A stretch of 64,000 nucleotides of DNA from Streptomyces hundungensis (lineage in GTDB: Bacteria; Actinomycetota; Actinomycetes; Streptomycetales; Streptomycetaceae). A model generated the notes under the pieces. The model saw only the letters and a list, made by a program, of their open reading frames with translations, was not told the DNA's origin and did no database searches. Shown piece after piece: positions 1 to 64,000 of the stretch. A program made the position numbers and the translations under genes. The first letter of the stretch is position 1; every line of letters begins with the position of its first letter. The stretch lies in assembly GCF_003627815.1 (NCBI RefSeq), contig NZ_CP032698.1, positions 2,976,001 to 3,040,000 of the forward strand. Reading direction: 5' to 3'.

Positions 1-5
1 GGAGC

Positions 6-1004
6 TCACTCGACGTCCCCGATCTTGAGCATCTGGCGCATGTACACCGCGATCACACCGAGCAGCAGGAGCACGGTGAGCAGGGCGATCGCGGAGCCCT
101 GGGAGTAGTCGTTGACGACGAAGGCCTTGTCGTACGAGTACGTGGTGAGGAGTTGGTACTCCGGCTCGGGGTGGCCGCCGCGCATCACGAAGACCTGCGG
201 GAAGACGCCCATGTCCCAGATCACCGAGAGCGTCGCGAGCATCACGATGATGGGCTTGAGGATCGGCAGGGTGACGTGGCGGAACACGCCCCAGGATCCG
301 GCGCCGTCGAGGCGGGCGGCCTCTTCCAGCTCCTTGGGGACCTGGGTCAGGCCGGCGCTGAGGGTGATGACCACGAAGGGCACCGCGCCCCAGACCACCA
401 GCAGCATGATGACGGCGAGGCCCTGGGTGCTGTCGATGAACCAGTTGTGTCCGGTGACGTCGACCCCGGGCAACTGGCTGAGCAGCCAGTTCAGTACGCC
501 GTAGTCGCTGTCGAACATCCACTTGAAGATGGTGATGGCGACGACGATCGGCATGCCCCAACTCGCCACCAGGGCGATGTTGATGAGCGTCTTGACCCAG
601 CCCGAGACCCGCTGGAGCAGCAGGGCTATGACCATGCCGAGGACCATGGTCAGCACGACCGCGGTGGCGGCGAAGACGACGGTGCGTACGACGACGTGCC
701 AGAACTCGGCGTCACCGAGGACGTCGGTGAAGTTGTCGAGGCCGACCGACTCGGCGGCCTGGAAGCCCCACAGCTGGGGCTGTCCGAACTTCTGGAAGGA
801 CAGGGTGACGAGCCGTACCAGCGGATAGCCGAGGACGAGCGCGAGGACGATCAGACAGGGCGCGAGCAGTGCCCAGGGCACCGCCGCTCCCCCGCCCGTG
901 CCGCGCTTCTTCCCCGGCTTGCCGGGATGACCGGATCCAGCACCCGGTAGTGGGTCGCGCCGCGCCGGCGGCACCTTGGCGGTGGTTGTCTCTGCGGCAC
1001 TCAT
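6..1004 (-). CDS. dasB: Sugar ABC transporter permease DasB
   Basis: This 332-residue inner-membrane permease should be one half of the channel that imports chitobiose/N-acetylglucosamine oligomers delivered by DasA. After a basic, proline-rich cytoplasmic tail of about 45 residues, six hydrophobic segments follow. The ATPase-docking EAA loop is visible near residue 230 (EEAARLDGAGSWGVFRHVTLP). It lies downstream of dasA on the same strand; the partner permease (dasC) would be beyond the left edge. The name rests on dasA and dasR beside it; by sequence alone it is a MalF-type CUT1 permease. The stop codon is within the window, so the gene is complete. Confidence 0.88.
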   Translation of the reverse strand: MSAAETTTAKVPPARRDPLPGAGSGHPGKPGKKRGTGGGAAVPWALLAPCLIVLALVLGYPLVRLVTLSFQKFGQPQLWGFQAAESVGLDNFTDVLGDAEFWHVVVRTVVFAATAVVLTMVLGMVIALLLQRVSGWVKTLINIALVASWGMPIVVAITIFKWMFDSDYGVLNWLLSQLPGVDVTGHNWFIDSTQGLAVIMLLVVWGAVPFVVITLSAGLTQVPKELEEAARLDGAGSWGVFRHVTLPILKPIIVMLATLSVIWDMGVFPQVFVMRGGHPEPEYQLLTTYSYDKAFVVNDYSQGSAIALLTVLLLLGVIAVYMRQMLKIGDVE

Positions 1005-1040
1005 CGCGCGCTCCTGGTGATCCCTCTCTGGAACTGGGCA

Positions 1041-1081
1041 GGCAGGGCCCCGTCACGGCGTCACAGTGACGGGGCCCTGCC
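1041..1081 (-). terminator. Perfect hairpin between dasA and dasB
   Basis: Two perfectly complementary 16-base arms (1041-1056 and 1066-1081) with a 9-base loop fill the short gap between the dasA stop and dasB start. There is no T-run, so it may act as a partial terminator or as a 3' RNA stabiliser that gives more dasA than dasB message, a common arrangement for binding-protein genes. This role is inferred. Confidence 0.6.
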
Positions 1082-1087
1082 CAAAGG

Positions 1088-2368
1088 TCACTTGGTGTTG
1101 ATGACCTTGTCGATCGCGGCGTCCGCGTCCTTCGCGGCGGCCTCGACCGTCTTCTTACCGGTGCCGATGGCCTGGAGCATGTCCTGGAGGGTCTTGGCCT
1201 TCTCGACCTGGCCCCAGCCCGGCGCCATCGGGACGAACCAGCTGGACTCCGCGGCGGTGGCCGGCACGGCCGTCTTCGGGTCCGCCTTCAGGGGCGCGAG
1301 GTCCGCCTTGTTGTTGGGCAGGTTGCCCTTGGCGACCAGGCCCTTCTGGCCCTGGGTGCCGGTGAAGGCGTTGATCCACTCGGCCGCGAGGGCCTGCGCC
1401 TTGGACTTGACCGGGACCGCGAGGTCCGAGCCGCCGAGGAAGACCGGCATGGCCTTGCCGGACGGCGCCGGCATGACGAAGCTCTCGATCTTCTCGGCGA
1501 GCTTGCCCACCTTGTCGTTCTCCGGCAGGGCGGCGTTGGCGCCTTCCCAGGCCGGGCTGAAGACGAGGGCCGACTTGCCCTGGCCGTAGACGATCGGGCG
1601 GTCCGCCTCGTCCTTGGTCTTGTCGTTCTTCATGTACTTGTCGACGACGTTCTTGAACTCGGTGAGGCCCTTGATGGACTCCGGCGAGGACAGGTTCGCC
1701 TTGAACTTGTCGCCGTCCTGCTTGGCGATGGAGCCGCCGGCGTCGTAGACGAAGGACATGGCCGCGTACCAGTCACGGGTGGGCTGGTACCAGGCGCTGA
1801 ACTTGTCGCCCTGCTTGGCCTGGATCTTGTCCAGGTCGGCGGTCAGCTCGGCGTACGTCTTGGGGGTCGCGGTGATCCCCGAATCCGCGGCGATGTCCTT
1901 GCGCCAGGTCGCCGTGCGGCCACCGGCGTAGTAAGGGACGCCGTAGATCTTGCCGTTGTACGTGACGGACGCCTTGAGCGCGTCGAGCCAGCCGGCCGAG
2001 TTGTCGAACTTCGACGGGTCGACCTCGGCGAAGGCGCCCTTGACCGTGTAGGGCAGCATCTCCGAGTTGCCCATCTCGACGACGTCCGGTGCCTTGTCGG
2101 TGGCGAGGACGGCGTCGAGCTTGGCGTTCTTGTCCGGCCAGCCGTAGTACTCGTGGTTGATCTTCAGGCCGGGGTGCTTGGCGACGATCGCGTCGTCCGC
2201 GGCCTTCACCAGCTCGGGCCAGTTCTTCTGGGCGTCGACCGTCAGCCAGACGGTCAGTTCCTTGGCGTCGCCCCCCGCGGCGCCGTCCTTCTTGTCACTG
2301 CCGCCGCATGCCGCGGCACCGATCATGATGCCCGCGACGCCGATCGCCGCGATGAGCTTGCGCTTCAC
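1088..2368 (-). CDS. dasA: Sugar-binding lipoprotein DasA
   Basis: A 426-residue extracellular solute-binding protein (family 1) that captures chitobiose/N-acetylglucosamine oligomers for the Das ABC importer. The GTG start at 2368 is chosen because it follows a GAGGAG ribosome-binding sequence and gives a clean lipoprotein signal: basic VKRK, a hydrophobic stretch, then AAACGGS with the lipid-carrying Cys. An upstream ATG at 2422 would add 18 residues ahead of the signal and is less likely. Two dre operators lie about 105-145 bases upstream, so DasR repression relieved by amino-sugar phosphates is expected. Substrate is inferred from the Das context. Confidence 0.9.
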   Translation of the reverse strand: MKRKLIAAIGVAGIMIGAAACGGSDKKDGAAGGDAKELTVWLTVDAQKNWPELVKAADDAIVAKHPGLKINHEYYGWPDKNAKLDAVLATDKAPDVVEMGNSEMLPYTVKGAFAEVDPSKFDNSAGWLDALKASVTYNGKIYGVPYYAGGRTATWRKDIAADSGITATPKTYAELTADLDKIQAKQGDKFSAWYQPTRDWYAAMSFVYDAGGSIAKQDGDKFKANLSSPESIKGLTEFKNVVDKYMKNDKTKDEADRPIVYGQGKSALVFSPAWEGANAALPENDKVGKLAEKIESFVMPAPSGKAMPVFLGGSDLAVPVKSKAQALAAEWINAFTGTQGQKGLVAKGNLPNNKADLAPLKADPKTAVPATAAESSWFVPMAPGWGQVEKAKTLQDMLQAIGTGKKTVEAAAKDADAAIDKVINTK

Positions 2369-2473
2369 GCCACTCTCCTCAGGGATGACTGACCCCGTAG
2401 CCCTTTTCGTGGCCCCGCCCACCGCGATGCCACATACGACGAGTACTGCCCGTGGGGCTGGGTTCTGGTCTTT

Positions 2474-2489
2474 AATGGTTTAGACCAGT
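2474..2489. promoter_or_regulatory. DasR operator (dre) 1, dasA side
   Basis: AATGGTTTAGACCAGT matches the known 16-bp dre consensus ACTGGTCTAGACCACT at most positions, including the TGG...AGACCA core. It sits in the 480-bp dasA-dasR intergenic region (2369-2848), which holds no other recognisable gene. Confidence 0.85.
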
Positions 2490-2497
2490 ACCGGGAG

Positions 2498-2513
2498 CTT
2501 GGCCTAGACCTAT
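2498..2513. promoter_or_regulatory. Weaker dre-like site 2, dasA side
   Basis: CTTGGCCTAGACCTAT lies 24 bases from dre 1 centre to centre and keeps TGG-CTAGACC. It is a poorer match but its spacing (just over two helical turns) suggests cooperative DasR binding ahead of dasA. Confidence 0.6.
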
Positions 2514-2653
2514 TGGGGTGTCAAGGGTCGATAAGAACGCTGAGACCGTCCGTTATCGGACCGACACCTCACCGTCCGACACACCCCCCAACTCCTCCCC
2601 CACGCGCCCGTCCCGCCCCCCGCCGAGCTGCCGCGCGCGACCCCCTGGGCTTT

Positions 2654-2669
2654 AATGGTTTAGACCAAC
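2654..2669. promoter_or_regulatory. DasR operator (dre) 3, dasR side
   Basis: AATGGTTTAGACCAAC shares its first 14 bases with dre 1, and the two also share the preceding TTT. It lies 180 bases upstream of the dasR start, so it may serve dasR autoregulation or act with the dasA-side sites. Confidence 0.75.
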
Positions 2670-2848
2670 TTGGGCACTTCTCCGCACGTCCGCCGCACGG
2701 CGGTGTATAAGAAGGGCTTGTCGATCGCGTTCCCGGACCGACACCCTGACGGAGGGCGACGACCCGTGACCGGTCCGTGCCACCATGTGAGCCGCGACAG
2801 ACGGAGGAGCCGGTGACGGCAGCAGCGCACCACTCGGGAAGGCAGACC

Positions 2849-3613
2849 ATGACCGCCGACGGGAGCGGGAGCGAGACGGAGACGGCCGCGGGCACCCGCA
2901 CCGCGCGCGTCCCCAAGTACTACCGCCTCAAGCGCCACTTGCTGGAGATGACGGAAACCCTTCCGCCCGGCACCCCGGTGCCGCCCGAGCGGACCCTGGC
3001 CGCCGAGTTCGACACCTCCCGCACCACCGTGCGCCAGGCCTTGCAGGAACTGGTCGTCGAGGGCCGCCTCGAACGCATCCAGGGCAAGGGCACCTTCGTC
3101 GCCAAGCCGAAGGTCTCCCAGCCGCTGCAACTGTCCTCCTACACCGAGGACATGAGGGCGCAGGGCCTGGAGCCCACCTCGCAGCTCCTCGACATCGGGT
3201 ACGTCACCGCCGACGACACCCTCGCGGGACTGCTCGACATCGGCGCGGGCGGCAGGGTGCTGCGCATCGAGCGCCTGCGCCTGGCCAGCGGCGAGCCCAT
3301 GGCCATCGAGACCACCCATCTCTCCGCCAAGCGCTTCCCGGCGCTGCGCCGCTCCCTGGTGAAGTACACCTCCCTCTACACCGCGCTCGCCGAGGTGTAC
3401 GGGGTGCATCTGGCGGAGGCCGAGGAGACCATCGAGACCTCGCTCGCCACCCCGCGCGAGGCGGGGCTGCTCGGCACCGATGTGGGTCTGCCGATGCTGA
3501 TGCTGTCGCGGCACTCCCTGGACGGCCAGGGCGAGCCGGTGGAGTGGGTGCGCTCGGTGTACCGGGGCGACCGGTACAAGTTCGTGGCCCGCCTCAAGCG
3601 CCCCACCGACTGA
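2849..3613 (+). CDS. dasR: GntR/HutC-family regulator DasR
   Basis: DasR is the global amino-sugar-responsive repressor of Streptomyces that binds dre sites and links N-acetylglucosamine to development and antibiotic production. The 254-residue product has an N-terminal GntR winged helix (about 15-85, [10 protein letters not shown] and [13 protein letters not shown]) and a C-terminal UTRA effector domain (about 100-245). The ATG at 2849 follows GGGAAGG and gives 254 residues, the length I recall for S. coelicolor DasR; an upstream start at 2777 or the GTG at 2813 would add a non-conserved leader. It diverges from dasA. Confidence 0.93.
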
Positions 3614-3648
3614 GTTCCCCCGCACCTCCCCCGTACGTACACCGCACA

Positions 3649-3682
3649 GAAACGGCCACGCCTCCCAGGGCGTGGCCGTTTC
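3649..3682 (+). terminator. Terminator after dasR
   Basis: Fourteen-base perfect arms (3649-3662, 3669-3682) around a six-base loop begin 35 bases after the dasR stop. Confidence 0.7.
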
Positions 3683-3926
3683 GCGTTCCCGGCGCTTGGC
3701 CTCCAACTCCAGTGGCACACAGGCACCTTGTGCCTGGCAGCAAAGTGCCCCCGGCGACGGAGTCCCTGCTGAGCCGGGTCATCGGGCCGCTACGCGGGGC
3801 CGGCCGCGGTGGCACCGTCCTGCCGGGCGGTTGTGGCCACCCGGATTCCGGTGACACCCCGGCCGCCGTTTGCCAGGGTTGATCCCGCCAAAGCAATTCC
3901 CGCTCCTTACGAAAAGGTGGTTCTCG
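3683..3926. other. Non-coding stretch before the accessory block
   Basis: With the terminator, this makes a gene-free stretch of about 310 bases. Apart from a small hairpin (7-base arms, 3720-3736) I see no operator or convincing promoter. Transcription of the downstream block may start here. Confidence 0.4.
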
Positions 3927-4112
3927 ATGCGTTCCAGATTCCGTCCGATCGCGGTTCTTCTCCTTCCGGCCGCCGCCTTGTTCGCCTGCGTACTGACCAC
4001 CACGGGAAACACCGGCGCGCCGGCCCGTCCCGTCGCCGGTGTCGCCGACTCCGCCACCGTCGTCGTCCCCGTCCCGTCCCCGAACCCCGGCGACGGATTC
4101 TCCTGGGGCTGA
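3927..4112 (+). CDS. Small exported protein (61 residues)
   Basis: Unrecognised. The ATG at 3927 follows a good AAAAGGTGG ribosome-binding sequence. The product begins MRSRFRPIAVLLLPAAALFAC, a typical signal peptide, with Cys in an LFAC context that could be a weak lipobox. The mature part would be only about 40 residues, rich in Ala, Thr, Val and Pro, and ends PNPGDGFSWG. It stands just ahead of the accessory glycan/lipid block and may belong to it or simply be a species-specific secreted peptide. Confidence 0.55.
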   Translation: MRSRFRPIAVLLLPAAALFACVLTTTGNTGAPARPVAGVADSATVVVPVPSPNPGDGFSWG

Positions 4113-4136
4113 CCCATCTACCTCGTCGGCATCTCG

Positions 4137-4397
4137 ATGACCGCCTCGGACGGGGACCGTGCCGAACCCCCGACGAAGACGCAGGTGATCGAAACGCTCC
4201 GGCGCATCGACGCGCACTGCGGCCATGAGGAGCCGGCCCGTGCGCTGGTCCTCGGCCAGTCGATCCGGCTGGCCCTCTACCTCCGGAGTCCGGACGAGAC
4301 CGAGGCCGTCGCACGCGCCCTGGACATCTGCGGACGGCTGCTGGCCGCGTCGCCGGAGTTCGCCCGCTTCCACATCACGGACTTCCAACTCCTGTGA
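4137..4397 (+). CDS. Hypothetical 86-residue protein
   Basis: Unrecognised soluble protein with predicted helices (TQVIETLRRIDAHCG, ARALVLGQSIRLALYLRS, TEAVARALDICGRLLAA) and no membrane segment. Codon use looks like its neighbours. It sits 40 bases before the first glycosyltransferase of the block on the same strand. The ATG at 4137 has only a weak ribosome-binding sequence, so the start is not secure. Confidence 0.5.
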   Translation: MTASDGDRAEPPTKTQVIETLRRIDAHCGHEEPARALVLGQSIRLALYLRSPDETEAVARALDICGRLLAASPEFARFHITDFQLL

Positions 4398-4437
4398 GAC
4401 CGCCGTAATACCCCGCACTCCAGAAACGGAATTCGCC

Positions 4438-5457
4438 ATGCCCAGGGCCCGCCCGAGCGTGTCCGTCATCATCCCCAATTTCAATTACGAGAAGACCCTG
4501 CGGGCCTGTCTGGAATCGGTGTTCGCGCAGACCCACGCTCCCCTCGACGTCATCGTCGTCGACGACGCGAGCACCGACCGTTCACGGGACATCGCCCGGG
4601 AATTCCCCTGCGTCCTCATCGCGAGTCCGCGCAACAGGGGGGTGTCCGCGGCCCGCAACCTCGGCGCCGCCGCGGCCCGGGGCGAGATCCTCTTCTTCCT
4701 CGACTCGGACACCGCGCTCTCCCCGGACGCCCTGGCCAACGCCGTCGACCAGCTCCTGGACGACCCGGGCCTCGGCTGTGTGCACGGGGTGCTCGACCCC
4801 GAGCCGCTCTATGACGACGGGCCCGTCGAGCGCTATCACGCGCTGCACGCGCACTTCTGGCGGCGGCGCGGCGCCGGAGAGGTGCGGACCGCGTTCTTCG
4901 CGCTCGGCGCCATCTGGAAGCACGTCTTCGAGGAGATCGGCCCCTTCGACGAGAACCTGCGGGATTCCGAGGACGTCGAGTACAGCGGGCGGCTCGTCGA
5001 GAAGTACCGCATCCGCATGTCCGAGACGGTCACCGGACGCCACGACGACGTGGACCGGCTGCTGCCGATGCTGCGCGAGCAGTACCGGCGCTCCCAGCTC
5101 CTGATCGCGGCGGTGGGCCAGATGCGGGCGGGCGGACTCAGCGCCAACCGGCCGCTCGGCGTGCTCGCCGCGGCGCTCGCCCCGCCCGCGCTGCTCCTCG
5201 GCCCCCTGTCGCCGTGGCTGCTGCTCGTGCCCGCCCTGTGCGTCCTGGTCTTCGCCTGCGCCGACCCGGGGCTCAGCTCCTTCGTCCTGCGCGCCAAGGG
5301 GCCCGGCTTCCTGCTGTGGTTCACCTGCGTCCACTTCGTGCTGCACCTGGCGCTGGTGCTCGGCGCGGCGCGCGGGGTCGTGCGCTGGCTCACCGAGCCG
5401 GAGTTCGGGCCCACCGTCCGCCGCCGCACGCCGGTGCCCGCCGCCGGCCGGCGGTGA
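4438..5457 (+). CDS. Family 2 glycosyltransferase A
   Basis: A 339-residue GT-A fold transferase. The N-terminal VSVIIPNFNYEKTL, VVDDASTDRS and the nucleotide-sugar/metal motif LDSDTAL (DxD-type) define GT2; EDVEYSGR fits the ED motif of the acceptor side. Two or three hydrophobic C-terminal segments (about 240-320) anchor it in the membrane, so it probably adds a sugar to a lipid-linked acceptor on the cytoplasmic face. The ATG at 4438 is chosen because the GT fold begins within ten residues; the frame is open further upstream but that part reads as the neighbour's shadow. It is paralogous to the enzyme at 9963. Confidence 0.8.
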   Translation: MPRARPSVSVIIPNFNYEKTLRACLESVFAQTHAPLDVIVVDDASTDRSRDIAREFPCVLIASPRNRGVSAARNLGAAAARGEILFFLDSDTALSPDALANAVDQLLDDPGLGCVHGVLDPEPLYDDGPVERYHALHAHFWRRRGAGEVRTAFFALGAIWKHVFEEIGPFDENLRDSEDVEYSGRLVEKYRIRMSETVTGRHDDVDRLLPMLREQYRRSQLLIAAVGQMRAGGLSANRPLGVLAAALAPPALLLGPLSPWLLLVPALCVLVFACADPGLSSFVLRAKGPGFLLWFTCVHFVLHLALVLGAARGVVRWLTEPEFGPTVRRRTPVPAAGRR

Positions 5458-5534
5458 CCCCCGGCCCCACCCGCCACGCTCGCCTCCCCGCCCGGTGTTC
5501 CCCGCCACCGCCCGTCAGCAACTGGAGCCTGTCC

Positions 5535-6494
5535 ATGGCCACTTACGGCCCCACGCTCGCCCAGCAGCCGGCCCGCACCCAGCAGGCCCGGCCCCCCAGC
5601 CTCCTTCGCGACCTCACCTCCCTCGTCCGGCCCGGCCAGTGGTCCAAGAACCTGGTCGTGGTGCCGCTCGGGCTGCTCGGCGCCGAACGCCCGGCGGGCC
5701 GGCTGCTCGGCGGCGCGGTCGCCGCCGTCATCGCCTTCACCCTGGCCTCCGCGCTGGTCTACCTCGTCAACGACATCAGCGACCGTGACCGGGACCGCAG
5801 CCACCCGCAGAAACGCAACCGTCCCATCGCCGCCGGCCGGGTCAAGGTGGCCGCCGCCGTGGCGTTCGCCGCGGTGCTCGTCGTGCTCCTCGCGGCGGCC
5901 GTCACCGGGTGCGCGCTGCTCGGCGTCGCCCCGGCCGGCGCCTGGTGGCCGGTCCTCGCCTACCTCGCCCTCAACGTGGCGTACAGCAGAGGCCTCAAGC
6001 ACGTACCGCTGCTCGACGTCTTCATCGTCGCCCTCGGCTTCGTCCTCAGACTCGTGCAGGGCGCGCTCGCCGCGTCCTCGCCCGTACCCGACTGGCTGGC
6101 GCTCTGCGTGTTTTCGCTGTGCCTGATGCTGATCCTCGGCAAGCGGCGCCACGAGATGAGCGTGGGCGGTGTGCTGCACCGGCCCGCCCTGCGCGGCTAC
6201 ACCGTCGCCTTCCTCGACCAACTCCTGGTGTTCGCGGCGGTGTTGACCGCGATCGCCTACGTACTCCAGGTGCAGAACAGTGCCGTGTTCGGCGCCCACG
6301 GCACGGCGGTCGCGATGCTCACCGCGCCGTTCGCGCTCTTCGGCCTGGCCCGCTACCTCCAGCTGCTCGTGGTCGACTCCGGTGGCGGCAACCCGTCGCG
6401 CGCCCTGTTCAAGGACCGCGTGACCGTCTCCAACGCGCTGGTGTGGTCCTGCCTGGTCGGCGGCTCCGCGCTCTTCGTCCACGCCGCGTCATGA
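5535..6494 (+). CDS. UbiA-family prenyltransferase, DPPR synthase-like
   Basis: A 319-residue integral membrane enzyme with about eight or nine hydrophobic helices. The two Asp-rich signatures of UbiA enzymes are visible: NDISDRDRDRSHPQKRNRPIAAG (written here only to mark NDxxD and KRxRPIAAG, about residues 78-100) and a second loop near LDVFIVALGFVLR (about 160-172). KRNRPIAAG is typical of decaprenyl-phosphate 5-phosphoribosyltransferases, which move phosphoribose from PRPP onto polyprenyl phosphate, rather than quinone or haem enzymes. Its stop overlaps the next start by four bases (ATGA). Substrate is inferred. Confidence 0.78.
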   Translation: MATYGPTLAQQPARTQQARPPSLLRDLTSLVRPGQWSKNLVVVPLGLLGAERPAGRLLGGAVAAVIAFTLASALVYLVNDISDRDRDRSHPQKRNRPIAAGRVKVAAAVAFAAVLVVLLAAAVTGCALLGVAPAGAWWPVLAYLALNVAYSRGLKHVPLLDVFIVALGFVLRLVQGALAASSPVPDWLALCVFSLCLMLILGKRRHEMSVGGVLHRPALRGYTVAFLDQLLVFAAVLTAIAYVLQVQNSAVFGAHGTAVAMLTAPFALFGLARYLQLLVVDSGGGNPSRALFKDRVTVSNALVWSCLVGGSALFVHAAS

Positions 6495-7441
6495 CCGCCG
6501 CCGACCTCGCCCCCACCGCCCCGCGGGGCCTGGCCCGCCGGGCCGCGCCCGTCCTGTTCCCGCTCGCCGTCGCCACCGGCATCGGCTTCGCCCTGCACGA
6601 CCGGATCGGCGATCTGGCCGATCTGGTGGTGCGGCCCGGAGCCGTGCCCTATCTGCTCGGCGCGCTCGCCGCCAATGCGGGCGCCGTGCTCCTGTCCATG
6701 GTCACCTGGCGCACCCTGCTCGCCGATCTCGGCCCGAAGGTGCCCGGCGCCGCCGCCACCCGGATCTTCTTCACGTCGTTCCTCAGCAAATATCTGCCCG
6801 GCGCGGTGTGGGGGGTGCTCGCCCAGGTGAAGATGGGCCGCGCGGTGGGGGTGCCGGGGCCCGTGATGGTCGCCGTGTTCCTGCTCAATCTGATGGCGGC
6901 CGTCCTCACCGGCCTCACCATCGGCCCGATCGCGGCGCCCTGGACGCTGGGCGGCGACGCCTGGTGGCTGCTGCTCCCGGTCGCGGTCACGGTGGTCTGC
7001 GCCGCCCGCCCCGGGCTCATCAACTCCCTTGCCGCGCTGGGCGCCAGGCTCGCCCGCCGGCCCCCGCCCACCGCCACCGCCGGCGACACCGGGATGCGCC
7101 GGGCGATGGCCTCGGCCGCCGCGTCCTGGATGGTGTCCGGGCTCCATCTGTGGGCGCTGGCCGTGATGCTCGGCGCCCCGGCCCTCAAGGCGCTCCCCGT
7201 GTGTGTCGGCGGGTTCGCGCTCGCCACCGCCGCGGCGAGCCTGGTGGTCGTCCTGCCCGACGGGTGGGGCGCCCGCGAGGCGATCCTGATGCTCGCGCTG
7301 TCCGCGGTGCTGCCCTGGCAGGCCGCGGCGGCCGCCGCCGTCGCCAGCCGGGTCGTCTGCACCCTGAGCGAAGTCCTGGTGGGCGGGGCCGCGCTGCTCC
7401 TGACCCGCTCCTCCGGCAGGCCCACCGCCGCCACGTCCTGA
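6491..7441 (+). CDS. Flippase-like membrane protein (lysylphosphatidylglycerol synthase TM / UPF0104 type)
   Basis: A 316-residue polytopic membrane protein with about eight hydrophobic segments. Features such as SFLSKYLPGAVWGVLAQVKMGR (residues about 98-118) and PDGWGAREAILML near the C-terminus are those of the lysylphosphatidylglycerol synthetase transmembrane/AglD family, whose members flip or help transfer lipid-linked sugars. It lacks any soluble aminoacyl-transferase domain. Translation is coupled to the upstream UbiA gene, so a role in moving the lipid-linked product is plausible but inferred. Confidence 0.65.
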   Translation: MTAADLAPTAPRGLARRAAPVLFPLAVATGIGFALHDRIGDLADLVVRPGAVPYLLGALAANAGAVLLSMVTWRTLLADLGPKVPGAAATRIFFTSFLSKYLPGAVWGVLAQVKMGRAVGVPGPVMVAVFLLNLMAAVLTGLTIGPIAAPWTLGGDAWWLLLPVAVTVVCAARPGLINSLAALGARLARRPPPTATAGDTGMRRAMASAAASWMVSGLHLWALAVMLGAPALKALPVCVGGFALATAAASLVVVLPDGWGAREAILMLALSAVLPWQAAAAAAVASRVVCTLSEVLVGGAALLLTRSSGRPTAATS

Positions 7442-7470
7442 CCGTCCGCCCCCCCCCGAAGAGGGATCCC

Positions 7471-8901
7471 ATGCCACAGCTGTACTCCGTCGACGACTGC
7501 GAGTCGCTGACCACCAAGCAGGTCCACGGCCTCTACAAGGACCACGTCAACCGCAGCCAGGTCTCGCTCATGACCTCCTTCGGCTTCGGCCAGGAGCTCG
7601 TGGAGCGCGCCGAGGGCGCCTACATCCACCAGCGCGACGGCCGGCGCGTCCTGGACTTCACCGGCGGGGTCGGGGTCCTCAACCACGGCCACAACCACCC
7701 GCGCATCCTGGCCGCCCGCCGGCGCTTCCAGGAGGAGCGCCGCATGGAGGTCCACAAGACCTACTTCTCGCCCTACATCGCGGCCCTCGGCCACAACCTG
7801 GCCGAGCTGCTCCCCGGCGATCTGAACATGTCGTTCTTCCCCAACTCCGGTGCGGAGGCGGTCGAGGGCGCGGTGAAGCTGGCGTACAAGTACCACGGCG
7901 GGCGGCGCTCGAAGGTGCTGCGGGCCGACATCAGCTTCCACGGCAAGCTGCTCGGCTCGGGCAGCCTGACCGGGCAGAACCAGTCGACCTTCCAGTTCCC
8001 CGGCATCCCCGGTGTCGGCGTCTTCCCGTACGGGGACCTGGCGGCCGTCGAGCGCGAGGTCGCCAACTCCCGTACAGCGAAAGGCGATTCGGACGTCTAC
8101 TGCATTCTGATCGAACCGCTCAGCGCGTCCACGATGAACGTGTGCTCGGAGGAATTCCTGCGCGGCCTTCGGGAGCTCTGCACCCGCGAGGACATCGTGC
8201 TGCTCTTCGACGAGATCTACACCGGCTGGGGCAAGACCGGCAGCCTCTTCCACTTCATGCGGTACGAGGGTCTGGTCCCGGACATCCTCACCACCTCCAA
8301 GTCGTTCGGCGGCGGCAAGTCCTCCATCTCGGCGTTCATCGCCCGCGAGCCGGTCTTCCGCAAGGCGTACGACAACCTCACCGACGCGCTGCTCCAGTCG
8401 ACCAGCACCACCTACTACGGGTTCGGCGAGGAGGCGATCACCGCCATCGAGGCCGTCAACGTCGCGGTGGAGGACGACTACCCGGCCCGGGCCCGCGCCA
8501 TCGAGCGGATTCTGGGCCCCGGTCTCGAACGGATCGCCAAGGAACACCCGGACGTGGTGTCCGAGGTGCGGGGCGTGGGCGCGCTGCACGGGGTGTTCCT
8601 GCACAAGGGCCCCAAGCTCCTGGAGCTGGCGACCAAGCTGGTGCCGGGCGCGATGACCAAGGACCCGCGCTTTCGCACCAAGCTCATCACCTCCTCGGTG
8701 GTCAACGCCCTCTACCGGGACCACGGCGTCTACGCCTACTACACCCTCAACGGCGACAACCCGCTGATGGCCGCCCCCTCGCTGATCACCGAGGACCACG
8801 AGGTCGAGTACTTCCTGGACGCCCTCGACGCGACGCTCGCCCAGGGCCTGCCGCGTCTCCTCACCCGTTTCGTCAAGGAGAAGGTGTCGTCGCTGTGGTG
8901 A
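7471..8901 (+). CDS. Class III PLP aminotransferase
   Basis: A 476-residue fold-type I transaminase of the ornithine/4-aminobutyrate/diaminobutyrate type. Visible are the PLP-phosphate loop NSGAEAVEGAVKLA, the aspartate that pairs with the pyridine nitrogen (Asp247 in LLFDEIYTGWGKTG) and the Schiff-base lysine (Lys277 in TTSKSFGGG). The strong GAAGAGGGA site fixes the ATG at 7471. Its stop overlaps the next start by four bases. It may introduce an amino group into a sugar or an amino-acid-derived building block for the block's product; the amino acceptor cannot be told from sequence. Confidence 0.82.
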   Translation: MPQLYSVDDCESLTTKQVHGLYKDHVNRSQVSLMTSFGFGQELVERAEGAYIHQRDGRRVLDFTGGVGVLNHGHNHPRILAARRRFQEERRMEVHKTYFSPYIAALGHNLAELLPGDLNMSFFPNSGAEAVEGAVKLAYKYHGGRRSKVLRADISFHGKLLGSGSLTGQNQSTFQFPGIPGVGVFPYGDLAAVEREVANSRTAKGDSDVYCILIEPLSASTMNVCSEEFLRGLRELCTREDIVLLFDEIYTGWGKTGSLFHFMRYEGLVPDILTTSKSFGGGKSSISAFIAREPVFRKAYDNLTDALLQSTSTTYYGFGEEAITAIEAVNVAVEDDYPARARAIERILGPGLERIAKEHPDVVSEVRGVGALHGVFLHKGPKLLELATKLVPGAMTKDPRFRTKLITSSVVNALYRDHGVYAYYTLNGDNPLMAAPSLITEDHEVEYFLDALDATLAQGLPRLLTRFVKEKVSSLW

Positions 8902-9941
8902 CCAGGACAGTCGTGACCGGCGGTGCCGGGATGCTCGGTTCGACCCTCGTGGAGCGGCTGCTCGCCGACGGCCACGACGTGCACTGCGTGGATCTGCGGG
9001 CGCCGCGCACCACGCACGAACGCCTCACCCACACCGTCTCGGACGTCCGGGACGCCGTCACCATGAAGCGGGCCACCGCCGACGCGGACGTGGTGGTGCA
9101 CTGTGCGGCGGCGCTGCCCAGCTATCCGGCCGACCAGATCCGCTCGGTGATCGTCGGCGGTACGGAGGCGGTGCTCGGCGCGGCCGAGGCCAACGGCGTG
9201 CCGCGCTTCGTGCACATATCGTCGACCGCCGTGTACGGGCTGCCCAAGGTGGTACCGACCCCCGAGGAGTATCCGCGCGAGCCGGTCGACACCTACAGCG
9301 CCGCCAAGGCGGAGGCGGAGGTGGTGGCCGAGCGGTTCCGGGGCAGGGAGATGTGTCTGCCGATCCTGCGGCCCAAGACGTTTCTGGGCCCGGGCCGCAT
9401 GGGCCTGTTCGCGATGCTCTTCGAATGGGCCGAGGAGGGCCGGCACTTCCCGGTCCTCGGCAAGGGTGACGTCCGCATCCAGATGTTCGACGTGGACGAT
9501 CTGGTGGACGCGGTCGTCACCGCGATGCAGGCCCCGGCCGAGCGCGCGGACGGCACGTTCAATCTCGGGGCCACCGCGTTCGGCACCCTGCGCGAGGACT
9601 TCCAGGCGGTCCTGGACGCGGCCGGGCACGGCAGGAGGGTGCGCTCGCTGCCCGCGAAGCCCGCGCTCGCCGCGCTCAGCGCCCTCCAGCGCACCGGCCT
9701 CTCGCCGGTCTACGGACGCCTGCTGCACAAGCTGCTCGACGACTCCTACGTCAGCACCGACCGGGCCCGCGAGCAGCTCGGCTTCAACCCGCGCCACTCC
9801 AACCAGGACGCGATCCTGCGCACCTACGCCTGGTGGCGCGAGCACCGGCGCACGCAGGCCGCCCCCGCCCGGGGGCAGGGCGTCACCAGTGTCGAGCCGT
9901 GGCGCCAGGGAGCCCTCTCCCTCGCCAAGGTGCTGTTCTAA
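8898..9941 (+). CDS. NAD-dependent epimerase/dehydratase (extended SDR)
   Basis: A 347-residue Rossmann enzyme. The nucleotide-binding TGGAGMLG is at the N-terminus, and the catalytic Ser-Tyr-Lys set is seen in HISSTAVYG and YSAAKAEAE (YxxxK). It resembles sugar-nucleotide epimerases and 3-beta-HSD-like reductases. The GTG at 8898 overlaps the aminotransferase stop (GTGA); the frame is open far upstream but that is the shadow of the aminotransferase. It may shape the sugar used by the neighbouring glycosyltransferases; the substrate is unknown. Confidence 0.75.
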   Translation: MTRTVVTGGAGMLGSTLVERLLADGHDVHCVDLRAPRTTHERLTHTVSDVRDAVTMKRATADADVVVHCAAALPSYPADQIRSVIVGGTEAVLGAAEANGVPRFVHISSTAVYGLPKVVPTPEEYPREPVDTYSAAKAEAEVVAERFRGREMCLPILRPKTFLGPGRMGLFAMLFEWAEEGRHFPVLGKGDVRIQMFDVDDLVDAVVTAMQAPAERADGTFNLGATAFGTLREDFQAVLDAAGHGRRVRSLPAKPALAALSALQRTGLSPVYGRLLHKLLDDSYVSTDRAREQLGFNPRHSNQDAILRTYAWWREHRRTQAAPARGQGVTSVEPWRQGALSLAKVLF

Positions 9942-9962
9942 GAGATCCGAGGAGTGAACACC

Positions 9963-11033
9963 GTGCCCAGCGACCAGCAGCCCTTGGTCTCCGTCATCAT
10001 CCCCAACTACAACTACGGCCGCTCGATCGGCCTGTGCGTGGAAGCCGCGCAGAACCAGACGTACCCCCACACCGAGATCATCGTCATCGACGACTGCTCC
10101 ACCGACGACTCCGCGGCGACCGCGGCGGCCCTCGGCGCCCGGGTGGTGAGCACCGGCACCAACAGCGGTGTCGCGGTGGCGCGCAACCTCGGGGCACAGC
10201 TCGCGCGCGGCGAGGTGCTCGTCTTCCTCGACTCCGACGTGGCGATGCACCCCGACGCCGTGGAGCGCTCGGTCGCGCTGCTCGCCGAGGGCGTCGACGG
10301 TGTCAAGTACGGGGCGGTGTGCGGCACTTACGAGCCGGAGCCGCTCATCCGGGACAGTCTGATCGAGGAGTACCGCTCGCTCCAGCAGTACTACCTGCTG
10401 CTGAGGTCCGAGGGGGTCATCGACACCGTGCACACCGCGATCCTGGCGATGCCCCGCACGGTCTTCGAGGAGGTCGGCCCGTTCAACCCGCTGCTTCGCC
10501 ACACCGAGGACCAGGACTACGGGCGGCGCATCTCGGAGCGGTACAAGGTGCTCAGCTCCCTGGAGGTGCGGGGCCGGCACGACCACGACGACACGGTACG
10601 GATCGTCCTGGACAAGGTGTTCAGCCGGGCCCGGCTCGCGGTGCCGCTGATCCTGAGCCGACGCGCACTCCAGGGCGGATTCGTGACCGGCCCCCGCGCG
10701 GGCGCCAGCCTCGCGGCCCCGCTCTCGGTGGCGGCCCTGGCCGCGCCGGCTCTCTGGGGCCCGGTGTGGTTCCTGCTCCCGGCCGTCCTGTTCGTCCTGT
10801 CCGTCCTCGGCGACCTCGACATGTACCGGGTGGTGCGGGGGCATCGGGGGCGCCTGTTCCTCGGATACTTCGTGGCCGTCAACTTCCTGGTGAATCTGAC
10901 GGTGTTCGCGGCCATCGGGGTGGCGGGCGTCCAGTGGCTGTTCTCCTCCCGCTTCCGCCGGCTCTACGATCCCCAGCCCCGTCCCTCGCAGAGCGCGGCG
11001 CTCGGCTCGGCGGTGGGTGCCCCCGGTGTCTGA
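9963..11033 (+). CDS. Family 2 glycosyltransferase B
   Basis: A 356-residue paralogue of the enzyme at 4438, with VSVIIPNYNYGRSI, VIDDCSTDDS, the LDSDVAM DxD-type motif and EDQDYGRR. Three hydrophobic segments close to the C-terminus (about 250-330) suggest membrane anchoring. The GTG at 9963 is preferred because GGAG (9951-9954) is eight bases away; the GTG at 9954 would overlap its own ribosome-binding sequence. The two glycosyltransferases bracket the prenyltransferase, flippase, aminotransferase and epimerase genes, which suggests two sequential sugar additions. Confidence 0.78.
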   Translation: MPSDQQPLVSVIIPNYNYGRSIGLCVEAAQNQTYPHTEIIVIDDCSTDDSAATAAALGARVVSTGTNSGVAVARNLGAQLARGEVLVFLDSDVAMHPDAVERSVALLAEGVDGVKYGAVCGTYEPEPLIRDSLIEEYRSLQQYYLLLRSEGVIDTVHTAILAMPRTVFEEVGPFNPLLRHTEDQDYGRRISERYKVLSSLEVRGRHDHDDTVRIVLDKVFSRARLAVPLILSRRALQGGFVTGPRAGASLAAPLSVAALAAPALWGPVWFLLPAVLFVLSVLGDLDMYRVVRGHRGRLFLGYFVAVNFLVNLTVFAAIGVAGVQWLFSSRFRRLYDPQPRPSQSAALGSAVGAPGV

Positions 11034-12186
11034 TCTGCTGCGGACCGCACCCGCCGAAGCCCCCGGGCCCCCGGCGCCGGACACCCCGCCGGTGCGGGGC
11101 GCCCGGCGCCGGGCGGGGCGCCTGGTGTGGTGGGCGGCGCTCGGCTGGCTGGTGTGCCTGGCCGTGGAGTGGGTGGTCGACGGCCGGTACTGGCCGGGTG
11201 AACTGGCCGGGGCCGTACCGCCGTTCGCCTACGTCGTCGTCCCGCTGGTGCTCGCGGCGCTGATCCCGCCGGCGACGGGCCGGGACCGGTGGCGCATCGG
11301 GGCCGCGGTGGCCGTGGCGCTCGCCCTGGGCGCGGGCCAGTCGGGGATCAACGTACGGGCGCTGTGGACGGCGGACCACCGACCGGGTCCCGACTCGGTC
11401 CGCGTCATCGCCTGGAACACCAACTCCTGGAACCAACTCCTGGGCACCCAGGACCACTTCTACGCGTTCCTGAAGTCCAAGAAGGCCGATGTGTATCTGC
11501 TGCACGAGTACCAGCACGTGACCCCGGACCGTAAGGGCCGGCTGCCGATCGACGATCTGGCACGGCTGCGCGCGGAGTTCCCCGGGTACGAGGTCACCGC
11601 CGACGGCGAGCTGGTCACCCTCTCCCGCTTCCCCGTCGTCGCCCGCCCTGCCGTCGGCCCGGCCCGCGCCCTCGCGCCGGACGCGGACTGGAACACGCGC
11701 TACCGGGAGGCCAAGTTGCTGCGCACCGACCTGTTGATCAAGGGGCGGACGGTGTCGTTCTACAACCTGCACATGCCGGTCTGGAACAGCATGACCGACG
11801 GTCCGCTCTCGGGCGCCTTCTACCGCCATGTGCGCGAGAGCTTCGGGCCACGCCAGGCCCAGTACGCGGGCCTCGAAAACGATGTGGCGCACAACCCCAA
11901 CCCCGTTGTCGTGGCGGGCGACTTCAACACCACGGCGGCCATGTCCGAACTCGACGGGATGCGCTCGCGGCTCGACGACGCGGTGCGCGCGAGCGACGAC
12001 CTGTATCCGACGAGCTGGGAGGAGGGCGGCTGGAAGCCGTTCTGGCGCACGGACTGGGCGTTCACCGGGCACGGGGTCACCGCCGACAAGTACCGCTTCG
12101 ACGCCCCGGAGAAGCTCTCCGACCACGCGGTGCAGGACCTCTGGGTGAGTGTGCCGGCCGCGTCCGAGCCCGCGAACGAAAGGTGA
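11026..12186 (+). CDS. Membrane-anchored EEP-family phosphatase A (VanJ-like layout)
   Basis: A 386-residue protein with about 40 cytoplasmic residues, three hydrophobic segments (about 40-105) and an endonuclease/exonuclease/phosphatase domain that would lie outside the cell. The metal and catalytic residues are all present: AWNTNSWN, LLHEYQ, YNLHMP, AGDFNTT and the final LSDH. The layout matches VanJ-type proteins, which dephosphorylate polyprenyl pyrophosphate. The GTG at 11026 overlaps the upstream stop; a GTG at 11017 is possible. It is followed at once by a paralogue. Confidence 0.72.
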   Translation: MSDLLRTAPAEAPGPPAPDTPPVRGARRRAGRLVWWAALGWLVCLAVEWVVDGRYWPGELAGAVPPFAYVVVPLVLAALIPPATGRDRWRIGAAVAVALALGAGQSGINVRALWTADHRPGPDSVRVIAWNTNSWNQLLGTQDHFYAFLKSKKADVYLLHEYQHVTPDRKGRLPIDDLARLRAEFPGYEVTADGELVTLSRFPVVARPAVGPARALAPDADWNTRYREAKLLRTDLLIKGRTVSFYNLHMPVWNSMTDGPLSGAFYRHVRESFGPRQAQYAGLENDVAHNPNPVVVAGDFNTTAAMSELDGMRSRLDDAVRASDDLYPTSWEEGGWKPFWRTDWAFTGHGVTADKYRFDAPEKLSDHAVQDLWVSVPAASEPANER

Positions 12187-12193
12187 GCCGTCC

Positions 12194-13219
12194 GTGTCCC
12201 CCGCTTCCGCCGTAGCCGTCTGCGCGCTCGTCTGGGCCGCCTTCCTCGGCGCGCACCTCGCCCTGAACGGCCGCTGGTGGCCCTGGCTCGCGGTGTCGCT
12301 GCTGCCGCCGCCGCTCTTCGCCGCCGTGCCGCTCGCACTGCTCGTGGCGTCGGCGGCCACGGGCAGCGCGCTCGGTGCGGCCCTCGCGGCCGGGTGCCTG
12401 ATCGCGGGCTGGACGCAGAACGGCCTCAACCACCGTGCGCTGAGCGGCAGTTCGGTCCGCGACGCCGAGGTCGAGGGCATCCGGGTGGTGTCGTGGAACA
12501 CCCAGCACTGGAACCAGGGCCGCGACCCCGATGACTTCTACGCCTTTCTGCACACCCTGCCCGCCGACATCTATCTGCTCCAGGAGTACCTCAACGGGTA
12601 CGAGGGCGGCGAGGTGTGGGACATCGACGACGAGGAGCGGCTACGGCGTGAGTTCCCCGGACACCGACTGGTGATCGACAACAACGCGGTGACCTTGTCC
12701 CGCTTCCCGCCGACCGGGCCCCCGGTGCCCGTCGGCGCCTGCTCGCTGCGGGTCGACGTGCGCACCCCGGCCGGCGTGCTGTCGACGTACAACGTGCACA
12801 TCCCGGTCCAGCTCACGGTGATGAACCCGCTGTGCCGGGCGTTCTTCCGGGACATGCGCCGCCGACACGAGGCGCGGCGCCGGGAGTACGACGCGCTCGT
12901 CGCCGATCTGCTCGCCAACCCCCATCCGTTCCTGGTCTCCGGGGACTTCAACACCAGCGCGGCCATCGGTGACATCCGCCGGATGCCGAGGTCAGCGCAC
13001 GACGCCATCGGCGCCAACCGTGCGTTGTTGCCGTCCAGTTGGAACGCCCGGTGGAAGCCGCGACTGTGGCGCATCGACTGGGTGTTCACCAGCGCCGGGC
13101 TCTGCGCGCGGAGTTACGCGTTCCGCGACCCGGGTGGTCTCTCCGACCACCTGGCGCAGGACGTCACGATCACCACCACCACCACTACCACCACCGATTC
13201 CGAGGAGATGAACCGTTGA
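12194..13219 (+). CDS. Membrane-anchored EEP-family phosphatase B (VanJ-like layout)
   Basis: A 341-residue paralogue of the preceding gene with three N-terminal hydrophobic segments (about 5-80) then the EEP domain: SWNTQHWN, LLQEYL, YNVHIP, SGDFNTS and LSDH are conserved. The GTG at 12194 is chosen for the GAAAGGTGA sequence nine bases ahead; the frame is open further upstream. An unusual run of eight threonines, from an (ACC)n tract at 13172-13195, precedes the C-terminus. It probably acts on a phosphorylated lipid carrier or lipid-linked intermediate outside the membrane; substrate unproven. Confidence 0.72.
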   Translation: MSPASAVAVCALVWAAFLGAHLALNGRWWPWLAVSLLPPPLFAAVPLALLVASAATGSALGAALAAGCLIAGWTQNGLNHRALSGSSVRDAEVEGIRVVSWNTQHWNQGRDPDDFYAFLHTLPADIYLLQEYLNGYEGGEVWDIDDEERLRREFPGHRLVIDNNAVTLSRFPPTGPPVPVGACSLRVDVRTPAGVLSTYNVHIPVQLTVMNPLCRAFFRDMRRRHEARRREYDALVADLLANPHPFLVSGDFNTSAAIGDIRRMPRSAHDAIGANRALLPSSWNARWKPRLWRIDWVFTSAGLCARSYAFRDPGGLSDHLAQDVTITTTTTTTTDSEEMNR

Positions 13220-14199
13220 TGCAGTACCGAGAGCTGGGCGGCAAGGACGGCCTGCGGGTGAGCACCCTGTGCCTGGGCACGCTCCCCTTCGGCACCCGGA
13301 TCGACGAGGCGACCGCCTTCGCCGTCCTGGACCGCTTCTACGAGGCGGGCGGCACGTTCCTGGACACGGCGAACACCTACGCCTTCTGGGAGCCGAACGC
13401 CACCGGCGCGGAGAGCGAGCTCGTCATCGGCAAGTGGCTGCGCAGCCGGGGCGTACGGGACGAGATGGTGCTCGCCACCAAGGTCGGGGCGCTGCCCGAG
13501 CCGCTGGACGCGCCGTGGCCGGAGGCCGCCGAGGGCCTGTCCGCGCCGGTGCTGCGCCGCCAGGTGGAGGCCAGTCTGCGCAACCTGGGCACGGACCGGA
13601 TCGACCTGTACTACGCGCACATCGACGACCGTGAGACGCCCGTCGAGGAGACGATGGGAGCGTTCGCCGAGCTCGCCGACGCCGGGAAGATCACGCTTTC
13701 CGGGTGCAGCAACTTCGCGGCCTGGCGCGTCGAGGAGTCGCGCGGCGCCGCCGAGCGCGCGGGCGGCCCGGCGTACGCGGCGGTGCAGCAGCGCTACACC
13801 TATCTCCAGCCGCGCCCGGGCGCGGACTTCGGGGTGAACCCGCACGCGAGCGAGGAGCTGCTCGACTATCTGCGCACCCACCCCGAACTGGCCTTCGTCG
13901 CCTACACCACCCAGCTCACCGGCGCCTACAACAACCCGGCCAAGGAGATCCCCGAGCAGTACCGGCACGCCGGCTCCACCCAGCGGCTCGCGGTGCTGGG
14001 GGAGGTCGCCAAGGAGCTCGGGGTCGCGCCCGGACAGGTCGTGCTCGCCTGGGCGCTGGGCGGCGAGCTGCCGATCCTGCCGGTGATCGGGGCGAGCTCG
14101 GTGGCCCAGCTCGACGAGTCGCTCGACGCGGTCGAGCTGGTCCTGGACGACGAGGTCAGGGCCCGGCTGGACGCGGCGGGCCTCGATGCGGAGAGCTGA
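13219..14199 (+). CDS. Aldo/keto reductase
   Basis: A 326-residue NADPH-dependent oxidoreductase of the AKR barrel. The catalytic tetrad is visible as Asp and Tyr in FLDTANTY, Lys in LATKVG and His in YYAHIDD; the cofactor phosphate region fits PVIGASSVAQLDESL near residue 295. Its ATG overlaps the previous stop (TGATG) behind a GAGGAG site. The context suggests reduction of a keto-sugar or aldehyde intermediate in the block's pathway, but many AKRs are generalists and the substrate is not known. Confidence 0.82.
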   Translation: MQYRELGGKDGLRVSTLCLGTLPFGTRIDEATAFAVLDRFYEAGGTFLDTANTYAFWEPNATGAESELVIGKWLRSRGVRDEMVLATKVGALPEPLDAPWPEAAEGLSAPVLRRQVEASLRNLGTDRIDLYYAHIDDRETPVEETMGAFAELADAGKITLSGCSNFAAWRVEESRGAAERAGGPAYAAVQQRYTYLQPRPGADFGVNPHASEELLDYLRTHPELAFVAYTTQLTGAYNNPAKEIPEQYRHAGSTQRLAVLGEVAKELGVAPGQVVLAWALGGELPILPVIGASSVAQLDESLDAVELVLDDEVRARLDAAGLDAES

Positions 14200-16348
14200 A
14201 CGGTACGCGACCGGGCTCGGCCGCCTGGCCGACGGTCACCGGGGGCTGGTGTGTCTGCTGTGGCTGGCGGTGCTGCTGGCGGGCGGGGTCGCGGCGGCCA
14301 CGCATCTGGGCCGCCTGGACCAGAGCTTCACCGCGTCCGGCCAGGACGGCGCCCGGGCCAACGCGGCGATCGCCGAGCGGTACGGGGCCGGCGCCGCTGT
14401 CGCCCCGCTGGTCGCCGTGGTCACCTGGCCGGACGGCACCGACGGGCACGCGCCCCGCGCGGCGGCCCGGCTGAGGTCCGGCCTCGCGGCCGCCACGGCG
14501 CCCGGCACCCGGGTCGTGTCGTACGCCGACACCGGCGACCCGGCGTTCCTGTCGCACGACGGCCGCACCACGTTCGCGCTGGTGTATCCGCTGGCCGGGA
14601 AGCCGGATCTGGCCGGCCTCACCGCCGTGCGGGACGCCACCGAACGGCTGCGGACCGGGCTGCGCGCGGCGCTGCCCGACGCCCGGGTGACGGTGACGGG
14701 TGTGCTGCCGCTCCAGCAGGACAGCGCCGCCGTCCGCCCGGGCGTGGGCCTCCAACTCCTCAAGAGCGCTTGCGCGTTGGGGGCGCTCGCGCTGCTCTGG
14801 CGGGCGTTCGGGCCACGGCGCCTGCTGCTGCCGCTCCTGCTCACGGCGGTGTCCTCGGTGGTGGCTCTCCTGGTGGTGCTCGCACTCGCGGGGGTCATGG
14901 AGATCAGCTTCGTCGTGGTGTATCTGATCCCGGTCGCGTCCCTGGCCCTCTCGATGCGGCGTTCGGCTCTTCTGGTGGACGCCTGGTGGGCGGAGCTGGC
15001 GCGCGGCACCGACCCCCGGCTCGCCCCGGGCCGGGCCGGGTGCGCCGTCGCGGGTCCGGCGACCGCGGGCGCCCTGGCTGGGACGGCGGCCTTCGCGGCG
15101 CTCGCCCTGTTCCCCGCGCCGTTCCTGCGGGCGATCGGCATCGCGGGGGCCGCGCTCTGTCTGGCCAGCACCCTGGCGGCCGTGACACTGGGCCCGGCAC
15201 TGCTGCCCCGGAGGGATCGACGACCACGGCCTCAACTCGCCTCGCCAGTAAGGACGTTGGCTCTTCACCGCACCCGGCCCGCTCATCGACTGCTCGCCAT
15301 CGGCGCCCTGGTGGCCCTCGGGGTGCTCATCGGCGCGAGCGGGCTGCTGACGGCCGGGAACCCCCGGGCCGAGGCCCTGGTGGACAGCGGTCCGGCCCGG
15401 GACGGACTCGATCAGCTGACGGCCGCCGGGATCGCGTCGGGCGTCCTCAACCCCCTTGAGGTGCTTGCCCCTTCGGGCATGGATGCCGAACGCGTGGCAG
15501 CGCGGGCCGCGAAGATCCCCGGCGTCCTGACGGCCGCCGCCCCGCGTGACGCCGCCTGGCGCCGCGACGGCTCCGCGCTGGCCGTCGTGATCCCGTCCGC
15601 CGAGCCGATGACCCCGTCCGGCCGCCGAGCCATGGCCGATGTGCGATCCGCGCTGGCCGGCACTGGGGTGCGGGTCGGCGGGTCGGGCGTGCCTGAACTC
15701 GACCTGGTGCGGGGCGCCTACCGGGCCCTTCCGGGGGCGCTCGCGGCCATGGCGCTGCTCGGCCTCCTCGCGCTCGTCCGGCCCCGAACCGCAGGGACAC
15801 TCGCCCCGGCCGGGCGGGCCGTGCTGTCCGCGCTGGTCGCGGCGATCGCGGTGACCGGGCTTCTGGTACTGGTCTGGCAGTACGGCTTCGGGTCCCGGCT
15901 ACTGGGCGGAGAGGGCGCGACGGGGGCGGTCACGGGCTGGGTGCCCCTGGTGGCGGGCGCCTTCGCGTTCCTGAACGCGCTCGACCACGCGGTGGCGTAC
16001 GACGCACTGAACGCCCTCGACCGCGCCGTGGCGTACGACGCGATGCCCCGTGCCCGGTACCGCGTCGGGCCCGTGGTCGCCCTGCCGCTTTTGGCCATCG
16101 GGCTCGGTCCCCAAGTGGAACTGGCCCTTCTGGTCACGGGAGTTGGCGGCGCGGCCCTGCTGGGGTCCGTGCTGCTCCGTGCGGTCGCGGTGCTGTCGGG
16201 GCCGTCTCGACGGGTCGTTCACGAAACGGCCACACAACCCCCCGCAAGCGCGCTTCCGGCCACACCACTGTCATCTTATTGGTCTAGACCTGGATTGCGT
16301 CTCGGCCATACGATCCCCCTGGTCGAACCACCGGACCACGCACAGTGA
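14186..16348 (+). CDS. MMPL/RND-family lipid transporter
   Basis: A 720-residue polytopic membrane protein in two halves, each with a membrane segment, an extracytoplasmic domain (about 45-180 and 390-510) and a cluster of hydrophobic helices. This is the layout of MMPL exporters, which move lipids and glycolipids across the membrane. The usual GxxxDY motif in the fourth helix is not recognisable: that region reads VVYLIPVASLALSMRRSALLV. It overlaps the aldo/keto reductase by 14 bases. A 12-codon tandem duplication lies in the second helix bundle, and the last codons contain a dre-like operator. It could export the block's lipid product. Confidence 0.7.
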   Translation: MRRAERYATGLGRLADGHRGLVCLLWLAVLLAGGVAAATHLGRLDQSFTASGQDGARANAAIAERYGAGAAVAPLVAVVTWPDGTDGHAPRAAARLRSGLAAATAPGTRVVSYADTGDPAFLSHDGRTTFALVYPLAGKPDLAGLTAVRDATERLRTGLRAALPDARVTVTGVLPLQQDSAAVRPGVGLQLLKSACALGALALLWRAFGPRRLLLPLLLTAVSSVVALLVVLALAGVMEISFVVVYLIPVASLALSMRRSALLVDAWWAELARGTDPRLAPGRAGCAVAGPATAGALAGTAAFAALALFPAPFLRAIGIAGAALCLASTLAAVTLGPALLPRRDRRPRPQLASPVRTLALHRTRPAHRLLAIGALVALGVLIGASGLLTAGNPRAEALVDSGPARDGLDQLTAAGIASGVLNPLEVLAPSGMDAERVAARAAKIPGVLTAAAPRDAAWRRDGSALAVVIPSAEPMTPSGRRAMADVRSALAGTGVRVGGSGVPELDLVRGAYRALPGALAAMALLGLLALVRPRTAGTLAPAGRAVLSALVAAIAVTGLLVLVWQYGFGSRLLGGEGATGAVTGWVPLVAGAFAFLNALDHAVAYDALNALDRAVAYDAMPRARYRVGPVVALPLLAIGLGPQVELALLVTGVGGAALLGSVLLRAVAVLSGPSRRVVHETATQPPASALPATPLSSYWSRPGLRLGHTIPLVEPPDHAQ
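15971..16042 (+). repeat. 36-bp tandem duplication inside the MMPL gene
   Basis: Two adjacent 36-base units (15971-16006 and 16007-16042) differ at four bases and encode LNALDHAVAYDA and LNALDRAVAYDA. The duplication keeps the frame and lies in the C-terminal helix bundle, where conserved helix-4-type residues would be expected. Confidence 0.9.
16278..16293. promoter_or_regulatory. dre-like DasR site ahead of the TrmB/LuxR regulator
   Basis: ATTGGTCTAGACCTGG contains the intact dre core TGGTCTAGACC. It lies within the last codons of the MMPL gene and about 95 bases before the ATG of the regulator at 16381, a suitable position for an operator of that gene. Confidence 0.65.
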
Positions 16349-16380
16349 CACCACGGCATTCGCGCACCTGGGGGAACCGC

Positions 16381-17358
16381 ATGCTCGAGGCACTCGGAAT
16401 CCAGCAGTCCACAGAGACCGTCTATCGACTCCTGCTGTCCCAACCCGATTACGGCGTAACCGAGTTGGCGGACCATCTGCACTGGACGGAGACCGAGGTA
16501 CGGGCGGCGCTCAGCCATCTCGCCGACCTCAAACTCGTGCTCATGGACGACGCCTCGGACGGCATCGCCCCGTTCAGCCCGGACGTCGGGTTCGCGTTCC
16601 TGCTCTCGCGGGCCGAGGCCGAACTGACCAAGCGCAGACGCCAGGTCGAGCGGGCCGAGCAGACGGTGGCGGCGATCCTGGCCAAGTTCAGCGAGGGCAC
16701 CACCTTCCGGCACGACGTGGTCGACCGCATCCACGGCGTGGACGCGGTACGCGAGCGCCTGGAGGACCTGGCCGCGAGCGCCCGCGCCGAGTGCCTCTCC
16801 CTGCTGCCCGGCGGCGCCCAGCTGCCCGACACCATGGACGCCAGCCAGCCCCTGGACGAGCTGGCCCTGGAGCGCGGCGTGAAGATCCGCAGCATCTATC
16901 AGGAGAGCTTCCGCAACGACGCCCCCACCCTCGAATACGTGCGCTGGTACTGCGACTTGGGCGGCGAGGCCCGCACCGTGCCGATCGTGCCCATGCTGAT
17001 GGTGATCGTCGACCGCAGCGCGGCGCTGGTCCCGGTGGACCCCGAGGACGCCCGGGCCGGCGCCCTTGAGGTGCGCAGCCGGGGACTCGTCAACGCGCTG
17101 GTGGTCCTCTTCGACCATCTGTGGGAGTCGGGCACCCCGTTCGGGGAGGCCCCGCGCCGCAACGAGCACGCCCTCTCGCCCCAGGAAAGGGAGTTGGTGC
17201 TGCTCCTCGGCATCGGCTGCACGGACGACATCGCCGCGCGAAGGCTGGGGGTGTCCCTGCGCACGGTGCGCCGGATGAGCTCGGAGCTCATGTCCCGCCT
17301 GGGGGCCCGCAGTCGGTTCGAGGCGGGCGTCCGCGCGGCCAAGGAGGGCTGGCTCTGA
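16381..17358 (+). CDS. TrmB-like/LuxR-type transcriptional regulator
   Basis: A 325-residue regulator with an N-terminal winged helix (about 1-60: GVTELADHLHWTETEVRAALSHL), a helical, possibly coiled segment rich in Glu, Arg and Lys (about 75-105), a central sensor-like domain and a C-terminal LuxR-type helix-turn-helix (about 265-320: LSPQERELVLLL, DDIAARRLGVSLRTVRRMSSELMSRLG). The ATG at 16381 follows GGGGGA; a GTG at 16345 overlapping the MMPL stop is possible. A dre-like site lies upstream, so DasR may control it. Effector unknown; targets may be the adjacent symporter genes or the upstream block. Confidence 0.8.
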   Translation: MLEALGIQQSTETVYRLLLSQPDYGVTELADHLHWTETEVRAALSHLADLKLVLMDDASDGIAPFSPDVGFAFLLSRAEAELTKRRRQVERAEQTVAAILAKFSEGTTFRHDVVDRIHGVDAVRERLEDLAASARAECLSLLPGGAQLPDTMDASQPLDELALERGVKIRSIYQESFRNDAPTLEYVRWYCDLGGEARTVPIVPMLMVIVDRSAALVPVDPEDARAGALEVRSRGLVNALVVLFDHLWESGTPFGEAPRRNEHALSPQERELVLLLGIGCTDDIAARRLGVSLRTVRRMSSELMSRLGARSRFEAGVRAAKEGWL

Positions 17359-17388
17359 CCCTCCGGCACGGAGGCCGTCCGGTTCCGG

Positions 17389-17409
17389 CCCGTCCGGAAT
17401 CCGGACGGG
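17389..17409 (+). terminator. Short hairpin after the regulator
   Basis: CCCGTCCGGA and its exact complement are separated by one base, 30 bases after the regulator stop. The stem is short and has no T-run, so termination is uncertain. Confidence 0.4.
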
Positions 17410-17499
17410 GGTTCCCTTGACCGAATCTCTCCCCTAGATTTCCTGCGCATTACCAAGTGATCCAACGCACAGGTGATCGTGAGGGGACGGAGCCACCCA

Positions 17500-17772
17500 A
17501 TGCCGGAATCGACGGAAGTGAAGAGACCGGTGATCACGCCCTTGCGCGTGGTCATCGCGCTCTGCCTGATCGCGCCCTTCGTGGCGATGCTGTGGGTGAG
17601 CTCGTACGCCAAGGCGGACCCGGCGCTCGGCGGCATCCCGTTCTTCTACTGGTACCAGATGCTGTGGGTGCTGATCTCGACCGCGCTGACGATGCTCGCG
17701 TACAAGCTGTGGCAGCACGACCAGCGCTCGCGCACCACCTCTGACACCGCCAAGGGGGGTGCGTCCAAGTGA
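17500..17772 (+). CDS. DUF3311 small membrane protein
   Basis: A 90-residue protein with two hydrophobic segments (about 14-36 and 50-70: VVIALCLIAPFVAMLWVSSY and YWYQMLWVLISTALTMLAY). This DUF3311 type is regularly found directly ahead of sodium:solute symporter genes and may be an accessory subunit. The ATG at 17500 follows GGGGACGGAG. Its stop overlaps the symporter start by four bases, so the two are translationally coupled. Confidence 0.8.
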   Translation: MPESTEVKRPVITPLRVVIALCLIAPFVAMLWVSSYAKADPALGGIPFFYWYQMLWVLISTALTMLAYKLWQHDQRSRTTSDTAKGGASK

Positions 17773-19388
17773 AGGACGGCGTGAACGGCGTCGCACTCGG
17801 CGTCTTCATCTTCTTCTTCCTGGCCGTCACGGTCATCGGCTTCATGGCCGCCCGCTGGCGCAAGGCCGAGAACGAGGCGAGCCTCGACGAATGGGGCCTG
17901 GGCGGACGGTCGTTCGGCACCTGGGTCACCTGGTTCCTGCTCGGCGGCGACCTCTACACCGCGTACACCTTCGTCGCGGTGCCCGCGGCGATCTACGCGG
18001 CGGGCGCGGCCGGCTTCTTCGCCGTGCCCTACACGATCCTCGTGTACCCGCTGATCTTCACCTTCCTGCCGCGGCTGTGGTCGGTCTCGCACAAGCACGG
18101 CTACGTCACCACCTCGGACTTCGTCCGTGGCCGGTTCGGCTCGAAGGGCCTCTCCCTCGCCGTCGCGATCACCGGCATCCTCGCCACGATGCCCTACATC
18201 GCGCTCCAACTGGTCGGCATCCAGGCCGTGTTGGACGTCATGGGCGTGGGCGGCGAGTCCAGCAACTGGTTCGTGAAGGACCTGCCGCTGCTCATCGCGT
18301 TCGCCGTGCTCGCGGCGTACACCTACTCCTCGGGCCTGCGCGCGCCCGCGCTGATCGCGTTCGTGAAGGACGGTCTGATCTATCTCGTCATCGCGGTGGC
18401 GATCATCTACATCCCGATCAAGCTGGGCGGCTTCGACGCCATCTTCAGCGCCGCGCAGCACAAGTTCGCGGGGCCGCCCGGGGGCAAGCCGACCGGGGCG
18501 CTCGTGCCCGGCGAGAAGAGCCAGTGGACGTACGCCACGCTCGCGCTCGGCTCGGCGCTGGCGCTCTTCATGTACCCGCACTCGATCACCGCGACGCTCT
18601 CCTCGCGCAGCCGCAACGTGATCCGCCGCAACACCACGATCCTGCCGCTGTACTCGCTGATGCTGGGCCTGCTGGCGCTGCTCGGCTTCATGGCGATCGC
18701 GGCGGGCGTCAAGGTCAAGAACGGCCAGCTGGCCATTCCGCAGCTCTTCGAGGACATGTTCCCGGACTGGTTCGCGGGCGTCGCCTTCGCGGCCATCGGC
18801 ATCGGCGCGCTCGTCCCGGCGGCCATCATGTCCATCGCGGCGGCGAACCTCTTCACCCGCAACATCTACAAGGACTTCATCAAGCGGGACGCGACCCCCT
18901 CCCAGGAGGCCAAGGTCTCCAAGCTGGTCTCGCTGGTGGTGAAGGTCGGCGCGCTGGTCTTCGTCCTGACCATGGACAAGACGGTCGCCATCAACTTCCA
19001 GCTCCTGGGCGGCATCTGGATCCTTCAGACCTTCCCGGCCCTGGTCGGCGGCCTGTTCACCCGCTGGTTCCACCGCTGGGCGCTGCTCGCGGGCTGGGCG
19101 GTCGGCATGGTCTACGGCACGCTCGCCGCGTACGGGGTGGCCTCGCCCACCCAGAAGCACTTCGGCGGCTCCTCCAAGGAGATCCCCGGCATCGGCGAGA
19201 TCGGCTACATCGGCCTGACGGCGTTCGTCCTGAACATCCTGGTGACGGTGGTCCTCACCGTCGTCCTGCGCGCCGTCAAGGCCCCCGACGGCATCGACGA
19301 GACCTCGCCGGAGGACTACACGGCCGACGCGGGCGACCCGGGCGTCACCACCGAGCTGCCGCCGGCGACGGCGGGGGCGGCGCACTGA
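17769..19388 (+). CDS. Sodium:solute symporter (monocarboxylate/SSS family)
   Basis: A 539-residue polytopic transporter with about 13 hydrophobic helices. The SSS signature is visible in DEWGLGGRSFGTWVTWFLLGG (residues about 40-60) and SSGLRAPALIAFVKDGLIY (about 180-198). The closest functional types I recall are monocarboxylate permeases of the MctP kind, with a DUF3311 partner as here. The substrate could be a monocarboxylate such as acetate or pyruvate, but this is not certain. The GTG overlaps the DUF3311 stop. Confidence 0.82.
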   Translation: MKDGVNGVALGVFIFFFLAVTVIGFMAARWRKAENEASLDEWGLGGRSFGTWVTWFLLGGDLYTAYTFVAVPAAIYAAGAAGFFAVPYTILVYPLIFTFLPRLWSVSHKHGYVTTSDFVRGRFGSKGLSLAVAITGILATMPYIALQLVGIQAVLDVMGVGGESSNWFVKDLPLLIAFAVLAAYTYSSGLRAPALIAFVKDGLIYLVIAVAIIYIPIKLGGFDAIFSAAQHKFAGPPGGKPTGALVPGEKSQWTYATLALGSALALFMYPHSITATLSSRSRNVIRRNTTILPLYSLMLGLLALLGFMAIAAGVKVKNGQLAIPQLFEDMFPDWFAGVAFAAIGIGALVPAAIMSIAAANLFTRNIYKDFIKRDATPSQEAKVSKLVSLVVKVGALVFVLTMDKTVAINFQLLGGIWILQTFPALVGGLFTRWFHRWALLAGWAVGMVYGTLAAYGVASPTQKHFGGSSKEIPGIGEIGYIGLTAFVLNILVTVVLTVVLRAVKAPDGIDETSPEDYTADAGDPGVTTELPPATAGAAH

Positions 19389-19408
19389 GTTCGGCTGTCG
19401 GCACGGAG

Positions 19409-19443
19409 AGGGCCGCCGCATCCCAGGAGGATGCGGCGGCCCT
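19409..19443. terminator. Convergent terminator, symporter and Uma2 gene
   Basis: Fifteen-base perfect arms (19409-19423, 19429-19443) around a five-base loop, followed by TTT on the plus strand, lie between two convergent genes. Confidence 0.8.
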
Positions 19444-19457
19444 TTCGTGTGCACCGA

Positions 19458-20042
19458 TCAGCGCACCCAGTCCTTGAGCTGCTCGGTCTGGAGCGTGATG
19501 CCGACGGGGTCGGGGAGTTCGACGTCCCGGCCGAAGGGAAGGGTGCGTACCAACGCGTACCGGTGGCCTTCGGGCTCGCTGTAGACCGAGACCTCGCACT
19601 TGGCCCGGTCGATCAACAGGTACACCGGGATGCCGGTCTCCGCGTAGGCGCGTGGCTTCTCGACGTGGTCCCGCCGGTGGGTGTCGGAGTCCCACGAGGT
19701 CACCTCGACCACCATGAGGATCGGTTCCGGGTCCACCCAGTCGCCCTGGCCGACGAAGGCGTCGGATGGCGCGAGCGCTGCGTCCGGGATCGCCCGCCCC
19801 GCCCGATTCTGCTGAGCCTTGATCCCCTGCCCGGGGTGCAACCAGAGTTCCGGCCGATGCTGTAGGCAGATGCGCGTGAGCCACTGGGTGATGCGCCCGT
19901 GATCGCCGTCCGGCATGGCCTTGCTCCTGATGACCCCGTAGATGAATTCGAGCCGCGTCCCCTCCCTCTCACGCGCCGCTATGCGCGCGACGGCCTCGAA
20001 ATCCTCCGTCAGCATGTGGGGCCGGTCTGTAGTCGCGGTCAT
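19458..20042 (-). CDS. Uma2-family (DUF820) restriction-endonuclease-fold protein
   Basis: A 194-residue protein of the PD-(D/E)XK-like Uma2 family, abundant in Streptomyces and cyanobacteria. Visible features are RLEFIYGVIR, the catalytic-type IPDAALAPSD and MVVEVTSWDSDTHRRDHVEKPRAYAE (EVxS...D...K, noted as key residues only). The biological role of the family is not established. It stands alone, convergent with the symporter and divergent from the nrd genes. Confidence 0.8.
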   Translation of the reverse strand: MTATTDRPHMLTEDFEAVARIAAREREGTRLEFIYGVIRSKAMPDGDHGRITQWLTRICLQHRPELWLHPGQGIKAQQNRAGRAIPDAALAPSDAFVGQGDWVDPEPILMVVEVTSWDSDTHRRDHVEKPRAYAETGIPVYLLIDRAKCEVSVYSEPEGHRYALVRTLPFGRDVELPDPVGITLQTEQLKDWVR

Positions 20043-20118
20043 CGCGGCTCGCCTCCTTCAGCGCTCTGCCACCGACGATAGCGGAGCTCTAGGACAGCCG
20101 GGGGCGAAACGACCGGTG

Positions 20119-20134
20119 ACACAACATGTGGGGG
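20119..20134. promoter_or_regulatory. Candidate NrdR box 1
   Basis: ACACAACATGTGGGGG keeps the CxAxATxT core of NrdR boxes. Its centre is 32 bases from box 2, the three-turn spacing typical for paired NrdR boxes ahead of ribonucleotide reductase genes. Confidence 0.6.
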
Positions 20135-20150
20135 GTGCGGTCCGCGGCGC

Positions 20151-20166
20151 CCCCCACATGTATGCT
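20151..20166. promoter_or_regulatory. Candidate NrdR box 2
   Basis: CCCCCACATGTATGCT shares the ACATGT centre with box 1. The two form the arms of a perfect 12-base inverted repeat (20124-20135 with 20150-20161), so the DNA or its transcript could also fold. Confidence 0.55.
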
Positions 20167-20275
20167 CATGCTCGCTGTCGCCGCAGGGGAATCCGGTGTG
20201 AATCCGGAACTGTCCCGCAACGGTATGACCTGTATGGATACGTACGGGTCGAGTCCGAGCACCTGCCGACGGCGT
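20162..20275 (+). ncRNA. Cobalamin (B12) riboswitch ahead of nrdAB
   Basis: The conserved riboswitch blocks are present in order: GCAGGGGAATCCGGTGTGAA (20183-20202), ATCCGGAACTGTCCCGCAAC (20202-20221) and the B12 box GAGTCCGAGCACCTGCC (20251-20267). B12 riboswitches controlling class Ia ribonucleotide reductase are established in Streptomyces, where the class II enzyme needs B12 and makes this operon dispensable when cobalamin is present. The exact ends are estimates. Confidence 0.92.
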
Positions 20276-20297
20276 ACCCGGTTCGACCGAGCCGGGT
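20276..20297 (+). promoter_or_regulatory. Hairpin after the B12 aptamer (expression platform candidate)
   Basis: ACCCGGTTC, a GACC loop and GAGCCGGGT form a nine-pair stem (one G-U) directly after the B12 box and 115 bases before the nrdA start. It may be part of the switch that stops transcription or hides the start. Confidence 0.5.
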
Positions 20298-20411
20298 GCC
20301 AGACGTCCGGGCCTCGCGGTTGGGCCGGTGGACGACGCGCCGAGGGCTGCCCCGAGGCGCGCCGACGCCTCCCCCGCAGCGCCCCGTGCCGAGCGAGGGA
20401 GTGCCCCCACC

Positions 20412-22790
20412 GTGACCATCGCCCCAGCGGATCCCGCTTCAGCGATCACCGACGAGCTCGCGGATGCCCCGGGCACCGCGCTGCTGCGGACCCTGACGGA
20501 GCTCACCGCGGACCTCGCGGACACCGACCCCGGCCGGGTCGCCGCGGCCGCGCTGCGGGGCCGCAACTCCCGCTCCGACGCCGCCGAGTTGCGCGAACTG
20601 GCCACCGAGGCGGCAGCGGGGCTCATCTCGGAGGACCCGGCGTATTCCCGCCTCGCCGCCAGGCTCCTGACGCTCACCGCCGCCGAGGAGGCCGCCTCGC
20701 AGGGCGCGGTGTCGTTCTCCGCCTCCGTCGCGGTCGGCCACCGCGAGGGGCTGATCGCCGACCGCACGGCCGACTTCGTCGATGCCCACGCCGCCCGCCT
20801 CGACACCCTGGTGGACGCGGCCCTCGCCGACGGCGCCGACGACCGCTTCGGCTACTTCGGCCTGCGCACCCTCTACTCCCGCTATCTGCTGCGCCACCCG
20901 ATCACCCGCAAGGTCATCGAGACCCCCCAGCACTTCATGCTGCGCGTGGCGTCCGGCCTCGCCGAGGACGATTCGGTCACCGCCGTGGACGAAGTGGCGT
21001 CCCTGTACGGCCTGATGAGCCGCCTGGACTATCTGCCGTCCTCCCCCACGCTCTTCAACTCCGGCACCCGCCACCCCCAGATGTCGTCGTGCTATCTGCT
21101 CGACTCTCCGCTGGACGAGCTCGACTCGATCTACGACCGCTACCACCAGGTGGCCCGGCTCTCCAAGCACGCGGGCGGCATCGGCCTCTCGTACTCCCGT
21201 ATCCGCGGCCGCGGTTCGCTGATCCGGGGCACCAACGGCCACTCCAACGGCATCGTCCCGTTCCTGAAGACGCTGGACGCCTCGGTGGCCGCGGTCAACC
21301 AGGGCGGCCGGCGCAAGGGTGCGGCCGCGGTGTACCTGGAGACCTGGCACTCCGACATCGAGGAGTTCCTGGAGCTGCGCGACAACACCGGCGAGGACCA
21401 GCGGCGTACGCACAACCTGAACCTCGCGCACTGGATCCCCGACGAGTTCATGCGCCGGGTCGACGCCGACGCCTCGTGGTCGCTGTTCTCCCCGGCCGAC
21501 GTGCCCGAGCTCGTGGACCTGTGGGGCGAGGAGTTCGACGCCGCCTACCGCAGGGCCGAGGCCGCGGGGCTCGCCCTCAAGACCATGCCCGCCCGGGACC
21601 TGTACGGCCGCATGATGCGCACCCTGGCGCAGACCGGCAACGGCTGGATGACGTTCAAGGACGCCTCCAACCGCACCGCCAACCAGACGGCGGAGCCCGG
21701 CCACACGGTCCACTCCTCCAACCTGTGCACCGAGATCCTGGAGGTGACCGACGACGGGGAGACGGCCGTGTGCAACCTCGGCTCGGTCAACCTCGGCGCG
21801 TTCGTCGACACCGCCTCCCACGACATCGACTGGGAGCGGCTCGACGAGACCGTCCGCACCGCGGTGACCTTCCTCGACCGGGTCGTCGACATCAACTTCT
21901 ACCCGACCGAGCAGGCCGGCCGCTCCAACGCCCGGTGGCGCCCGGTGGGCCTGGGCGCGATGGGCCTCCAGGACGTCTTCTTCAAGCTGCGGCTGCCCTT
22001 CGACTCCCCCGAGGCGAAGGCCCTGTCCACGAAGCTCGCCGAGCGGATCATGCTGACCGCGTACGAGGCCTCCGCCGACCTCGCCGAGCGGTCGGGTCCC
22101 CTGCCCGCCTGGGACAAGACCCGCACCGCGCGCGGGGTGCTGCACCCCGACCACTACGACGTCGAGCTGCACTGGCCGGAGCGCTGGGCGGCCCTGCGGG
22201 CACGTATCGCGGAGGTCGGGATGCGCAACTCGCTGCTCCTCGCGATCGCGCCGACCGCCACCATCGCCTCCATCGCGGGCGTGTACGAGTGCATCGAGCC
22301 GCAGGTCTCCAACCTCTTCAAGCGCGAGACCCTGAGCGGTGAATTCCTCCAGGTGAACGGCTACTTGGTGGAGGACCTCAAGCGCCTGGGCGTATGGGAC
22401 GCGCAGTCCCGCGAGGCGCTGCGCGAGGCCAGCGGCTCGGTGCAGGGCTTCAACTGGATCCCGGCCGAGGTGCGCGCCCTGTACCGCACGGCGTGGGAGA
22501 TCCCGCAGCGCGCCCTGATCGACATGGCCGCCGCCCGCACCGCGTTCCTCGACCAGTCGCAGTCGCTGAACCTGTTCCTGGAGACGCCCACCATCGGCAA
22601 GCTGTCGTCGATGTACGCGTACGCCTGGAAGCAGGGCCTCAAGACGACGTACTACCTGCGCTCGCGCCCGGCGACCCGCATCGCCCGCGCCGCCCAGGCC
22701 ACCACCGTCCCAGTCCAGCAGGCGGCCCCCGACGCCGACGCGATCGCCTGCTCCCTGGAAAACCCCGAGTCCTGCGAGGCCTGCCAGTAA
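20412..22790 (+). CDS. nrdA: Class Ia ribonucleotide reductase, large subunit
   Basis: This 792-residue subunit reduces ribonucleotides to deoxyribonucleotides with the tyrosyl radical supplied by NrdB. Active-site residues can be placed: Cys227 (SSCYLL), Cys439 and Glu441 (SNLCTEI), Cys454, and the C-terminal redox pair Cys788/Cys791 (SCEACQ). The ~100-residue N-terminus is the region of an activity (ATP-cone) domain, though not clearly recognisable. The GTG at 20412 follows GAGGGAG; the open frame upstream lies in the riboswitch leader and is not coding. Expression should be shut by B12 and by NrdR. The stop overlaps nrdB by one base. Confidence 0.93.
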   Translation: MTIAPADPASAITDELADAPGTALLRTLTELTADLADTDPGRVAAAALRGRNSRSDAAELRELATEAAAGLISEDPAYSRLAARLLTLTAAEEAASQGAVSFSASVAVGHREGLIADRTADFVDAHAARLDTLVDAALADGADDRFGYFGLRTLYSRYLLRHPITRKVIETPQHFMLRVASGLAEDDSVTAVDEVASLYGLMSRLDYLPSSPTLFNSGTRHPQMSSCYLLDSPLDELDSIYDRYHQVARLSKHAGGIGLSYSRIRGRGSLIRGTNGHSNGIVPFLKTLDASVAAVNQGGRRKGAAAVYLETWHSDIEEFLELRDNTGEDQRRTHNLNLAHWIPDEFMRRVDADASWSLFSPADVPELVDLWGEEFDAAYRRAEAAGLALKTMPARDLYGRMMRTLAQTGNGWMTFKDASNRTANQTAEPGHTVHSSNLCTEILEVTDDGETAVCNLGSVNLGAFVDTASHDIDWERLDETVRTAVTFLDRVVDINFYPTEQAGRSNARWRPVGLGAMGLQDVFFKLRLPFDSPEAKALSTKLAERIMLTAYEASADLAERSGPLPAWDKTRTARGVLHPDHYDVELHWPERWAALRARIAEVGMRNSLLLAIAPTATIASIAGVYECIEPQVSNLFKRETLSGEFLQVNGYLVEDLKRLGVWDAQSREALREASGSVQGFNWIPAEVRALYRTAWEIPQRALIDMAAARTAFLDQSQSLNLFLETPTIGKLSSMYAYAWKQGLKTTYYLRSRPATRIARAAQATTVPVQQAAPDADAIACSLENPESCEACQ

Positions 22791-23806
22791 TGAGTACGAC
22801 CGAACACAAGAACCTGCTGGACCCGGGCTTCGAGCTGACCCTGCGTCCCATGCGTTACCCGGACTTCTACGAGCGCTACCGGGACGCGATCAAGAACACC
22901 TGGACCGTCGAGGAGGTCGACCTCCACTCCGACGTCGCCGACCTCGCGAAGCTGACGCCGGGCGAGCAGCACATGATCGGCCGGCTCGTCGCGTTCTTCG
23001 CGACGGGCGACTCGATCGTCTCCAACAACCTGGTGCTCACCCTCTACAAGCACATCAACTCCCCTGAAGCGCGGCTCTACTTGAGCCGCCAGCTCTTCGA
23101 GGAGGCCGTGCACGTCCAGTTCTATCTGACGCTGCTCGACACCTACCTCCCCGACCCCCAGGACCGCGCCGCCGCGTTCGACGCGGTCGAGGAGATCCCC
23201 TCGATCCGCGAGAAGGCGCAGTTCTGCTTCCGGTGGATGGACTCGGTGGAGAAGATCGAGCGCCTGGAGACCAAGGCCGACCGCCGCCGTTTCCTGCTCA
23301 ACCTGATCTGCTTCGCGGCGTGCATCGAGGGCCTCTTCTTCTACGGCGCCTTCGCCTACGTCTACTGGTTCCGCAGCCGGGGCCTGCTGCACGGCCTGGC
23401 CACCGGCACCAACTGGGTGTTCCGCGACGAGACGATGCACATGAACTTCGCCTTCGAGGTCGTGGACACCGTCCGCAAGGAGGAGCCGGACCTCTTCGAC
23501 GACCGGCTCCAGGAGCAGGTCACCGACATGATCAAGGAGGCGGTCGAGGCGGAGCTCCAGTTCGGCCGCGATCTGTGCGGTGACGGCCTGCCCGGCATGA
23601 ACACCGAGTCGATGCGCGAATACCTGGAGTGCGTCGCCGACCAGCGCCTGACCCGGCTCGGCTTCCCGGCGGTGTACGGCTCGTCGAACCCGTTCTCGTT
23701 CATGGAGCTCCAGGGCGTCCAGGAGCTGACGAACTTCTTCGAGCGCCGCCCGTCCGCCTACCAGGTGGCCGTCGAGGGCTCGGTCGGCTTCGACGAGGAC
23801 TTCTGA
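22790..23806 (+). CDS. nrdB: Class Ia ribonucleotide reductase, radical-generating small subunit
   Basis: A 338-residue diiron protein that houses the tyrosyl radical. Metal ligands are visible: Asp74 (GDSIVSNN), Glu105 and His108, with Tyr112 seven residues after Glu105 (EEAVHVQFY), the E. coli-like arrangement, and a second EGLF...DETMH set further on. The ATG shares its A with the nrdA stop (TAATG). From memory S. coelicolor carries a third gene, nrdS, after nrdB; here a terminator and an opposite-strand gene follow instead. Confidence 0.93.
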   Translation: MSTTEHKNLLDPGFELTLRPMRYPDFYERYRDAIKNTWTVEEVDLHSDVADLAKLTPGEQHMIGRLVAFFATGDSIVSNNLVLTLYKHINSPEARLYLSRQLFEEAVHVQFYLTLLDTYLPDPQDRAAAFDAVEEIPSIREKAQFCFRWMDSVEKIERLETKADRRRFLLNLICFAACIEGLFFYGAFAYVYWFRSRGLLHGLATGTNWVFRDETMHMNFAFEVVDTVRKEEPDLFDDRLQEQVTDMIKEAVEAELQFGRDLCGDGLPGMNTESMREYLECVADQRLTRLGFPAVYGSSNPFSFMELQGVQELTNFFERRPSAYQVAVEGSVGFDEDF

Positions 23807-23860
23807 GCGCCCCGAAAGGGGCGCGGGGAACTGCGCGACCAGCCACCGACGGGCCGCAGC
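23807..23860 (+). repeat. Dispersed Streptomyces 3'-end repeat
   Basis: Starting right after the nrdB stop, a GCGCCCC-GAAA-GGGGCGC tetraloop hairpin (23807-23824) leads into GGGAACTGCGCGACCAGCCA and GGGCCGCAGCC. This string is familiar to me as a repeat found after many genes in Streptomyces genomes; its function is not known to me. Confidence 0.6.
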
Positions 23861-23871
23861 CGAAGAACGCG

Positions 23872-23908
23872 AAGGGGCCCGGCACCACCACGGTGCCGGG
23901 CCCCTTTT
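23872..23908. terminator. Convergent terminator, nrdB and def
   Basis: Fifteen-base perfect arms (23872-23886, 23892-23906) with a five-base loop and a T4 tail on the plus strand. Confidence 0.85.
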
Positions 23909-23926
23909 GCGTATGACCTGTGCCGG

Positions 23927-24559
23927 TCAGGCGTTGGGCACGGTCTCGTAGCGAGCCGTACCCTCCTCCATCTGCTTCAGCGCGTCCTTGCGGTCCCGCT
24001 TGGAGAGGCGGTCGATGTACAGCCGCCCGTACAGGTGGTCCGTCTCGTGCTGGAGGCAGCGCGCGAAGTAGCCGGTGCCGCGCACCTTGATCGGGTTGCC
24101 TTCGGCGTCCTGGCCGGTGACCACCGCGTAGTCGGGGCGTGCGAGTTCGGCGTAGGCGGTCGGCACGGAGAGGCAGCCCTCGTTGGACTCGTCCAGGACG
24201 CGCAGCTCGGCCGGGAGCTCCTCCAGGACCGGGTTGCAGACGACCCCGACGTGGCGCACGCCCTCGTCGTCCGGGCAGTCGTACACGAAGACCTTCTGGT
24301 CCACGCCGATCTGGTTGGCCGCGAGGCCCACGCCCTCGGCCGCCTTCTGGCTGGCGAACATGTCGTCGATCAGCCGGGCGAGGTCGTCGTCGAACGAGGT
24401 GACGTCCTTGCACTCCTTGTGGAGCACCGGGTTGCCGACCACCGTGATGGGGCGGGCCGTGCCGCGCTCGCGGTGGGCCAGCTCACGCGCCTCGCAGTCC
24501 TCCGTGTCCACGACGAACCCGTCGTTCTCGACCTGCTGGTCCGTCTCCTGCTGCGCCAT
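23927..24559 (-). CDS. def: Peptide deformylase
   Basis: A 210-residue metallo-hydrolase that removes the formyl group from new proteins. All three family motifs are present: [10 protein letters not shown] (motif 1), EGCLSVP (motif 2, with the metal Cys) and QHETDHL (motif 3, HExxH). An N-terminal acidic extension of about 35 residues precedes the core ([20 protein letters not shown]), as in other actinobacterial Def proteins. Streptomyces usually carry several def paralogues. Confidence 0.92.
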
Positions 24560-24649
24560 GTCCGCCGTAAGCCTTCCTGAAAACCCGATTCCGATCCCGT
24601 ACAGCCTAAGGCCCGGTCGGCCGGAGATCTCCTGGATGCGCGACGGACC

Positions 24650-25630
24650 TCAGCAGACCTCTTCCAGATCGCGCCACTCCCGGCTGTCCGGATTGTCGGC
24701 CACCCAGCCGTCGAGGAGCCCGCGCACCAGGCCCGCGGGGGCCGCGATGCCGCATTCGCGCTCCGGGACCCACAGGTCGCCGGAGGTGCGGTGACCGAGC
24801 GGGCCCGGGTGGCCCGGCTCGCTGTGGTCGTGCGGGTCGAGGTGCTCGCCGTCGCCCTCGTCGCTGGGCATCTGCGACTCGGAGCAGGCCCGGCACAGCA
24901 GACGGACGGAGGAGGACCAGTCCTCGGCGGCGAAGCCGGCCTCCGCCGCCAGCCGCTCCAGGGCGTCCCGGTCCGCCTCGGTGGCCGCCTCCAGGAGGAC
25001 CACCCAGGTCGGCACGGGCGAGGGTGCCCACAGCTCGATCTCGTCGAACACCGGGAACGAGGGGCCCGCGGCCGTGGTGCGCTCGCCGTGCGGGACGCCG
25101 TCGTGCAGCACGACCTCGCCCCAGCGCCGTCCCGAGGACGGCAGCGGAATGGAGAGCACTTCCATGCGCGCCGGATCCAGCCTGCGGCCCCACACCACCT
25201 CGGCCTCGCCCTCGGGCGAGAGCCGTACCGCGGCGCTGCCCAGCTCCATGCCGACGGGTTCGCCACTGCCGGTGGCCTCGCCCGGCACCTTCAGGCCGTA
25301 CGCCTGCCAGGCGCGGCGGGCCAGCGGCCAGTCCTGGAGCGCGGTGGCCGCGATGCCGACGTTCCACCAGTCGGGGGCGCCGGACTCCTTGTCGAGGAGC
25401 GCGACGGCGCGCAGCCCGGCCGCCCGCGCCTGCTCCCAGTCGTGCCGGAACTTGTGCAGGAGCGCCAGGTTGAACCAGGACTCCGACAGCCAGGGCTCCA
25501 GGTCCGCGGCGCGCGTCAGGAGCGCGCCGGCGTCCTCGTACCTGCCGTCGCCGATCAGCGTGAACGCACGGTCTGTGGCCTGCCGCCACGAGGCGGAGGG
25601 CCGGTGCCGTCCCTTGCCGAAGATCCTCAC
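24650..25630 (-). CDS. Tetratricopeptide-repeat protein
   Basis: A 326-residue soluble protein. Its first 120 residues read as TPR helices (RAFTLIGDGRYEDAGALLTRA, WFNLALLHKFRHDWEQARAAG, WWNVGIAATALQDWPLARRAW). The remainder is not recognised but has a His/Asp/Glu-rich loop near residue 265 and a paired-Cys segment (LLCRACSES) that could bind metal. The GTG start is at 25630. No operon partner is obvious; def follows 90 bases downstream. Confidence 0.7.
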   Translation of the reverse strand: MRIFGKGRHRPSASWRQATDRAFTLIGDGRYEDAGALLTRAADLEPWLSESWFNLALLHKFRHDWEQARAAGLRAVALLDKESGAPDWWNVGIAATALQDWPLARRAWQAYGLKVPGEATGSGEPVGMELGSAAVRLSPEGEAEVVWGRRLDPARMEVLSIPLPSSGRRWGEVVLHDGVPHGERTTAAGPSFPVFDEIELWAPSPVPTWVVLLEAATEADRDALERLAAEAGFAAEDWSSSVRLLCRACSESQMPSDEGDGEHLDPHDHSEPGHPGPLGHRTSGDLWVPERECGIAAPAGLVRGLLDGWVADNPDSREWRDLEEVC

Positions 25631-25739
25631 GATTCCCGCCTGCCCAGACCGGCCCCGGCTACCGGGTCGGTCTTACGGTCTCCCAGTTTTCTGGGTTCTT
25701 TTCGCATCCAACCATGCCCAGCCGGAAGGCCGCTCATTA

Positions 25740-25758
25740 CTCCTGGGTTACCCAGGAG
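25740..25758 (-). terminator. Hairpin over the stop codon of the HD gene
   Basis: CTCCTGGG-TTA-CCCAGGAG: eight-base arms whose loop is the stop codon itself. It may stabilise the message end or weakly terminate. Confidence 0.4.
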
Positions 25759-27004
25759 ACACCCGGGTCAGACAGCCCCGGGCCAGCACGCGTGCCAGTG
25801 ATTCGACGACCTGGGGATGGTAGTCACGCCCCGTGCCCAGGCGCAGCTGTTCGAGTGCGTTCAGCGACCCGCCGGGCCCTTCGGCGCCCTCCGCGAGGTC
25901 GTCGTAGGCGTTGACCACGCGCACGATCCGGGCGGGCAGCGGCTGCTCCCGGTACGGGTCCGCCTGCCGCTCGACGACGAGGGCCACCCCCGCCGGCACC
26001 CCGGTCTGGCGCACCACGGCGCCGCCCAGCAGGGCGATGCGGCGCTGCTCGGCCGCGGGCAGCCGGGCGGTGGCCCCGGCGGGGACCGGGTCGAGCAGGG
26101 AGAGCTGCCCGATGTCGTGCATGAGCGCCGCGTACTCGAGCACGGTCAGCTCGCTCTCCCGGAGCCCCAGCTCGCGCCCCACGGCCCGGCTGAGCTCGGC
26201 GACCCGGCGGGCGTGGCCCGGCTGGGTGTATCCGGCGATCTCGGTGGCACGGGCCAGGGAGGTGATGGTCTGGCGGTAGGTGGTGCGCACGGCCGCGTAC
26301 CGCCGGAAGGCCAGCTGGGTGAGGAGCAGCGGCACACAGAACACGGGCAGCGCCCAGAGCCCGGCGACGGCGACCGCGAGGGCGATCACGGTGCCGGTGG
26401 CGCACACGGCGGACCCGATGCCCAGCAGCCCGCGCAACTCGTCGCGCAGCAGTGGTCCGAAGGGGTAGCGGGTGCGGGCGCGCAGCAGCAGGGCCGCCAC
26501 CACCGCGTCGCACAGCGCGGTCAGCACGAGCAGCAGCAGCAGGACGAGCGCGACGTACGGTCCGTGGCCGAACCATGCGTCGAGGAGCCCGGAGTTGTAG
26601 AGCGGCTGGAAACAGACGGCGGCGAAGGCGACGGTGAGCACCCGCCGGGCCACCTGGTCCGGGCTCGGGCCGCGTCCGACGGCGACGTGCGGCACGGAGC
26701 CGAGCAGCCCGGAGGCGACGACCACGGCGATCACCTGGAGCACCCCGTGTTCGCTGGGCCGCCCGGCGTTCTGGCCGAGCAGCGCGTAGGCGAGCGCGCC
26801 GGCCGAGGCGAGCGGCGCCGGATCCCGCTCGCCGTCCCGGGCGCCCCAGCGGGCCAGCTCGCCCACGACGATGAGGGCGCCGAAGGCGACGGCGGTGGCG
26901 GGCTCGACCAGCCCGTCGCGCCAGGTCGCGCCGAGCGCCCAGAGGGTGACCGCCCGGGCCAGGGCGTGGACGGCGAGCGCGGGCGCGGTCGGGCGGGCGG
27001 CCAT
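25748..27004 (-). CDS. Membrane HD-domain protein, degenerate HD-GYP
   Basis: A 418-residue protein with about seven hydrophobic segments (residues 1-235) and a C-terminal HD domain. The first His (GHARRVAEL) and the HD pair (ALMHDIGQ) are present, but the HD-GYP hallmarks HHExxDGxGYP are replaced by VVERQADPYREQP. It starts one base after the upstream stop. It probably evolved from the paralogue beside it and may have lost cyclic-di-GMP phosphodiesterase activity, acting as a sensor or partner instead; this is inferred. Confidence 0.72.
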   Translation of the reverse strand: MAARPTAPALAVHALARAVTLWALGATWRDGLVEPATAVAFGALIVVGELARWGARDGERDPAPLASAGALAYALLGQNAGRPSEHGVLQVIAVVVASGLLGSVPHVAVGRGPSPDQVARRVLTVAFAAVCFQPLYNSGLLDAWFGHGPYVALVLLLLLVLTALCDAVVAALLLRARTRYPFGPLLRDELRGLLGIGSAVCATGTVIALAVAVAGLWALPVFCVPLLLTQLAFRRYAAVRTTYRQTITSLARATEIAGYTQPGHARRVAELSRAVGRELGLRESELTVLEYAALMHDIGQLSLLDPVPAGATARLPAAEQRRIALLGGAVVRQTGVPAGVALVVERQADPYREQPLPARIVRVVNAYDDLAEGAEGPGGSLNALEQLRLGTGRDYHPQVVESLARVLARGCLTRVSPG

Positions 27005-27005
27005 C

Positions 27006-28547
27006 TCAGGCCCCCGGGGCGTTGGAGGAGCGCGGCCCGGGACGCGGTGCGGAACCGGCGGGAGGACGGTCCTCGTGGAGGGCGGGGGCCGGCGGGGGTG
27101 CCTCGGGGAGGGTGGTCGGCGGGGGCCCTTCGGAGGCGGCGCTCGGACGGGCCGCGGAGGCCGGACCGGGTCCCTCGGGGGCGGCGCTCGGCCGGGGTGG
27201 AGGCACGTTTCCGCGCGCCCCGGCGGCTCCCGGCTCGTCCGCGGTGACCTCCACGTGCCACCCGTACCGGGACAGCGCCCGTACGAGCCCCGCCACCATC
27301 CGCGGGTCGAACTGCGCGCCCGCGCACCGCTCCAACTCCGTCACGGCCGCGGCGACGGGCCTGGCCCGCCGGTAGGAGCGGGTGGAGGTCATCGCGTCGA
27401 AGGCGTCGGCCACCGCCACCACGCGCGCGGCCTCGGGGATCTGGCCGCCGGCCAGGCCGTACGGGTAGCCACTGCCGTCGAGCCGCTCGTGGTGGTGCAG
27501 GATCGCGGCCCGGGCCTCGCCGAGGAAGCCGATGCCCCGCACCATCTCGTGCCCGTACTCGGGGTGCAGTTCGATCACCGCCCGCTCCTGCGGAGTGAGC
27601 GGGCCGTCCTTCCTCAGCACCCGGGTGGGCACCCCGAGCTTGCCGACGTCGTGCAGGATCCCGGCGAACCGGATGACCTCCAACCGCCCTTCCTCCATGC
27701 CGAGTTCACGAGCGATCAGCTCCGAGGCCCGGCCGACGCGCTCGCTGTGGCCGCGGGTGTACCGGTCCTTGATGTCGACGGCCTGGACGAGGGCGCGGAT
27801 GGTGGCCTGGTGGGCGGCGCGCTCGCGGTGGTACTGGGCGAAGACCCAGCAGGAGATGTACATCGGCAGGAGCACGAACAGCGCCGCGGGCGGCCCGAAC
27901 CGGCTGCGCCACAGCACCGCCATCATCAGCCCGGCGAGCCCGTGCACACAGTGCGGGGCGAGCGAGCGCAGCAGCAGCCCGCGCCAGGCGGTGCGGGCCG
28001 GTCGGCGCTCGGCGGTGGCCAGGATCAGGCCGTCGAGGGCGGTCAGGACCAGGCAGAAGACGAGCGCCGCGATCCCGGCGGGAACCAGCGCGTAGGGGAA
28101 GTCGGGGGCGGTCGCGGTGGAGCGGCCGCCCAGCGCCGCGCGCCCGTCGAGCAGCACATGGGCGCCGGCCGCCGCCCAGGCGGCGAGGGCGAGTTGGGCG
28201 GCCCGCCAGGCCCGGCGCACCCGGCGCGGCTCGTCCTCGACGTACGCGATGAGCGCGCCCGGCACCGCGACGAGGGCGGCGGCTGCGGGCGGCAGGAGGA
28301 AGGCGGCGGCGAGCAGCACCGGGAAGAAGGAGCCGGAGGCGACCGGCACGCTCACCCGGCCGGCCAGCACCGGACAGCGGGCCGGCCATTCACACAGCGC
28401 GTACAGGCCCGCGAGCAGCGCCACGGCGGCCCAGGGCACGTCCTGGCGCAGGACGGGCAGCGCGCAGAGGACCGCGCCCGTGACGGCGCCGAGGACGGCG
28501 ACGCGCGCACCCGCCGGAATGTCCCTCAGCCCCTGCGGCTCCGCCAC
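27006..28547 (-). CDS. Membrane HD-GYP phosphodiesterase
   Basis: A 513-residue protein with eight or so hydrophobic segments in the first 260 residues and a complete HD-GYP domain: KDRYTRGHSERVG, GILHDVGKLGVP, ELHPEYGHEM, HHHERLDGSGYP and VADAFDAMTS. HD-GYP enzymes break down cyclic di-GMP or related dinucleotides. A Pro/Ala-rich, probably disordered tail of about 75 residues ends the protein. The GTG at 28547 follows GGGAGG seven bases away; the long upstream extension of the frame lacks such a site. Confidence 0.8.
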   Translation of the reverse strand: MAEPQGLRDIPAGARVAVLGAVTGAVLCALPVLRQDVPWAAVALLAGLYALCEWPARCPVLAGRVSVPVASGSFFPVLLAAAFLLPPAAAALVAVPGALIAYVEDEPRRVRRAWRAAQLALAAWAAAGAHVLLDGRAALGGRSTATAPDFPYALVPAGIAALVFCLVLTALDGLILATAERRPARTAWRGLLLRSLAPHCVHGLAGLMMAVLWRSRFGPPAALFVLLPMYISCWVFAQYHRERAAHQATIRALVQAVDIKDRYTRGHSERVGRASELIARELGMEEGRLEVIRFAGILHDVGKLGVPTRVLRKDGPLTPQERAVIELHPEYGHEMVRGIGFLGEARAAILHHHERLDGSGYPYGLAGGQIPEAARVVAVADAFDAMTSTRSYRRARPVAAAVTELERCAGAQFDPRMVAGLVRALSRYGWHVEVTADEPGAAGARGNVPPPRPSAAPEGPGPASAARPSAASEGPPPTTLPEAPPPAPALHEDRPPAGSAPRPGPRSSNAPGA

Positions 28548-28706
28548 GACCCCACCTCCCCATGCGCCCGGTCGGCCCCGCGCGTACAGCTTCGCGAGGA
28601 TAGGCCCGTGTGCGGCGGCGGTCAGGCGCATGGTCGGAATAGGGCGGTTCGGGCCGCCTGGATTAGCACCTTCGGGTGATGTGGGGCGGCCGGCCGGAAC
28701 ATGCGG

Positions 28707-28741
28707 GAGGGCGGCCACGACCTGGGGTCGCGACCGCCCTC
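28707..28741 (-). terminator. Terminator-like hairpin between rsrA and the HD-GYP gene
   Basis: GAGGGCGG (28707-28714) pairs with CCGCCCTC (28734-28741) and an inner CGACC/GGTCG pair extends the stem. It lies 70 bases after the rsrA stop on the minus strand; the rest of 28548-28809 shows nothing else. Confidence 0.55.
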
Positions 28742-28809
28742 AACTGCTCTGCCGCGGGCGGCAGTTCACCGGTTTTCCCGGTCCGCGTCCCAGCGGCGGA
28801 CGGTGGGGG

Positions 28810-29124
28810 TCACTCGGGGCGGAGCGTCGGCACCTCTCCGGTGACGACGTCCTGTTCGGGCACGGCCTGGCCGGAGCGGATCAGGTCGATGCGGCCCATC
28901 ACCTTGGAGCGCAGATCGCTGGGCACGTCGTCCGAGCCGCAGCAGCGCTTCACCAGCTTCTTCACGGCCTGCTCCAGACCGTACTTCTCCAGGCACGGCG
29001 AGCACTCCTCGAAGTGCACCTCGAACTTGTCGCAGTCCGTGGGGGGCATCTCGTGGTCGAGGAACTCGTAGAGATGGTCCAGGACCTCAGAGCAGTCCGT
29101 CTCGTGCGGCTCTCCGCAGCTCAT
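28810..29124 (-). CDS. rsrA: Zinc anti-sigma factor RsrA
   Basis: A 104-residue redox-sensing anti-sigma factor. It holds zinc and sigma-R when reduced, and releases both when thiols are oxidised to disulfides. The key residues are at the same positions I recall for S. coelicolor RsrA: Cys11, His37, Cys41 and Cys44 (HFEECSPC), plus Cys3, Cys31 and the CC pair near 61-62. The ATG overlaps the sigR stop by four bases, so the pair is co-translated. Confidence 0.93.
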
Positions 29125-29765
29125 GAGCCCGAGCCTTTCGCTTCGTCCGACTCACCGGCGCCGGCCGGGACGAGCCCGCGGTCACGGGCGTAGTCCTCCA
29201 GCATTCCGCGCAGTTGGCGGCGGCCCCGGTGCAGTCGGGACATCACCGTACCGATGGGTGTACCCATGATGTCCGCGATCTCCTTGTACGCAAAGCCCTC
29301 TACGTCCGCGAGATACACGGCGATGCGGAACTCCTCGGGGATGGCCTGCAAGGCCGCCTTCACGTCCGAGTCGGGCAGGTGGTCCAGCGCCTGCGACTCG
29401 GCGGAACGCAGACCCGTGGACATGTGGGACTCGGCGCGCGCGAGCTGCCAGTCCTCGATCTCCTCGGCGGCGCTGCGCTGGGGCTCCCGCTGCTTCTTCC
29501 GGTAGGAGTTGATGAACGTGTTGGTGAGGATCCGGTAGAGCCAAGCCTTCAGGTTGGTGCCCTCGCGGAACTGGTGGAAGGACCCGTACGCCTTGGCATA
29601 CGTCTCCTGGACCAGGTCTTCCGCATCGGCCGGGTTGCGCGTCATGCGCAGGGCGGCCGAGTACATCTGGTCGAGGTAGCCGAGGGCATCCCGCTCGAAG
29701 CGCGCGTTGCGCTCGGCGGTGGTCTCTTCCACGTGGCCGTCGTCGGTCCCTGTGACCGGACCCAC
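29121..29765 (-). CDS. sigR: Thiol-stress sigma factor SigR (with longer isoform from 29930)
   Basis: This ECF sigma factor directs the thiol-oxidation regulon. Region 2 (about residues 20-85, [20 protein letters not shown]) and region 4 (about 135-190, [23 protein letters not shown]) are intact. Two starts are likely. The GTG at 29765 gives the 214-residue form. An ATG at 29930, behind GAGAGGGAG, adds exactly 55 residues, the size of the extension reported for the unstable sigma-R-prime isoform made from the stress promoter. An ATG at 29981 overlaps the promoter -10 and cannot be used from it. Confidence 0.92.
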
Positions 29766-29981
29766 CTCCTCGAACGGTGTGCTGAGTCCGAATGCGGACC
29801 CACTCGAATCGGAGGATAGACGACGATCCACTCCGCCCGCCGCTCGAATAGGAGCGGTCCTGGCCGCGGAAAGCACCGTCCACTCCAGGTCAGAGGCGGC
29901 CTTGCGGCTCGGGCAGATGGTCGAACCCATGCGACGGACTCCCTCTCCACGACTGGTCTGCGTATCCCTTACGACGGCCAT

Positions 29982-30008
29982 AACAGCGCTCCGTGACCCC
30001 GCATTCCC
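29982..30008 (-). promoter_or_regulatory. Sigma-R-dependent promoter of sigR (p2 type)
   Basis: On the minus strand GGGAAT (30003-30008), an exact 18-base spacer and GTT (29982-29984) match the known sigma-R promoter pattern. It would drive positive feedback and make the long SigR isoform that starts at 29930. Confidence 0.88.
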
Positions 30009-30023
30009 CGGGGCCGGGCGCGT

Positions 30024-30677
30024 TCAGAGGGCCAGCGCGCCGAGCCACGCGCCGACCGCGCCGGTGAGGACGTCCAGCGCCTCCTGCTGGGTGAGGTCGG
30101 CGCGTTTGGGCACGGCGAACCCGTGGTCGGCGAACGGTACTTCCACCAGCTCGTACGCCCCTTCGGGGAACGCCTGCGGCCCGGGGAACTCGGCGGGCCT
30201 GCCGAAGGGGTCGTTGCCGCCCTGCACCACGAGGGTGGGCGCGCCCGCGCCGAGCAGTTCCGGCGCCCGGGACTTCTCCGGCCTGCCAGGGGGGTGCAGC
30301 GGGAAGCTCAGGGCGAGGACGGCGGCCGCGCCGAGCTCCGCCGCCGTGCGGCAGGCGACCCGCGCCCCGGCGCTGCGGCCGCCCGCGACGACGGGAAGGC
30401 CCCGCTTCGCCACGGCCGGCCACAGGTCCCGCCACCCCGTGTCCAGCGTCCTGGGCGCGGGGGCGAGCTTCTTGCCGGCCACCCGCCAGGGCTGCTCCAC
30501 CAGGGCCACGCTCACCCCGAGCGGCGGCAGCGCACCGGCCAGGGCCCGCAGGTCGCGGGCCTCGATGCCGCCGCCCGCGCCGTGGCTGACGGCCAGCACC
30601 AGGCGGGGCTCGTCGGCGGGGTGCCAGGTGATGCGCGCCGCTCCGGCGCCGGTCTCCACGATCTCGCTGTCGCTCAC
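30024..30677 (-). CDS. Alpha/beta-hydrolase family protein
   Basis: A 217-residue hydrolase of the dienelactone-hydrolase/KANL3-Tex30-like type. The nucleophile elbow is GGRSAGARVA (Ser near residue 102); the acid is probably Asp in VQGGNDPFG and the His is in ADHGF. The substrate is unknown. It ends only 16 bases from the sigR promoter, so read-through into sigR is possible. Confidence 0.75.
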   Translation of the reverse strand: MSDSEIVETGAGAARITWHPADEPRLVLAVSHGAGGGIEARDLRALAGALPPLGVSVALVEQPWRVAGKKLAPAPRTLDTGWRDLWPAVAKRGLPVVAGGRSAGARVACRTAAELGAAAVLALSFPLHPPGRPEKSRAPELLGAGAPTLVVQGGNDPFGRPAEFPGPQAFPEGAYELVEVPFADHGFAVPKRADLTQQEALDVLTGAVGAWLGALAL

Positions 30678-30770
30678 GGGCCCATCCTGCCGCCGAGCCG
30701 GGCCGGGCTCGCGTACGACATGAGGCGGGTCACATCGGGGGCGGGCCGGAGCGGGCGGGTCGGCACAGGG

Positions 30771-31586
30771 TCAGAACAGGGTGCCCTCCTCCGGGCCCTC
30801 CAGTTCCTTCAGGAGTTCCGGTCCGTTGTTGCGGACGTTGCTCACGGCCGTCGAGACGGGATAGGCCCGCATCCGCCCCTGCGGCGGCGGTTCGAGCAGG
30901 CCTCGCAGCGTCTCGGTGTCCGTCCGGGACGGGTCGAGCCAGGCGCCCCACCGGTCCGGCGTGAGCATCAGCGGCATCCGGGGGTGGATCTCGGCGAGCG
31001 AGCCCGGGCCTTCGGCGGGGGCGACGGCCAGCGGGCCGGTCTCGGCCTCGGTGGTGACCACGGAACACGTCGCCCACCAGGCCAGGGGGTGGTCGTCGGG
31101 CAGGGTGCGGTCGCGCCAGAACTCGTACAGGCCCGCCATGGCGAAGACCGAGCCGTCCGCCGGGGTGACGAAGTACGGCTGCTTGCGCGGCCGCTTCTTC
31201 TTCCCCTCGACTTCCAGCTCCCGCTCCCCCACCCCGGTGACCCATTCGTAGTACCCGTCCGCCGGGACGATGCAGCGCCGGGAGGAGAACGCCTTCTTGA
31301 AGGACGGCTTGTCGTGGATCGTCTCCGCCCGCGCGTTGATCATCCGGGCCGCGCCGTCGGGCGACTTGGCCCACGAGGGGACGAGTCCCCACTTCAGCTT
31401 GCGCAGCTGGCGAACCGGACGGGGGTCGTCGGCGTCTTTGAGGGGGCGCTCCAGGACGACGAGGACCTCTTTGGTGGGGGCCACGTTCCAGTCGGGCTCC
31501 AGCGCCTGCGCCGGGTCCCACTTCTCCACCTCGAAGACGCCCGCGAGATCCTCGGGCCTGCGACTCGCTGCATACCTACCGCACAT
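30771..31586 (-). CDS. SRAP (HMCES/YedK) abasic-site shielding protein
   Basis: A 271-residue SOS-response-associated peptidase family protein. Such proteins crosslink through Cys2 to abasic sites in single-stranded DNA. Met1-Cys2-Gly-Arg-Tyr is intact, as are WNVAPT, the Glu in GYYEW and the His in EIHPRMPLML. A Lys/Arg-rich insert (GKKKRPRKQP) near residue 130 may aid DNA contact. It diverges from the M50-like gene. Confidence 0.9.
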   Translation of the reverse strand: MCGRYAASRRPEDLAGVFEVEKWDPAQALEPDWNVAPTKEVLVVLERPLKDADDPRPVRQLRKLKWGLVPSWAKSPDGAARMINARAETIHDKPSFKKAFSSRRCIVPADGYYEWVTGVGERELEVEGKKKRPRKQPYFVTPADGSVFAMAGLYEFWRDRTLPDDHPLAWWATCSVVTTEAETGPLAVAPAEGPGSLAEIHPRMPLMLTPDRWGAWLDPSRTDTETLRGLLEPPPQGRMRAYPVSTAVSNVRNNGPELLKELEGPEEGTLF

Positions 31587-31636
31587 GGGTGCCAGACTGC
31601 CACGGCGCCCGTACCCCGTGAGGAGCCGTCCCAGAA

Positions 31637-32338
31637 ATGACCGCGCTGCAAGACTTCGAGCTGTTCGGCACCCAGAGCCCGCCGGCCTCCTGGCTGGTCG
31701 TGGCCACCGGCGTGGTCGCGCTCGTCTCCGTCGTCCCGCACGGCCTGTGGCGCCTGTCCCGCAACGCCGTCACCATCGCCCACGAGGGCGGCCACGGCCT
31801 GGTCGCGCTGCTCACCGGGCGCCGCCTCGACGGCATCCGGCTGCACTCCGACACCAGCGGCCTCACCGTGAGCCGGGGCAAGCCGTACGGCCTCGGGATG
31901 ATTCTGACCGCGGCGGCCGGATACACCGCGCCCCCGCTGCTCGGCCTCGGCGGCGCCGCGCTGCTCGCCGCGCACCACATCACCCTGCTGCTGTGGCTGG
32001 CCACCGCCCTGCTGCTCGCCATGCTGGTGATGATCCGCAACGCGTACGGCGTGCTGACCGTGGTGATCACCGGCGCCGCGTTCCTGCTGGTGTCCTGGCT
32101 GACCGGCCCCGATGTGCAGTCCGCGTTCGCGTACACGGCCGTGTGGTTCCTGCTGCTCGGCGGGGTGCGCCCGGCCTTCGAGCTCCAGCGCAAGCGCCGG
32201 CGGCACAACGACGGCGACTCCGACGCGGACCAGCTGGCACGGCTCACCCACGTACCACCGGCGCTCTGGCTCTTCCTCTTCCACGCCGTTTCGGTCTGCT
32301 CGCTGATCGGCGGCGGACGCTGGCTGCTCGGCCTCTAG
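31637..32338 (+). CDS. M50-like membrane zinc metallopeptidase
   Basis: A 233-residue membrane protein with five or six hydrophobic segments. The zinc-binding HExxH-type motif reads IAHEGGHGLVALLTGRR (HEGGH, near residues 49-53). This is the M50B-like group common in actinobacteria, a possible intramembrane protease. The second metal ligand motif (NPDG-like) is not obvious, and HEGGH departs from HExxH only in the middle residues. The GTGAGGAG sequence sets the ATG. Confidence 0.75.
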   Translation: MTALQDFELFGTQSPPASWLVVATGVVALVSVVPHGLWRLSRNAVTIAHEGGHGLVALLTGRRLDGIRLHSDTSGLTVSRGKPYGLGMILTAAAGYTAPPLLGLGGAALLAAHHITLLLWLATALLLAMLVMIRNAYGVLTVVITGAAFLLVSWLTGPDVQSAFAYTAVWFLLLGGVRPAFELQRKRRRHNDGDSDADQLARLTHVPPALWLFLFHAVSVCSLIGGGRWLLGL

Positions 32339-32364
32339 GCGGTGGCCCCACTAAAGTGAGGACC

Positions 32365-33690
32365 ATGACCGAAACACCCGTGCACCCCGCCCTCTGGCCC
32401 GCCCCCCTAGCGAGCGGAGCCGTCGACGCGACGATCACCGTGCCCGGATCGAAATCGGTCACCAATCGCGGACTCGTCCTGGCGGCGCTCGCCGCCGAGC
32501 CCGGCTGGCTGCGCCGCCCCCTGCGCTCGCGCGACACCCTGCTGATGGCGGAGGCGCTGCGCGCCCTGGGCGTCGGCATCGAGGAGACCGTGGGCCCCGA
32601 CGGTACGGGCGAGGCCTGGCGGGTGATCCCGGCCGGCCTGCACGGCCCGGCCACCGTCGACGTCGGCAACGCCGGTACGGTCATGCGCTTCCTGCCGCCG
32701 GTGGCGACCCTCGCCGACGGCCCCATCCGCTTCGATGGTGACCCCCGTTCCTACGAGCGCCCGCTGGGCGGCGTCATCGACGGACTGCGCGCGCTCGGTG
32801 CCCGCGTCGACGACGACAACCGCGGCGCGCTCCCGATGACCGTGCACGGCGCGGGCGCCCTCGAAGGCGGCCGGGTGGAGATCGACGCCTCCTCCAGCTC
32901 CCAGTTCGTCTCGGCCCTGCTCCTGTCCGCGCCCCGCTTCAACCAGGGCGTCGAGGTGCGGCACGTGGGCGCCAAGCTGCCCTCGCTTCCGCACATCCGG
33001 ATGACCGTGGACATGCTGCGCTGCGTCGGCGCCCAGGTGGACGAGCCGGAGACGGGCGGCGAGCCGAACGTGTGGCGGGTCTCGCACTCGGCGCTGCTCG
33101 GCCGCGATCTGACGGTCGAGCCCGACCTTTCCAACGCCCAGCCGTTCCTGGCCGCGGCCCTCATCACGGGCGGCACGGTCGTCATCCCCGACTGGCCGTC
33201 CCGCACCACCCAGCCCGGCGACCAACTGCGCCGGATCTTCACCGAGATGGGCGGCACCTGCCAACTGACCGACCGCGGCCTGGTGTTCAAGGGTTCCGGC
33301 CGCATCCACGGCATCGACGTGGACCTGAGCGAGGTCGGCGAACTGACCCCCGGCATCGCGGCCGTCGCGGCCCTCGCCGACTCCCCCTCCACGCTGCGCG
33401 GCGTCGCACACCTGCGCCTGCACGAGACGGACCGGCTCGCCGCCCTCACCAAGGAGATCAACGAGCTGGGCGGCGATGTGACGGAGACCGAGGACGGCCT
33501 GCACATCCGGCCGCGCCCGCTGCACGGCGGTGTCTTCCACACCTACGACGACCACCGGATGGCGACGGCCGGCGCGATCATCGGCCTCGCCGTCGAGGGC
33601 GTCCAGGTGGAGAACGTGGCGACGACGGCCAAGACGCTGCCCGACTTCCCCGAGATGTGGGACGCCATGCTGACGGGGTCCGGAAGCTGA
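32365..33690 (+). CDS. aroA: 3-phosphoshikimate 1-carboxyvinyltransferase (EPSP synthase)
   Basis: This 441-residue enzyme joins phosphoenolpyruvate to shikimate 3-phosphate in the shikimate pathway. The substrate-binding PGSKSVTNRGLVLAAL near residue 25, GNAGTVMRFLPP near 100, the Ser/Gln patch ASSSSQFVSALLL and the late HETDRLAALTKEI and YDDHRMATAGAI motifs are all present. The GTGAGG sequence close to 32360 sets the ATG. The long upstream open frame belongs to other genes. rsgA follows after 15 bases. Confidence 0.95.
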   Translation: MTETPVHPALWPAPLASGAVDATITVPGSKSVTNRGLVLAALAAEPGWLRRPLRSRDTLLMAEALRALGVGIEETVGPDGTGEAWRVIPAGLHGPATVDVGNAGTVMRFLPPVATLADGPIRFDGDPRSYERPLGGVIDGLRALGARVDDDNRGALPMTVHGAGALEGGRVEIDASSSSQFVSALLLSAPRFNQGVEVRHVGAKLPSLPHIRMTVDMLRCVGAQVDEPETGGEPNVWRVSHSALLGRDLTVEPDLSNAQPFLAAALITGGTVVIPDWPSRTTQPGDQLRRIFTEMGGTCQLTDRGLVFKGSGRIHGIDVDLSEVGELTPGIAAVAALADSPSTLRGVAHLRLHETDRLAALTKEINELGGDVTETEDGLHIRPRPLHGGVFHTYDDHRMATAGAIIGLAVEGVQVENVATTAKTLPDFPEMWDAMLTGSGS

Positions 33691-33705
33691 GCGGGGCCTA
33701 GGACC

Positions 33706-34719
33706 ATGCGCCGCTACGGCAAGAACCCGGACGAGGACGACATCCGCGTCCGCCCCAACCCCAAGGGCAACCGCCCCCGCACCACGATCCGCCCCAAGCA
33801 CGAGGACGCCGCCGAGGGCATGGTCCTCACGGTCGACCGCGGCCGGCTGACCTGTCTGGTCGGCGACCGCACCATCCACGCCATGAAGGCCCGCGAGCTG
33901 GGCCGCAAGGCCGCGGTGGTGGGCGACCGGGTGGACATCGTGGGCGATCTGTCCGGCAAGAAGGACACGCTCGCGCGGATCGTACGGATCGGCAAGCGCA
34001 GCTCGGTCCTGCGGCGCACGGCCGACGACGACGACCCCTACGAGCGCGTGGTGGTCGCCAACGCCGACCAGCTCGCCATCGTCACCGCGCTCGCCGATCC
34101 CGAGCCGCGCCCCCGCCTCATCGACCGCTGTCTGGTGGCGGCGTACGACGGCGGCCTGGAGCCGCTGCTCGTCCTGACCAAGTCGGACCTGGCGTCGGCC
34201 GACCAACTCCTGGAGCTGTACGGCGCGTTGGGCGTCCCGTACGTCGTCACCTCGCGCGAGGAGCTGTACGAGGGCGACGCGGCAGACCGGGTGCGGGAGC
34301 AGCTGCACGGCCGGGTCACCGCGTTCGTGGGCCACTCCGGCGTCGGCAAGACGACCCTGGTCAACGCGCTGGTCCCGGAGGCCAGACGGCGCATCACCGG
34401 GCATGTCAACGCGGTCACCGGGCGCGGCCGTCACACGACCACCTCCGCGCTCGCGCTGCCTCTGGACAGCGCGGACGGCGGCTGGGTCGTCGACACCCCG
34501 GGCGTACGGTCCTTCGGGCTGCACCACGTCGACCCTTCACGGGTGATCCTGGCCTTCCCCGATCTCGTACCGGGCACCGAGAACTGTCCGCGCGCGTGCA
34601 GCCACGACGAGGCCGAGTGCGCGCTCGACCAGTGGGTGGCGGACGGCCACGCCGACCCGGCCCGGCTCTATTCGCTGCGCCGACTCCTCGCGACCAGGGA
34701 GCGACGCGAGGGCGACTGA
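33706..34719 (+). CDS. rsgA: Ribosome small-subunit GTPase RsgA
   Basis: A 337-residue circularly permuted GTPase that acts late in 30S ribosome assembly. The GTPase motifs come in the permuted order: G4 TKSD (about 158), G1 GHSGVGKTT (about 205-213), then G3 DTPG (about 264). An N-terminal OB-like domain precedes them, and a C-terminal zinc knuckle shows CPRACSHDEAEC. A basic Arg/Lys-rich N-terminal tail likely contacts rRNA. It is probably co-transcribed with aroA. Confidence 0.93.
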   Translation: MRRYGKNPDEDDIRVRPNPKGNRPRTTIRPKHEDAAEGMVLTVDRGRLTCLVGDRTIHAMKARELGRKAAVVGDRVDIVGDLSGKKDTLARIVRIGKRSSVLRRTADDDDPYERVVVANADQLAIVTALADPEPRPRLIDRCLVAAYDGGLEPLLVLTKSDLASADQLLELYGALGVPYVVTSREELYEGDAADRVREQLHGRVTAFVGHSGVGKTTLVNALVPEARRRITGHVNAVTGRGRHTTTSALALPLDSADGGWVVDTPGVRSFGLHHVDPSRVILAFPDLVPGTENCPRACSHDEAECALDQWVADGHADPARLYSLRRLLATRERREGD

Positions 34720-34817
34720 CCCGTTTCCCGGGGCGTGCGCGGACCCCGCGTTGCATAATCGCACCAAGTGTTGACCATGCAGTCAGTGACGACGAGGCGT
34801 TGTGGGAGGCCCTGGAC

Positions 34818-35141
34818 ATGGCGTGGCTGCTGGTCGTGGTGGCGGGAATCCTGGAGACGGGCTTCGCCGTCTGTCTGAAGCTGTCGCACGGTTTCACCCG
34901 GCTGTGGCCGACGATCGCCTTCGCCACGTTCGCCCTCGGCTCGTTCGGCCTGCTGACGCTGTCCCTGCGGAAGCTGGACGTGGGCCCGGCGTACGCGGTG
35001 TGGACGGGCATCGGGGCCGCCGGTACCGCCATCTACGGCATGGTCTTCCTCGGCGACGTGGTCTCCACGCTCAAGCTGGTGTCGATCTCCCTGGTCATCG
35101 TCGGCGTGATCGGCCTCCAGATCTCGGGTTCGGCCCACTGA
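34818..35141 (+). CDS. Small multidrug resistance protein, Gdx/SugE type
   Basis: A 107-residue four-helix membrane exporter. The membrane glutamate (GILETGF, near residue 13) couples proton exchange. The signature PAYAVWTGIGAAGTAIYG is that of the SugE/Gdx subgroup, which exports guanidinium ion, rather than EmrE-type multidrug pumps. The TetR gene that follows is convergent. I looked for a guanidine riboswitch in the 98 bases upstream and found none I could support. Confidence 0.85.
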   Translation: MAWLLVVVAGILETGFAVCLKLSHGFTRLWPTIAFATFALGSFGLLTLSLRKLDVGPAYAVWTGIGAAGTAIYGMVFLGDVVSTLKLVSISLVIVGVIGLQISGSAH

Positions 35142-35170
35142 CCCGCGCCCCGGCGCCAGTTGACGGTGCG

Positions 35171-35803
35171 TCAGGCGCGGGGCGGCTGTTCCGGGGCCCG
35201 CATCGGGAGCCGGGTGAGCACCGCGCGCAGATACCCGGCCTGGCCCTCGCCCCGGCCCGGGGGCGCGACGAGACAGGACAGGCCGAGCCGCACCGCCGTC
35301 TCGCAGTACCGGCCGAGGTGCACCGGATCGGCGCCGGGCACCTGCGCCTGTAGGGCCGCGAGCGCCCGGTCCCTGACGGTGGCCACGAGTTCGGCGGGGC
35401 CCGGCACCCCGGCGTCGGCCCGGCGCTGGGCGGGCACCGTCGGGGCCCGGGGGGCGCGCGGAGGGGACGGCGCCGGAAGGCGTTCGCTCCAGCAGCCGGT
35501 GAGCAGCGCGCGCACCAGGACACTGGAGCGGGCCGAGCCGAGCGTCCACTCCGCGACGTGGACCATGCGGTCGGCGGGCCCGGCGTGCTCGGCGAGCGCT
35601 TGGTCGACGCCCCGCAGATAAACATCGGCCTCCCGGCGTACGAGAGCCCGGGCGAGGCCGTCCTTGCTGCCGAACTCGTTGTAGAGGGTCTGTCGCGAGA
35701 CCCCCGCCGCGGCCGCCACGTCCACCATCCGCACGCCCGACCAGGGCAGTTCCGCGAGCGCCGAGAGAGCCGCGTCCAGTAGGGATTCCCGCGCCATGGG
35801 CAT
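35171..35803 (-). CDS. TetR-family transcriptional regulator
   Basis: A 210-residue repressor with an N-terminal helix-turn-helix: LLDAALSALAELPWSGVRMV then VAAAAGVSRQTLYNEFGSKDGLARAL (about residues 8-50). The C-terminal ligand domain is not assigned. The ATG at 35803 (or 35797) follows GGAGG; the open frame continues far upstream as a shadow of hisN. It is convergent with the SMR gene and divergent from hisN; either could be a target. Confidence 0.82.
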   Translation of the reverse strand: MPMARESLLDAALSALAELPWSGVRMVDVAAAAGVSRQTLYNEFGSKDGLARALVRREADVYLRGVDQALAEHAGPADRMVHVAEWTLGSARSSVLVRALLTGCWSERLPAPSPPRAPRAPTVPAQRRADAGVPGPAELVATVRDRALAALQAQVPGADPVHLGRYCETAVRLGLSCLVAPPGRGEGQAGYLRAVLTRLPMRAPEQPPRA

Positions 35804-35959
35804 GGCCGCCTCCAGAGCCCCCGAGGCCTGGCGAGCGGCTCCTGGTTCAGGGTTGACGCGGCCGCGGGGAGTGTCAAGGGGCGCCGGGGGCGGGCGCGGG
35901 GGCGTCCCGGAGTGCGGGCGCCGTGGCTCGTGCGGCGGGCGATCGCTACGGTGGTGACC

Positions 35960-36766
35960 ATGCCCGACTATCACGATGATCTGCGTCTCGCCCACGTCCT
36001 CGCGGACGCCGCGGACGCGGCCACCATGGACCGGTTCAAGGCCCTCGACCTGAAGGTCGAGACCAAGCCGGACATGACGCCGGTGAGCGAGGCCGACAAG
36101 GCGGCCGAGGAGGTCATCCGGGGGCATCTGCATCGGGCACGGCCGCGCGACGCGATCCTCGGCGAGGAGTACGGCCTGGAGGGCACGGGCCCCCGGCGCT
36201 GGGTGGTCGACCCGATCGACGGCACCAAGAACTACGTCCGGGGCGTGCCGGTGTGGGCGACGCTGATCTCGCTCATGGAGGCGGGCGAGAACGGGTTCCA
36301 GCCGGTGGTGGGCGTGGTCTCGGCGCCGGCTCTCAACCGGCGCTGGTGGGCGGCGAAGGGGCATGGCGCGTTCACCGGCCGCAGCCTCACCTCGGCGACC
36401 CGCCTGCACGTCTCCAGCGTCTCGGAGCTGGCCGACGCCTCGTTCTCGTACTCCTCGCTGAGCGGCTGGGAGGAGCGGGGCAAGCTCGACGACTTCCTGG
36501 ATCTGACGCGGGAGTGCTGGCGGACCCGCGCCTACGGCGACTTCTGGCCGTACATGATGGTCGCCGAGGGCTCGGTGGACTTCTGCGCGGAGCCGGAGCT
36601 GTCCATGTGGGACATGGCGGCGAACGTGATCGTGGTGCAGGAGGCCGGGGGCGTCTTCACCGGACTCGACGGCAGGACGGGCCCGCACAGCGGCAACGCG
36701 GCGGCCTCCAACGGCCTGCTCCACGAGGAGCTGCTCGGCTACCTCGGAGACACTCCGCAGCCCTAG
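35960..36766 (+). CDS. hisN: Histidinol-phosphatase (inositol monophosphatase family)
   Basis: A 268-residue Mg-dependent phosphatase. The family motifs are TKPDMTPVSEADKAAE (about 36-51), GEEYGLE, DPIDGTKNY (about 85-93) and WDMAANVIVVQEAGG near residue 220. The S. coelicolor homologue in this position acts in histidine synthesis, and I name it hisN on that memory; a general inositol-phosphatase role is the alternative. Its final codons and stop form the first unit of a tandem repeat. Confidence 0.83.
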   Translation: MPDYHDDLRLAHVLADAADAATMDRFKALDLKVETKPDMTPVSEADKAAEEVIRGHLHRARPRDAILGEEYGLEGTGPRRWVVDPIDGTKNYVRGVPVWATLISLMEAGENGFQPVVGVVSAPALNRRWWAAKGHGAFTGRSLTSATRLHVSSVSELADASFSYSSLSGWEERGKLDDFLDLTRECWRTRAYGDFWPYMMVAEGSVDFCAEPELSMWDMAANVIVVQEAGGVFTGLDGRTGPHSGNAAASNGLLHEELLGYLGDTPQP

Positions 36767-36880
36767 CCACTGCGCACCCCTGGACACTCCGCAGCCCCGG
36801 CCACTCCGCACCCTGGACACTCGCAGCCCCAGCCACTCCGCACCCTCGACACTCGCAGCCCCAGCCACTCCGCACCCCCT
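36749..36880 (+). repeat. Four-copy tandem repeat over the hisN stop
   Basis: Units of 34, 33, 32 and 33 bases start with GACACTC at 36749, 36783, 36816 and 36848, each of the form GACACTC(C)GCAGCCC-(C/T)(A/G)GCCACTCCGCACCC. The first copy encodes the end of HisN and contains its TAG stop. Related to no gene; likely a slippage-prone minisatellite. Confidence 0.9.
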
Positions 36881-37145
36881 GGCGGCGGCTCGGCGCGTGG
36901 GGCCCTTGGTCGGCGAGGCCGCCCGGGGCCGTCACGGCCGGGCCGCGCACATGTCATCACTGGGGCGCCCGAGGGGCGTGTGCCAAGGTTTTGCGCGCCC
37001 CTCAACCGGCCTCTACCCACCCCTTGTTGACGGGCGGTCGGGATGCGACTCTAGGAGTCCCCCCACTTGTGAACTTGTGAATCCCTTCCGGAGCGGGCTT
37101 TTTACGCCCTGCCGGAAGCGGAACCACCAGGAGGTGGCCCTCTTC
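36881..37145 (+). other. Non-coding stretch before the CBS gene
   Basis: Only a weak promoter candidate is seen: TTGACG (37027-37032) and TAGGAG (37052-37057), 19 bases apart, about 90 bases before the CBS gene. Nothing else is supported. Confidence 0.3.
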
Positions 37146-37544
37146 ATGCTCGTCCGTGACGCCATGAGCACGATGGTCCTCACCATCGGACCCGACCACA
37201 CCCTCCGCCAGGCGGCCCGGCTGATGTCCGCACGACGGATCGGCGCGGCCGTGGTCCTCGACCCCGACACCAGCGGCCTCGGCATCCTCACCGAGCGCGA
37301 CATCCTCAACGCCGTCGGCCGGGGCCTCGACCCCGACCGCGAGACGGCGAGCAAACACACCACCACCGACGTCGTGTTCGCGGCGCCGTCCTGGACCCTG
37401 GTCGAGGCCGCCGAGGCCATGACGCACGGCGGGTTCCGGCATCTGATCGTCCTCGACGACCACGGTCCGGTCGGTATCGTCTCGGTCCGCGACATCATCC
37501 GCTGCTGGTCCCCGGCGCGCGCCGAGGCCGCCCTGACCGGCTGA
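37146..37544 (+). CDS. CBS-domain pair protein
   Basis: A 132-residue protein made of two CBS motifs (about 1-60 and 70-125), with TERDIL and SVRDII at the end of each. Such stand-alone pairs bind adenine nucleotides or NAD and often regulate a partner enzyme or channel. AGGAGG at 37129 sets the ATG. The partner is unknown; no other gene shares the operon. Confidence 0.85.
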   Translation: MLVRDAMSTMVLTIGPDHTLRQAARLMSARRIGAAVVLDPDTSGLGILTERDILNAVGRGLDPDRETASKHTTTDVVFAAPSWTLVEAAEAMTHGGFRHLIVLDDHGPVGIVSVRDIIRCWSPARAEAALTG

Positions 37545-37560
37545 ACGGGCGCACACCGAA

Positions 37561-37605
37561 CGACGGAAGGCCGGACCTCCCGAAGGGAAGTCCGGCCTTC
37601 CGTCG
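37561..37605. terminator. Convergent terminator, CBS gene and catA
   Basis: Sixteen-base arms (37561-37576, 37590-37605) with a 13-base loop between two convergent genes. Confidence 0.85.
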
Positions 37606-37624
37606 CTCGACAGGCGGGCCCGTA

Positions 37625-39076
37625 TCAGCCGCGAAGGGCCTGGACCGCGGCTTCGAGCCGCTTGCCGAAGTCGTCATCCGCCTGGCGGAAGTTGTTGATC
37701 GCCCGGTCCGCGATGTCCTCGCGGGACACCTTGGCGATGAAGCCCGCCAGGTTGTCGATCAGACGGCTCTTCTCGTCCTCCGAGTACAGCCGGTAGAGGT
37801 TTCCGGCCTGCACGAAGTCGTTGTCCTCGGCGTGCACGGGCGCCGTCGTGCTGCCCGTGACCCCGGTGACGGAAGTGCCCTGCCACAGCGGGCGGTCGGT
37901 CTGAGAGGGACCGCCGAAGCTGTTGGGCTCGTAGTTCTTCGCGCCCTTGTGCCGGCCGTCGTACAGGTAGCCGTCACGGGAGTTGGTGCGCGCCTCGGTG
38001 GCGTGCGGGCGGTTGACCGGCAGGTGGTCGGCGTTGATGCCGACGCGGTAGCGGTGCGCGTCGCCGTACGCGAAGAGGCGGCCCTGGAGCATCTTGTCCG
38101 GGGAGGGACCGATGCCGGGGACGAAGTGGGCGGGGCTGAAGATGGACTGCTCGACCTCCGCGAAGATGTTCTCCGGGTTGCGGTTGAGCTCCAGCTTGCC
38201 GATCTCGATCGGCGGGTAGTCCGCGTGCGGCCACACCTTGGTGAGGTCGAACGGGTTGAAGCGGTACGTCGCCGCGTCCGCCTCCGGCATGATCTGCACC
38301 TGCACGGTCCAGGACGGGAAGTCACCGCGCTCTATGGCCTCGCGCAGGTCGCGCTGGTGGCTGTCCGGGTCCTCACCGGCGAGCTTGTTGGCCTCGTCCT
38401 GGGTGAGGTTCTTGATCCCCTGGTCGGTCTTGAAGTGGTACTTGACCCAGAAGACCTCGCCGGCCTCGTTGTTCCACTGGTAGGTGTGCGAGCCGTAGCC
38501 GTTCATGTGGCGCAGGGTGGCCGGGATGCCGCGGTCACCGAAGAGCCAGGTCACCTGGTGGGTGCTCTCGGGGCTCAGACCCCAGAAGTCCCAGACGTTG
38601 TCGGCTTCCTGGCTGCCCGTGTACGGGTCGCGCTTCTGGGTGTGGATGAAGTCGGGGAACTTGATGGCGTCCTTGATGAAGAAGACGGGCGTGTTGTTGC
38701 CGACCAGGTCGTAGTTCCCCTCCTCCGTGTAGAACTTCAGCGCGAAGCCGCGGGGGTCGCGCACGGCGTCGGCGGAGCCGAGGTTGCCGGCCACCGTGGA
38801 GAAGCGCAGGAAGGTCTCGGTCTCCTTGCCGACCTCGGAGAGGAACGCGGCACGCGTCCACTGCGAGACGTCACGGGTGAGCGTGAAGGTGCCGTACGCA
38901 CCGGCGCCGCGGGCGTGCACGATGCGCTCCGGGATGCGCTCGCGGTTGAAGTGGGCGAGCTTCTCCAGGAGCGATTGGTCCTGGATGAGAACCGGGCCGC
39001 CGGCGCCCGCGGTCGCGCTGTTCTGGTTGTCGGCGACCGGCGCGCCGGCCTCCGTCGTAAGCGGTCCCTGTGTCAC
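37625..39076 (-). CDS. catA: Monofunctional haem catalase CatA
   Basis: A 483-residue clade-3-size catalase that breaks down hydrogen peroxide. The catalytic His is in [12 protein letters not shown], Asn lies in the GNNTPVFF region and the haem-ligand Tyr is in [14 protein letters not shown]. The GTG at 39076, five bases after GGAGG, gives an N-terminus beginning [18 protein letters not shown] like the S. coelicolor protein I recall; an ATG at 39094 would add six residues. It diverges from its regulator catR and has a near-perfect operator-containing promoter. Confidence 0.93.
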
Positions 39077-39130
39077 GTGCGCCTCCAGCGTCATTCCTGC
39101 GAGTCCTGTCCCTCGGCCCAACTGGGTTCG

Positions 39131-39158
39131 ATCCTACAATGGACATTGTCTAAGTCAA
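39131..39158 (-). promoter_or_regulatory. catA promoter with CatR operator
   Basis: Minus-strand TTGACT (39153-39158), a 16-base spacer and TAGGAT (39131-39136) form the promoter. A palindrome ACAATG-GA-CATTGT (39136-39149) fills the spacer, the expected place for a Fur-type peroxide repressor. Confidence 0.75.
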
Positions 39159-39205
39159 AGGGTAGTCCAATCCCACACCGATTCGGGACTGGCCCCGTCC
39201 CCTGT

Positions 39206-39211
39206 TAGGCT
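39206..39211 (+). promoter_or_regulatory. catR -10 element, probably leaderless message
   Basis: TAGGCT ends only seven bases before the catR ATG, so the transcript should start at or next to the A of the start codon. No ribosome-binding sequence is present, which fits leaderless translation. Confidence 0.55.
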
Positions 39212-39218
39212 GGTGTGC

Positions 39219-39635
39219 ATGAGCGACCTGTTGGAACGACTGCGCGGCCGCGGCTGGCGCATGACCGCACAGCGGCGCGTCGTGGCCGAGGTCCTCGACG
39301 GCGACCACGTCCACCTCACGGCGGACGAGGTCCACGCCCGTGCGGTGGAACGGCTGCCCGAGATCTCCCGGGCCACGGTGTACAACACCCTGGGCGAGCT
39401 GGTGACCCTCGGCGAGATCCTGGAAGTCTCCACGGACCGCCGCGCCAAGCGCTACGACCCGAACGCGCACCGGCCCCACCAGCACCTGGTCTGCGCCCAG
39501 TGCGGTGCGATCCGCGATGTCCACCCGCAGGGCAACCCGCTGGCCGACCTCCCCGACACCGAGCGCTTCGGCTTCACGATCGCCGCCGTCGAGGTCACCT
39601 ATCGGGGCACCTGCCCCAACTGCGCGGCGGCCTGA
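39219..39635 (+). CDS. catR: Peroxide-sensing Fur-family repressor CatR
   Basis: A 138-residue PerR-like metalloregulator of catA. The winged helix covers about 1-80 (MTAQRRVVAEVL, ISRATVYNTLGEL); metal residues are seen in RPHQHLVCAQCG and in CPNCAAA at the end (two CxxC zinc motifs). Oxidation releases it from the catA operator. The ATG at 39219 matches the start I recall for the S. coelicolor protein. Confidence 0.93.
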   Translation: MSDLLERLRGRGWRMTAQRRVVAEVLDGDHVHLTADEVHARAVERLPEISRATVYNTLGELVTLGEILEVSTDRRAKRYDPNAHRPHQHLVCAQCGAIRDVHPQGNPLADLPDTERFGFTIAAVEVTYRGTCPNCAAA

Positions 39636-39659
39636 CCGTCCGGCGCCCCCATACGACGT

Positions 39660-39689
39660 AAGCCCTCCGGCCGATGGCCGGAGGGCTTT
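39660..39689 (+). terminator. Terminator after catR
   Basis: Thirteen-base perfect arms with a three-base loop (39660-39672, 39676-39688) and a TTT tail, 25 bases past the catR stop. Confidence 0.8.
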
Positions 39690-39721
39690 CTCTTCATGCT
39701 GGTGCGCCGCCACACGAAAAC

Positions 39722-39761
39722 GGCTGAGGCCCGAATCCCCCAAAGGATTCGGGCCTCAGCC
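39722..39761 (-). terminator. Terminator of the first tRNA-fMet gene
   Basis: Seventeen-base perfect arms (39722-39738, 39745-39761) with a TTTT tail on the minus strand, just after the tRNA. Confidence 0.85.
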
Positions 39762-39767
39762 TGCAAG

Positions 39768-39841
39768 TAGCGGGGACAGGATTTGAACCTGCGACCTCTG
39801 GGTTATGAGCCCAGCGAGCTACCGAGCTGCTCCACCCCGCG
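39768..39841 (-). tRNA. Initiator tRNA-fMet(CAT), copy 1
   Basis: The 74-base minus-strand sequence folds as a tRNA with anticodon CAT in GGGCTCATAACCC. The three G-C pairs in the anticodon stem and the unpaired first acceptor position (C1 against T72) mark an initiator tRNA. CCA is not encoded. Identical over its length to copy 2. Confidence 0.95.
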
Positions 39842-39853
39842 TCGGTGAACACA

Positions 39854-39882
39854 ACCCTACGGGACGGGGTGGACCAGCGCAA
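39854..39882 (-). promoter_or_regulatory. Promoter of the first tRNA-fMet gene
   Basis: Minus-strand TTGCGC (39877-39882), a 17-base spacer and TAGGGT (39854-39859), with transcription expected to begin about ten bases before the mature tRNA. Confidence 0.65.
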
Positions 39883-40057
39883 ATCTGTTCCCCGAAGGGC
39901 CCGGAGCACCCGGAGCCCCCGGAGAAGCCGAAGACCCGGGGTAGCCATAGGAGCCCGGGAAACCGGAGGAGCCGAAGACCCCGGAGACCCCGAAGGGCGC
40001 GGGGAAGCCGAAGCATCCGCACCCACAAGGGCCCCGGGGCCCTCACAGGCACCAGGC

Positions 40058-41890
40058 CTACGCCGTGAGCTCCTGGTGGAGCGCCTCGCGCAGCCGGGCC
40101 GCCCGCTCCGCGACCTCGGCGGGGCCCAGCTCGACCGCCCTGGCGCACCAGCGCTGTCCCTCGCTCAGCTCGCCGTGCCGGGCCGCGAGCAGCGCCAGGC
40201 GTAGCGCGGCCCGGCCGTGCCCGGCGTGCGCGGCCCGGCTCCACCACAGCGCGGCCTCGCGCTCACGGCCCTCCCGGGCCAGCAGCAGGCCGAGGTTGAA
40301 CGCGCCGTTGCGGCTGCCCGCCTCGGCGGCCTCGCCGTACCAGCGCGCGGCCGCCTCCAGGTCGCCCCTGGCCGCGGCCAGCATGCCGACCCGCACCTGG
40401 GCCCGGCGGTGGCCCTGCTGCGCGGCCCGCTCGTACCACTCCTCGCACTCGGTCTTCTCGCCCATCGGCTCGCCGAGCGCGGGCGGGCCCGGCGGGGGCT
40501 GGCGCGCGTCGAGGACGGTGGCGAGACGGAAGGCGGCCTCCGCGCTGCCGCCGCCCGCCGCGCACCGCAGGTGGCGCTCGGCGGCCTGCTCCTCACCGTC
40601 CCGCAGCAGCGCGATGCCGACCTGGAGGGCGGCATCGGTGTGCCCGGCGGCCGCGGCCCGCTCGTACCACTTCAGGGCGGTGCGGTCGTCGTCCCGGCCC
40701 GCGTACAGGATGCCCAGGTTGAAGGCGGCGTCCACGCTGCCGGCCTCGGCGGCCTTGGAGAACCATGGCTCCGCGCCCGTCGGGTCGCCGGCCTGGAGCA
40801 GCAGGATGGCGAGCGCGTTGGCGGCCTCGCGGTGCCCGGAGTAGGCGGCCCTGCGATACCACTGCTCGGCCTGCGCGGTGCGGTTCTGCGCGGCACAGAG
40901 CAGCCCCAGGTTGTACGCCCCGTTCACGTCCCCTGCGGTCATCGCGGCCCGGTACCAGCGCTCGGCGGTCTGCTGTTCGCCGCGTGCCGCGTGCAGCGCG
41001 CCCAGCGCGTTGGCGGCGTTGCCGTCGCCGTCCTGGGCGGCCCGCAGCCACCACACGGCGGCGCTCTCCTCGTCGCCGGCGTCGCGCAGCAGGAAGCCGA
41101 GCGCGCAGGCGGCCTTGGCCTCGCCGTCCTTGGCGGAGGTCAGATACCAGCGGCCCGCTTCCTTGAGCTCGCCCCTCTTCTCCAGGATCGCCCCCAGGTG
41201 CAGGGCGGCCCTGCGGTGGCCCCGGGCGGCGGCCTGCCGGTACCAGGGCTCGGCCTCGTCGGTGGCCCCCTCGGCCTCGGGGGTCTCCGCGACAGCGATG
41301 TCACCCGGGCCGTCGCCGGCCGTCTCGTCGTCGGTGCGCCCGTCGAGGAGGCGGGCGAGCCGGTACGCGGCCTCGCGGTGGCCCTGCTCGGCGGCGGCCC
41401 GCAGCCAGCGCTCGGCGCCGACGTCGCTGCGGTGCTCCAGGAGGTCGGCGAGGGCGTAGGCGCCGAGCGCGTGGCCCTGCTCGGCGGACTGGCGCAGCCA
41501 GTACTCGGCGGCGGGCTCGTCGCCGCGCTCACGGTAGTGACGGCCCAGGGCGTGCGCCGCGGCGGCGGATCCCGCGACGGCGGCGATGCGCCACCAGCCG
41601 GCCGCCTCGTCCGCGTAACCGCGCTGGTGGAGCAGGACGCCGAGGTTGTTGGCGGCGGCCCGGTCGCCCTCGGCGGTGGCGCCGCGCAGATAGGGCTCGG
41701 CGCCGTCGAGGTCGCCACGGCGCAGCAGCAGCGCGCCGAGCACGCTCATCGACTCGGCGTCTCCACGGTCGGCGGCGTGCCGGTGCCGCGCCTCGGTCTC
41801 GGCGTCGGCGGTGTCGGCGTCCTCATCGGAGCGTGTCTGCACAAACCGCCCTGTCTCCAACAGAGTTGCCCTGTCCCCCATAAATACCAT
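40058..41890 (-). CDS. Long Sel1/TPR-repeat protein
   Basis: A 610-residue soluble protein built almost wholly of Sel1-like repeats of about 36 residues; about 13 to 15 units of the form A(A/L)xxLGxLLxxRGxxxxAExWYRxAAxxGHxxA run from residue 40 to 590. Such solenoids mediate protein contacts. The ATG at 41890 has a GGTGG seven bases away; an ATG at 41881 would remove three residues. It is bracketed by two identical initiator tRNA genes on the same strand. Partner proteins are unknown. Confidence 0.85.
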   Translation of the reverse strand: MVFMGDRATLLETGRFVQTRSDEDADTADAETEARHRHAADRGDAESMSVLGALLLRRGDLDGAEPYLRGATAEGDRAAANNLGVLLHQRGYADEAAGWWRIAAVAGSAAAAHALGRHYRERGDEPAAEYWLRQSAEQGHALGAYALADLLEHRSDVGAERWLRAAAEQGHREAAYRLARLLDGRTDDETAGDGPGDIAVAETPEAEGATDEAEPWYRQAAARGHRRAALHLGAILEKRGELKEAGRWYLTSAKDGEAKAACALGFLLRDAGDEESAAVWWLRAAQDGDGNAANALGALHAARGEQQTAERWYRAAMTAGDVNGAYNLGLLCAAQNRTAQAEQWYRRAAYSGHREAANALAILLLQAGDPTGAEPWFSKAAEAGSVDAAFNLGILYAGRDDDRTALKWYERAAAAGHTDAALQVGIALLRDGEEQAAERHLRCAAGGGSAEAAFRLATVLDARQPPPGPPALGEPMGEKTECEEWYERAAQQGHRRAQVRVGMLAAARGDLEAAARWYGEAAEAGSRNGAFNLGLLLAREGREREAALWWSRAAHAGHGRAALRLALLAARHGELSEGQRWCARAVELGPAEVAERAARLREALHQELTA

Positions 41891-42082
41891 CGTCGCACCA
41901 CCCGCAACCCGCGTACACCTGGTATACCGCAGCCAGTGAGGTCACTTCAGCGTTTTGTCGACATGCCCACAGGGAGACACGCCAAACCCTTTTGGGCTCA
42001 ACTCCCGTGTGTAAGAGCGGTTTTCGGATGGAAGGGTTCCAGCCATCGCTGGTCGGAGGTGGCCCCGACCGGCGCGAACGCG

Positions 42083-42119
42083 ACGAGGGCCCGGATCCTT
42101 AAAGGATCCGGGCCCTCGT
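42083..42119 (-). terminator. Terminator of the second tRNA-fMet gene
   Basis: Sixteen-base perfect arms (42083-42098, 42104-42119) directly after the tRNA on the minus strand. Confidence 0.8.
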
Positions 42120-42126
42120 AGTTGAG

Positions 42127-42200
42127 TAGCGGGGACAGGATTTGAACCTGCGACCTCTGGGTTATGAGCCCAGCGAGCTACCGAGCTGCTCCACCCCGCG
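42127..42200 (-). tRNA. Initiator tRNA-fMet(CAT), copy 2
   Basis: Identical in its 74 bases to copy 1 at 39768, with the same 5' flank (GTGTT-ACCGA) and a TAGCGT -10 (42213-42218) but a poor -35. CCA is not encoded. Confidence 0.95.
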
Positions 42201-42287
42201 TCGGTAAACACAACGCTACCACGGCGCGGGGTGGCCCCCGGACCGGAGCCGGCCCGGTCCTCCCAGGTCAGCTCCGGTCCACCGGGG

Positions 42288-45185
42288 TCAGCTCTTCGGC
42301 TTGGCCGCCTTGGCCTGCGCGTCGGCCGCCCGCTGGAGGGCCTGTTGCAGCGCCGTCTGGGCCTCGCCGTAGGTCTTCCAGTCGCCCTTGGCGAGCGCCT
42401 TCTGGCCGTCGTCGTACGCCTTCTGGGCGTCCTTGATGGCCTGGTCCACCGTGGCGTTGCCGGAGTCCGGCGGGGTGGTGGTGGGAGGCGTGGTCGGCGG
42501 GTTCGTCGTGGGCGGTGGTGTGGTCCCGCCCGATTCGAACGCGGCGCTCAGCGCGTCGGCCAGGTTGTCCCGGAAGACGGTCTTGTCTCCGTAGGAGACG
42601 CCGACCTTCTTCAGGAGCGGATAGTTGGCGCTGCCACCGCGGGCGTACACCGGCTCGATGTAGAGGAAGCCCCCGCCGAGCGGCACGGTCAGCAGGTTCC
42701 CGTAGTCGATCTCAGAGTCGGTGCCTCTCAAGTTCCTGACGAACTCGGCGACTTCGGGCAGCCCGTTCAGCTTGCTCTGCACCTGCTGGGGGCCCTGCAC
42801 GTTGTCGGTGACCCTGAGCAGTCTGATCTTGCCGTAGTCCTTGCTCGCGGCATCGGCGTCGATCGCCATGAACCCGCCCAGGTTGGGCCGGCCGTTGGGC
42901 GTGAACGTCGTCGTGAGCGAGAACTTCTTCCCCTCCGACTCGGCCCCCGGCATCTTCATGGACAGGTAGTACGGCGGAACCGCGCTGTTGTCCTTGTTGG
43001 TCGGGTCGTCCGGAACCTGCCAGGCGTCACTGCCGCTGTAGAACTGCGCGGGGTTGGTGACGTGGTAGCGGGTCAGCAGCTCGCGCTGGACCTTGAACAT
43101 GTCCTGGGGGTAGCGCAGGTGCGCAAGGAGCTCCGCGGGAATCGCGGTCTTGGCCTTCACGGTGCCGGGGAACGCCTTCATCCAGGTCTTGAGGACCGGG
43201 TCCTTGTCGTCCCACTGGTACAGCGTGACCGTGCCGTCGTACGCGTCGACGGTCGCCTTCACCGAGTTGCGGATGTAGTTGACCTGGTTCTGCTGGGCGA
43301 CCACCGCGCGCTGGTTGTCGGTCAGCGAGTCCGTGGTGGTCTCGCCGAGCGTGGTGCGCGAGGCGTAGGGGTAGCCGTTGGTCGTCGTGTACGCGTCGAC
43401 CACCCACTGGATGCGCTTGCCGACCACCGCCGGATAGGCGTCGCCGTCAATGGTCAGCCAGGGGGCGACGGCCTCCACGCGCTCCTTCGGGGTGCGGTTG
43501 TAGAGGATCTTCGATCCCTTGCCGATGGCCCCTGAGTACAGGATCTGCGGCTCGTTGAAGGTGACCGCGTACGCGGCCCGGCTGAAGGGGTTGGAGAGGC
43601 TCACGCCGCCCTGGCCCGCGAAGTTCGTGGTGACCTGGCCCTTGCCCTCGCTCTCGTAGTCGAGCTCCTTCTGGGGCCCGCCGACGATCGAGTACTGGTC
43701 GGTCTTCTCGCCGTAGTAGACGCGCTGCTGGTAGTCCGAGGGGAGCTGGCCGCTGGTGGGCAGCCCCGACTCGGTGAAGTCCGGCGCGCCGTTGACGTCC
43801 ACGCTCGTGCCCTTGGCCGCGATCGCGCCGTAGCCATGGGTGTAGGTGAAGTGGTCGTTGATCCAGTTGCGCTTGTCGATGCCCTTGAGGTCGAGCTCAC
43901 GCAGACCGATGACGGTGTCCTGCTCCTTGCCGTCCTTGTCGTTGTAGCGGTCCACGTCCAGGGTCGAGGGGAACTGGTAGTACTTGCGCTCCTGCTGGAG
44001 CTGCTGGAAGGCGGGCGAGACGACGTTGGGGTCGATCAGCCGGTAGCTGGCCGCCGCGTCGGCGTCCGAGCGCAGCTTCGCGTTGTCCTTGGCGTCCGTC
44101 GTGCCCTTGTAGGGCGTCACATCCGCGCTGTCGATGCCGTACGCCTTGCGGGTGGCATCGATGTTCTTCTGGATGTACGGCGCTTCCTTGGCCTGCTCGT
44201 TGGGCTGGACCTGGAACTTCTGCACGATCGCCGGGTAGAGCCCGCCGATCAGGATCGCCGAGAGCACCATCAGACCGAAGCCGATGACCGGCAGCTGCCA
44301 GGTGCGGCGCCACAGGGTCGCGAAGAACAGCACGGCACAGATGACCGCGATGCAGAACAGGATGGTCTTCGCCGGGAGGTAGGCGTTGGCGTCGACGTAA
44401 CGCAGGCCCGTCCAGTTGTTGGTCGCCTTGAAGTCACTGGACTTGACCGCGAGGCCGTACCGGTCCAGCCAGTACGCCACGGCCTTGAGGAGCACGAAGA
44501 CACCGAGCAGCACCGAGAGGTGGCCGGTTGCGGCCCCCGTGGCGCGCGCGCCGGGGCTGGTGATGCGCAGGCCGCCGTACAGGTAGTGCGTGAGGGCGGC
44601 GGCGATGAGCGACAGGACGGCCGCCGCGAAGCCGAAGCCGAGCAGGAAGCGGTACCAGGGCAGGTCGAAGGCGTAGAACGACACGTCCAGCTTGAACTGG
44701 GGGTCCTTCTGGCCGAACGGCACCCCGTTGACCCACATCAGCCAGGTGCGCCACTGCCCGGAGGCGGACGCGCCGGCGATCAGACCGATCAGCGCGGTGA
44801 CCCCGAGCAGCATCCACTTCTTGTACGGGGCGATGCCCATCCGGTAGCGGTCGAGGCTCTGCTGTTCCAGGGACATCGCGCTGAGCGGCGGCCGCAGCCG
44901 GTGTGCCAGCCAGATGTTCAGGCCGACGGCCAGGGCCATCAGGAGTCCGAAGACGCAGAAGAGTCCGATCTTGGTCCACAGCTGGGTGGTGAAGACCGAC
45001 GAGTAATGGACCGAGCGGTACCAGAGCCAGTCCGTCCAGAACCCCGCGAACATGACGAAGACCATGGCAAGCACGGCCAGGATGCCCAGTGTCATGAGCA
45101 GGGTCCGGACCCGGCGGGACGGCCGGCCGACTCTGATCCGTGGCCCGGACGGGCCTGAGCCGCGGTCCGGCATCTGGAAAGCCAA
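42288..45185 (-). CDS. UPF0182-family large membrane protein
   Basis: A 965-residue protein with seven hydrophobic segments in the first 330 residues, a large exported domain, a Pro/Thr-rich linker and a helical, Ala/Lys/Gln-rich C-terminus (about 910-965). UPF0182 proteins are conserved across actinobacteria and their function is not known to me. The TTG at 45185 is chosen because GAGG lies eight bases away and the S. coelicolor protein I recall starts at the matching codon; ATG at 45173 is the alternative. Confidence 0.85.
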
Positions 45186-45308
45186 CGTGCGCACCTCGAA
45201 GTTCGCTGTCGTATGGGCGGGCCCCGCGATCGTAGAGCCCACTCATGCAACTTACTGAGGCTTTACTCAGTTCCCGATCGGGGGGTGAAAGAGGGCAGGA
45301 TGTTGTCC

Positions 45309-45854
45309 ATGTCCAACGTTTCCCCCTCAGGCCCCCCGATGGCAGCGAGCCCCCTCACCCGAGCGGTGCTCGAAATCGACGAGTACGCGTCCGGCTTCGG
45401 CTGGGACAAGCCGGCCCGCCTCTTCGCCCTCGTCGACACCGCGAAGCTCCGCGCCAAGGCGCCGGGCGTGGTCTCGGCAGCCGATGACGCGGCGGTCTCC
45501 GGGCTGACCCCGATCGACCAGGAGGAGATCCCGCGGAACAAGCCGCTGGACAAGTTCCTCGGCACCATCGAGTGGCCCGACTCGGTGGCCGGCTGCGCGC
45601 TCACGGTGGAGCGCCTGATGCTGCCGCCGTCCGCCGAGGCCTCCGTGCCCGAAGGGCTCGGCGACAAGGAGCTCGCCAAGTGGGTGGCCTCCCACCCCGA
45701 CCGCCAGGAGGTGCGCCTCACGGTCGCGGTGCTGCGCGGCGGCGCCCGCGAGTCCGCCATCCGGCTGCGCGAGAAGGACTCGGCCACCGAGGTCCTGACC
45801 GGCCCCGACCTGGTGCCGGGCCTCGCCGAGGCACTGGCGGCGACCTTCGCCTAG
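45309..45854 (+). CDS. PPA1309-family protein
   Basis: A 181-residue cytoplasmic protein of the actinobacterial PPA1309 family, with the recognisable core LEIDEYASGFGWDKPARLFALVDT near residue 20 and a tail PDLVPGLAEALAATFA. Function unknown. The ATG at 45309 is eight bases after GAGGGCAGGA; ATG at 45300 overlaps that sequence. It is convergent with the PDZ protease gene. Confidence 0.8.
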   Translation: MSNVSPSGPPMAASPLTRAVLEIDEYASGFGWDKPARLFALVDTAKLRAKAPGVVSAADDAAVSGLTPIDQEEIPRNKPLDKFLGTIEWPDSVAGCALTVERLMLPPSAEASVPEGLGDKELAKWVASHPDRQEVRLTVAVLRGGARESAIRLREKDSATEVLTGPDLVPGLAEALAATFA

Positions 45855-45879
45855 GCCGTGAACGGGGGCGCGCCGGGCG

Positions 45880-46968
45880 CTACTTGGCCGAGCAGCTCGG
45901 CAGCCCGGCCGTGTTCCCCGCGCGGAGCTTGTCCAGCGACTGCCGGGCGTCGTGGATGGTGTCGACCTTCACCAGGGTGAGCCCCGCGGGGATGTCGGCC
46001 GCGGCCGCCGCGCAGTTGTCCTTGGGCGTCAGGAAGTAGCGGGCGCCCGCCTGTCGCGCGCCGATCAGCTTCATCTCGATGCCGCCGATCGGGCCGACCT
46101 TGCCGTTGTCGTCGATCGTGCCGGTGCCGGCGATGAACTTGCCTCCGGTCAGATCCTCGGGCGTCAGCTTGTCGACGATGCCGAGCGAGAACATCAGGCC
46201 CGCGCTGGGGCCGCCGACGTCGGCGAGCTTGATGTCGACGGTGAACGGGAAGGCGTGGTCGGTCCCGGCCTGGATGCCGACGATGGCCCGGTCGCTGTCC
46301 GGCGCCTTCTCCGTGGTGATGGTCACCTTCTGGCCGCCCTCGGGCGCCTTGCCGGTCTTCTTGGCGTCGCCGGCCTCCTTGGCGGGGACGATCGTGAAGA
46401 CCACGTTCTGGCCGGGCTTGTGCTTGGTGACGAGCGTCGCGACGTCGGCGGGCTTGGTGACCGCGGTGCCGTCGACGGCCTTGATCGCGTCCCCGGCGTG
46501 GAGCTTGCCCTCGGCAGGGCTGCCCTTGACGACCGAGGAGACGATGACCCAGCTCTTCACCGGGATGTTCAGCTCGTTCAGGGCCGCCACCTTGGCGCTC
46601 TCCTGCGACTGGCTGAACTCCTCGGCGTTCTCCTGGTTGGACTGCTCGTCGGTCTTGCCGTCCGGGTAGAGCGTGTCGTGCGGGACGACCACGCTGTCGT
46701 GCGCCAGCCAGCCGTAGACGGCCTCGACGAGGTTCATCCGGTAGTCGGCCCCGGTGACCCGCACCGTCGTCATGTTGAGGTGCCCGGTCGTCGGGTACGT
46801 CTTGTGTCCGGCGATCTGGAGCACCGGCTCGCCGCCGGAGTCGCCGAGCGTGTTCACGGTGGGCCCGGGAGACATCTCGGCGTACGGCACTTTGATGAGC
46901 ACCCCGGCGCAGAGCAGCGCGATCAGGACGAGGGTGGAGGCGAGCATCGTCGCGGTGCGGCGTGGCAT
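45880..46968 (-). CDS. PDZ/Lon-like membrane-anchored serine protease (YlbL type)
   Basis: A 362-residue protein with one N-terminal membrane segment (about 8-28), a PDZ domain (about 125-200: VVKGSPAEGKLHAGDAIKAVDG) and a C-terminal Lon-type S16 protease domain. The Ser-Lys dyad is seen in GGPSAGLMF and in GIEMKLIGARQAGA. Family members act outside the membrane on unknown client proteins; a cell-envelope quality-control role is inferred. The ATG at 46968 is the first with a signal anchor directly behind it. Confidence 0.87.
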   Translation of the reverse strand: MPRRTATMLASTLVLIALLCAGVLIKVPYAEMSPGPTVNTLGDSGGEPVLQIAGHKTYPTTGHLNMTTVRVTGADYRMNLVEAVYGWLAHDSVVVPHDTLYPDGKTDEQSNQENAEEFSQSQESAKVAALNELNIPVKSWVIVSSVVKGSPAEGKLHAGDAIKAVDGTAVTKPADVATLVTKHKPGQNVVFTIVPAKEAGDAKKTGKAPEGGQKVTITTEKAPDSDRAIVGIQAGTDHAFPFTVDIKLADVGGPSAGLMFSLGIVDKLTPEDLTGGKFIAGTGTIDDNGKVGPIGGIEMKLIGARQAGARYFLTPKDNCAAAAADIPAGLTLVKVDTIHDARQSLDKLRAGNTAGLPSCSAK

Positions 46969-47078
46969 GGCACGACAGTACGGGACCGTTGCGCACGCCC
47001 ACCCGTGGGGCCGGTCCGTACGGGCGCAGTTGGCGACCGCGTACGGCAAAGGGCCTGGCGTGCCGAAGGGGGGAGGTC

Positions 47079-47249
47079 CTACAGGACGTCGGCTTCGGAG
47101 TGGGTCTTCTCCATCGCTTCTCGGAACCGGCTGTATCCGGCGAGTTCAGCCACGTCGCCGGTGGTGCGATCACGGGCGGTCCAGCTCGCCCATATCGCCG
47201 CGCCGACGCAAGCGAAAAGCGGAATCAGCAGCCAGATGAGTACAGCCAT
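47079..47249 (-). CDS. Conserved-looking 56-residue membrane protein
   Basis: Too short for most gene callers but well supported: GGGAGG lies five bases before the ATG at 47249. The product starts MAVLIWLLIPLFACVGAAIW, one membrane helix, followed by a charged cytoplasmic tail (RDRTTGDVAELAGYSRFREAMEKTHSEADVL). Function unknown. It is on the same strand as, and 110 bases ahead of, the PDZ protease and may be co-transcribed. Confidence 0.75.
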   Translation of the reverse strand: MAVLIWLLIPLFACVGAAIWASWTARDRTTGDVAELAGYSRFREAMEKTHSEADVL

Positions 47250-47391
47250 TCCGACCTCCCGTCCCCAATGAGCGACCGCAACTGACAGATCAGCAGATTA
47301 GCCATCCGCCGGTTCAACGCTCACGCCAGGGGTGCGGTTACGCAAATCGGGGCGCATGGCGCCCACCGGGGTTTCGCCGGGACGACCCCGC

Positions 47392-47856
47392 TCAGCAGGC
47401 CCCCACCCACTCCTCCGTGCCGTCGGAGAACTTCTGGTGCTTCCAGATCGGGACCTCGTGCTTCAGGTCGTCGATCAGCTTGCGGCAGGCCTCGAAGGCC
47501 TCCGCGCGGTGCGGGCAGGAGACCGCGACGACGACCGCGATATCCCCCACGGCCAGATCGCCCACACGGTGGACGGCGGCCAGCGCGCGGACCGGATAGT
47601 CGGCGACGACCTTCTCGGCCACGCGGCGCAGCTGCTCCTCGGCGCTCGGATGGCAGGAGTACCCCAGCGTGTCGACGTCCGAGCCGGCGTCGTGGTTGCG
47701 CACCGTGCCGACGAAGAGCGTGGTGCCCCCCGCCGCGAAGTCGCCCGAGGCCGCGAAGACCTCGTCGAGCGAGAGCGGGGTGTCACGGATCGCGAGGAGG
47801 CGGATCGGTTCGTGCGCCGCCTGCTCGCCGGGGTGGTCGGGGTAGGTGCGTGCCAT
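47392..47856 (-). CDS. moaE: Molybdopterin synthase catalytic subunit
   Basis: A 154-residue enzyme that, with sulfur-carrying MoaD, converts precursor Z to molybdopterin. FVGTVRNHD (about 50), the conserved HRVGDLAVGD and the catalytic lysines in VPIWKHQKF are present. The ATG at 47856 is preferred; in-frame ATGs at 47865 and 47886 are possible. moaD is not adjacent. Confidence 0.9.
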   Translation of the reverse strand: MARTYPDHPGEQAAHEPIRLLAIRDTPLSLDEVFAASGDFAAGGTTLFVGTVRNHDAGSDVDTLGYSCHPSAEEQLRRVAEKVVADYPVRALAAVHRVGDLAVGDIAVVVAVSCPHRAEAFEACRKLIDDLKHEVPIWKHQKFSDGTEEWVGAC

Positions 47857-47935
47857 GGTTCCCATCGTGCCGTACGGGACCGACATCCCGGAATAGCTCT
47901 TTCGACCGGGCGCCGCGCCGCTCCGTAGGAGGGTC

Positions 47936-49042
47936 CTACAGCCCCCGGCGTTTGCGGGCCCTGCGCACCACGGCGGCGGCGCCGAGCAGGGCGACGGTGG
48001 CGCCGGCGGCCCCGGCGGCGGTGGCGTCCTTGCGGCCGAGCCTGCGGCCCGCGACGGTGTGCCGGCCCGCGACCTCTTCGAGGAGCTCGGCCAGCACCTC
48101 CTCGTTGGTCCACCGCGGCCGCCAGCCGGCGTCGTGCAGCCGCCCGACGCTGACCACCCACGGGTGCATCGTGTACGCCAGGTCGCCGGCGGGCGAGGGG
48201 GTCAGCCCGATCCGGTGCAGCCGGGCCGCCGCGCCCAGGGCGACCGCCGAGGGCAGCTCCATGCGGCGGATGCCGCTGAGCTCCTCGACCTCCTCCTGTT
48301 CGAGCCAGCCGTCGCAGCCGACCGCGAACTCCCCCTCGACCTTCTCAAGAGCCGCGTACTCCAGGGCGCTGCACAAGTCGTCGACGTGGCAGAACTGCCA
48401 GGTCGGACGGGATCCGGCGACGACCAGCAGGCGGGGCGACTCGAAGTACCGGGTGAGCGCGGTGTCGGTGCCGCCGACGAGGACGGCGGGCCGCACCACG
48501 GTCACGTTCAGGCCGGGGTGGGCGCGCGGGGCCCGCCGTCCCAGGCGCTCGATCTCCAGGAGGTCGCCGACGCCGGTCGCCTCGGCGGTGGCCCGCAGCT
48601 CGGCGTCCTCGGAGAGCGGGATGTCGTTGTCGGGCAGCGCCCCGTAGACCATGGCCGAGGTGCACAGGACCACCCGGTGGACGCCGGCGGCGGCCGCGGC
48701 GGTCAGCACGGTCTGGGTGCCGCGCACGTTGTAGGCGGTGCGGGCGGCCGTGTCCGTCTCCAGGTCGAGGTCGAGCGCCAGGTGCACGACGACGTCGACG
48801 CCGCGCAGCTTCTCGGCGATCGCCGGGTCGCGCACGTCCAGGATGTGCCAGGTCGCCTCGGAGACCTCGCCCCGCCGTTCGTCGAGGGCGACGACCTGCT
48901 TGACCTCGTCGGACGCGGCGAGCCGCGCGGTCAGCAGGGCGCCGATCCCGGACGCGGCGCCGGTAACGGCGACGACGGGACCGCGCGATGTTGAGGTGGA
49001 GAGGTTTCGCGCTGCGCGAACCTGCGGATCTGGGGAACTCAC
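47936..49042 (-). CDS. NAD-dependent epimerase/SDR
   Basis: A 368-residue extended SDR. The nucleotide-binding VTGAASGIGALL begins about residue 25. In place of the classical YxxxK only TSAMVYG is obvious, so catalysis is uncertain and the protein may bind rather than turn over substrate. A C-terminal hydrophobic stretch (AAGAAGATVALLGAAAVV) followed by basic residues suggests a membrane tail. The GTG at 49042 follows GGAGA; upstream extension of the frame is in the promoter region. Confidence 0.72.
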   Translation of the reverse strand: MSSPDPQVRAARNLSTSTSRGPVVAVTGAASGIGALLTARLAASDEVKQVVALDERRGEVSEATWHILDVRDPAIAEKLRGVDVVVHLALDLDLETDTAARTAYNVRGTQTVLTAAAAAGVHRVVLCTSAMVYGALPDNDIPLSEDAELRATAEATGVGDLLEIERLGRRAPRAHPGLNVTVVRPAVLVGGTDTALTRYFESPRLLVVAGSRPTWQFCHVDDLCSALEYAALEKVEGEFAVGCDGWLEQEEVEELSGIRRMELPSAVALGAAARLHRIGLTPSPAGDLAYTMHPWVVSVGRLHDAGWRPRWTNEEVLAELLEEVAGRHTVAGRRLGRKDATAAGAAGATVALLGAAAVVRRARKRRGL

Positions 49043-49067
49043 CGGGCGTCTCCAGCGGTTGTCTTCA

Positions 49068-49094
49068 GTACGTACGTTAATGACGCGTACGTAC
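49068..49094. repeat. Paired GTACGTAC motifs in a divergent promoter region
   Basis: GTACGTAC at 49068-49075 recurs at 49087-49094; each is itself palindromic, 19 bases apart, 26 bases from the SDR start and ahead of the zincin gene. It may be an operator; no factor is recognised. Confidence 0.45.
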
Positions 49095-49231
49095 CAGGTG
49101 GCGTCCATCCTGCCGCAGGCCGCGAGGCGGCGGAGCACCGAGCCCTTATCCGGCTCGGATGTCTACGCTGGTGGTGTTGTGGGGAAGCCGCCGTCGGCAG
49201 GAGCCGACGGCCTAACGAGCCGAGGAAACCC

Positions 49232-50692
49232 GTGAGTGACACCCCATTCGGATTTGGCCTTCCGCCGGAGGAGCCGGACAACGGCGACGGCAAGAAGAAG
49301 GACCCTGCCGGAGGTGGTCAGGGTGCAGGCGGGCAGGGCCCCAACCCCTTCGGCTTCCCGGGAGCGGGCGGCGGGGACAACCCGTTCGCCGCGATGTTCG
49401 GATCGATGAACCCGAACGATCTGGGCGCCGCCTTCCAGCAGCTCGGCCAGATGCTCAGCTATGAGGGCGGTCCCGTGAACTGGGACATGGCCAAGCAGAT
49501 CGCCCGCCAGACGGTCGCCCAGGGCACCGCGGACGGCACCAAGGACGCGAGCGTCGGCCCCGCCGAGCGCGTCGCCGTCCAGGAGGCCGTGCGCCTGGCC
49601 GACCTGTGGCTGGACGACGCGACGTCGCTGCCCTCCGGCTCCACGACCGCCGTGGCGTGGAGCCGCGCGGAGTGGGTCGAGGCCACCCAGCCCGCCTGGA
49701 AGGAGCTGGTCGACCCGGTCGCCGAGCGCGTCGGCGCGGCCATGGGCGGCGTGCTGCCCGAGGAGATGCAGGCCATGGCGGGCCCGCTGATCGGCATGAT
49801 GCGCTCCATGGGCGGCGCCATGTTCGGCCAGCAGATCGGGCAGGCCGTGGGCGTGCTCGCGGGCGAGGTGGTCGGCTCCAGCGACATCGGGTTGCCGCTG
49901 GGCCCGGCCGGAAAGGCCGCGCTGCTGCCGCTGAACATCGAGGCCTTCGGCAAGGACCTGGGCGTCCCCAAGGACGAGGTCCGTCTCTATCTGGCGCTGC
50001 GCGAGGCCGCTCACCAGCGTCTCTTCGCCCATGTGCCGTGGCTGCGCTCGCATCTGTTCGGCGCGGTCGAGGGATACGCCCGCGGGATCAAGGTCGACAC
50101 CGCGAAGCTGGAGGACGCCGTCGGGCAGCTCGACGTCTCCAACCCGGAGCAGCTTCAGGAAGCGCTTCAGCAGGGCATGTTCCAGCCGGAGGACACCCCG
50201 GAGCAGAAGGCCGCCCTGGCCCGCCTGGAGACGGCTCTCGCGCTCGTCGAGGGCTGGGTGGACGCGGTGGTCCACGCCGCCGCCAAGCCGCGGCTCACCT
50301 CGGCGGACGCGCTGCGCGAGACGCTGCGCAGGCGCCGGGCGACCGGTGGCCCGGCGGAGCAGACCTTCGCGACGCTGATCGGTCTCGAGCTGCGGCCGCG
50401 CCGACTGCGGGACGCCTCGCGCCTTTGGGCCTCGCTCACCGACGCGCGGGGTGTGGACGGCCGGGACGACCTGTGGGAGCACCCGGACATGCTGCCGACC
50501 GCCTCCGACCTGGACGACCCCGACGGCTTCGTGCACCGCGAGCACCTGGACTTCTCGGAGCTCGACAAGATGCTGGGCGAGGCCGCCGAGCAGAACGGCC
50601 CCTCCCTGAAGAAGGACAAGGGCGAGCGGAAGGCGGACGGCGAGAGCGGCTCCGCCGACGAGAACGACGGCAAGGACGACTCCGACAAGTGA
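49232..50692 (+). CDS. Zincin-like metalloprotease (DUF2342)
   Basis: A 486-residue protein of the actinobacterial zincin_2 family. A Gly/Pro-rich N-terminus (about 1-55) precedes a helical domain; the REAAHQRLF segment near residue 260 matches the region where the family carries its zinc motif, here not a full HExxH. A very acidic and Lys-rich tail of about 45 residues ends it. The GTG follows CGAGGAAA. It overlaps the Nudix gene by four bases. Confidence 0.78.
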   Translation: MSDTPFGFGLPPEEPDNGDGKKKDPAGGGQGAGGQGPNPFGFPGAGGGDNPFAAMFGSMNPNDLGAAFQQLGQMLSYEGGPVNWDMAKQIARQTVAQGTADGTKDASVGPAERVAVQEAVRLADLWLDDATSLPSGSTTAVAWSRAEWVEATQPAWKELVDPVAERVGAAMGGVLPEEMQAMAGPLIGMMRSMGGAMFGQQIGQAVGVLAGEVVGSSDIGLPLGPAGKAALLPLNIEAFGKDLGVPKDEVRLYLALREAAHQRLFAHVPWLRSHLFGAVEGYARGIKVDTAKLEDAVGQLDVSNPEQLQEALQQGMFQPEDTPEQKAALARLETALALVEGWVDAVVHAAAKPRLTSADALRETLRRRRATGGPAEQTFATLIGLELRPRRLRDASRLWASLTDARGVDGRDDLWEHPDMLPTASDLDDPDGFVHREHLDFSELDKMLGEAAEQNGPSLKKDKGERKADGESGSADENDGKDDSDK

Positions 50693-51210
50693 GCCTGCAC
50701 GACGACGCGGTCCGCGTACTGACGACGTACGAGGGCCAGCCCGAGCTGCGCCGGACCTATCTGGACCACCTCGCGGCGCACCCCGACGGCATGTGGAAGG
50801 CCTGCGAGGCGGGCCATCTGACGGCGAGCGCCCTGGTCATCGACCCCGACCGGGGCCGGGTGCTGCTCACGCTGCACAGGAAGCTCAACATGTGGCTCCA
50901 GATGGGCGGCCACTGCGAGCCGGGTGACGCCACGGTGGCGGCCGCCGCGCTGCGCGAGGCCGAGGAGGAGTCCGGGGTGTCCGGTCTCACACTGCTGCCC
51001 GGCGGGCCCGTCCGTCTGGACCGGCATCCGATCCCGGCGCCCTGCCACTGGCACCTGGACGTCCAGTACGCGGCGCTCGCGCCGTCCGGCGCGGTCGAGG
51101 CGATCAGCGACGAGTCCCTGGATCTGCGCTGGTTCGCCTATGACGAGGTGGCCGAGGTGGCCGACACATCGGTGGTCCGGCTGCTCGAAGAGACCCGGGC
51201 GCGGCTGTAG
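50689..51210 (+). CDS. Nudix hydrolase
   Basis: A 173-residue hydrolase acting on a nucleoside-diphosphate-linked compound. The Nudix box is the variant GGHCEPGDATVA...LREAEEESG (noted only by its ends): Asp replaces the first Glu and one extra residue precedes the REAxEE core, a form known from a Nudix subgroup with GGH(x)EPGD. The GTG overlaps the zincin stop (GTGA). Substrate unknown. Confidence 0.82.
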   Translation: MSLHDDAVRVLTTYEGQPELRRTYLDHLAAHPDGMWKACEAGHLTASALVIDPDRGRVLLTLHRKLNMWLQMGGHCEPGDATVAAAALREAEEESGVSGLTLLPGGPVRLDRHPIPAPCHWHLDVQYAALAPSGAVEAISDESLDLRWFAYDEVAEVADTSVVRLLEETRARL

Positions 51211-51244
51211 CCGAGGGCGGGGCCGGGCCTCAACTGCCGTAGAA

Positions 51245-51278
51245 GTAAGGGGCGTTCGCCATGGCGAGCGCCCCTTAC
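51245..51278. terminator. Convergent terminator, Nudix and AIM24 genes
   Basis: Sixteen-base arms (51245-51260, 51263-51278; one G-U pair) with only two unpaired bases, between convergent genes. Confidence 0.75.
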
Positions 51279-51312
51279 CCGTGTCCCTGAGGCCGGCCCA
51301 CCGGGCGGTCGG

Positions 51313-52068
51313 CTAGCTCCAGGCGTTGCCCTGGTTCTGGGCGTGAGCGCCCTGCTGGCCCATGCCGTACTGGGCGCGCAGGCCCTGGCCGATCACCGCG
51401 TTCTGCGGCGGCAGCACCTCGCTGGGCTGGACGAGGGCGAAGCCCTGACCCAGGAAGCTCAGCTCCCAGCCCTCGCCGGTGTTGCCGCGGCGCCGCCACA
51501 CACCGGTGGAGTGCGTCTGCGCCTGCATCTGGACGCGCAGCGAGGTCGACCAGGCGACGATCGCGTCCGCGTCGGCGTTGACGTACTTGTCGGGCGTGAC
51601 CTGGAGCATCAGCGGCTGGCCCGAGGTCATCAGGACGACCTTGCCGGTGCCGGTGATGTTGAGCTGGTACTTGCCGGTGCCGGCCACCCCGTACTGGCTG
51701 TCCACGGCGATGACCTCGTAATGCAGCGAGGAGTCCATCGCGAGGACATAGCCGCTGTCGACGGTCAGCCCGTCCCGGTCGACGTCCACCACGTGGACGT
51801 GCTGGGCCAGATTGGCCAGATAGACCGTGCCCTGGCCCGACACGCGCATCAGGTCGAGCCCCTCGCCGGTGCGGGCCCGGGCGCTCTGCTGGCCGCGCGA
51901 CTGGTACTCGCCGTCGAATTCCATCAGCCCCTGGTAGGCGACCATCGAGCCCTTGCGGGCCAACAGGTCGTCGTGGCCGGTGAGCACGGCCCGCAGCAAC
52001 TGCGGGTTCTGCGCCGTGTACCGCTCCTGGGACTGCTGCTCGGTGTAGCTGAAAAGCGGGCTCTGCAT
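51313..52068 (-). CDS. AIM24-family protein 1
   Basis: A 251-residue beta-rich protein of the AIM24/DUF124 family. LLARKGSMVAYQGLMEF, RVSGQGTVYLANLAQ and VIAWSTSL-type segments are those of the family (TRAP-like beta prism). The C-terminus is Gln/Gly-rich. It is the last of three co-oriented genes with this domain; bacterial function is unknown. Confidence 0.82.
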   Translation of the reverse strand: MQSPLFSYTEQQSQERYTAQNPQLLRAVLTGHDDLLARKGSMVAYQGLMEFDGEYQSRGQQSARARTGEGLDLMRVSGQGTVYLANLAQHVHVVDVDRDGLTVDSGYVLAMDSSLHYEVIAVDSQYGVAGTGKYQLNITGTGKVVLMTSGQPLMLQVTPDKYVNADADAIVAWSTSLRVQMQAQTHSTGVWRRRGNTGEGWELSFLGQGFALVQPSEVLPPQNAVIGQGLRAQYGMGQQGAHAQNQGNAWS

Positions 52069-52082
52069 GGTGTCTCTCCCCC

Positions 52083-52763
52083 TCAGCCCCGGGCCCGCAG
52101 GCGGTCCGTGCTGTCCTCACTCGGCTGTACGACGACGATGCCCTGGCCCGAGAAGGCCATCTGGTACGCCTCTCCGCTGCCCCGGCCGATCAGCGAGGAC
52201 GCCTTGAAGCTGCGCTTGCCCTTCACCTTCAGGTTCGGGGACCAGGCGACCAGGGCGTCCGGGTCGACATACGTCTCGTCCTCGCCGCTGCCGCAGTCGA
52301 CGACGACCGGCGTGCCGCGCGAGGTCAGGGCGACCCAGCCGGAGCCGGAGATCTTCACGTTGAACAGGCCCTGACCGGCGAACTTGGCGAGGCCCTTGAC
52401 CCGTTCCACGCCCCACTGGAGGCTCGCGTCGAAGGCCAGCACATTGGTGCCGTTGACGGAGAGCGCGTCGTTGTCGAGGTGGACGATCACGACGTTGGCG
52501 CCGTAGTCGGCGAGGTAGAGCAGGCCGTCGCCGGTGCACTTCATGAGGGGCGTGCCCTCGCCGGTGATCCAGTCCCGGGCCATCTGGCGCACGGCGGGCG
52601 GGTTGGGCTCGTACTGGATGAAGCCTTCGTAGGCGACCATCGAGCCGACCCGCGCGAACAGGTCCTGGCCGGTGGCCATGGCCACCTTGAGCATGGCGCT
52701 GCCGTGGTTCTCCATACGGGCCGCGACGGGGGTGGGGGCATAGCCCGCGAGCTGCTGGTTCAT
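52083..52763 (-). CDS. AIM24-family protein 2
   Basis: A 226-residue AIM24 protein: LFARVGSMVAYEGFIQY, KCTGDGLLYLADYGA and VAWSPNLKVKGKRSFKAS. The gap to the next gene is 14 bases, so an operon is likely. Function unknown. Confidence 0.82.
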   Translation of the reverse strand: MNQQLAGYAPTPVAARMENHGSAMLKVAMATGQDLFARVGSMVAYEGFIQYEPNPPAVRQMARDWITGEGTPLMKCTGDGLLYLADYGANVVIVHLDNDALSVNGTNVLAFDASLQWGVERVKGLAKFAGQGLFNVKISGSGWVALTSRGTPVVVDCGSGEDETYVDPDALVAWSPNLKVKGKRSFKASSLIGRGSGEAYQMAFSGQGIVVVQPSEDSTDRLRARG

Positions 52764-52776
52764 TCTTCGGGCTCCC

Positions 52777-54435
52777 TCAGACCTCGTACGGCTGGACGAC
52801 GATGAAGTTGCCGGGAGCGCCCCGGAACTGGAGGTTGACGGACTCGCCGCTGTGCCCGGGATAGGCGTTGCGGCGCAGCCGGACCTGGCTGGAGACGATC
52901 ACCTGGGACGCGGCGGACCAGGCGACGATCGCGTCGCTGTCGGCGAACGTGGTCGGGGTGACCGGCAGGACCACCGGGGTGCCCTGCGTCATCACGACGA
53001 CGGTGCCGCTGCCCTGGAAGAGCATGGTGAACAGCGCGCCGCCCGGGATGCCGTGCCCCTCGATGCGGCGGACCTCGTACTGGAGCGACTCGTCGAAGGC
53101 GAGGACGTGCTCCGCGGAGACGCAGATGCCGTCGCCCTGGAGCTCGATGGGGTGCAGATAGGCGCTGTTCTCCGCGAGGAAGACCTGGCCGCGGCCGGTA
53201 CAGCGCATCAATTGCATTTCCTGGCCGGTCGCGTTGCCGACGATCCGGCCGGCGAACCCGGCTCCCTTGTAGCCGAAGTCGACCTTGCCCTGGTACATGA
53301 CCATGCTGCCCTGGCGGGCCAGGACGGGCTGGCCTCCGGCTCCGAGGTCGACCCGGACCAGCTGCTTGTTCTGCGCGGTCCAGCGCTGGCCTGTGGGCAG
53401 CTCCTTGTACATCTGCATCGCGGCGTGCAGGCCGCCCCCTTGGGGGACTCCTTGCGGCTGACCATAGGGGGCGGGCTGGCCGTAGGGCGCCCGCTGACCG
53501 TAAGGGGCGGGCGCGCCCGGCGGCGGTGTCTGACCCGGGACGTGTCCGGGGCCCTGCCCGTACTGCGGCTGCTGGGGAGGCTGTCCATAGGGCGGCTGCT
53601 GCGGCTGCCCGTAGGGCGCCGGGGCGGGCGGCGGCACGAGGCCGGGCACGAGGTGCATCGGCGCGGCGATGGTCGGCGCCGCGTGGATCTGCGGGCTGGG
53701 CGCGGGAGCCGGCGGCGGGGTGGATCCCGGGGGCGGCGGCGCGTAGTGCTGCGTGGCGGCCGGGGCGGGCGCGCCGAACGAGGGCGCGGGCTGCGGCGCC
53801 TGCGCGGGGGCCCCGAACTGCGGGGCGGGCGCGCCGAGTTGGGGCGGCGGGGCGAAGCCCGGGGAGGCGGTCCCCGGCCCGGGCTGCTGCACGACCTCGG
53901 GCTCCTCCTCCAGGACCTCGCCGCCGAAGTTCTTCAGGAGGGCTTCGAGGCCGCCGTCGAAGCCCTGGCCCACCGCGGCGAAGCGCCAGACGTCCTTCAG
54001 GTAGAAGTCGCCGAGCATGACGGCCCGTTCGGTGCTGAATTCCGCGCCCGTGAACGCGTACCGCACCACTTCCTCGCCGCCGGCGACGACCCGGATGTAA
54101 CCGGGGCCCACCTGCGACATCTGGCCGGCGCCGTCGAGGGTCGCGGTGAAGGAGAGCCGGTGGATGGTGGACGGGACGCGGTCGAGGGTGACGCGGAACG
54201 ACTCGGTGTCGCCGGACTGGGGGCCCAGGAGCTGGATGGACTCCTCGGGGGATTTGGGCTGGTTGAAGAAGACGAAGTAACGGTCGTCGGACAGCTGCTC
54301 GTTGGCGTCGAGCCCGAAGCAGCTGATGTCGAAGGTCAGCCCCGGACCGCCGATCTGCACGCCCACGTACAGATCCGTCCCCGCCGTGAGATCACTGACC
54401 TTGGCCTTGTGGCCGCGCTGGAATTCCCTGGCCAT
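52777..54435 (-). CDS. TerD-AIM24 fusion protein
   Basis: A 552-residue protein with a TerD domain (about 1-180), a long Pro/Gly/Gln/Ala linker (about 185-335) and an AIM24 domain (about 340-552). The TerD calcium-binding loop is visible in DANEQLSDDRYFVFFNQ and the second in GDFYLKDVWRFAAVG. TerD proteins are tied to tellurite and phage-related stress and bind calcium. It starts the AIM24 set, 14 bases ahead of the second member. The joint function is unknown; a surface or membrane stress complex is inferred. Confidence 0.85.
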   Translation of the reverse strand: MAREFQRGHKAKVSDLTAGTDLYVGVQIGGPGLTFDISCFGLDANEQLSDDRYFVFFNQPKSPEESIQLLGPQSGDTESFRVTLDRVPSTIHRLSFTATLDGAGQMSQVGPGYIRVVAGGEEVVRYAFTGAEFSTERAVMLGDFYLKDVWRFAAVGQGFDGGLEALLKNFGGEVLEEEPEVVQQPGPGTASPGFAPPPQLGAPAPQFGAPAQAPQPAPSFGAPAPAATQHYAPPPPGSTPPPAPAPSPQIHAAPTIAAPMHLVPGLVPPPAPAPYGQPQQPPYGQPPQQPQYGQGPGHVPGQTPPPGAPAPYGQRAPYGQPAPYGQPQGVPQGGGLHAAMQMYKELPTGQRWTAQNKQLVRVDLGAGGQPVLARQGSMVMYQGKVDFGYKGAGFAGRIVGNATGQEMQLMRCTGRGQVFLAENSAYLHPIELQGDGICVSAEHVLAFDESLQYEVRRIEGHGIPGGALFTMLFQGSGTVVVMTQGTPVVLPVTPTTFADSDAIVAWSAASQVIVSSQVRLRRNAYPGHSGESVNLQFRGAPGNFIVVQPYEV

Positions 54436-54541
54436 GCGTACCGACCGTCCCCCATCCCGAGGTGATTGCGTCGCGCCAGGCTAACGGCTGCCTCGGACAA
54501 TCGACGAAGCCGCTACACATTCGGTACACAACCGCCGACCC

Positions 54542-55138
54542 TCACTCCCCACGGGCCGCGGGCAGGTGGGGAAGGCGGTCGGCGGCGACCACGCCCTCCA
54601 GATAGCCGCGGGCCCGCTCGGTGCGCGGATAGGCGTCCAGGAGCTGCCAGAAGCGCGGCCCGTGGCCGGGCACGAGGAGGTGGGCCAGCTCGTGCAGGAG
54701 CACATAGTCGACGACGTATTCGGGCATCCCCTGCAAGCGGTGCGAGAGGCGGATGCTGCCCTCGGCGGGGGTGCACGAACCCCAGCGCGTGTTCTGGTTG
54801 GTGACCCAGCGCACCGATGCGGGACGGGCCCGGCCCTCGAAGTACTGCTCGGACAGCCGCTCGGCGCGCTCGGTCAGTTCCGCGTCGCCCAGCATGCGCT
54901 TGCTCTCCTGCGCGGCCAGTTTGTCGAGCATGACGGTGACCCAGCGCTGCTCCTCGGCCTCGGACATCCGGGCCGGGATCAGCACGATGGTGCGATCGCC
55001 CTCGCGGTAGGCGGAGACCGTCCTGCTGCGCCGGGCGCTGCGGCGGACCTCGACCGCGCTCGTCGCCGCGCCGCGGGGAGGCAGCCGGGACGGGCTGCGC
55101 GGCGGGCTTCCGGCACTCTTCAGTGGGTCGGCGGGCAC
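54542..55138 (-). CDS. YgjP-type (DUF45) zinc metallopeptidase
   Basis: A 198-residue protein with the WLM/SprT-like HExxH motif and third ligand: LLHELAHLLVPGHGPRFW (HELAH...H, near 157-168). NQNTRWGSC and SHRLQGMP precede it, as in YgjP proteins. Its partner could be a restriction or repair system elsewhere; none is adjacent. The first 30 residues are Pro/Arg-rich. Confidence 0.85.
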   Translation of the reverse strand: MPADPLKSAGSPPRSPSRLPPRGAATSAVEVRRSARRSRTVSAYREGDRTIVLIPARMSEAEEQRWVTVMLDKLAAQESKRMLGDAELTERAERLSEQYFEGRARPASVRWVTNQNTRWGSCTPAEGSIRLSHRLQGMPEYVVDYVLLHELAHLLVPGHGPRFWQLLDAYPRTERARGYLEGVVAADRLPHLPAARGE

Positions 55139-55362
55139 GCCCCGACGTTACCCGCTGTCAGTGGGGGAAGTCCCGCCTCCGGGACGGTTGAGCCATGACC
55201 CATCCGCCGGGGTGCGGCATTCGAATGACTAATACCCCCCGCCTGTGGACAACTTTTCACGCCTCGCGACGCGGCCGGGCACTCTGACCTCATGCCGCAC
55301 GACGGCCCGCGACCGGGCGGGTTCCAGGGATGTGCGGGTGGTACGACGACGGGGGTTCGACC

Positions 55363-56499
55363 ATGCATCCGATGCTGAAGCCGGCACTGCGCAGGGCCTG
55401 GCGGGACCGGGCGACCGTGCAGTTCGGGATCACACCCGCGCAGGCGGTGGTCGTGTCGCCGGTGGATCCGGCGACGGGCCACTTCCTGGAGCTGCTCGAC
55501 GGCACACAGGGCCTGCCGATCCTGTACGAGCGGGCGCGCGCCCTGGACATGACGCCGGAGCGGGTGGACGAACTGCTGGCACGGCTGACGGCGGCCGGCG
55601 TGGTGGACGATCCGACGGCCTCGGGCCCGGCGGCCGATGTCTTACGCGGCCGGGCGGACACGGCGGAGCGACTACGGCCGGATCTGGCGTCGCTCTCCCT
55701 CATCCACCCGGAGCCGGGCGACGCGGCGCGCACGCTCGGGGCCCGCAGAGCCATACGGGTCCAGGTGCGGGGAGCCGGGCGGGTGGGCGCCACCATCGCT
55801 GCCGTGCTGTCGGGCGCCGGGGTGGGCCGGGTCGACGTCCTGGACGGGGGTGTGGCCCGGCCGGGCGATGTGGCGCCGGGTGGACTGCCCGAGCGGGCCG
55901 TCGGCGAGCGGCGGTCGACGGCGGCGGGCCGGCTGGTGCGGGACGCGGCGCCGGGCGGGCCGCCGCGCCAGGGCCGGGGCGCCGAGCCGGACGCGCTCCG
56001 CCTGATCGTGGCCGCCCCGCGCGAGGCCCTCGATGTGTACGCGCCGAACGAAGCGGATGCCGAGGAGTGGGTCGGGGCCGGAATTCCCCATCTGTACGCG
56101 GGAGTTGTGGAGGCGACGGGTGTGGTCGGGCCGCTGGTGCTGCCCGGCGGCACCGGGTGTGCGGGATGTCTCTCGCTCGGCCGCACCGAGCGCGACCCGG
56201 GCTGGCCGCGGCTGCTGGCCCAGTGGCGCTCCGGGCGCCAGAGGCGCGCCGCGACACCCGCCTGCGATCTGGCGCTGGCCACGGCGGTGGCGGGGCTCGC
56301 GGCGGCACACGCGCTGGCGTTCCTCGACGGTGATCTTCCGGAGACCACCGGGAGCCGCTGGGAGGTCTCGCTTCCCCGGCTCGACTGGCGATCCACCCCG
56401 ATCGAGCCCCATCGGGACTGCTTCTGCGGGGCGGTCGGGAACACTCGGGGGGAGCGGGCCTCCGCGGCCGTGGGGCCACACGACACAATGGCCCGGTAA
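55363..56499 (+). CDS. E1/ThiF-like protein with a TTA codon
   Basis: A 378-residue protein with an N-terminal winged-helix-like domain (about 1-85) and an E1-type Rossmann domain starting RVQVRGAGRVGATIAAVLSGAG (residues about 130-150). Cys pairs GCAGC and DCFCG may bind zinc as in E1 proteins. The NLNRQ-type nucleotide residues of active E1 enzymes are not recognisable, so it may be a leader-peptide-binding homologue rather than an adenylyltransferase. Leu94 is TTA (55642-55644), making translation depend on the bldA tRNA. Start at 55363. Confidence 0.75.
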   Translation: MHPMLKPALRRAWRDRATVQFGITPAQAVVVSPVDPATGHFLELLDGTQGLPILYERARALDMTPERVDELLARLTAAGVVDDPTASGPAADVLRGRADTAERLRPDLASLSLIHPEPGDAARTLGARRAIRVQVRGAGRVGATIAAVLSGAGVGRVDVLDGGVARPGDVAPGGLPERAVGERRSTAAGRLVRDAAPGGPPRQGRGAEPDALRLIVAAPREALDVYAPNEADAEEWVGAGIPHLYAGVVEATGVVGPLVLPGGTGCAGCLSLGRTERDPGWPRLLAQWRSGRQRRAATPACDLALATAVAGLAAAHALAFLDGDLPETTGSRWEVSLPRLDWRSTPIEPHRDCFCGAVGNTRGERASAAVGPHDTMAR

Positions 56500-56539
56500 C
56501 GCCTGCGAGGGCGCTGCTGTCTGGGATTTGGAGGGGCTC

Positions 56540-57910
56540 ATGTCTGATCTTCCCCGGAAGGCGGTCACCCGGACCGCCAAGCTGGCCGCGCTGCCCCTTG
56601 GCTTCGCCGGCCGGGCGACGTGGGGCCTGGGCAAGCGGATCGGCGGGAAGTCCGCGGAGCTGGTCGCCCGGGAGCTCCAGCAGCGCACCGCCGAACAGCT
56701 CTTCAAGGTCCTTGGCGAGCTCAAGGGCGGGGCGATGAAGTTCGGGCAGGCGCTGTCCGTCTTCGAGTCGGCCCTGCCGGAGGAGGTCGCGGGTCCCTAC
56801 CGGGCCGCCCTGACCAAGCTCCAGGAGGCGGCGCCCCCGATGCCCACCCGTACGGTCCACGCCGTGCTGGAGGAGCGCATCGGTGCAAAGTGGCGGGAGC
56901 TGTTCCTGGAGTTCGACGAGAAGCCGGCCGCGGCCGCATCGATCGGGCAGGTGCACCGGGCGGTGTGGCACGACGGGCGGGAGGTGGCCGTCAAGGTGCA
57001 GTATCCGGGGGCCGGCCAGGCGCTGCTGTCGGATCTGACCCAGCTGAGCCGGTTCGCGCGGCTGCTCGGCCCGCTGATTCCGGGGATGGACATCAAGCCG
57101 CTCATCGCCGAGCTGCGCGACCGCGTCTCGGAGGAGCTGGACTACGCGTTGGAGGCGCGGGCCCAGCGGGAGCATGCCGAGGAGTTCGCTGGCGACGCCG
57201 ATGTGCTGGTCCCCGATGTGGTGCACCAGTGCGACCAGGTCCTGGTGACCGAGTGGATCGAGGGGATACCGCTCTCGGACGTGATCAGGGACGGCACGCC
57301 CGAGCAGCGCGACCGGGCCGGGCAGTTGCTGACCCGGTTCCTGTTCTCGGGGCCGGCCAGGACCGGGCTGCTGCACGCCGATCCCCACCCGGGCAACTTC
57401 CGGCTGCTGCCCCCCGAGAAGGAGGGCGGCCCGTGGCGGCTGGGCGTCATGGACTTCGGCACGGTGGACCGGCTGCCCGGCGGGCTGCCCGCGACCATCG
57501 GCGAGTCCCTGCGGATGACGCTGGAGGGCGAGGCCGAGGCGGTCTACGAGCTGCTGCGCGGCGAGGGCTTCGTCAAGGACTCGATCGAGCTCGACCCGGA
57601 CGCGGTCCTCGACTATCTGCTGCCGATCATCGAGCCGGCCCAGGCCGACGCGTTCACGTTCAGCCGGGGCTGGATGCGCGGGCAGGCTGCCCGGATCGCC
57701 GATCCCCGCTCCCCCGCGCACCAGTTGGGCAAGCAGCTCAATCTGCCGCCGTCGTATCTGCTGATACACCGGGTGACGCTGTCCACCATCGGGGTGCTGT
57801 GCCAACTGGAGGCGACGGTGCGCATGCGGGACGAGTTGGAGGCCTGGATGCCCGGCTTCCTGGCCGAGCCGCAGGGTGCGTCGGAGCCGGTGGCGGTCGA
57901 GAAGGGCTGA
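56540..57910 (+). CDS. ABC1/UbiB-type (AarF) atypical kinase
   Basis: A 456-residue protein-kinase-like enzyme. The KxGQ motif (MKFGQALS, about residue 68), the Ala-rich loop AAAASIGQVHRA, the VAIK-type VAVKVQYPG, the catalytic HADPHPGN and DFG are all in place. The ABC1 family supports quinone and isoprenoid-lipid metabolism; this Streptomyces paralogue's target is unknown. It follows the E1-like gene by 40 bases, with GGAGGGG before the ATG. Confidence 0.88.
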   Translation: MSDLPRKAVTRTAKLAALPLGFAGRATWGLGKRIGGKSAELVARELQQRTAEQLFKVLGELKGGAMKFGQALSVFESALPEEVAGPYRAALTKLQEAAPPMPTRTVHAVLEERIGAKWRELFLEFDEKPAAAASIGQVHRAVWHDGREVAVKVQYPGAGQALLSDLTQLSRFARLLGPLIPGMDIKPLIAELRDRVSEELDYALEARAQREHAEEFAGDADVLVPDVVHQCDQVLVTEWIEGIPLSDVIRDGTPEQRDRAGQLLTRFLFSGPARTGLLHADPHPGNFRLLPPEKEGGPWRLGVMDFGTVDRLPGGLPATIGESLRMTLEGEAEAVYELLRGEGFVKDSIELDPDAVLDYLLPIIEPAQADAFTFSRGWMRGQAARIADPRSPAHQLGKQLNLPPSYLLIHRVTLSTIGVLCQLEATVRMRDELEAWMPGFLAEPQGASEPVAVEKG

Positions 57911-57949
57911 GCCCGGGGCTGGGGCCGGGGGCTCAGGGGCGGGACGGCG

Positions 57950-58141
57950 CTACCACCAGGTGGCGTCGAGCCGGCCTTCGATGGCTCTGATGTTGGCGCG
58001 GGCGCAGTCGTCGCAGTAGTAGCGTCCGGTGCCGTTCTCGACCGAGTAGGTCCAGGTCGGCGGTGGGCCCTCGCCCGGGGCCGGGGTTCCGCAGTGGGAG
58101 CACACGATGGTTTCGGCCACCGGCCGATTCTGGTCGTCCAC
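57950..58141 (-). CDS. Small zinc-ribbon protein (63 residues)
   Basis: A 63-residue protein with two CxxC pairs (CSHCG near residue 15 and CDDC near 46) around WTYSVENGTGRYY, probably one zinc ribbon. Function unknown; similar small proteins are common in Streptomyces. The start is uncertain: GTG 58141 lacks a clear ribosome-binding sequence and GTG 58120 is possible. Confidence 0.65.
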   Translation of the reverse strand: MDDQNRPVAETIVCSHCGTPAPGEGPPPTWTYSVENGTGRYYCDDCARANIRAIEGRLDATWW

Positions 58142-58190
58142 CTCGCGACGATACCGCCGCGCTCGGCCCTTCGGGGCCACAACGCACCGC

Positions 58191-58218
58191 GGGGGCCGGT
58201 CCGTTCGGACCGGCCCCC
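58191..58218. terminator. Bidirectional terminator-like hairpin
   Basis: Thirteen-base arms (58191-58203, 58206-58218) with a two-base gap, 36 bases past the 58254 stop of the small basic gene. Confidence 0.65.
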
Positions 58219-58253
58219 CTTCTTGCCGCGTACGTTCTGTTGCTAAGTGGACG

Positions 58254-58517
58254 TCAGTGCATGACGGCCATGGCGAGGGCACGGCGGGCACGCATCGACG
58301 CGCGCTCGGCGCGCCGCTGCATGCGCCGGGCGGCGACCAGGCGTACCGCCTGGCGCTCCACCTCGGCTTCCCGCAGGCGCTGATGCATATGGGCACGCGC
58401 CATGGCTTCTGGCATGAGTTGCATTTCGAGGGTCCTGTTCTGACGCGACTCGTTCGCGCCGGTGGTGGTGAAGTCTGGGGTCGCGGAGCCGGTGGGCTCA
58501 CTTGCGGACGTCGTCAT
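58254..58517 (-). CDS. Small basic protein downstream of wblC
   Basis: An 87-residue protein, unrecognised. The first 30 residues are Ser/Thr/Pro-rich; the rest is a long Arg/Ala/Met-rich helix (LREAEVERQAVRLVAARRM, RRAERASMRARRALAMAVM). It follows wblC by 56 bases on the same strand and may be co-transcribed. The ATG at 58517 has only a weak ribosome-binding sequence. Confidence 0.55.
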   Translation of the reverse strand: MTTSASEPTGSATPDFTTTGANESRQNRTLEMQLMPEAMARAHMHQRLREAEVERQAVRLVAARRMQRRAERASMRARRALAMAVMH

Positions 58518-58573
58518 CGGGGCCTGCTTCTGGGGGTCGTTCGTTCGGGGCTGGTCGATGGTTCCCGGGCGGT

Positions 58574-58942
58574 TCATGCGGCGACCGGGTTCTTGCGCGG
58601 GCGACCACGCGGCCGCTTGCGGGCCACGACCACACCCTGGACGAAGAGCTCCCCGCCCCAGACGCCCCACGGCTCGCGCCGCTCCTTGGCACCCGCGAGG
58701 CAGGCGGCCATCAGGGGGCAGGTCTGGCAGAGCGACTTGGCGTACTCGACGTCCGCCGGGGACTCGGCGAAGAAGACCTCCGGGTCGAAGGAACGGCAGG
58801 GGACGGGTACGCCGAGGTTCTCGATGGCGTCGTCGAGCGCGGTGAGCGCGGTGAGGGGAGTCAAGGCGGGGTCCTCCGTGAGACCGGACGGGGGGAGAGT
58901 CGGGGCGGGCGGTACGGACGGGGCGTGCGCTTCGAGTTGCAC
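58574..58942 (-). CDS. wblC: WhiB-like antibiotic-response activator WblC (WhiB7)
   Basis: A 122-residue iron-sulfur regulator of intrinsic resistance to ribosome-targeting antibiotics. The four cluster ligands Cys49, Cys72, Cys75 and Cys81, the GVWGGE turn (93-98) and the C-terminal AT-hook RGRP (112-115) that binds AT-rich DNA are all visible. The GTG at 58942 has GAGGAA nine bases ahead. Upstream lies a leader of about 640 bases with an ORF, a hairpin and an AT-rich promoter, in keeping with reported attenuation and self-activation. Confidence 0.92.
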   Translation of the reverse strand: MQLEAHAPSVPPAPTLPPSGLTEDPALTPLTALTALDDAIENLGVPVPCRSFDPEVFFAESPADVEYAKSLCQTCPLMAACLAGAKERREPWGVWGGELFVQGVVVARKRPRGRPRKNPVAA

Positions 58943-59051
58943 GGTGTTTTCTTCCTCGTCTTGTCGGCTGTGTCGGTCCGGCCGGTCGGCCGGGTGTCGG
59001 CTGGTACCGAGGCCCCCTTCGCTCCGCCCGTCCCGGTTCGGGACAAACAGA

Positions 59052-59086
59052 AGGGCCGCGGATCCCTGGTGGGGTTCCGCGGCCCT
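59052..59086 (-). terminator. Attenuator-like terminator in the wblC leader
   Basis: Eleven-base perfect arms (59052-59062, 59076-59086) are followed on the minus strand by TTCTGTTTGT. It begins 22 bases after the upstream ORF stop and about 110 bases before the wblC start. Confidence 0.75.
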
Positions 59087-59108
59087 GAAGGCTCCTGCCT
59101 GATCCTGA

Positions 59109-59462
59109 TCAGGCTGGATCGCTCCAGGGTTCGAGCCCACGGAAGGCCCACATCGTGTGGTGCTGGTACTTCTTCGTCTGCTTCTCGGCTCCCGCACCGG
59201 TCGCGGCGAGGGCGTGGGCCTGGGCCCGTCCCTTCGCTACTGCTGCTCCCGGCGCCTGGATCGGTCGCTCATTACGCTCATCACGCACGGGGAAGCTCGC
59301 CAGGGAGGCCGGCATGACGGCGGAGAGGCCGAGCAGACCGAAGACGCCGGTGGACAGACCGGTGCCCTGGAAGGAAGAGCCGAGCGTGCAGGTGGCGGCG
59401 ACCGAGCGGTCCGTCACTTTGGTGCTGATGAAGCTGGTGTCGATCTGAATGAAGCTGGCCAC
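59109..59462 (-). CDS. 117-residue leader ORF upstream of wblC
   Basis: The GTG at 59462 follows GAGGAGG by eight bases, one of the strongest ribosome-binding sites in the window. The product starts MASFIQIDTSFISTKVTDRS and has no known domain; a moderately hydrophobic stretch lies near residues 35-60. Its stop is 22 bases before the hairpin. It may be a translated sensor ORF whose stalled ribosomes decide termination, as reported for whiB7/wblC leaders, or a separate gene. Which residues matter is unknown. Confidence 0.65.
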   Translation of the reverse strand: MASFIQIDTSFISTKVTDRSVAATCTLGSSFQGTGLSTGVFGLLGLSAVMPASLASFPVRDERNERPIQAPGAAVAKGRAQAHALAATGAGAEKQTKKYQHHTMWAFRGLEPWSDPA

Positions 59463-59528
59463 TGGTCTCGCCTCCTCTCGGCGTCTCGGGGACTTCGGCC
59501 TCGCGGCGTGATCCCATGCGTATGCGGA

Positions 59529-59548
59529 TAAGTACAGCTAAGTACAGC
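59529..59548 (-). repeat. 10-bp direct repeat in the wblC leader
   Basis: TAAGTACAGC occurs twice without a gap (59529-59538, 59539-59548), between the promoter and the leader ORF. Possible operator or RNA element; unassigned. Confidence 0.7.
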
Positions 59549-59591
59549 ACGGAGACCAGGCTTCGGAGAAGCTCTTGTTTCCGTGGTTAAG

Positions 59592-59631
59592 AACCTATGG
59601 GGATTCCCCTGGCGGGCGCAAACTATTTTTT
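59592..59631 (-). promoter_or_regulatory. Predicted WblC-type promoter
   Basis: Minus strand: an AT-rich tract (GAAAAAATAGTTT, 59620-59632) abuts TTGCGC (59616-59621), then an 18-base spacer and TAGGTT (59592-59597). AT-rich DNA directly upstream of -35 is the hallmark of WhiB7-activated promoters. Confidence 0.6.
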
Positions 59632-59641
59632 CGACGAGTTT

Positions 59642-61822
59642 TCAGGAACCTTCTTCATCGGCTCCCTCCGGCTCCTCACCTGCGCAGATGGCCAACACAT
59701 CGGTGCCGAACCGGTCCAGCTTGCGGGCGCCGACGCCGGAGATCACGGCGAGCTCCGGACCGCTGGCCGGCACGGCCTCCGCGATCGCCATCAGCGTCTT
59801 GTCCGTGAAGACGACGTACGGGGGCATGCCCAGCTCCCGCGCCTGGTGGGCGCGCCAGTCCCGGAGCCGCTCGTACAGCGCCTCGTCCATGTCGGACGGG
59901 CAGTCCTCGCAGCGCATCAGCTTCATCTCGCCGGCCTCGGTGAGCGTCGCACCGCACACCCGGCACAGCACCGGGCCCCGGCGGGTGCGCTTGCGGGGAG
60001 CGGGGCCGCGCTCCACGCCGCCCGCCCCGCCCGCCGCCGCGCGGGCGCGGGAGCCGGAGCCCGGGCGCAGGCCGTCCAGGAAGTGGCTGGGGCGACGGCT
60101 GGGGCGGCCGCCGGGAGAGCGCGAGAGCGACCACGAGAGCCCGAGGTGGGCCCGGGCCCGGGTGACGCCGACGTACAGGAGCCGCCGCTCCTCCTCGATC
60201 TGCTCGTCCGTCTTGGCGTAGGTGATCGGCAACATGCCCTCGGTGAGGCCCACCAGGAACACGGCGTCCCACTCCAGGCCCTTGGCCGCGTGCAGCGAGG
60301 CGAGGGTGACGCCCTGCACGGTCGGCGCGTGCTGGACCTCCTGCCGGGCGCGCAACTCGGCGACCAGGTCGGAGAGCGTCGCGTCGGGCCTGGCCTTCAC
60401 ATAGTCCTCGGCGAGGCGGACGAACGCGGCCAGTGACTCCCACTTGTCGCGCACCGCGCCGGAGCCCTTGGGGGGCACGGCCGTCCAGCCCTTGGTGCCG
60501 AGCACGGCCCGCACCTGTGTCGGCACGTCCACCGCCTCGTCGAGCAGTGCGTCGTTGCGGCCGGCCACGGAAGCGCCGGCGAGCGCGGTCATCGCCTCGC
60601 GGACCTCGGGGCGCTCGAAGAAGCGCTCGGCGCCGCGCAGCTGGTAGGGCACGTCCAGATCGGCGAGGGCCTGTTCGTAGATCTCGGACTGGGCGTTGAT
60701 CCGGTACAGCACGGCGATCTCGCCGGCCGGGACCCCGGAGCGGATGAGGTCGCGGATGCGCCGCGCGACTCCCTCGGCCTCGGCGGGCTCGTCGGCGTAC
60801 TCCGTATAGAGGGGCTCGGGGCCCGCCGGGCGCTGGGAGACCAGCTCCAGACGGTGCTCGGCGGCGCGGCCCTTGGCCTGGCTGAGCAGTCCGTTGGCGA
60901 GGTGCACGACCTGGGGGGTGGAGCGGTAGTCGCGGACCAGCTTGACCACGGTCGCGTTGGCGTGACGGGTGCGGAAGTCGAGCAGGTAGTCGGGGGTGGC
61001 GCCGGTGAAGGAGTAGATGGTCTGGCTGGCGTCGCCCACCACGCACAGGGTGTCGCGGCCGCCGAGCCACAGGTCGAGCAGCCGCTGTTGGAGGGGGCTG
61101 ACGTCCTGGTACTCGTCCACCACGAAGTGCTGGTACTGGCTGCGGACCTTCTGCGCGAGGTCGTCCCGGTACTGGAGGATGCCGACCATGAGCAGCAGCA
61201 CGTCCTCGAAGTCGATCACCACCCGGTCCTGCTTGAGCTGCTCGTACGTCCGGTAGATCTGGGCGATCTCGGCGGGGCCGCGGGGCGGTTCGCGGTGGGA
61301 CTTGGCGACGACGCCCGGGTAGTCGTCGGGGACGGTCTGGGTGACCTTGGCCCACTCGATCTCGCCGGTCACGTCCCGCAGCTCGTTGCGGTCCAGGCGC
61401 AGTCCGCTGCGGGCGGCCGCCTCGGCGACGAGCTGGACCTTGCGCTCGACGAGCCGGGGCGGCTGGCCGCCGACCGCAGCCGGCCAGAAGAACTGGAGCT
61501 GGCGCAGCGCCGCCGAGTGGAAGGTGCGCGCCTGGACGCCGCCGACGCCCAGGTCACGCAAGCGTCCGCGCATCTCGGCGGCCGCCCGGTTGGTGAACGT
61601 GAGGGCCAGCACGCCGGCCGGCGGGAAGATGCCCGAACGCACCCCGTACGCGATCCGGTGGGTGATCGCGCGGGTCTTGCCCGTGCCGGCGCCCGCCAGC
61701 ACGCACACCGGGCCCCGCATCGCCGTCGCGACCTCGCGCTGCTCGGGGTCGAGCCCGTCGAGCACCGCGTCGGCCGTGTCGGGGACCGGTGGGAAGAGAG
61801 TGGAGTGCGTTGCTGATGTCAC
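59642..61822 (-). CDS. uvrD2: UvrD-family helicase UvrD2
   Basis: A 726-residue superfamily 1A ATP-dependent helicase. Motif I is GAGTGKTRAITHRIA, motif II VVDEYQDVS, motif III GDASQTIYSF; motif IV-VI segments run to GVTRARAHLGLSWS. A four-Cys zinc finger (CRVCG...CEDC, about 600-630) and a C-terminal HRDC domain (about 650-715) are the layout of actinobacterial UvrD2. The GTG at 61822 is chosen; upstream the frame runs into repeats. It diverges from mycoredoxin. Confidence 0.88.
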   Translation of the reverse strand: MTSATHSTLFPPVPDTADAVLDGLDPEQREVATAMRGPVCVLAGAGTGKTRAITHRIAYGVRSGIFPPAGVLALTFTNRAAAEMRGRLRDLGVGGVQARTFHSAALRQLQFFWPAAVGGQPPRLVERKVQLVAEAAARSGLRLDRNELRDVTGEIEWAKVTQTVPDDYPGVVAKSHREPPRGPAEIAQIYRTYEQLKQDRVVIDFEDVLLLMVGILQYRDDLAQKVRSQYQHFVVDEYQDVSPLQQRLLDLWLGGRDTLCVVGDASQTIYSFTGATPDYLLDFRTRHANATVVKLVRDYRSTPQVVHLANGLLSQAKGRAAEHRLELVSQRPAGPEPLYTEYADEPAEAEGVARRIRDLIRSGVPAGEIAVLYRINAQSEIYEQALADLDVPYQLRGAERFFERPEVREAMTALAGASVAGRNDALLDEAVDVPTQVRAVLGTKGWTAVPPKGSGAVRDKWESLAAFVRLAEDYVKARPDATLSDLVAELRARQEVQHAPTVQGVTLASLHAAKGLEWDAVFLVGLTEGMLPITYAKTDEQIEEERRLLYVGVTRARAHLGLSWSLSRSPGGRPSRRPSHFLDGLRPGSGSRARAAAGGAGGVERGPAPRKRTRRGPVLCRVCGATLTEAGEMKLMRCEDCPSDMDEALYERLRDWRAHQARELGMPPYVVFTDKTLMAIAEAVPASGPELAVISGVGARKLDRFGTDVLAICAGEEPEGADEEGS

Positions 61823-61930
61823 CCCGCCATGCTGCCAGGTCGCCCGGGGCGGCCGCGCCGCGTTGTCCACAGGCGACGGCCGCGGTCGTACTAATACGGC
61901 CGTCGCGCCCGCCGTCCCCCGGTCCCGCGG

Positions 61931-61980
61931 GCCGCACCCGGCCGCACCCGTCCGCACCCGTCCGCACCCGTCCGCACCCG
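61931..61980. repeat. Five-copy 10-bp tandem repeat
   Basis: (G/T)CCGCACCCG repeats five times at exact 10-base spacing in the uvrD2-mycoredoxin intergenic region, 28 bases upstream of the sigma-R promoter. Confidence 0.9.
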
Positions 61981-62008
61981 CCGATTTGGTCACATGCGCC
62001 GCCCGTGC

Positions 62009-62035
62009 GGGAATGGCGCTCGCCCCCCGTACGTT
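62009..62035 (+). promoter_or_regulatory. Sigma-R promoter of mycoredoxin
   Basis: GGGAAT (62009-62014), an 18-base spacer and GTT (62033-62035) match the sigR promoter exactly, about 80 bases before the mycoredoxin start. Confidence 0.85.
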
Positions 62036-62114
62036 CCACTGCCTGCGGAACCGCATTCGGCGGGGCGCGCACGCCAGTGAAGCGATACGAGCGATACAGA
62101 GGAGCGCGAGACAC

Positions 62115-62357
62115 ATGCCGGGCACTGTGACGATGTACAGCACCACCTGGTGCGGCTACTGCCAGCGGCTGAAGAAGCAGATGGACCGCGAGGGCATCGC
62201 GTACACCGAGGTCAACATCGAGCACGACCCGGCGTCCGCGGCGTTCGTGGAGAAGGCCAACGGCGGCAACCAGACGGTGCCCACGGTGCTCTTCGACGAC
62301 GGCTCCACGCTCACCAACCCGTCGCTCGCGCAGGTCAAGCAGAAGATCGGCGTCTGA
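62115..62357 (+). CDS. mrx: Mycoredoxin (glutaredoxin-like)
   Basis: An 80-residue thioredoxin-fold protein that reduces mycothiol mixed disulfides. The redox motif is WCGYC (Cys13, Cys16), the cis-Pro is in TVPTVLF (about 53-60) and the helix end LAQVKQKIGV closes it. AGGAGCG lies about ten bases before the ATG; the large upstream open frame is a shadow. A sigma-R promoter places it in the thiol-stress regulon. Confidence 0.9.
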   Translation: MPGTVTMYSTTWCGYCQRLKKQMDREGIAYTEVNIEHDPASAAFVEKANGGNQTVPTVLFDDGSTLTNPSLAQVKQKIGV

Positions 62358-62371
62358 GACCGGACCACGAA

Positions 62372-62405
62372 CAGGGCCCCCGTCCACGGTCGGACGGGGG
62401 CCCTG
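62372..62405. terminator. Convergent terminator, mycoredoxin and nudC
   Basis: Fourteen-base perfect arms (62372-62385, 62392-62405) with a six-base loop between convergent genes. Confidence 0.85.
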
Positions 62406-62449
62406 CTCATGCCCGGCCGAGGCCGGAAGCCCTACGCGGAGCCCGGCCC

Positions 62450-63430
62450 TCAGTGGCTGGGCTTCGGCAGGGGCTTGCCGTACCAGAGCTCGATGAGGCG
62501 GGCCGCGATCGAGATGCCGTACGGGGGCAGGACCTCGCCGGACTCGAAGGCGGCGGCCAGGTCCTCGCGGGAGAACCAGCGGGCCTCGTGGATCTCCTCG
62601 CCGTCCACGTTGATCTCGGACGAGATGGCCTTCGCCATGAAGCCGAGCATCAGGCTGGACGGGAAGGGCCAGGGCTGGCTCGCGACGTACTCGACCGGGC
62701 CGACCGTCACACCGGCCTCCTCGAAGACCTCGCGGCGTACCGACTGCTCGATGGACTCGCCGGGCTCCACGAACCCCGCCAGGGTGGAGAAGCGGCCCTC
62801 GGGCCAGTGCACCTGGCGGCCGAGCAGGGCCCGGTCGTGCTCGTCGGTGACCAGCATGATCACGGCGGGGTCGGTGCGCGGGTAGTGCTCGGCGCCGCAG
62901 GCCGGGCAGCGGCGGATGTGACCGGCCGCGGCGATCACGGTGCGTTCGCCGCAGCGGGAGCAGAAGCGGTGCAGGCGCTGCCAGTTCTCCAGGGCGACGG
63001 CATGCGTCACCAGGCTCGCCTCGCGGGGTGACAGGAGCAGCCCGGCCTCGCGCAGCCCGGCGGGGCGCGCCGACTGGTCCATGCGGCCGGGCAGCGCGTC
63101 CTTCTGGAGGGCGAAGTAGCTGACGCCGTCCTCGTCGGTGCCCAGGAAGTAGCGGTGGGTCTCGGTGACCGGGGCTTCGAACGCCGGGGTCATGACGAGT
63201 TCGGTGCGCGCCTCCTCGCCGTCCGTGCCGTCGGTGGGCTCGTCGATGAGGACCTGGCCGCCGGAGACCACGAAGACCCGGGTCGTCGGGTGGCTCCAGG
63301 CGGCGGCCAGCCAGGCCTCGTCCAGGCGGTGGTGGGCCGCCCGGTCGATGCCGCTGGGCTCGGTCAGGCCGATGGGCGACGTGAGGCCGATCGGTCGGTC
63401 CGTGAACGGTTCACTGCTGGTGGTGCTCAC
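62450..63430 (-). CDS. nudC: NAD(H) pyrophosphatase / RNA decapping hydrolase NudC
   Basis: A 326-residue Nudix enzyme that cleaves NADH and removes NAD caps from RNA. The zinc ribbon CSRCG...CPACG (about 160-180), the complete Nudix box (GFVEPGESIEQSVRREVFEEAG, about 222-243, cited by its ends) and the NADH signature SQPWPFPSSLM are present. The GTG at 63430 is taken; a TTG at 63442 overlaps the ribosome-binding sequence. Confidence 0.9.
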   Translation of the reverse strand: MSTTSSEPFTDRPIGLTSPIGLTEPSGIDRAAHHRLDEAWLAAAWSHPTTRVFVVSGGQVLIDEPTDGTDGEEARTELVMTPAFEAPVTETHRYFLGTDEDGVSYFALQKDALPGRMDQSARPAGLREAGLLLSPREASLVTHAVALENWQRLHRFCSRCGERTVIAAAGHIRRCPACGAEHYPRTDPAVIMLVTDEHDRALLGRQVHWPEGRFSTLAGFVEPGESIEQSVRREVFEEAGVTVGPVEYVASQPWPFPSSLMLGFMAKAISSEINVDGEEIHEARWFSREDLAAAFESGEVLPPYGISIAARLIELWYGKPLPKPSH

Positions 63431-63502
63431 AGGTGCTTCCAACTCCCCCGGGTGGATGGTGTGTTCGGCGTTTTCCGTCGACCGGCGGCTCGGGCCGGCG
63501 GC

Positions 63503-64000
63503 TCAGACTGCGGTGGCGGCGAGGTCGCTCCACAGGAGGGCCGCGGTCTCGACGCCCTTGAACAGGAGGTCGAGCTCGACCTTCTCGTTGGGCGCGTGCC
63601 AGCCGTCGGAGGGCACCGAGATCCCCAGGAAGAGGACGGGTGCGGCCAGCACGTCCTGGAGGTCCGCCGCGGGGCCCGAGCCGCCCTCGCGGGTGAAGCG
63701 GACCTTGGTGCCGAAGGCCTGGCTCATGGCCCGCACGACGGACTGGAGGGCGGGGTGGCCGAGCGGGGTGAGACACGGCCTGGTGGCCGCGCTCCAGGTG
63801 ATCTCGTGCCGGATCCCGGCCGGGAGCTGCTCCCCGACCCAGTCGGTGACGCGCTTCTCGATGTGCTGGGGGTCCTGGCCCGCCACCAGGCGGAAGGACA
63901 GCTTCACCATCGCCGACGCGGGGATGATCGTCTTGCCGCCGGGGCCCTGGTAGCCGCCGCCGATGCCGTTGACCTCGGCGGTCGGGCGGGCCCAGATCCG
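63503..64000 (-). CDS. M20-family metallopeptidase, 3' part
   Basis: The last 165 or so residues of an M20 (dipeptidase/ArgE/CPG2-like) peptidase; the start lies beyond the right edge. NGIGGGYQGPGGKTIIPASAMVKLSFRLV is the dimerisation-domain strand region, and FTREGGSGPAADLQ and the final PNEKVELDLLFKGVETAA with its metal-binding region (GWHAPNE) are typical. Substrate unknown. Confidence 0.85.
   Translation of the reverse strand, partial: RIWARPTAEVNGIGGGYQGPGGKTIIPASAMVKLSFRLVAGQDPQHIEKRVTDWVGEQLPAGIRHEITWSAATRPCLTPLGHPALQSVVRAMSQAFGTKVRFTREGGSGPAADLQDVLAAPVLFLGISVPSDGWHAPNEKVELDLLFKGVETAALLWSDLAATAV

Follow-up and report, generated by a model that had tools for sequence, protein, structure and literature searches.

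A gene block beside dasR in Streptomyces hundungensis as a candidate second polyprenyl-phosphate-pentose pathway

A block of ten genes next to a dasR-like gene of Streptomyces hundungensis represents a genuine set that is common to many actinobacteria and is no chance neighbourhood. Judging from its protein families, we see about even odds that it specifies a second polyprenyl-phosphate-pentose pathway, one of non-DprE type, in which a lipid-linked pentose would be charged, aminated, extended, flipped and dephosphorylated. The window analysed here is the whole stretch of 64,000 nucleotides that contains the block.

ORF, Pfam and NCBIfam searches confirmed all ten genes, on the + strand between positions 4438 and 16348 and of the families named in the initial annotation (Table 1). 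The upstream gene is dasR-like, with GntR and UTRA domains, as had been stated. The stop/start overlaps described for the block are certain at UbiA/LPG, aminotransferase/SDR and EEPb/AKR, but GT2b/EEPa and AKR/MMPL overlap only when the earlier start is chosen, and the other junctions are gaps, of 77 bases between GT2a and UbiA (with the UbiA start that matches the 319-320 aa of its closest relatives among 8000 candidates scored) and of 29, 12 and 7 bases elsewhere. The ten genes are present, but the unit is longer. A regulator gene follows, which when read from its first start overlaps the end of MMPL, and upstream lie a pair of small ORFs, both without a Pfam or NCBIfam match. The initial annotation had overlooked the regulator as part of the unit, the small GFSWG gene, and the presence of a DprE1/DprE2 pathway at another place in the genome.

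Table 1. Features of the block and its borders (positions in the window).
Feature	Position	Strand	Match or remark
ORF of 61 aa, putative small peptide for export, with a hydrophobic N-terminus and ending in GFSWG	3927..4112	+	
ORF of 86 aa, no assigned function	4137..4397	+	family F18, 12 loci
GT2a, GT2 glycosyltransferase with C-terminal membrane helices	4438..5457	+	PF00535 114.9 bits
UbiA-family polyprenyl-phosphate phosphoribosyltransferase homologue	5535..6494	+	NCBIfam PRK12324 188.8 bits
LPG_synthase_TM, flippase-like membrane protein	6491..7441	+	PF03706 52.4 bits
Class III PLP aminotransferase	7471..8901	+	PF00202 222.6 bits
NAD epimerase, GalE-like extended SDR	8898..9941	+	PF01370 128.5 bits
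GT2b, GT2 glycosyltransferase with C-terminal membrane helices	9954..11033	+	PF00535 106.8 bits
EEPa, membrane-anchored EEP-fold phosphatase-like	11026 (or 11092)..12186	+	PF03372 38 bits
EEPb, membrane-anchored EEP-fold phosphatase-like	12194..13219	+	PF03372 53.9 bits
Aldo/keto reductase (AKR)	13219..14199	+	PF00248 199.4 bits
MMPL-family membrane protein, sub-type specific	14186..16348	+	PF03176 55.1 bits
DasR-operator-like palindrome TGGTCTAGACCT, 5' of regulator gene	16280..16291	.	predicted site
TrmB-like/LuxR-C-terminal regulator, eleventh gene	16345..17358	+	GerE 22.9 bits

The charging of a lipid with ribose is well supported because UbiA retains 10 of the 13 substrate-contact residues of mycobacterial Rv3806c, whose PRPP and lipid-phosphate contacts, including Q135 as a ribose O3 contact, are given in PMC10994848. 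Among 79 family members, R22, K28, Y70, N73, D77, K87, R90, Y138, K143 and K191 are invariant where aligned, Q135 is replaced by N (62) or S (17) and Y157 by F (79); at K208 the window protein has P, as read by eye from the PDB alignment. The three NCBIfam DPPRS models gave 188.8, 163.1 and 128.4 bits, all below their cut-offs of 234, 207 and 474, as compared to 135.7 bits for the general UbiA model PRK08238, 38.4 for haem o synthase and 25.1 for 4-hydroxybenzoate octaprenyltransferase. Both PDB matches at E ≤ 0.001 were decaprenyl-phosphate phosphoribosyltransferase entries (best E 5.8e-32). BLAST recovered the DPPRS of the same genome (37% identity, E 5e-25), and the two other full-length UbiA proteins of this genome gave no BLAST match to the block UbiA at E ≤ 0.001. 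The earlier reading of the enzyme as phosphoribosyltransferase-like, outside the haem/quinone cluster, was thus borne out, its nearest relatives by NCBIfam, PDB and residues being DPPRS, and assignment to the polyprenyl-phosphate phosphoribosyltransferase type is well supported by homology. A haem/quinone prenyltransferase identity is excluded by the models, the PDB matches and the contact residues. Counting against the main pathway are the scores below the DPPR cut-offs and the changes at Q135, Y157 and K208. A small FastTree phylogeny, midpoint-rooted and without printed support values, is of little use: it sets the block UbiAs and the genome's DPPRS apart from the two other full-length UbiAs and family F34 when unrooted, but as drawn, DPPRS adjoins the other UbiAs, and a short piece from locus L005 is grouped with the block UbiAs despite its very long branch.

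In 199 Streptomyces genomes, relatives of UbiA (at least 41% identity) and of the SDR were found in an identical set of 20 genomes, and the aminotransferase in 18 of these. One of the two genomes without an aminotransferase match carries another class III enzyme in the vicinity (locus L121); at the other (L122), no aminotransferase relative was seen in the 20 kb examined, and UbiA, SDR, GT2, EEP and LPG relatives are present. Weak relatives may have been overlooked in these counts, since scoring was limited in each genome to the top 8, 11 and 10 candidates of a first look (aminotransferase and UbiA/SDR runs). Across 67 long actinobacterial loci, which contain the aminotransferase by construction because they were selected through it, the SDR and an EEP protein were always found and, after a check of the DNA, so was an LPG_synthase_TM protein or fusion, with UbiA in 66; at L070 the aminotransferase and SDR are present, with no UbiA match in the stretch examined. 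The SDR lies directly 3' of the aminotransferase in 81/81 loci. The initial annotation had proposed checking whether the genes co-occur, and in relatives they are clustered and not scattered (20 Streptomyces genomes; 67 loci). L122, L121 and L070, which depart from the full UbiA/SDR/aminotransferase set, count against the main pathway. Two GT2s are the commonest case (36/67), which suggests an oligosaccharide and not a single pentose; the AKR is found in 44 of the long loci and the regulator in 29. GT2-LPG and GT2-EEP fusion proteins exist among the relatives; in family F32, which occurs at 6 loci, LPG_synthase_TM and GT2 form one protein, as Pfam showed at L098. Other recurrent genes belong to the GT87 (7 loci) and polysaccharide-deacetylase (9 loci; Pfam shown for L084) families, and pathway-type regulators are of a BTAD-type family (27) or response regulators (15). 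Distribution among the relatives is patchy, with several gene orders and different insertion sites.

The accessory status claimed for the block at dasR was upheld by a survey of 101 genomes, in 73 of which a dasR and an SSF match shared a contig; each genome contributed a single pair, and matches to second copies were excluded. The dasR-SSF gap measured 375-3518 bp in 62 of the 64 genomes outside the 20-genome block set, and 8772 and 13407 bp in the remaining two, versus 14.0-17.9 kb in 4 block genomes; it was short in 5 further block genomes because the block sits elsewhere there.

In the pathway that we propose, UbiA would transfer phosphoribose from PRPP to polyprenyl phosphate, a step well supported by homology. 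The SDR would then oxidise the pentose at C2 or C3, or at C5 after dephosphorylation, although C5 oxidation first by a cytosolic SDR would be impossible if the 5-phosphate is removed outside. The class III aminotransferase would aminate the carbonyl to give a lipid-linked amino-pentose, and the AKR may set the redox state in many lineages. Amination of a lipid-linked pentose is our best inference from the gene content. The two membrane GT2s, with hydrophobic segments at their C-termini and, in GT2a, a DxD motif whose D93 and D95 are invariant in 24 aligned sequences, may lengthen the sugar. The LPG_synthase_TM protein, for which a PDB profile search returned no matches, would flip it, and outward-facing EEPs would cleave off phosphate and/or set the lipid free or return it for reuse. 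EEPa has three hydrophobic N-terminal segments, as do 90 of 121 EEP proteins, an arrangement that, with a cytoplasmic N-terminus, would put the catalytic domain on the outer side; the EEP catalytic motifs are intact, and the EEP profile search of the PDB gave weak matches only. VanJ is an EEP-type protein, and with their membrane anchor and intact EEP domain the block EEPs are putatively VanJ-like. The product would be an amino-pentose glycan or glycolipid, at the cell surface or exported. The charge-modify-glycosylate-flip-dephosphorylate order of the initial annotation fits the conserved core, but the MMPL exporter added to it does not: it is restricted to one sub-type (12/67 long loci), which rules it out as core exporter, and among the loci we recognised no further exporter that is conserved.

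Alternatively, two supply lines could meet: UbiA would make polyprenyl-phosphate-ribose, and the GT2s would add to it an amino sugar that the aminotransferase and SDR build separately in nucleotide-linked form. The pentose would then receive no amino group. Such GT2s usually draw on nucleotide sugars, the SDR is GalE-like, and the UbiA core persists at L122, where no aminotransferase relative was seen. However, the SDR also persists there, which fits a pentose epimerase; nucleotide-sugar aminotransferases are usually of the DegT family and not class III; and no nucleotidyltransferase was recognised among the named recurrent families, of which representatives were searched. We consider such a double supply rather unlikely. 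The SDR has invariant S108-S109-T110, Y133 and K137 (18 aligned sequences), and the PDB entries that its profile matched at E ≤ 1e-20 comprise epimerases, sugar dehydratases and further SDRs. The aminotransferase has a putrescine aminotransferase as best PDB match, and we take HpnO and the class III aminotransferases of aminoglycoside pathways to be possible analogues. Proteins 61-63% identical to it occur in 9 other loci, beside a GMC oxidoreductase in 9/9 and a GT2 in 8/9. As shown for L021, this GT2 is best matched by models of PgfS and of ArnC-type lipid-phosphate-sugar enzymes, with scores under the cut-off. The same aminotransferase family thus reappears with a different lipid-sugar synthase. 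A GalE-like SDR that converts undP-ribose to undP-xylose is described in PMC11127046. Both observations favour the main pathway, as do the identical 20-genome sets, the near-constant core of the long loci, the shared Rv3806c contacts, the fusion proteins and the EEP segments.

An antibiotic-like glycophospholipid, in which polyprenyl-phosphate-pentose is the scaffold, extended by GT2 and exported, with the EEPs giving self-protection through carrier recycling, would accord with the patchy distribution, varied gene orders and insertion sites, with the BTAD-type and response regulators of the relatives, and with the teicoplanin resistance conferred by VanJ according to a reference entry in PMC5501778; the rarity of MMPL and the lack of any other conserved exporter recognised in the loci speak against this product, which appears quite unlikely. 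It is also improbable that the block is a donor system through which a GT-C encoded elsewhere decorates a known polymer of the wall or one that is exported, be it teichoic acid, a protein or the GFSWG peptide, as in three-component pentofuranose systems: GT87 and polysaccharide-deacetylase-family genes recur in the loci, but the flippase-like protein is of LPG type and not MATE or SMR, the loci most often carry two GT2s, and Pfam found no GT-C family match, nor any transferase using a lipid-linked sugar, among the ten block proteins. That the window block has no GT-C transferase also counts against the main pathway.

At the dasR site, our preferred pentose pathway would probably be controlled by the TrmB/LuxR-like regulator with a DasR-type operator, together with an exported GFSWG peptide. 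The regulator matched GerE at 22.9 bits (cut-off 23.5) and TrmB-like models very weakly. Of the 31 loci that carry the regulator, 27 have a candidate DasR site, with at most 2 mismatches to the operator core, in the 300 bp that precede this gene. The GFSWG-type ORF, putatively a signal-peptide-like precursor of an exported small peptide, occurs in 23 of 81 loci (the window and L041-L120); these are exactly the loci in which the dasR flank and the SSF/RNR flank are both visible. Its presence in every block is ruled out, as it was not found in block loci without adjacent dasR. A stop-anchored DNA pattern for it matched once each in 11 of 199 Streptomyces genomes, always within about 5 kb of the block aminotransferase, and a reversed-pattern control gave four matches, in four other genomes. 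The fuller picture of a lipid-first, amine-second pentose pathway widespread in actinobacteria, yielding lipid-linked amino-pentose glycans of a new class and coupled at dasR to chitin/GlcNAc sensing and a GFSWG signal, can be put forward tentatively, as a rather unlikely reading.

The papers listed by our literature searches, mostly open-access ones, held no description of such a gene block in titles and abstract starts, and no relevant description of the GFSWG peptide or of the regulator-peptide pair. Polyprenyl-phosphate-pentose donors serve mycobacterial arabinan and Gram-negative O antigens. If the proposed pathway is right, amino-pentoses would join these donors, and Streptomyces and many rarer actinomycetes would have a second lipid-pentose line. 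The UbiA-SDR-aminotransferase-EEP-LPG set would be a clear gene handle for a product search; a new surface glycan or glycolipid metabolite would be useful, since membrane carrier lipids are antibiotic targets. With the GFSWG peptide and TrmB/LuxR-type regulator, the idea of peptide signalling in Streptomyces would be open to direct test.

Among known systems, the three-component pentofuranose systems of Citrobacter youngae O1/O2 (PMC11127046) share with the block a UbiA-type polyprenyl phosphoribose synthase, a flippase and a GalE-like SDR acting on a lipid-linked pentose. In comparison with them, the block adds the aminotransferase and two membrane GT2s, has EEP in place of a HAD phosphatase and LPG_synthase_TM (PF03706 by Pfam, not MATE/SMR) in place of a MATE flippase, and has no GT136/GT-C in the window. 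The mycobacterial Rv3806c/Rv3807c/DprE1/DprE2 route to decaprenyl-phospho-arabinose begins with a homologous enzyme, with the 10 of 13 contacts shared, whereas the block has no PAP2 phosphatase, DprE1 or DprE2. That route is ruled out for the block; its set sits at another locus of the same genome (L123), with DPPRS, DprE1 and DprE2 each over a cut-off and a PAP2 protein, and because of this separate locus the block would be a second lipid-pentose pathway. The Arn pathway, which makes undecaprenyl-phosphate-4-amino-arabinose, enters through UDP-glucuronate and uses a DegT aminotransferase, and its ArnD belongs to the polysaccharide-deacetylase family. Both share the idea of a flipped, lipid-phosphate-linked amino-pentose, and the deacetylase-family gene occurs in 9/67 relatives; in contrast to Arn, the block has a class III (PF00202) aminotransferase, no ArnT or ArnE/F homologue among its ten proteins, and entry from PRPP through UbiA. 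The block would be a variant of the polyprenyl-phosphate-pentose pathways, itself new.

All ten genes named in the initial annotation were found in the window (bases 2976001-3040000 of an 8.39-Mb contig) with the families assigned to them. The unit was counted as at least eleven genes, because the TrmB-like/LuxR-C-terminal regulator abuts or overlaps the MMPL stop; two small ORFs stand ahead of the unit. A scattering of these genes among relatives is contradicted by their distribution in 199 Streptomyces genomes, searched with the aminotransferase and SDR at E ≤ 1e-60 and with UbiA at E ≤ 1e-15. The 20 genomes with an SDR match are identical to the 20 with a UbiA match of at least 41% identity (86 genomes matched UbiA, the remaining 66 with 31-38% relatives only). 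In 19 of these 20 genomes UbiA and SDR share a contig and are no more than about 5 kb apart; in the twentieth, G178, they lie at the ends of two contigs. The aminotransferase is present in 18 of the 20 genomes at an identity of at least 71%. The aminotransferase matched in 27 genomes altogether, 18 at 71-100% identity and nine at 61-63%, and 20 of these loci were read: UbiA, SDR, LPG and EEP relatives were nearby in 11/11 loci of the closer group, in several gene orders, and the other window genes were unmatched at E ≤ 1e-8 within 20 kb in 9/9 loci of the 61-63% group.

A wider sample was selected via the aminotransferase. Of 132 confirmed loci, 80 named ones were kept; they include loci of Streptomyces, Kitasatospora, Micromonospora, Salinispora, Herbidospora, Acrocarpospora, Nonomuraea, Actinoplanes, Amycolatopsis and Actinosynnema. 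With the window this gave 81 loci, or 67 of at least 20 kb once 14 incomplete stretches were set aside. The SDR lies directly 3' of the aminotransferase in 81/81 loci. Among the 67 long loci, EEP was present in all and GT2 in 65; each family was identified through one or two of its members. UbiA was found in 65 by gene call and in 66 after a DNA check, which recovered it in pieces in L075; in L070 it was unmatched by both within the stretch read. For LPG or a GT2-LPG fusion, the gene-call count of 64 rose to 67 with the DNA check; in L094 the match is partial and lies where the stretch ends. AKR was present in 44, the regulator in 29, GT4 in 16, polysaccharide deacetylase in nine and GT87 in seven. 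The MMPL exporter, initially taken as part of the pathway set, was found in only 12/67 and is not a general component. The block is real, conserved and widely spread. In one sub-type (L084, L093, L110, L112, L113, L114 and L116) a GT87-family gene stands beside the block, which methyltransferase and polysaccharide-deacetylase families also adjoin (Pfam shown for L084).

Coordinates of features in the window and in the loci read
Feature	Location	Strand	Remarks
Small peptide gene	window 3927-4112	+	signal-like N-terminus, C-terminal GFSWG
DasR-operator-like palindrome	window 16280-16291		near MMPL 3' end, ~65 bp before first regulator start
Regulator gene	window 16345-17358	+	
DPPRS, PAP2, DprE1, DprE2 genes	L123 9707-13629		L123 is G000:C1:3429001-3449000
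DVTWE-repeat ORF	L148 2589-2801		own genome, near G000:C1:4579854, by regulator paralogue
Small ORF with DDxWD motifs	L095 7927-8199		
Small ORF with DDxWD motifs	L104 8402-8593		

The dasR gene and an SSF symporter gene were searched for in 101 genomes; 73 had the two on the same contig, and a single pair was taken from each. The gap between them was 14.0-17.9 kb in four block genomes; five other block genomes had a short gap and the block sited elsewhere. Among the 64 non-block genomes, 62 had gaps of 375-3518 bp and the other two had gaps of 8772 and 13407 bp. Nine of these 64 intervals were read: they held a CstA-like gene (four), other inserts (three) or a small gene only (two); block proteins, regulator included, were unmatched in them and the GFSWG ORF was absent. 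The CstA-like (carbon starvation) gene lies between dasR and SSF, with the block absent there, in L126-L129 and L134 (assigned by Pfam for L126 and by eye for the others). Among the 81 loci a dasR-like gene was present in 25 and both flanks in 23, in three gene orders, and a short ORF ending GFSWG occurred in exactly those 23. The GFSWG DNA pattern matched once in each of 11/199 Streptomyces genomes, always about 5 kb or less from the block aminotransferase; a reversed-pattern control gave four matches, in four other genomes. The pattern was missing from the other nine block genomes, seven of which have their dasR match sited elsewhere; in the other two, G133 and G187, dasR was unmatched in the 20 kb of surrounding sequence that was read. 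The GFSWG gene accompanies the block only where the block lies at the dasR site.

Of the 31 regulator-bearing loci, 27 have a putative DasR-operator-like palindrome, sought with the DasR operator core, no more than 300 bp upstream of the regulator gene; L095, L104, L107 and L117 have none within that distance. The whole window holds five sites with at most two mismatches against 1.31 expected (1/100 shuffles reached five), three of them close to dasR. The regulator has eight more matches in its own genome, and in one of the eight surrounding loci inspected, two of which overlap, a small ORF that resembles a signal peptide stood out clearly, its sequence containing three DVTWE repeats. L095 and L104 also have small ORFs, in these cases with DDxWD motifs. 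The DVTWE and DDxWD ORFs possibly represent exported peptides that contain Trp and pair with regulators of this kind.

For the window UbiA, the best NCBIfam models were those of decaprenyl-phosphate phosphoribosyltransferase (DPPRS), at 188.8, 163.1 and 128.4 bits, all below their cut-offs and with the general UbiA model (135.7 bits) ranking before the third; the haem o synthase and 4-hydroxybenzoate octaprenyltransferase models scored far lower, at 38.4 and 25.1 bits. The only two PDB matches at E ≤ 0.001 are both named DPPRS. These scores and matches argue against a grouping with haem or quinone prenyltransferases, which the initial annotation had named as a result that would refute its reading; a small UbiA tree was of little use for placing the protein. 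For comparison, 13 substrate-contact residues were taken from the structural account of the mycobacterial counterpart Rv3806c, which mentions F at position 157 in some mycobacteria (PMC10994848). Twelve of the 13 were counted across 79 family members: R22, K28, Y70, N73, D77, K87, R90, Y138, K143 and K191 show no variation where aligned, Q135 is replaced by N in 62 and by S in 17, and Y157 by F in all 79. At the thirteenth position, K208, the window UbiA has P, as read by eye. BLAST against the UbiA proteins of its own genome matched the DPPRS (37%, E 5e-25) and left the two other full-length proteins unmatched at E ≤ 0.001. Judged from these comparisons, the predicted phosphoribosyl charging of a carrier lipid by the block's UbiA is well supported.

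That DPPRS belongs to a separate locus 0.46 Mb from the block, which serves as an internal control: DPPRS scored 414.7 bits (cut-off 207), DprE1 675.8 (500) and DprE2 375.6 (250), and a PAP2 protein is also present. The window block is therefore a second, different lipid-pentose pathway. The distant 31-38% UbiA relatives in other Streptomyces may mark the same DPPRS/DprE-type locus.

Sugar extension, flipping and dephosphorylation would be further steps performed by the block. Both GT2a and GT2b carry membrane segments at the C-terminus, and Pfam found no GT-C transferase among the ten proteins. The EEP proteins have a GDFN-like motif in 119/121 and an SDH-like motif in 113/121; their three N-terminal hydrophobic segments (90/121) would, given an inside N-terminus, place the EEP domain outside. 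Fusions of GT2 with LPG_synthase_TM in six loci (Pfam shown for one) and of GT2 with EEP in L101 and L103 tie the membrane components to a single process. A further GT2 fusion, to an acyltransferase-3-like protein (by eye), occurs in L084 and L093.

The class III aminotransferase has putrescine aminotransferase as its nearest solved structure and PigE as its nearest NCBIfam model (232 bits vs a cut-off of 850), both enzymes of terminal amines or aldehydes. Its 61-63% relatives (L021-L029) belong to another cluster, with a GMC oxidoreductase (F25) in 9/9 and a GT2 (F27) and an FAD oxidoreductase (F28) in 8/9, not L022. As shown for L021, this GT2 scores 214 bits with PgfS and 130 with an ArnC-type model, both below cut-off, and the FAD oxidoreductase exceeds the cut-off of PRK07233. 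MFS and GH35 genes are sometimes present in this cluster. Our main reason for inferring that amination acts on a lipid-linked sugar is that this aminotransferase family turns up again beside another lipid-phosphate-sugar synthase. Two loci count against this: L122 keeps SDR, UbiA, GT2, EEP and LPG, and relatives of the block aminotransferase, the only ones searched for, are absent from the 20 kb read; in L121 the aminotransferase is replaced by a class III enzyme resembling glutamate-semialdehyde aminomutase, together with a PhyH protein. The aminated carbon would be C2 or C3 if the 5-phosphate leaves only outside, and C5 if it leaves first.

In the block SDR, S108-S109-T110, Y133 and K137 are invariant across 18 aligned sequences. 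A GalE-like SDR of Citrobacter youngae O2, described with TGXXGXXG and YXXXK motifs, converts undP-ribose to undP-xylose (PMC11127046), and the block SDR is likewise GalE-like. We rate the block as adding a previously undescribed variant to the polyprenyl-phosphate-pentose pathways.
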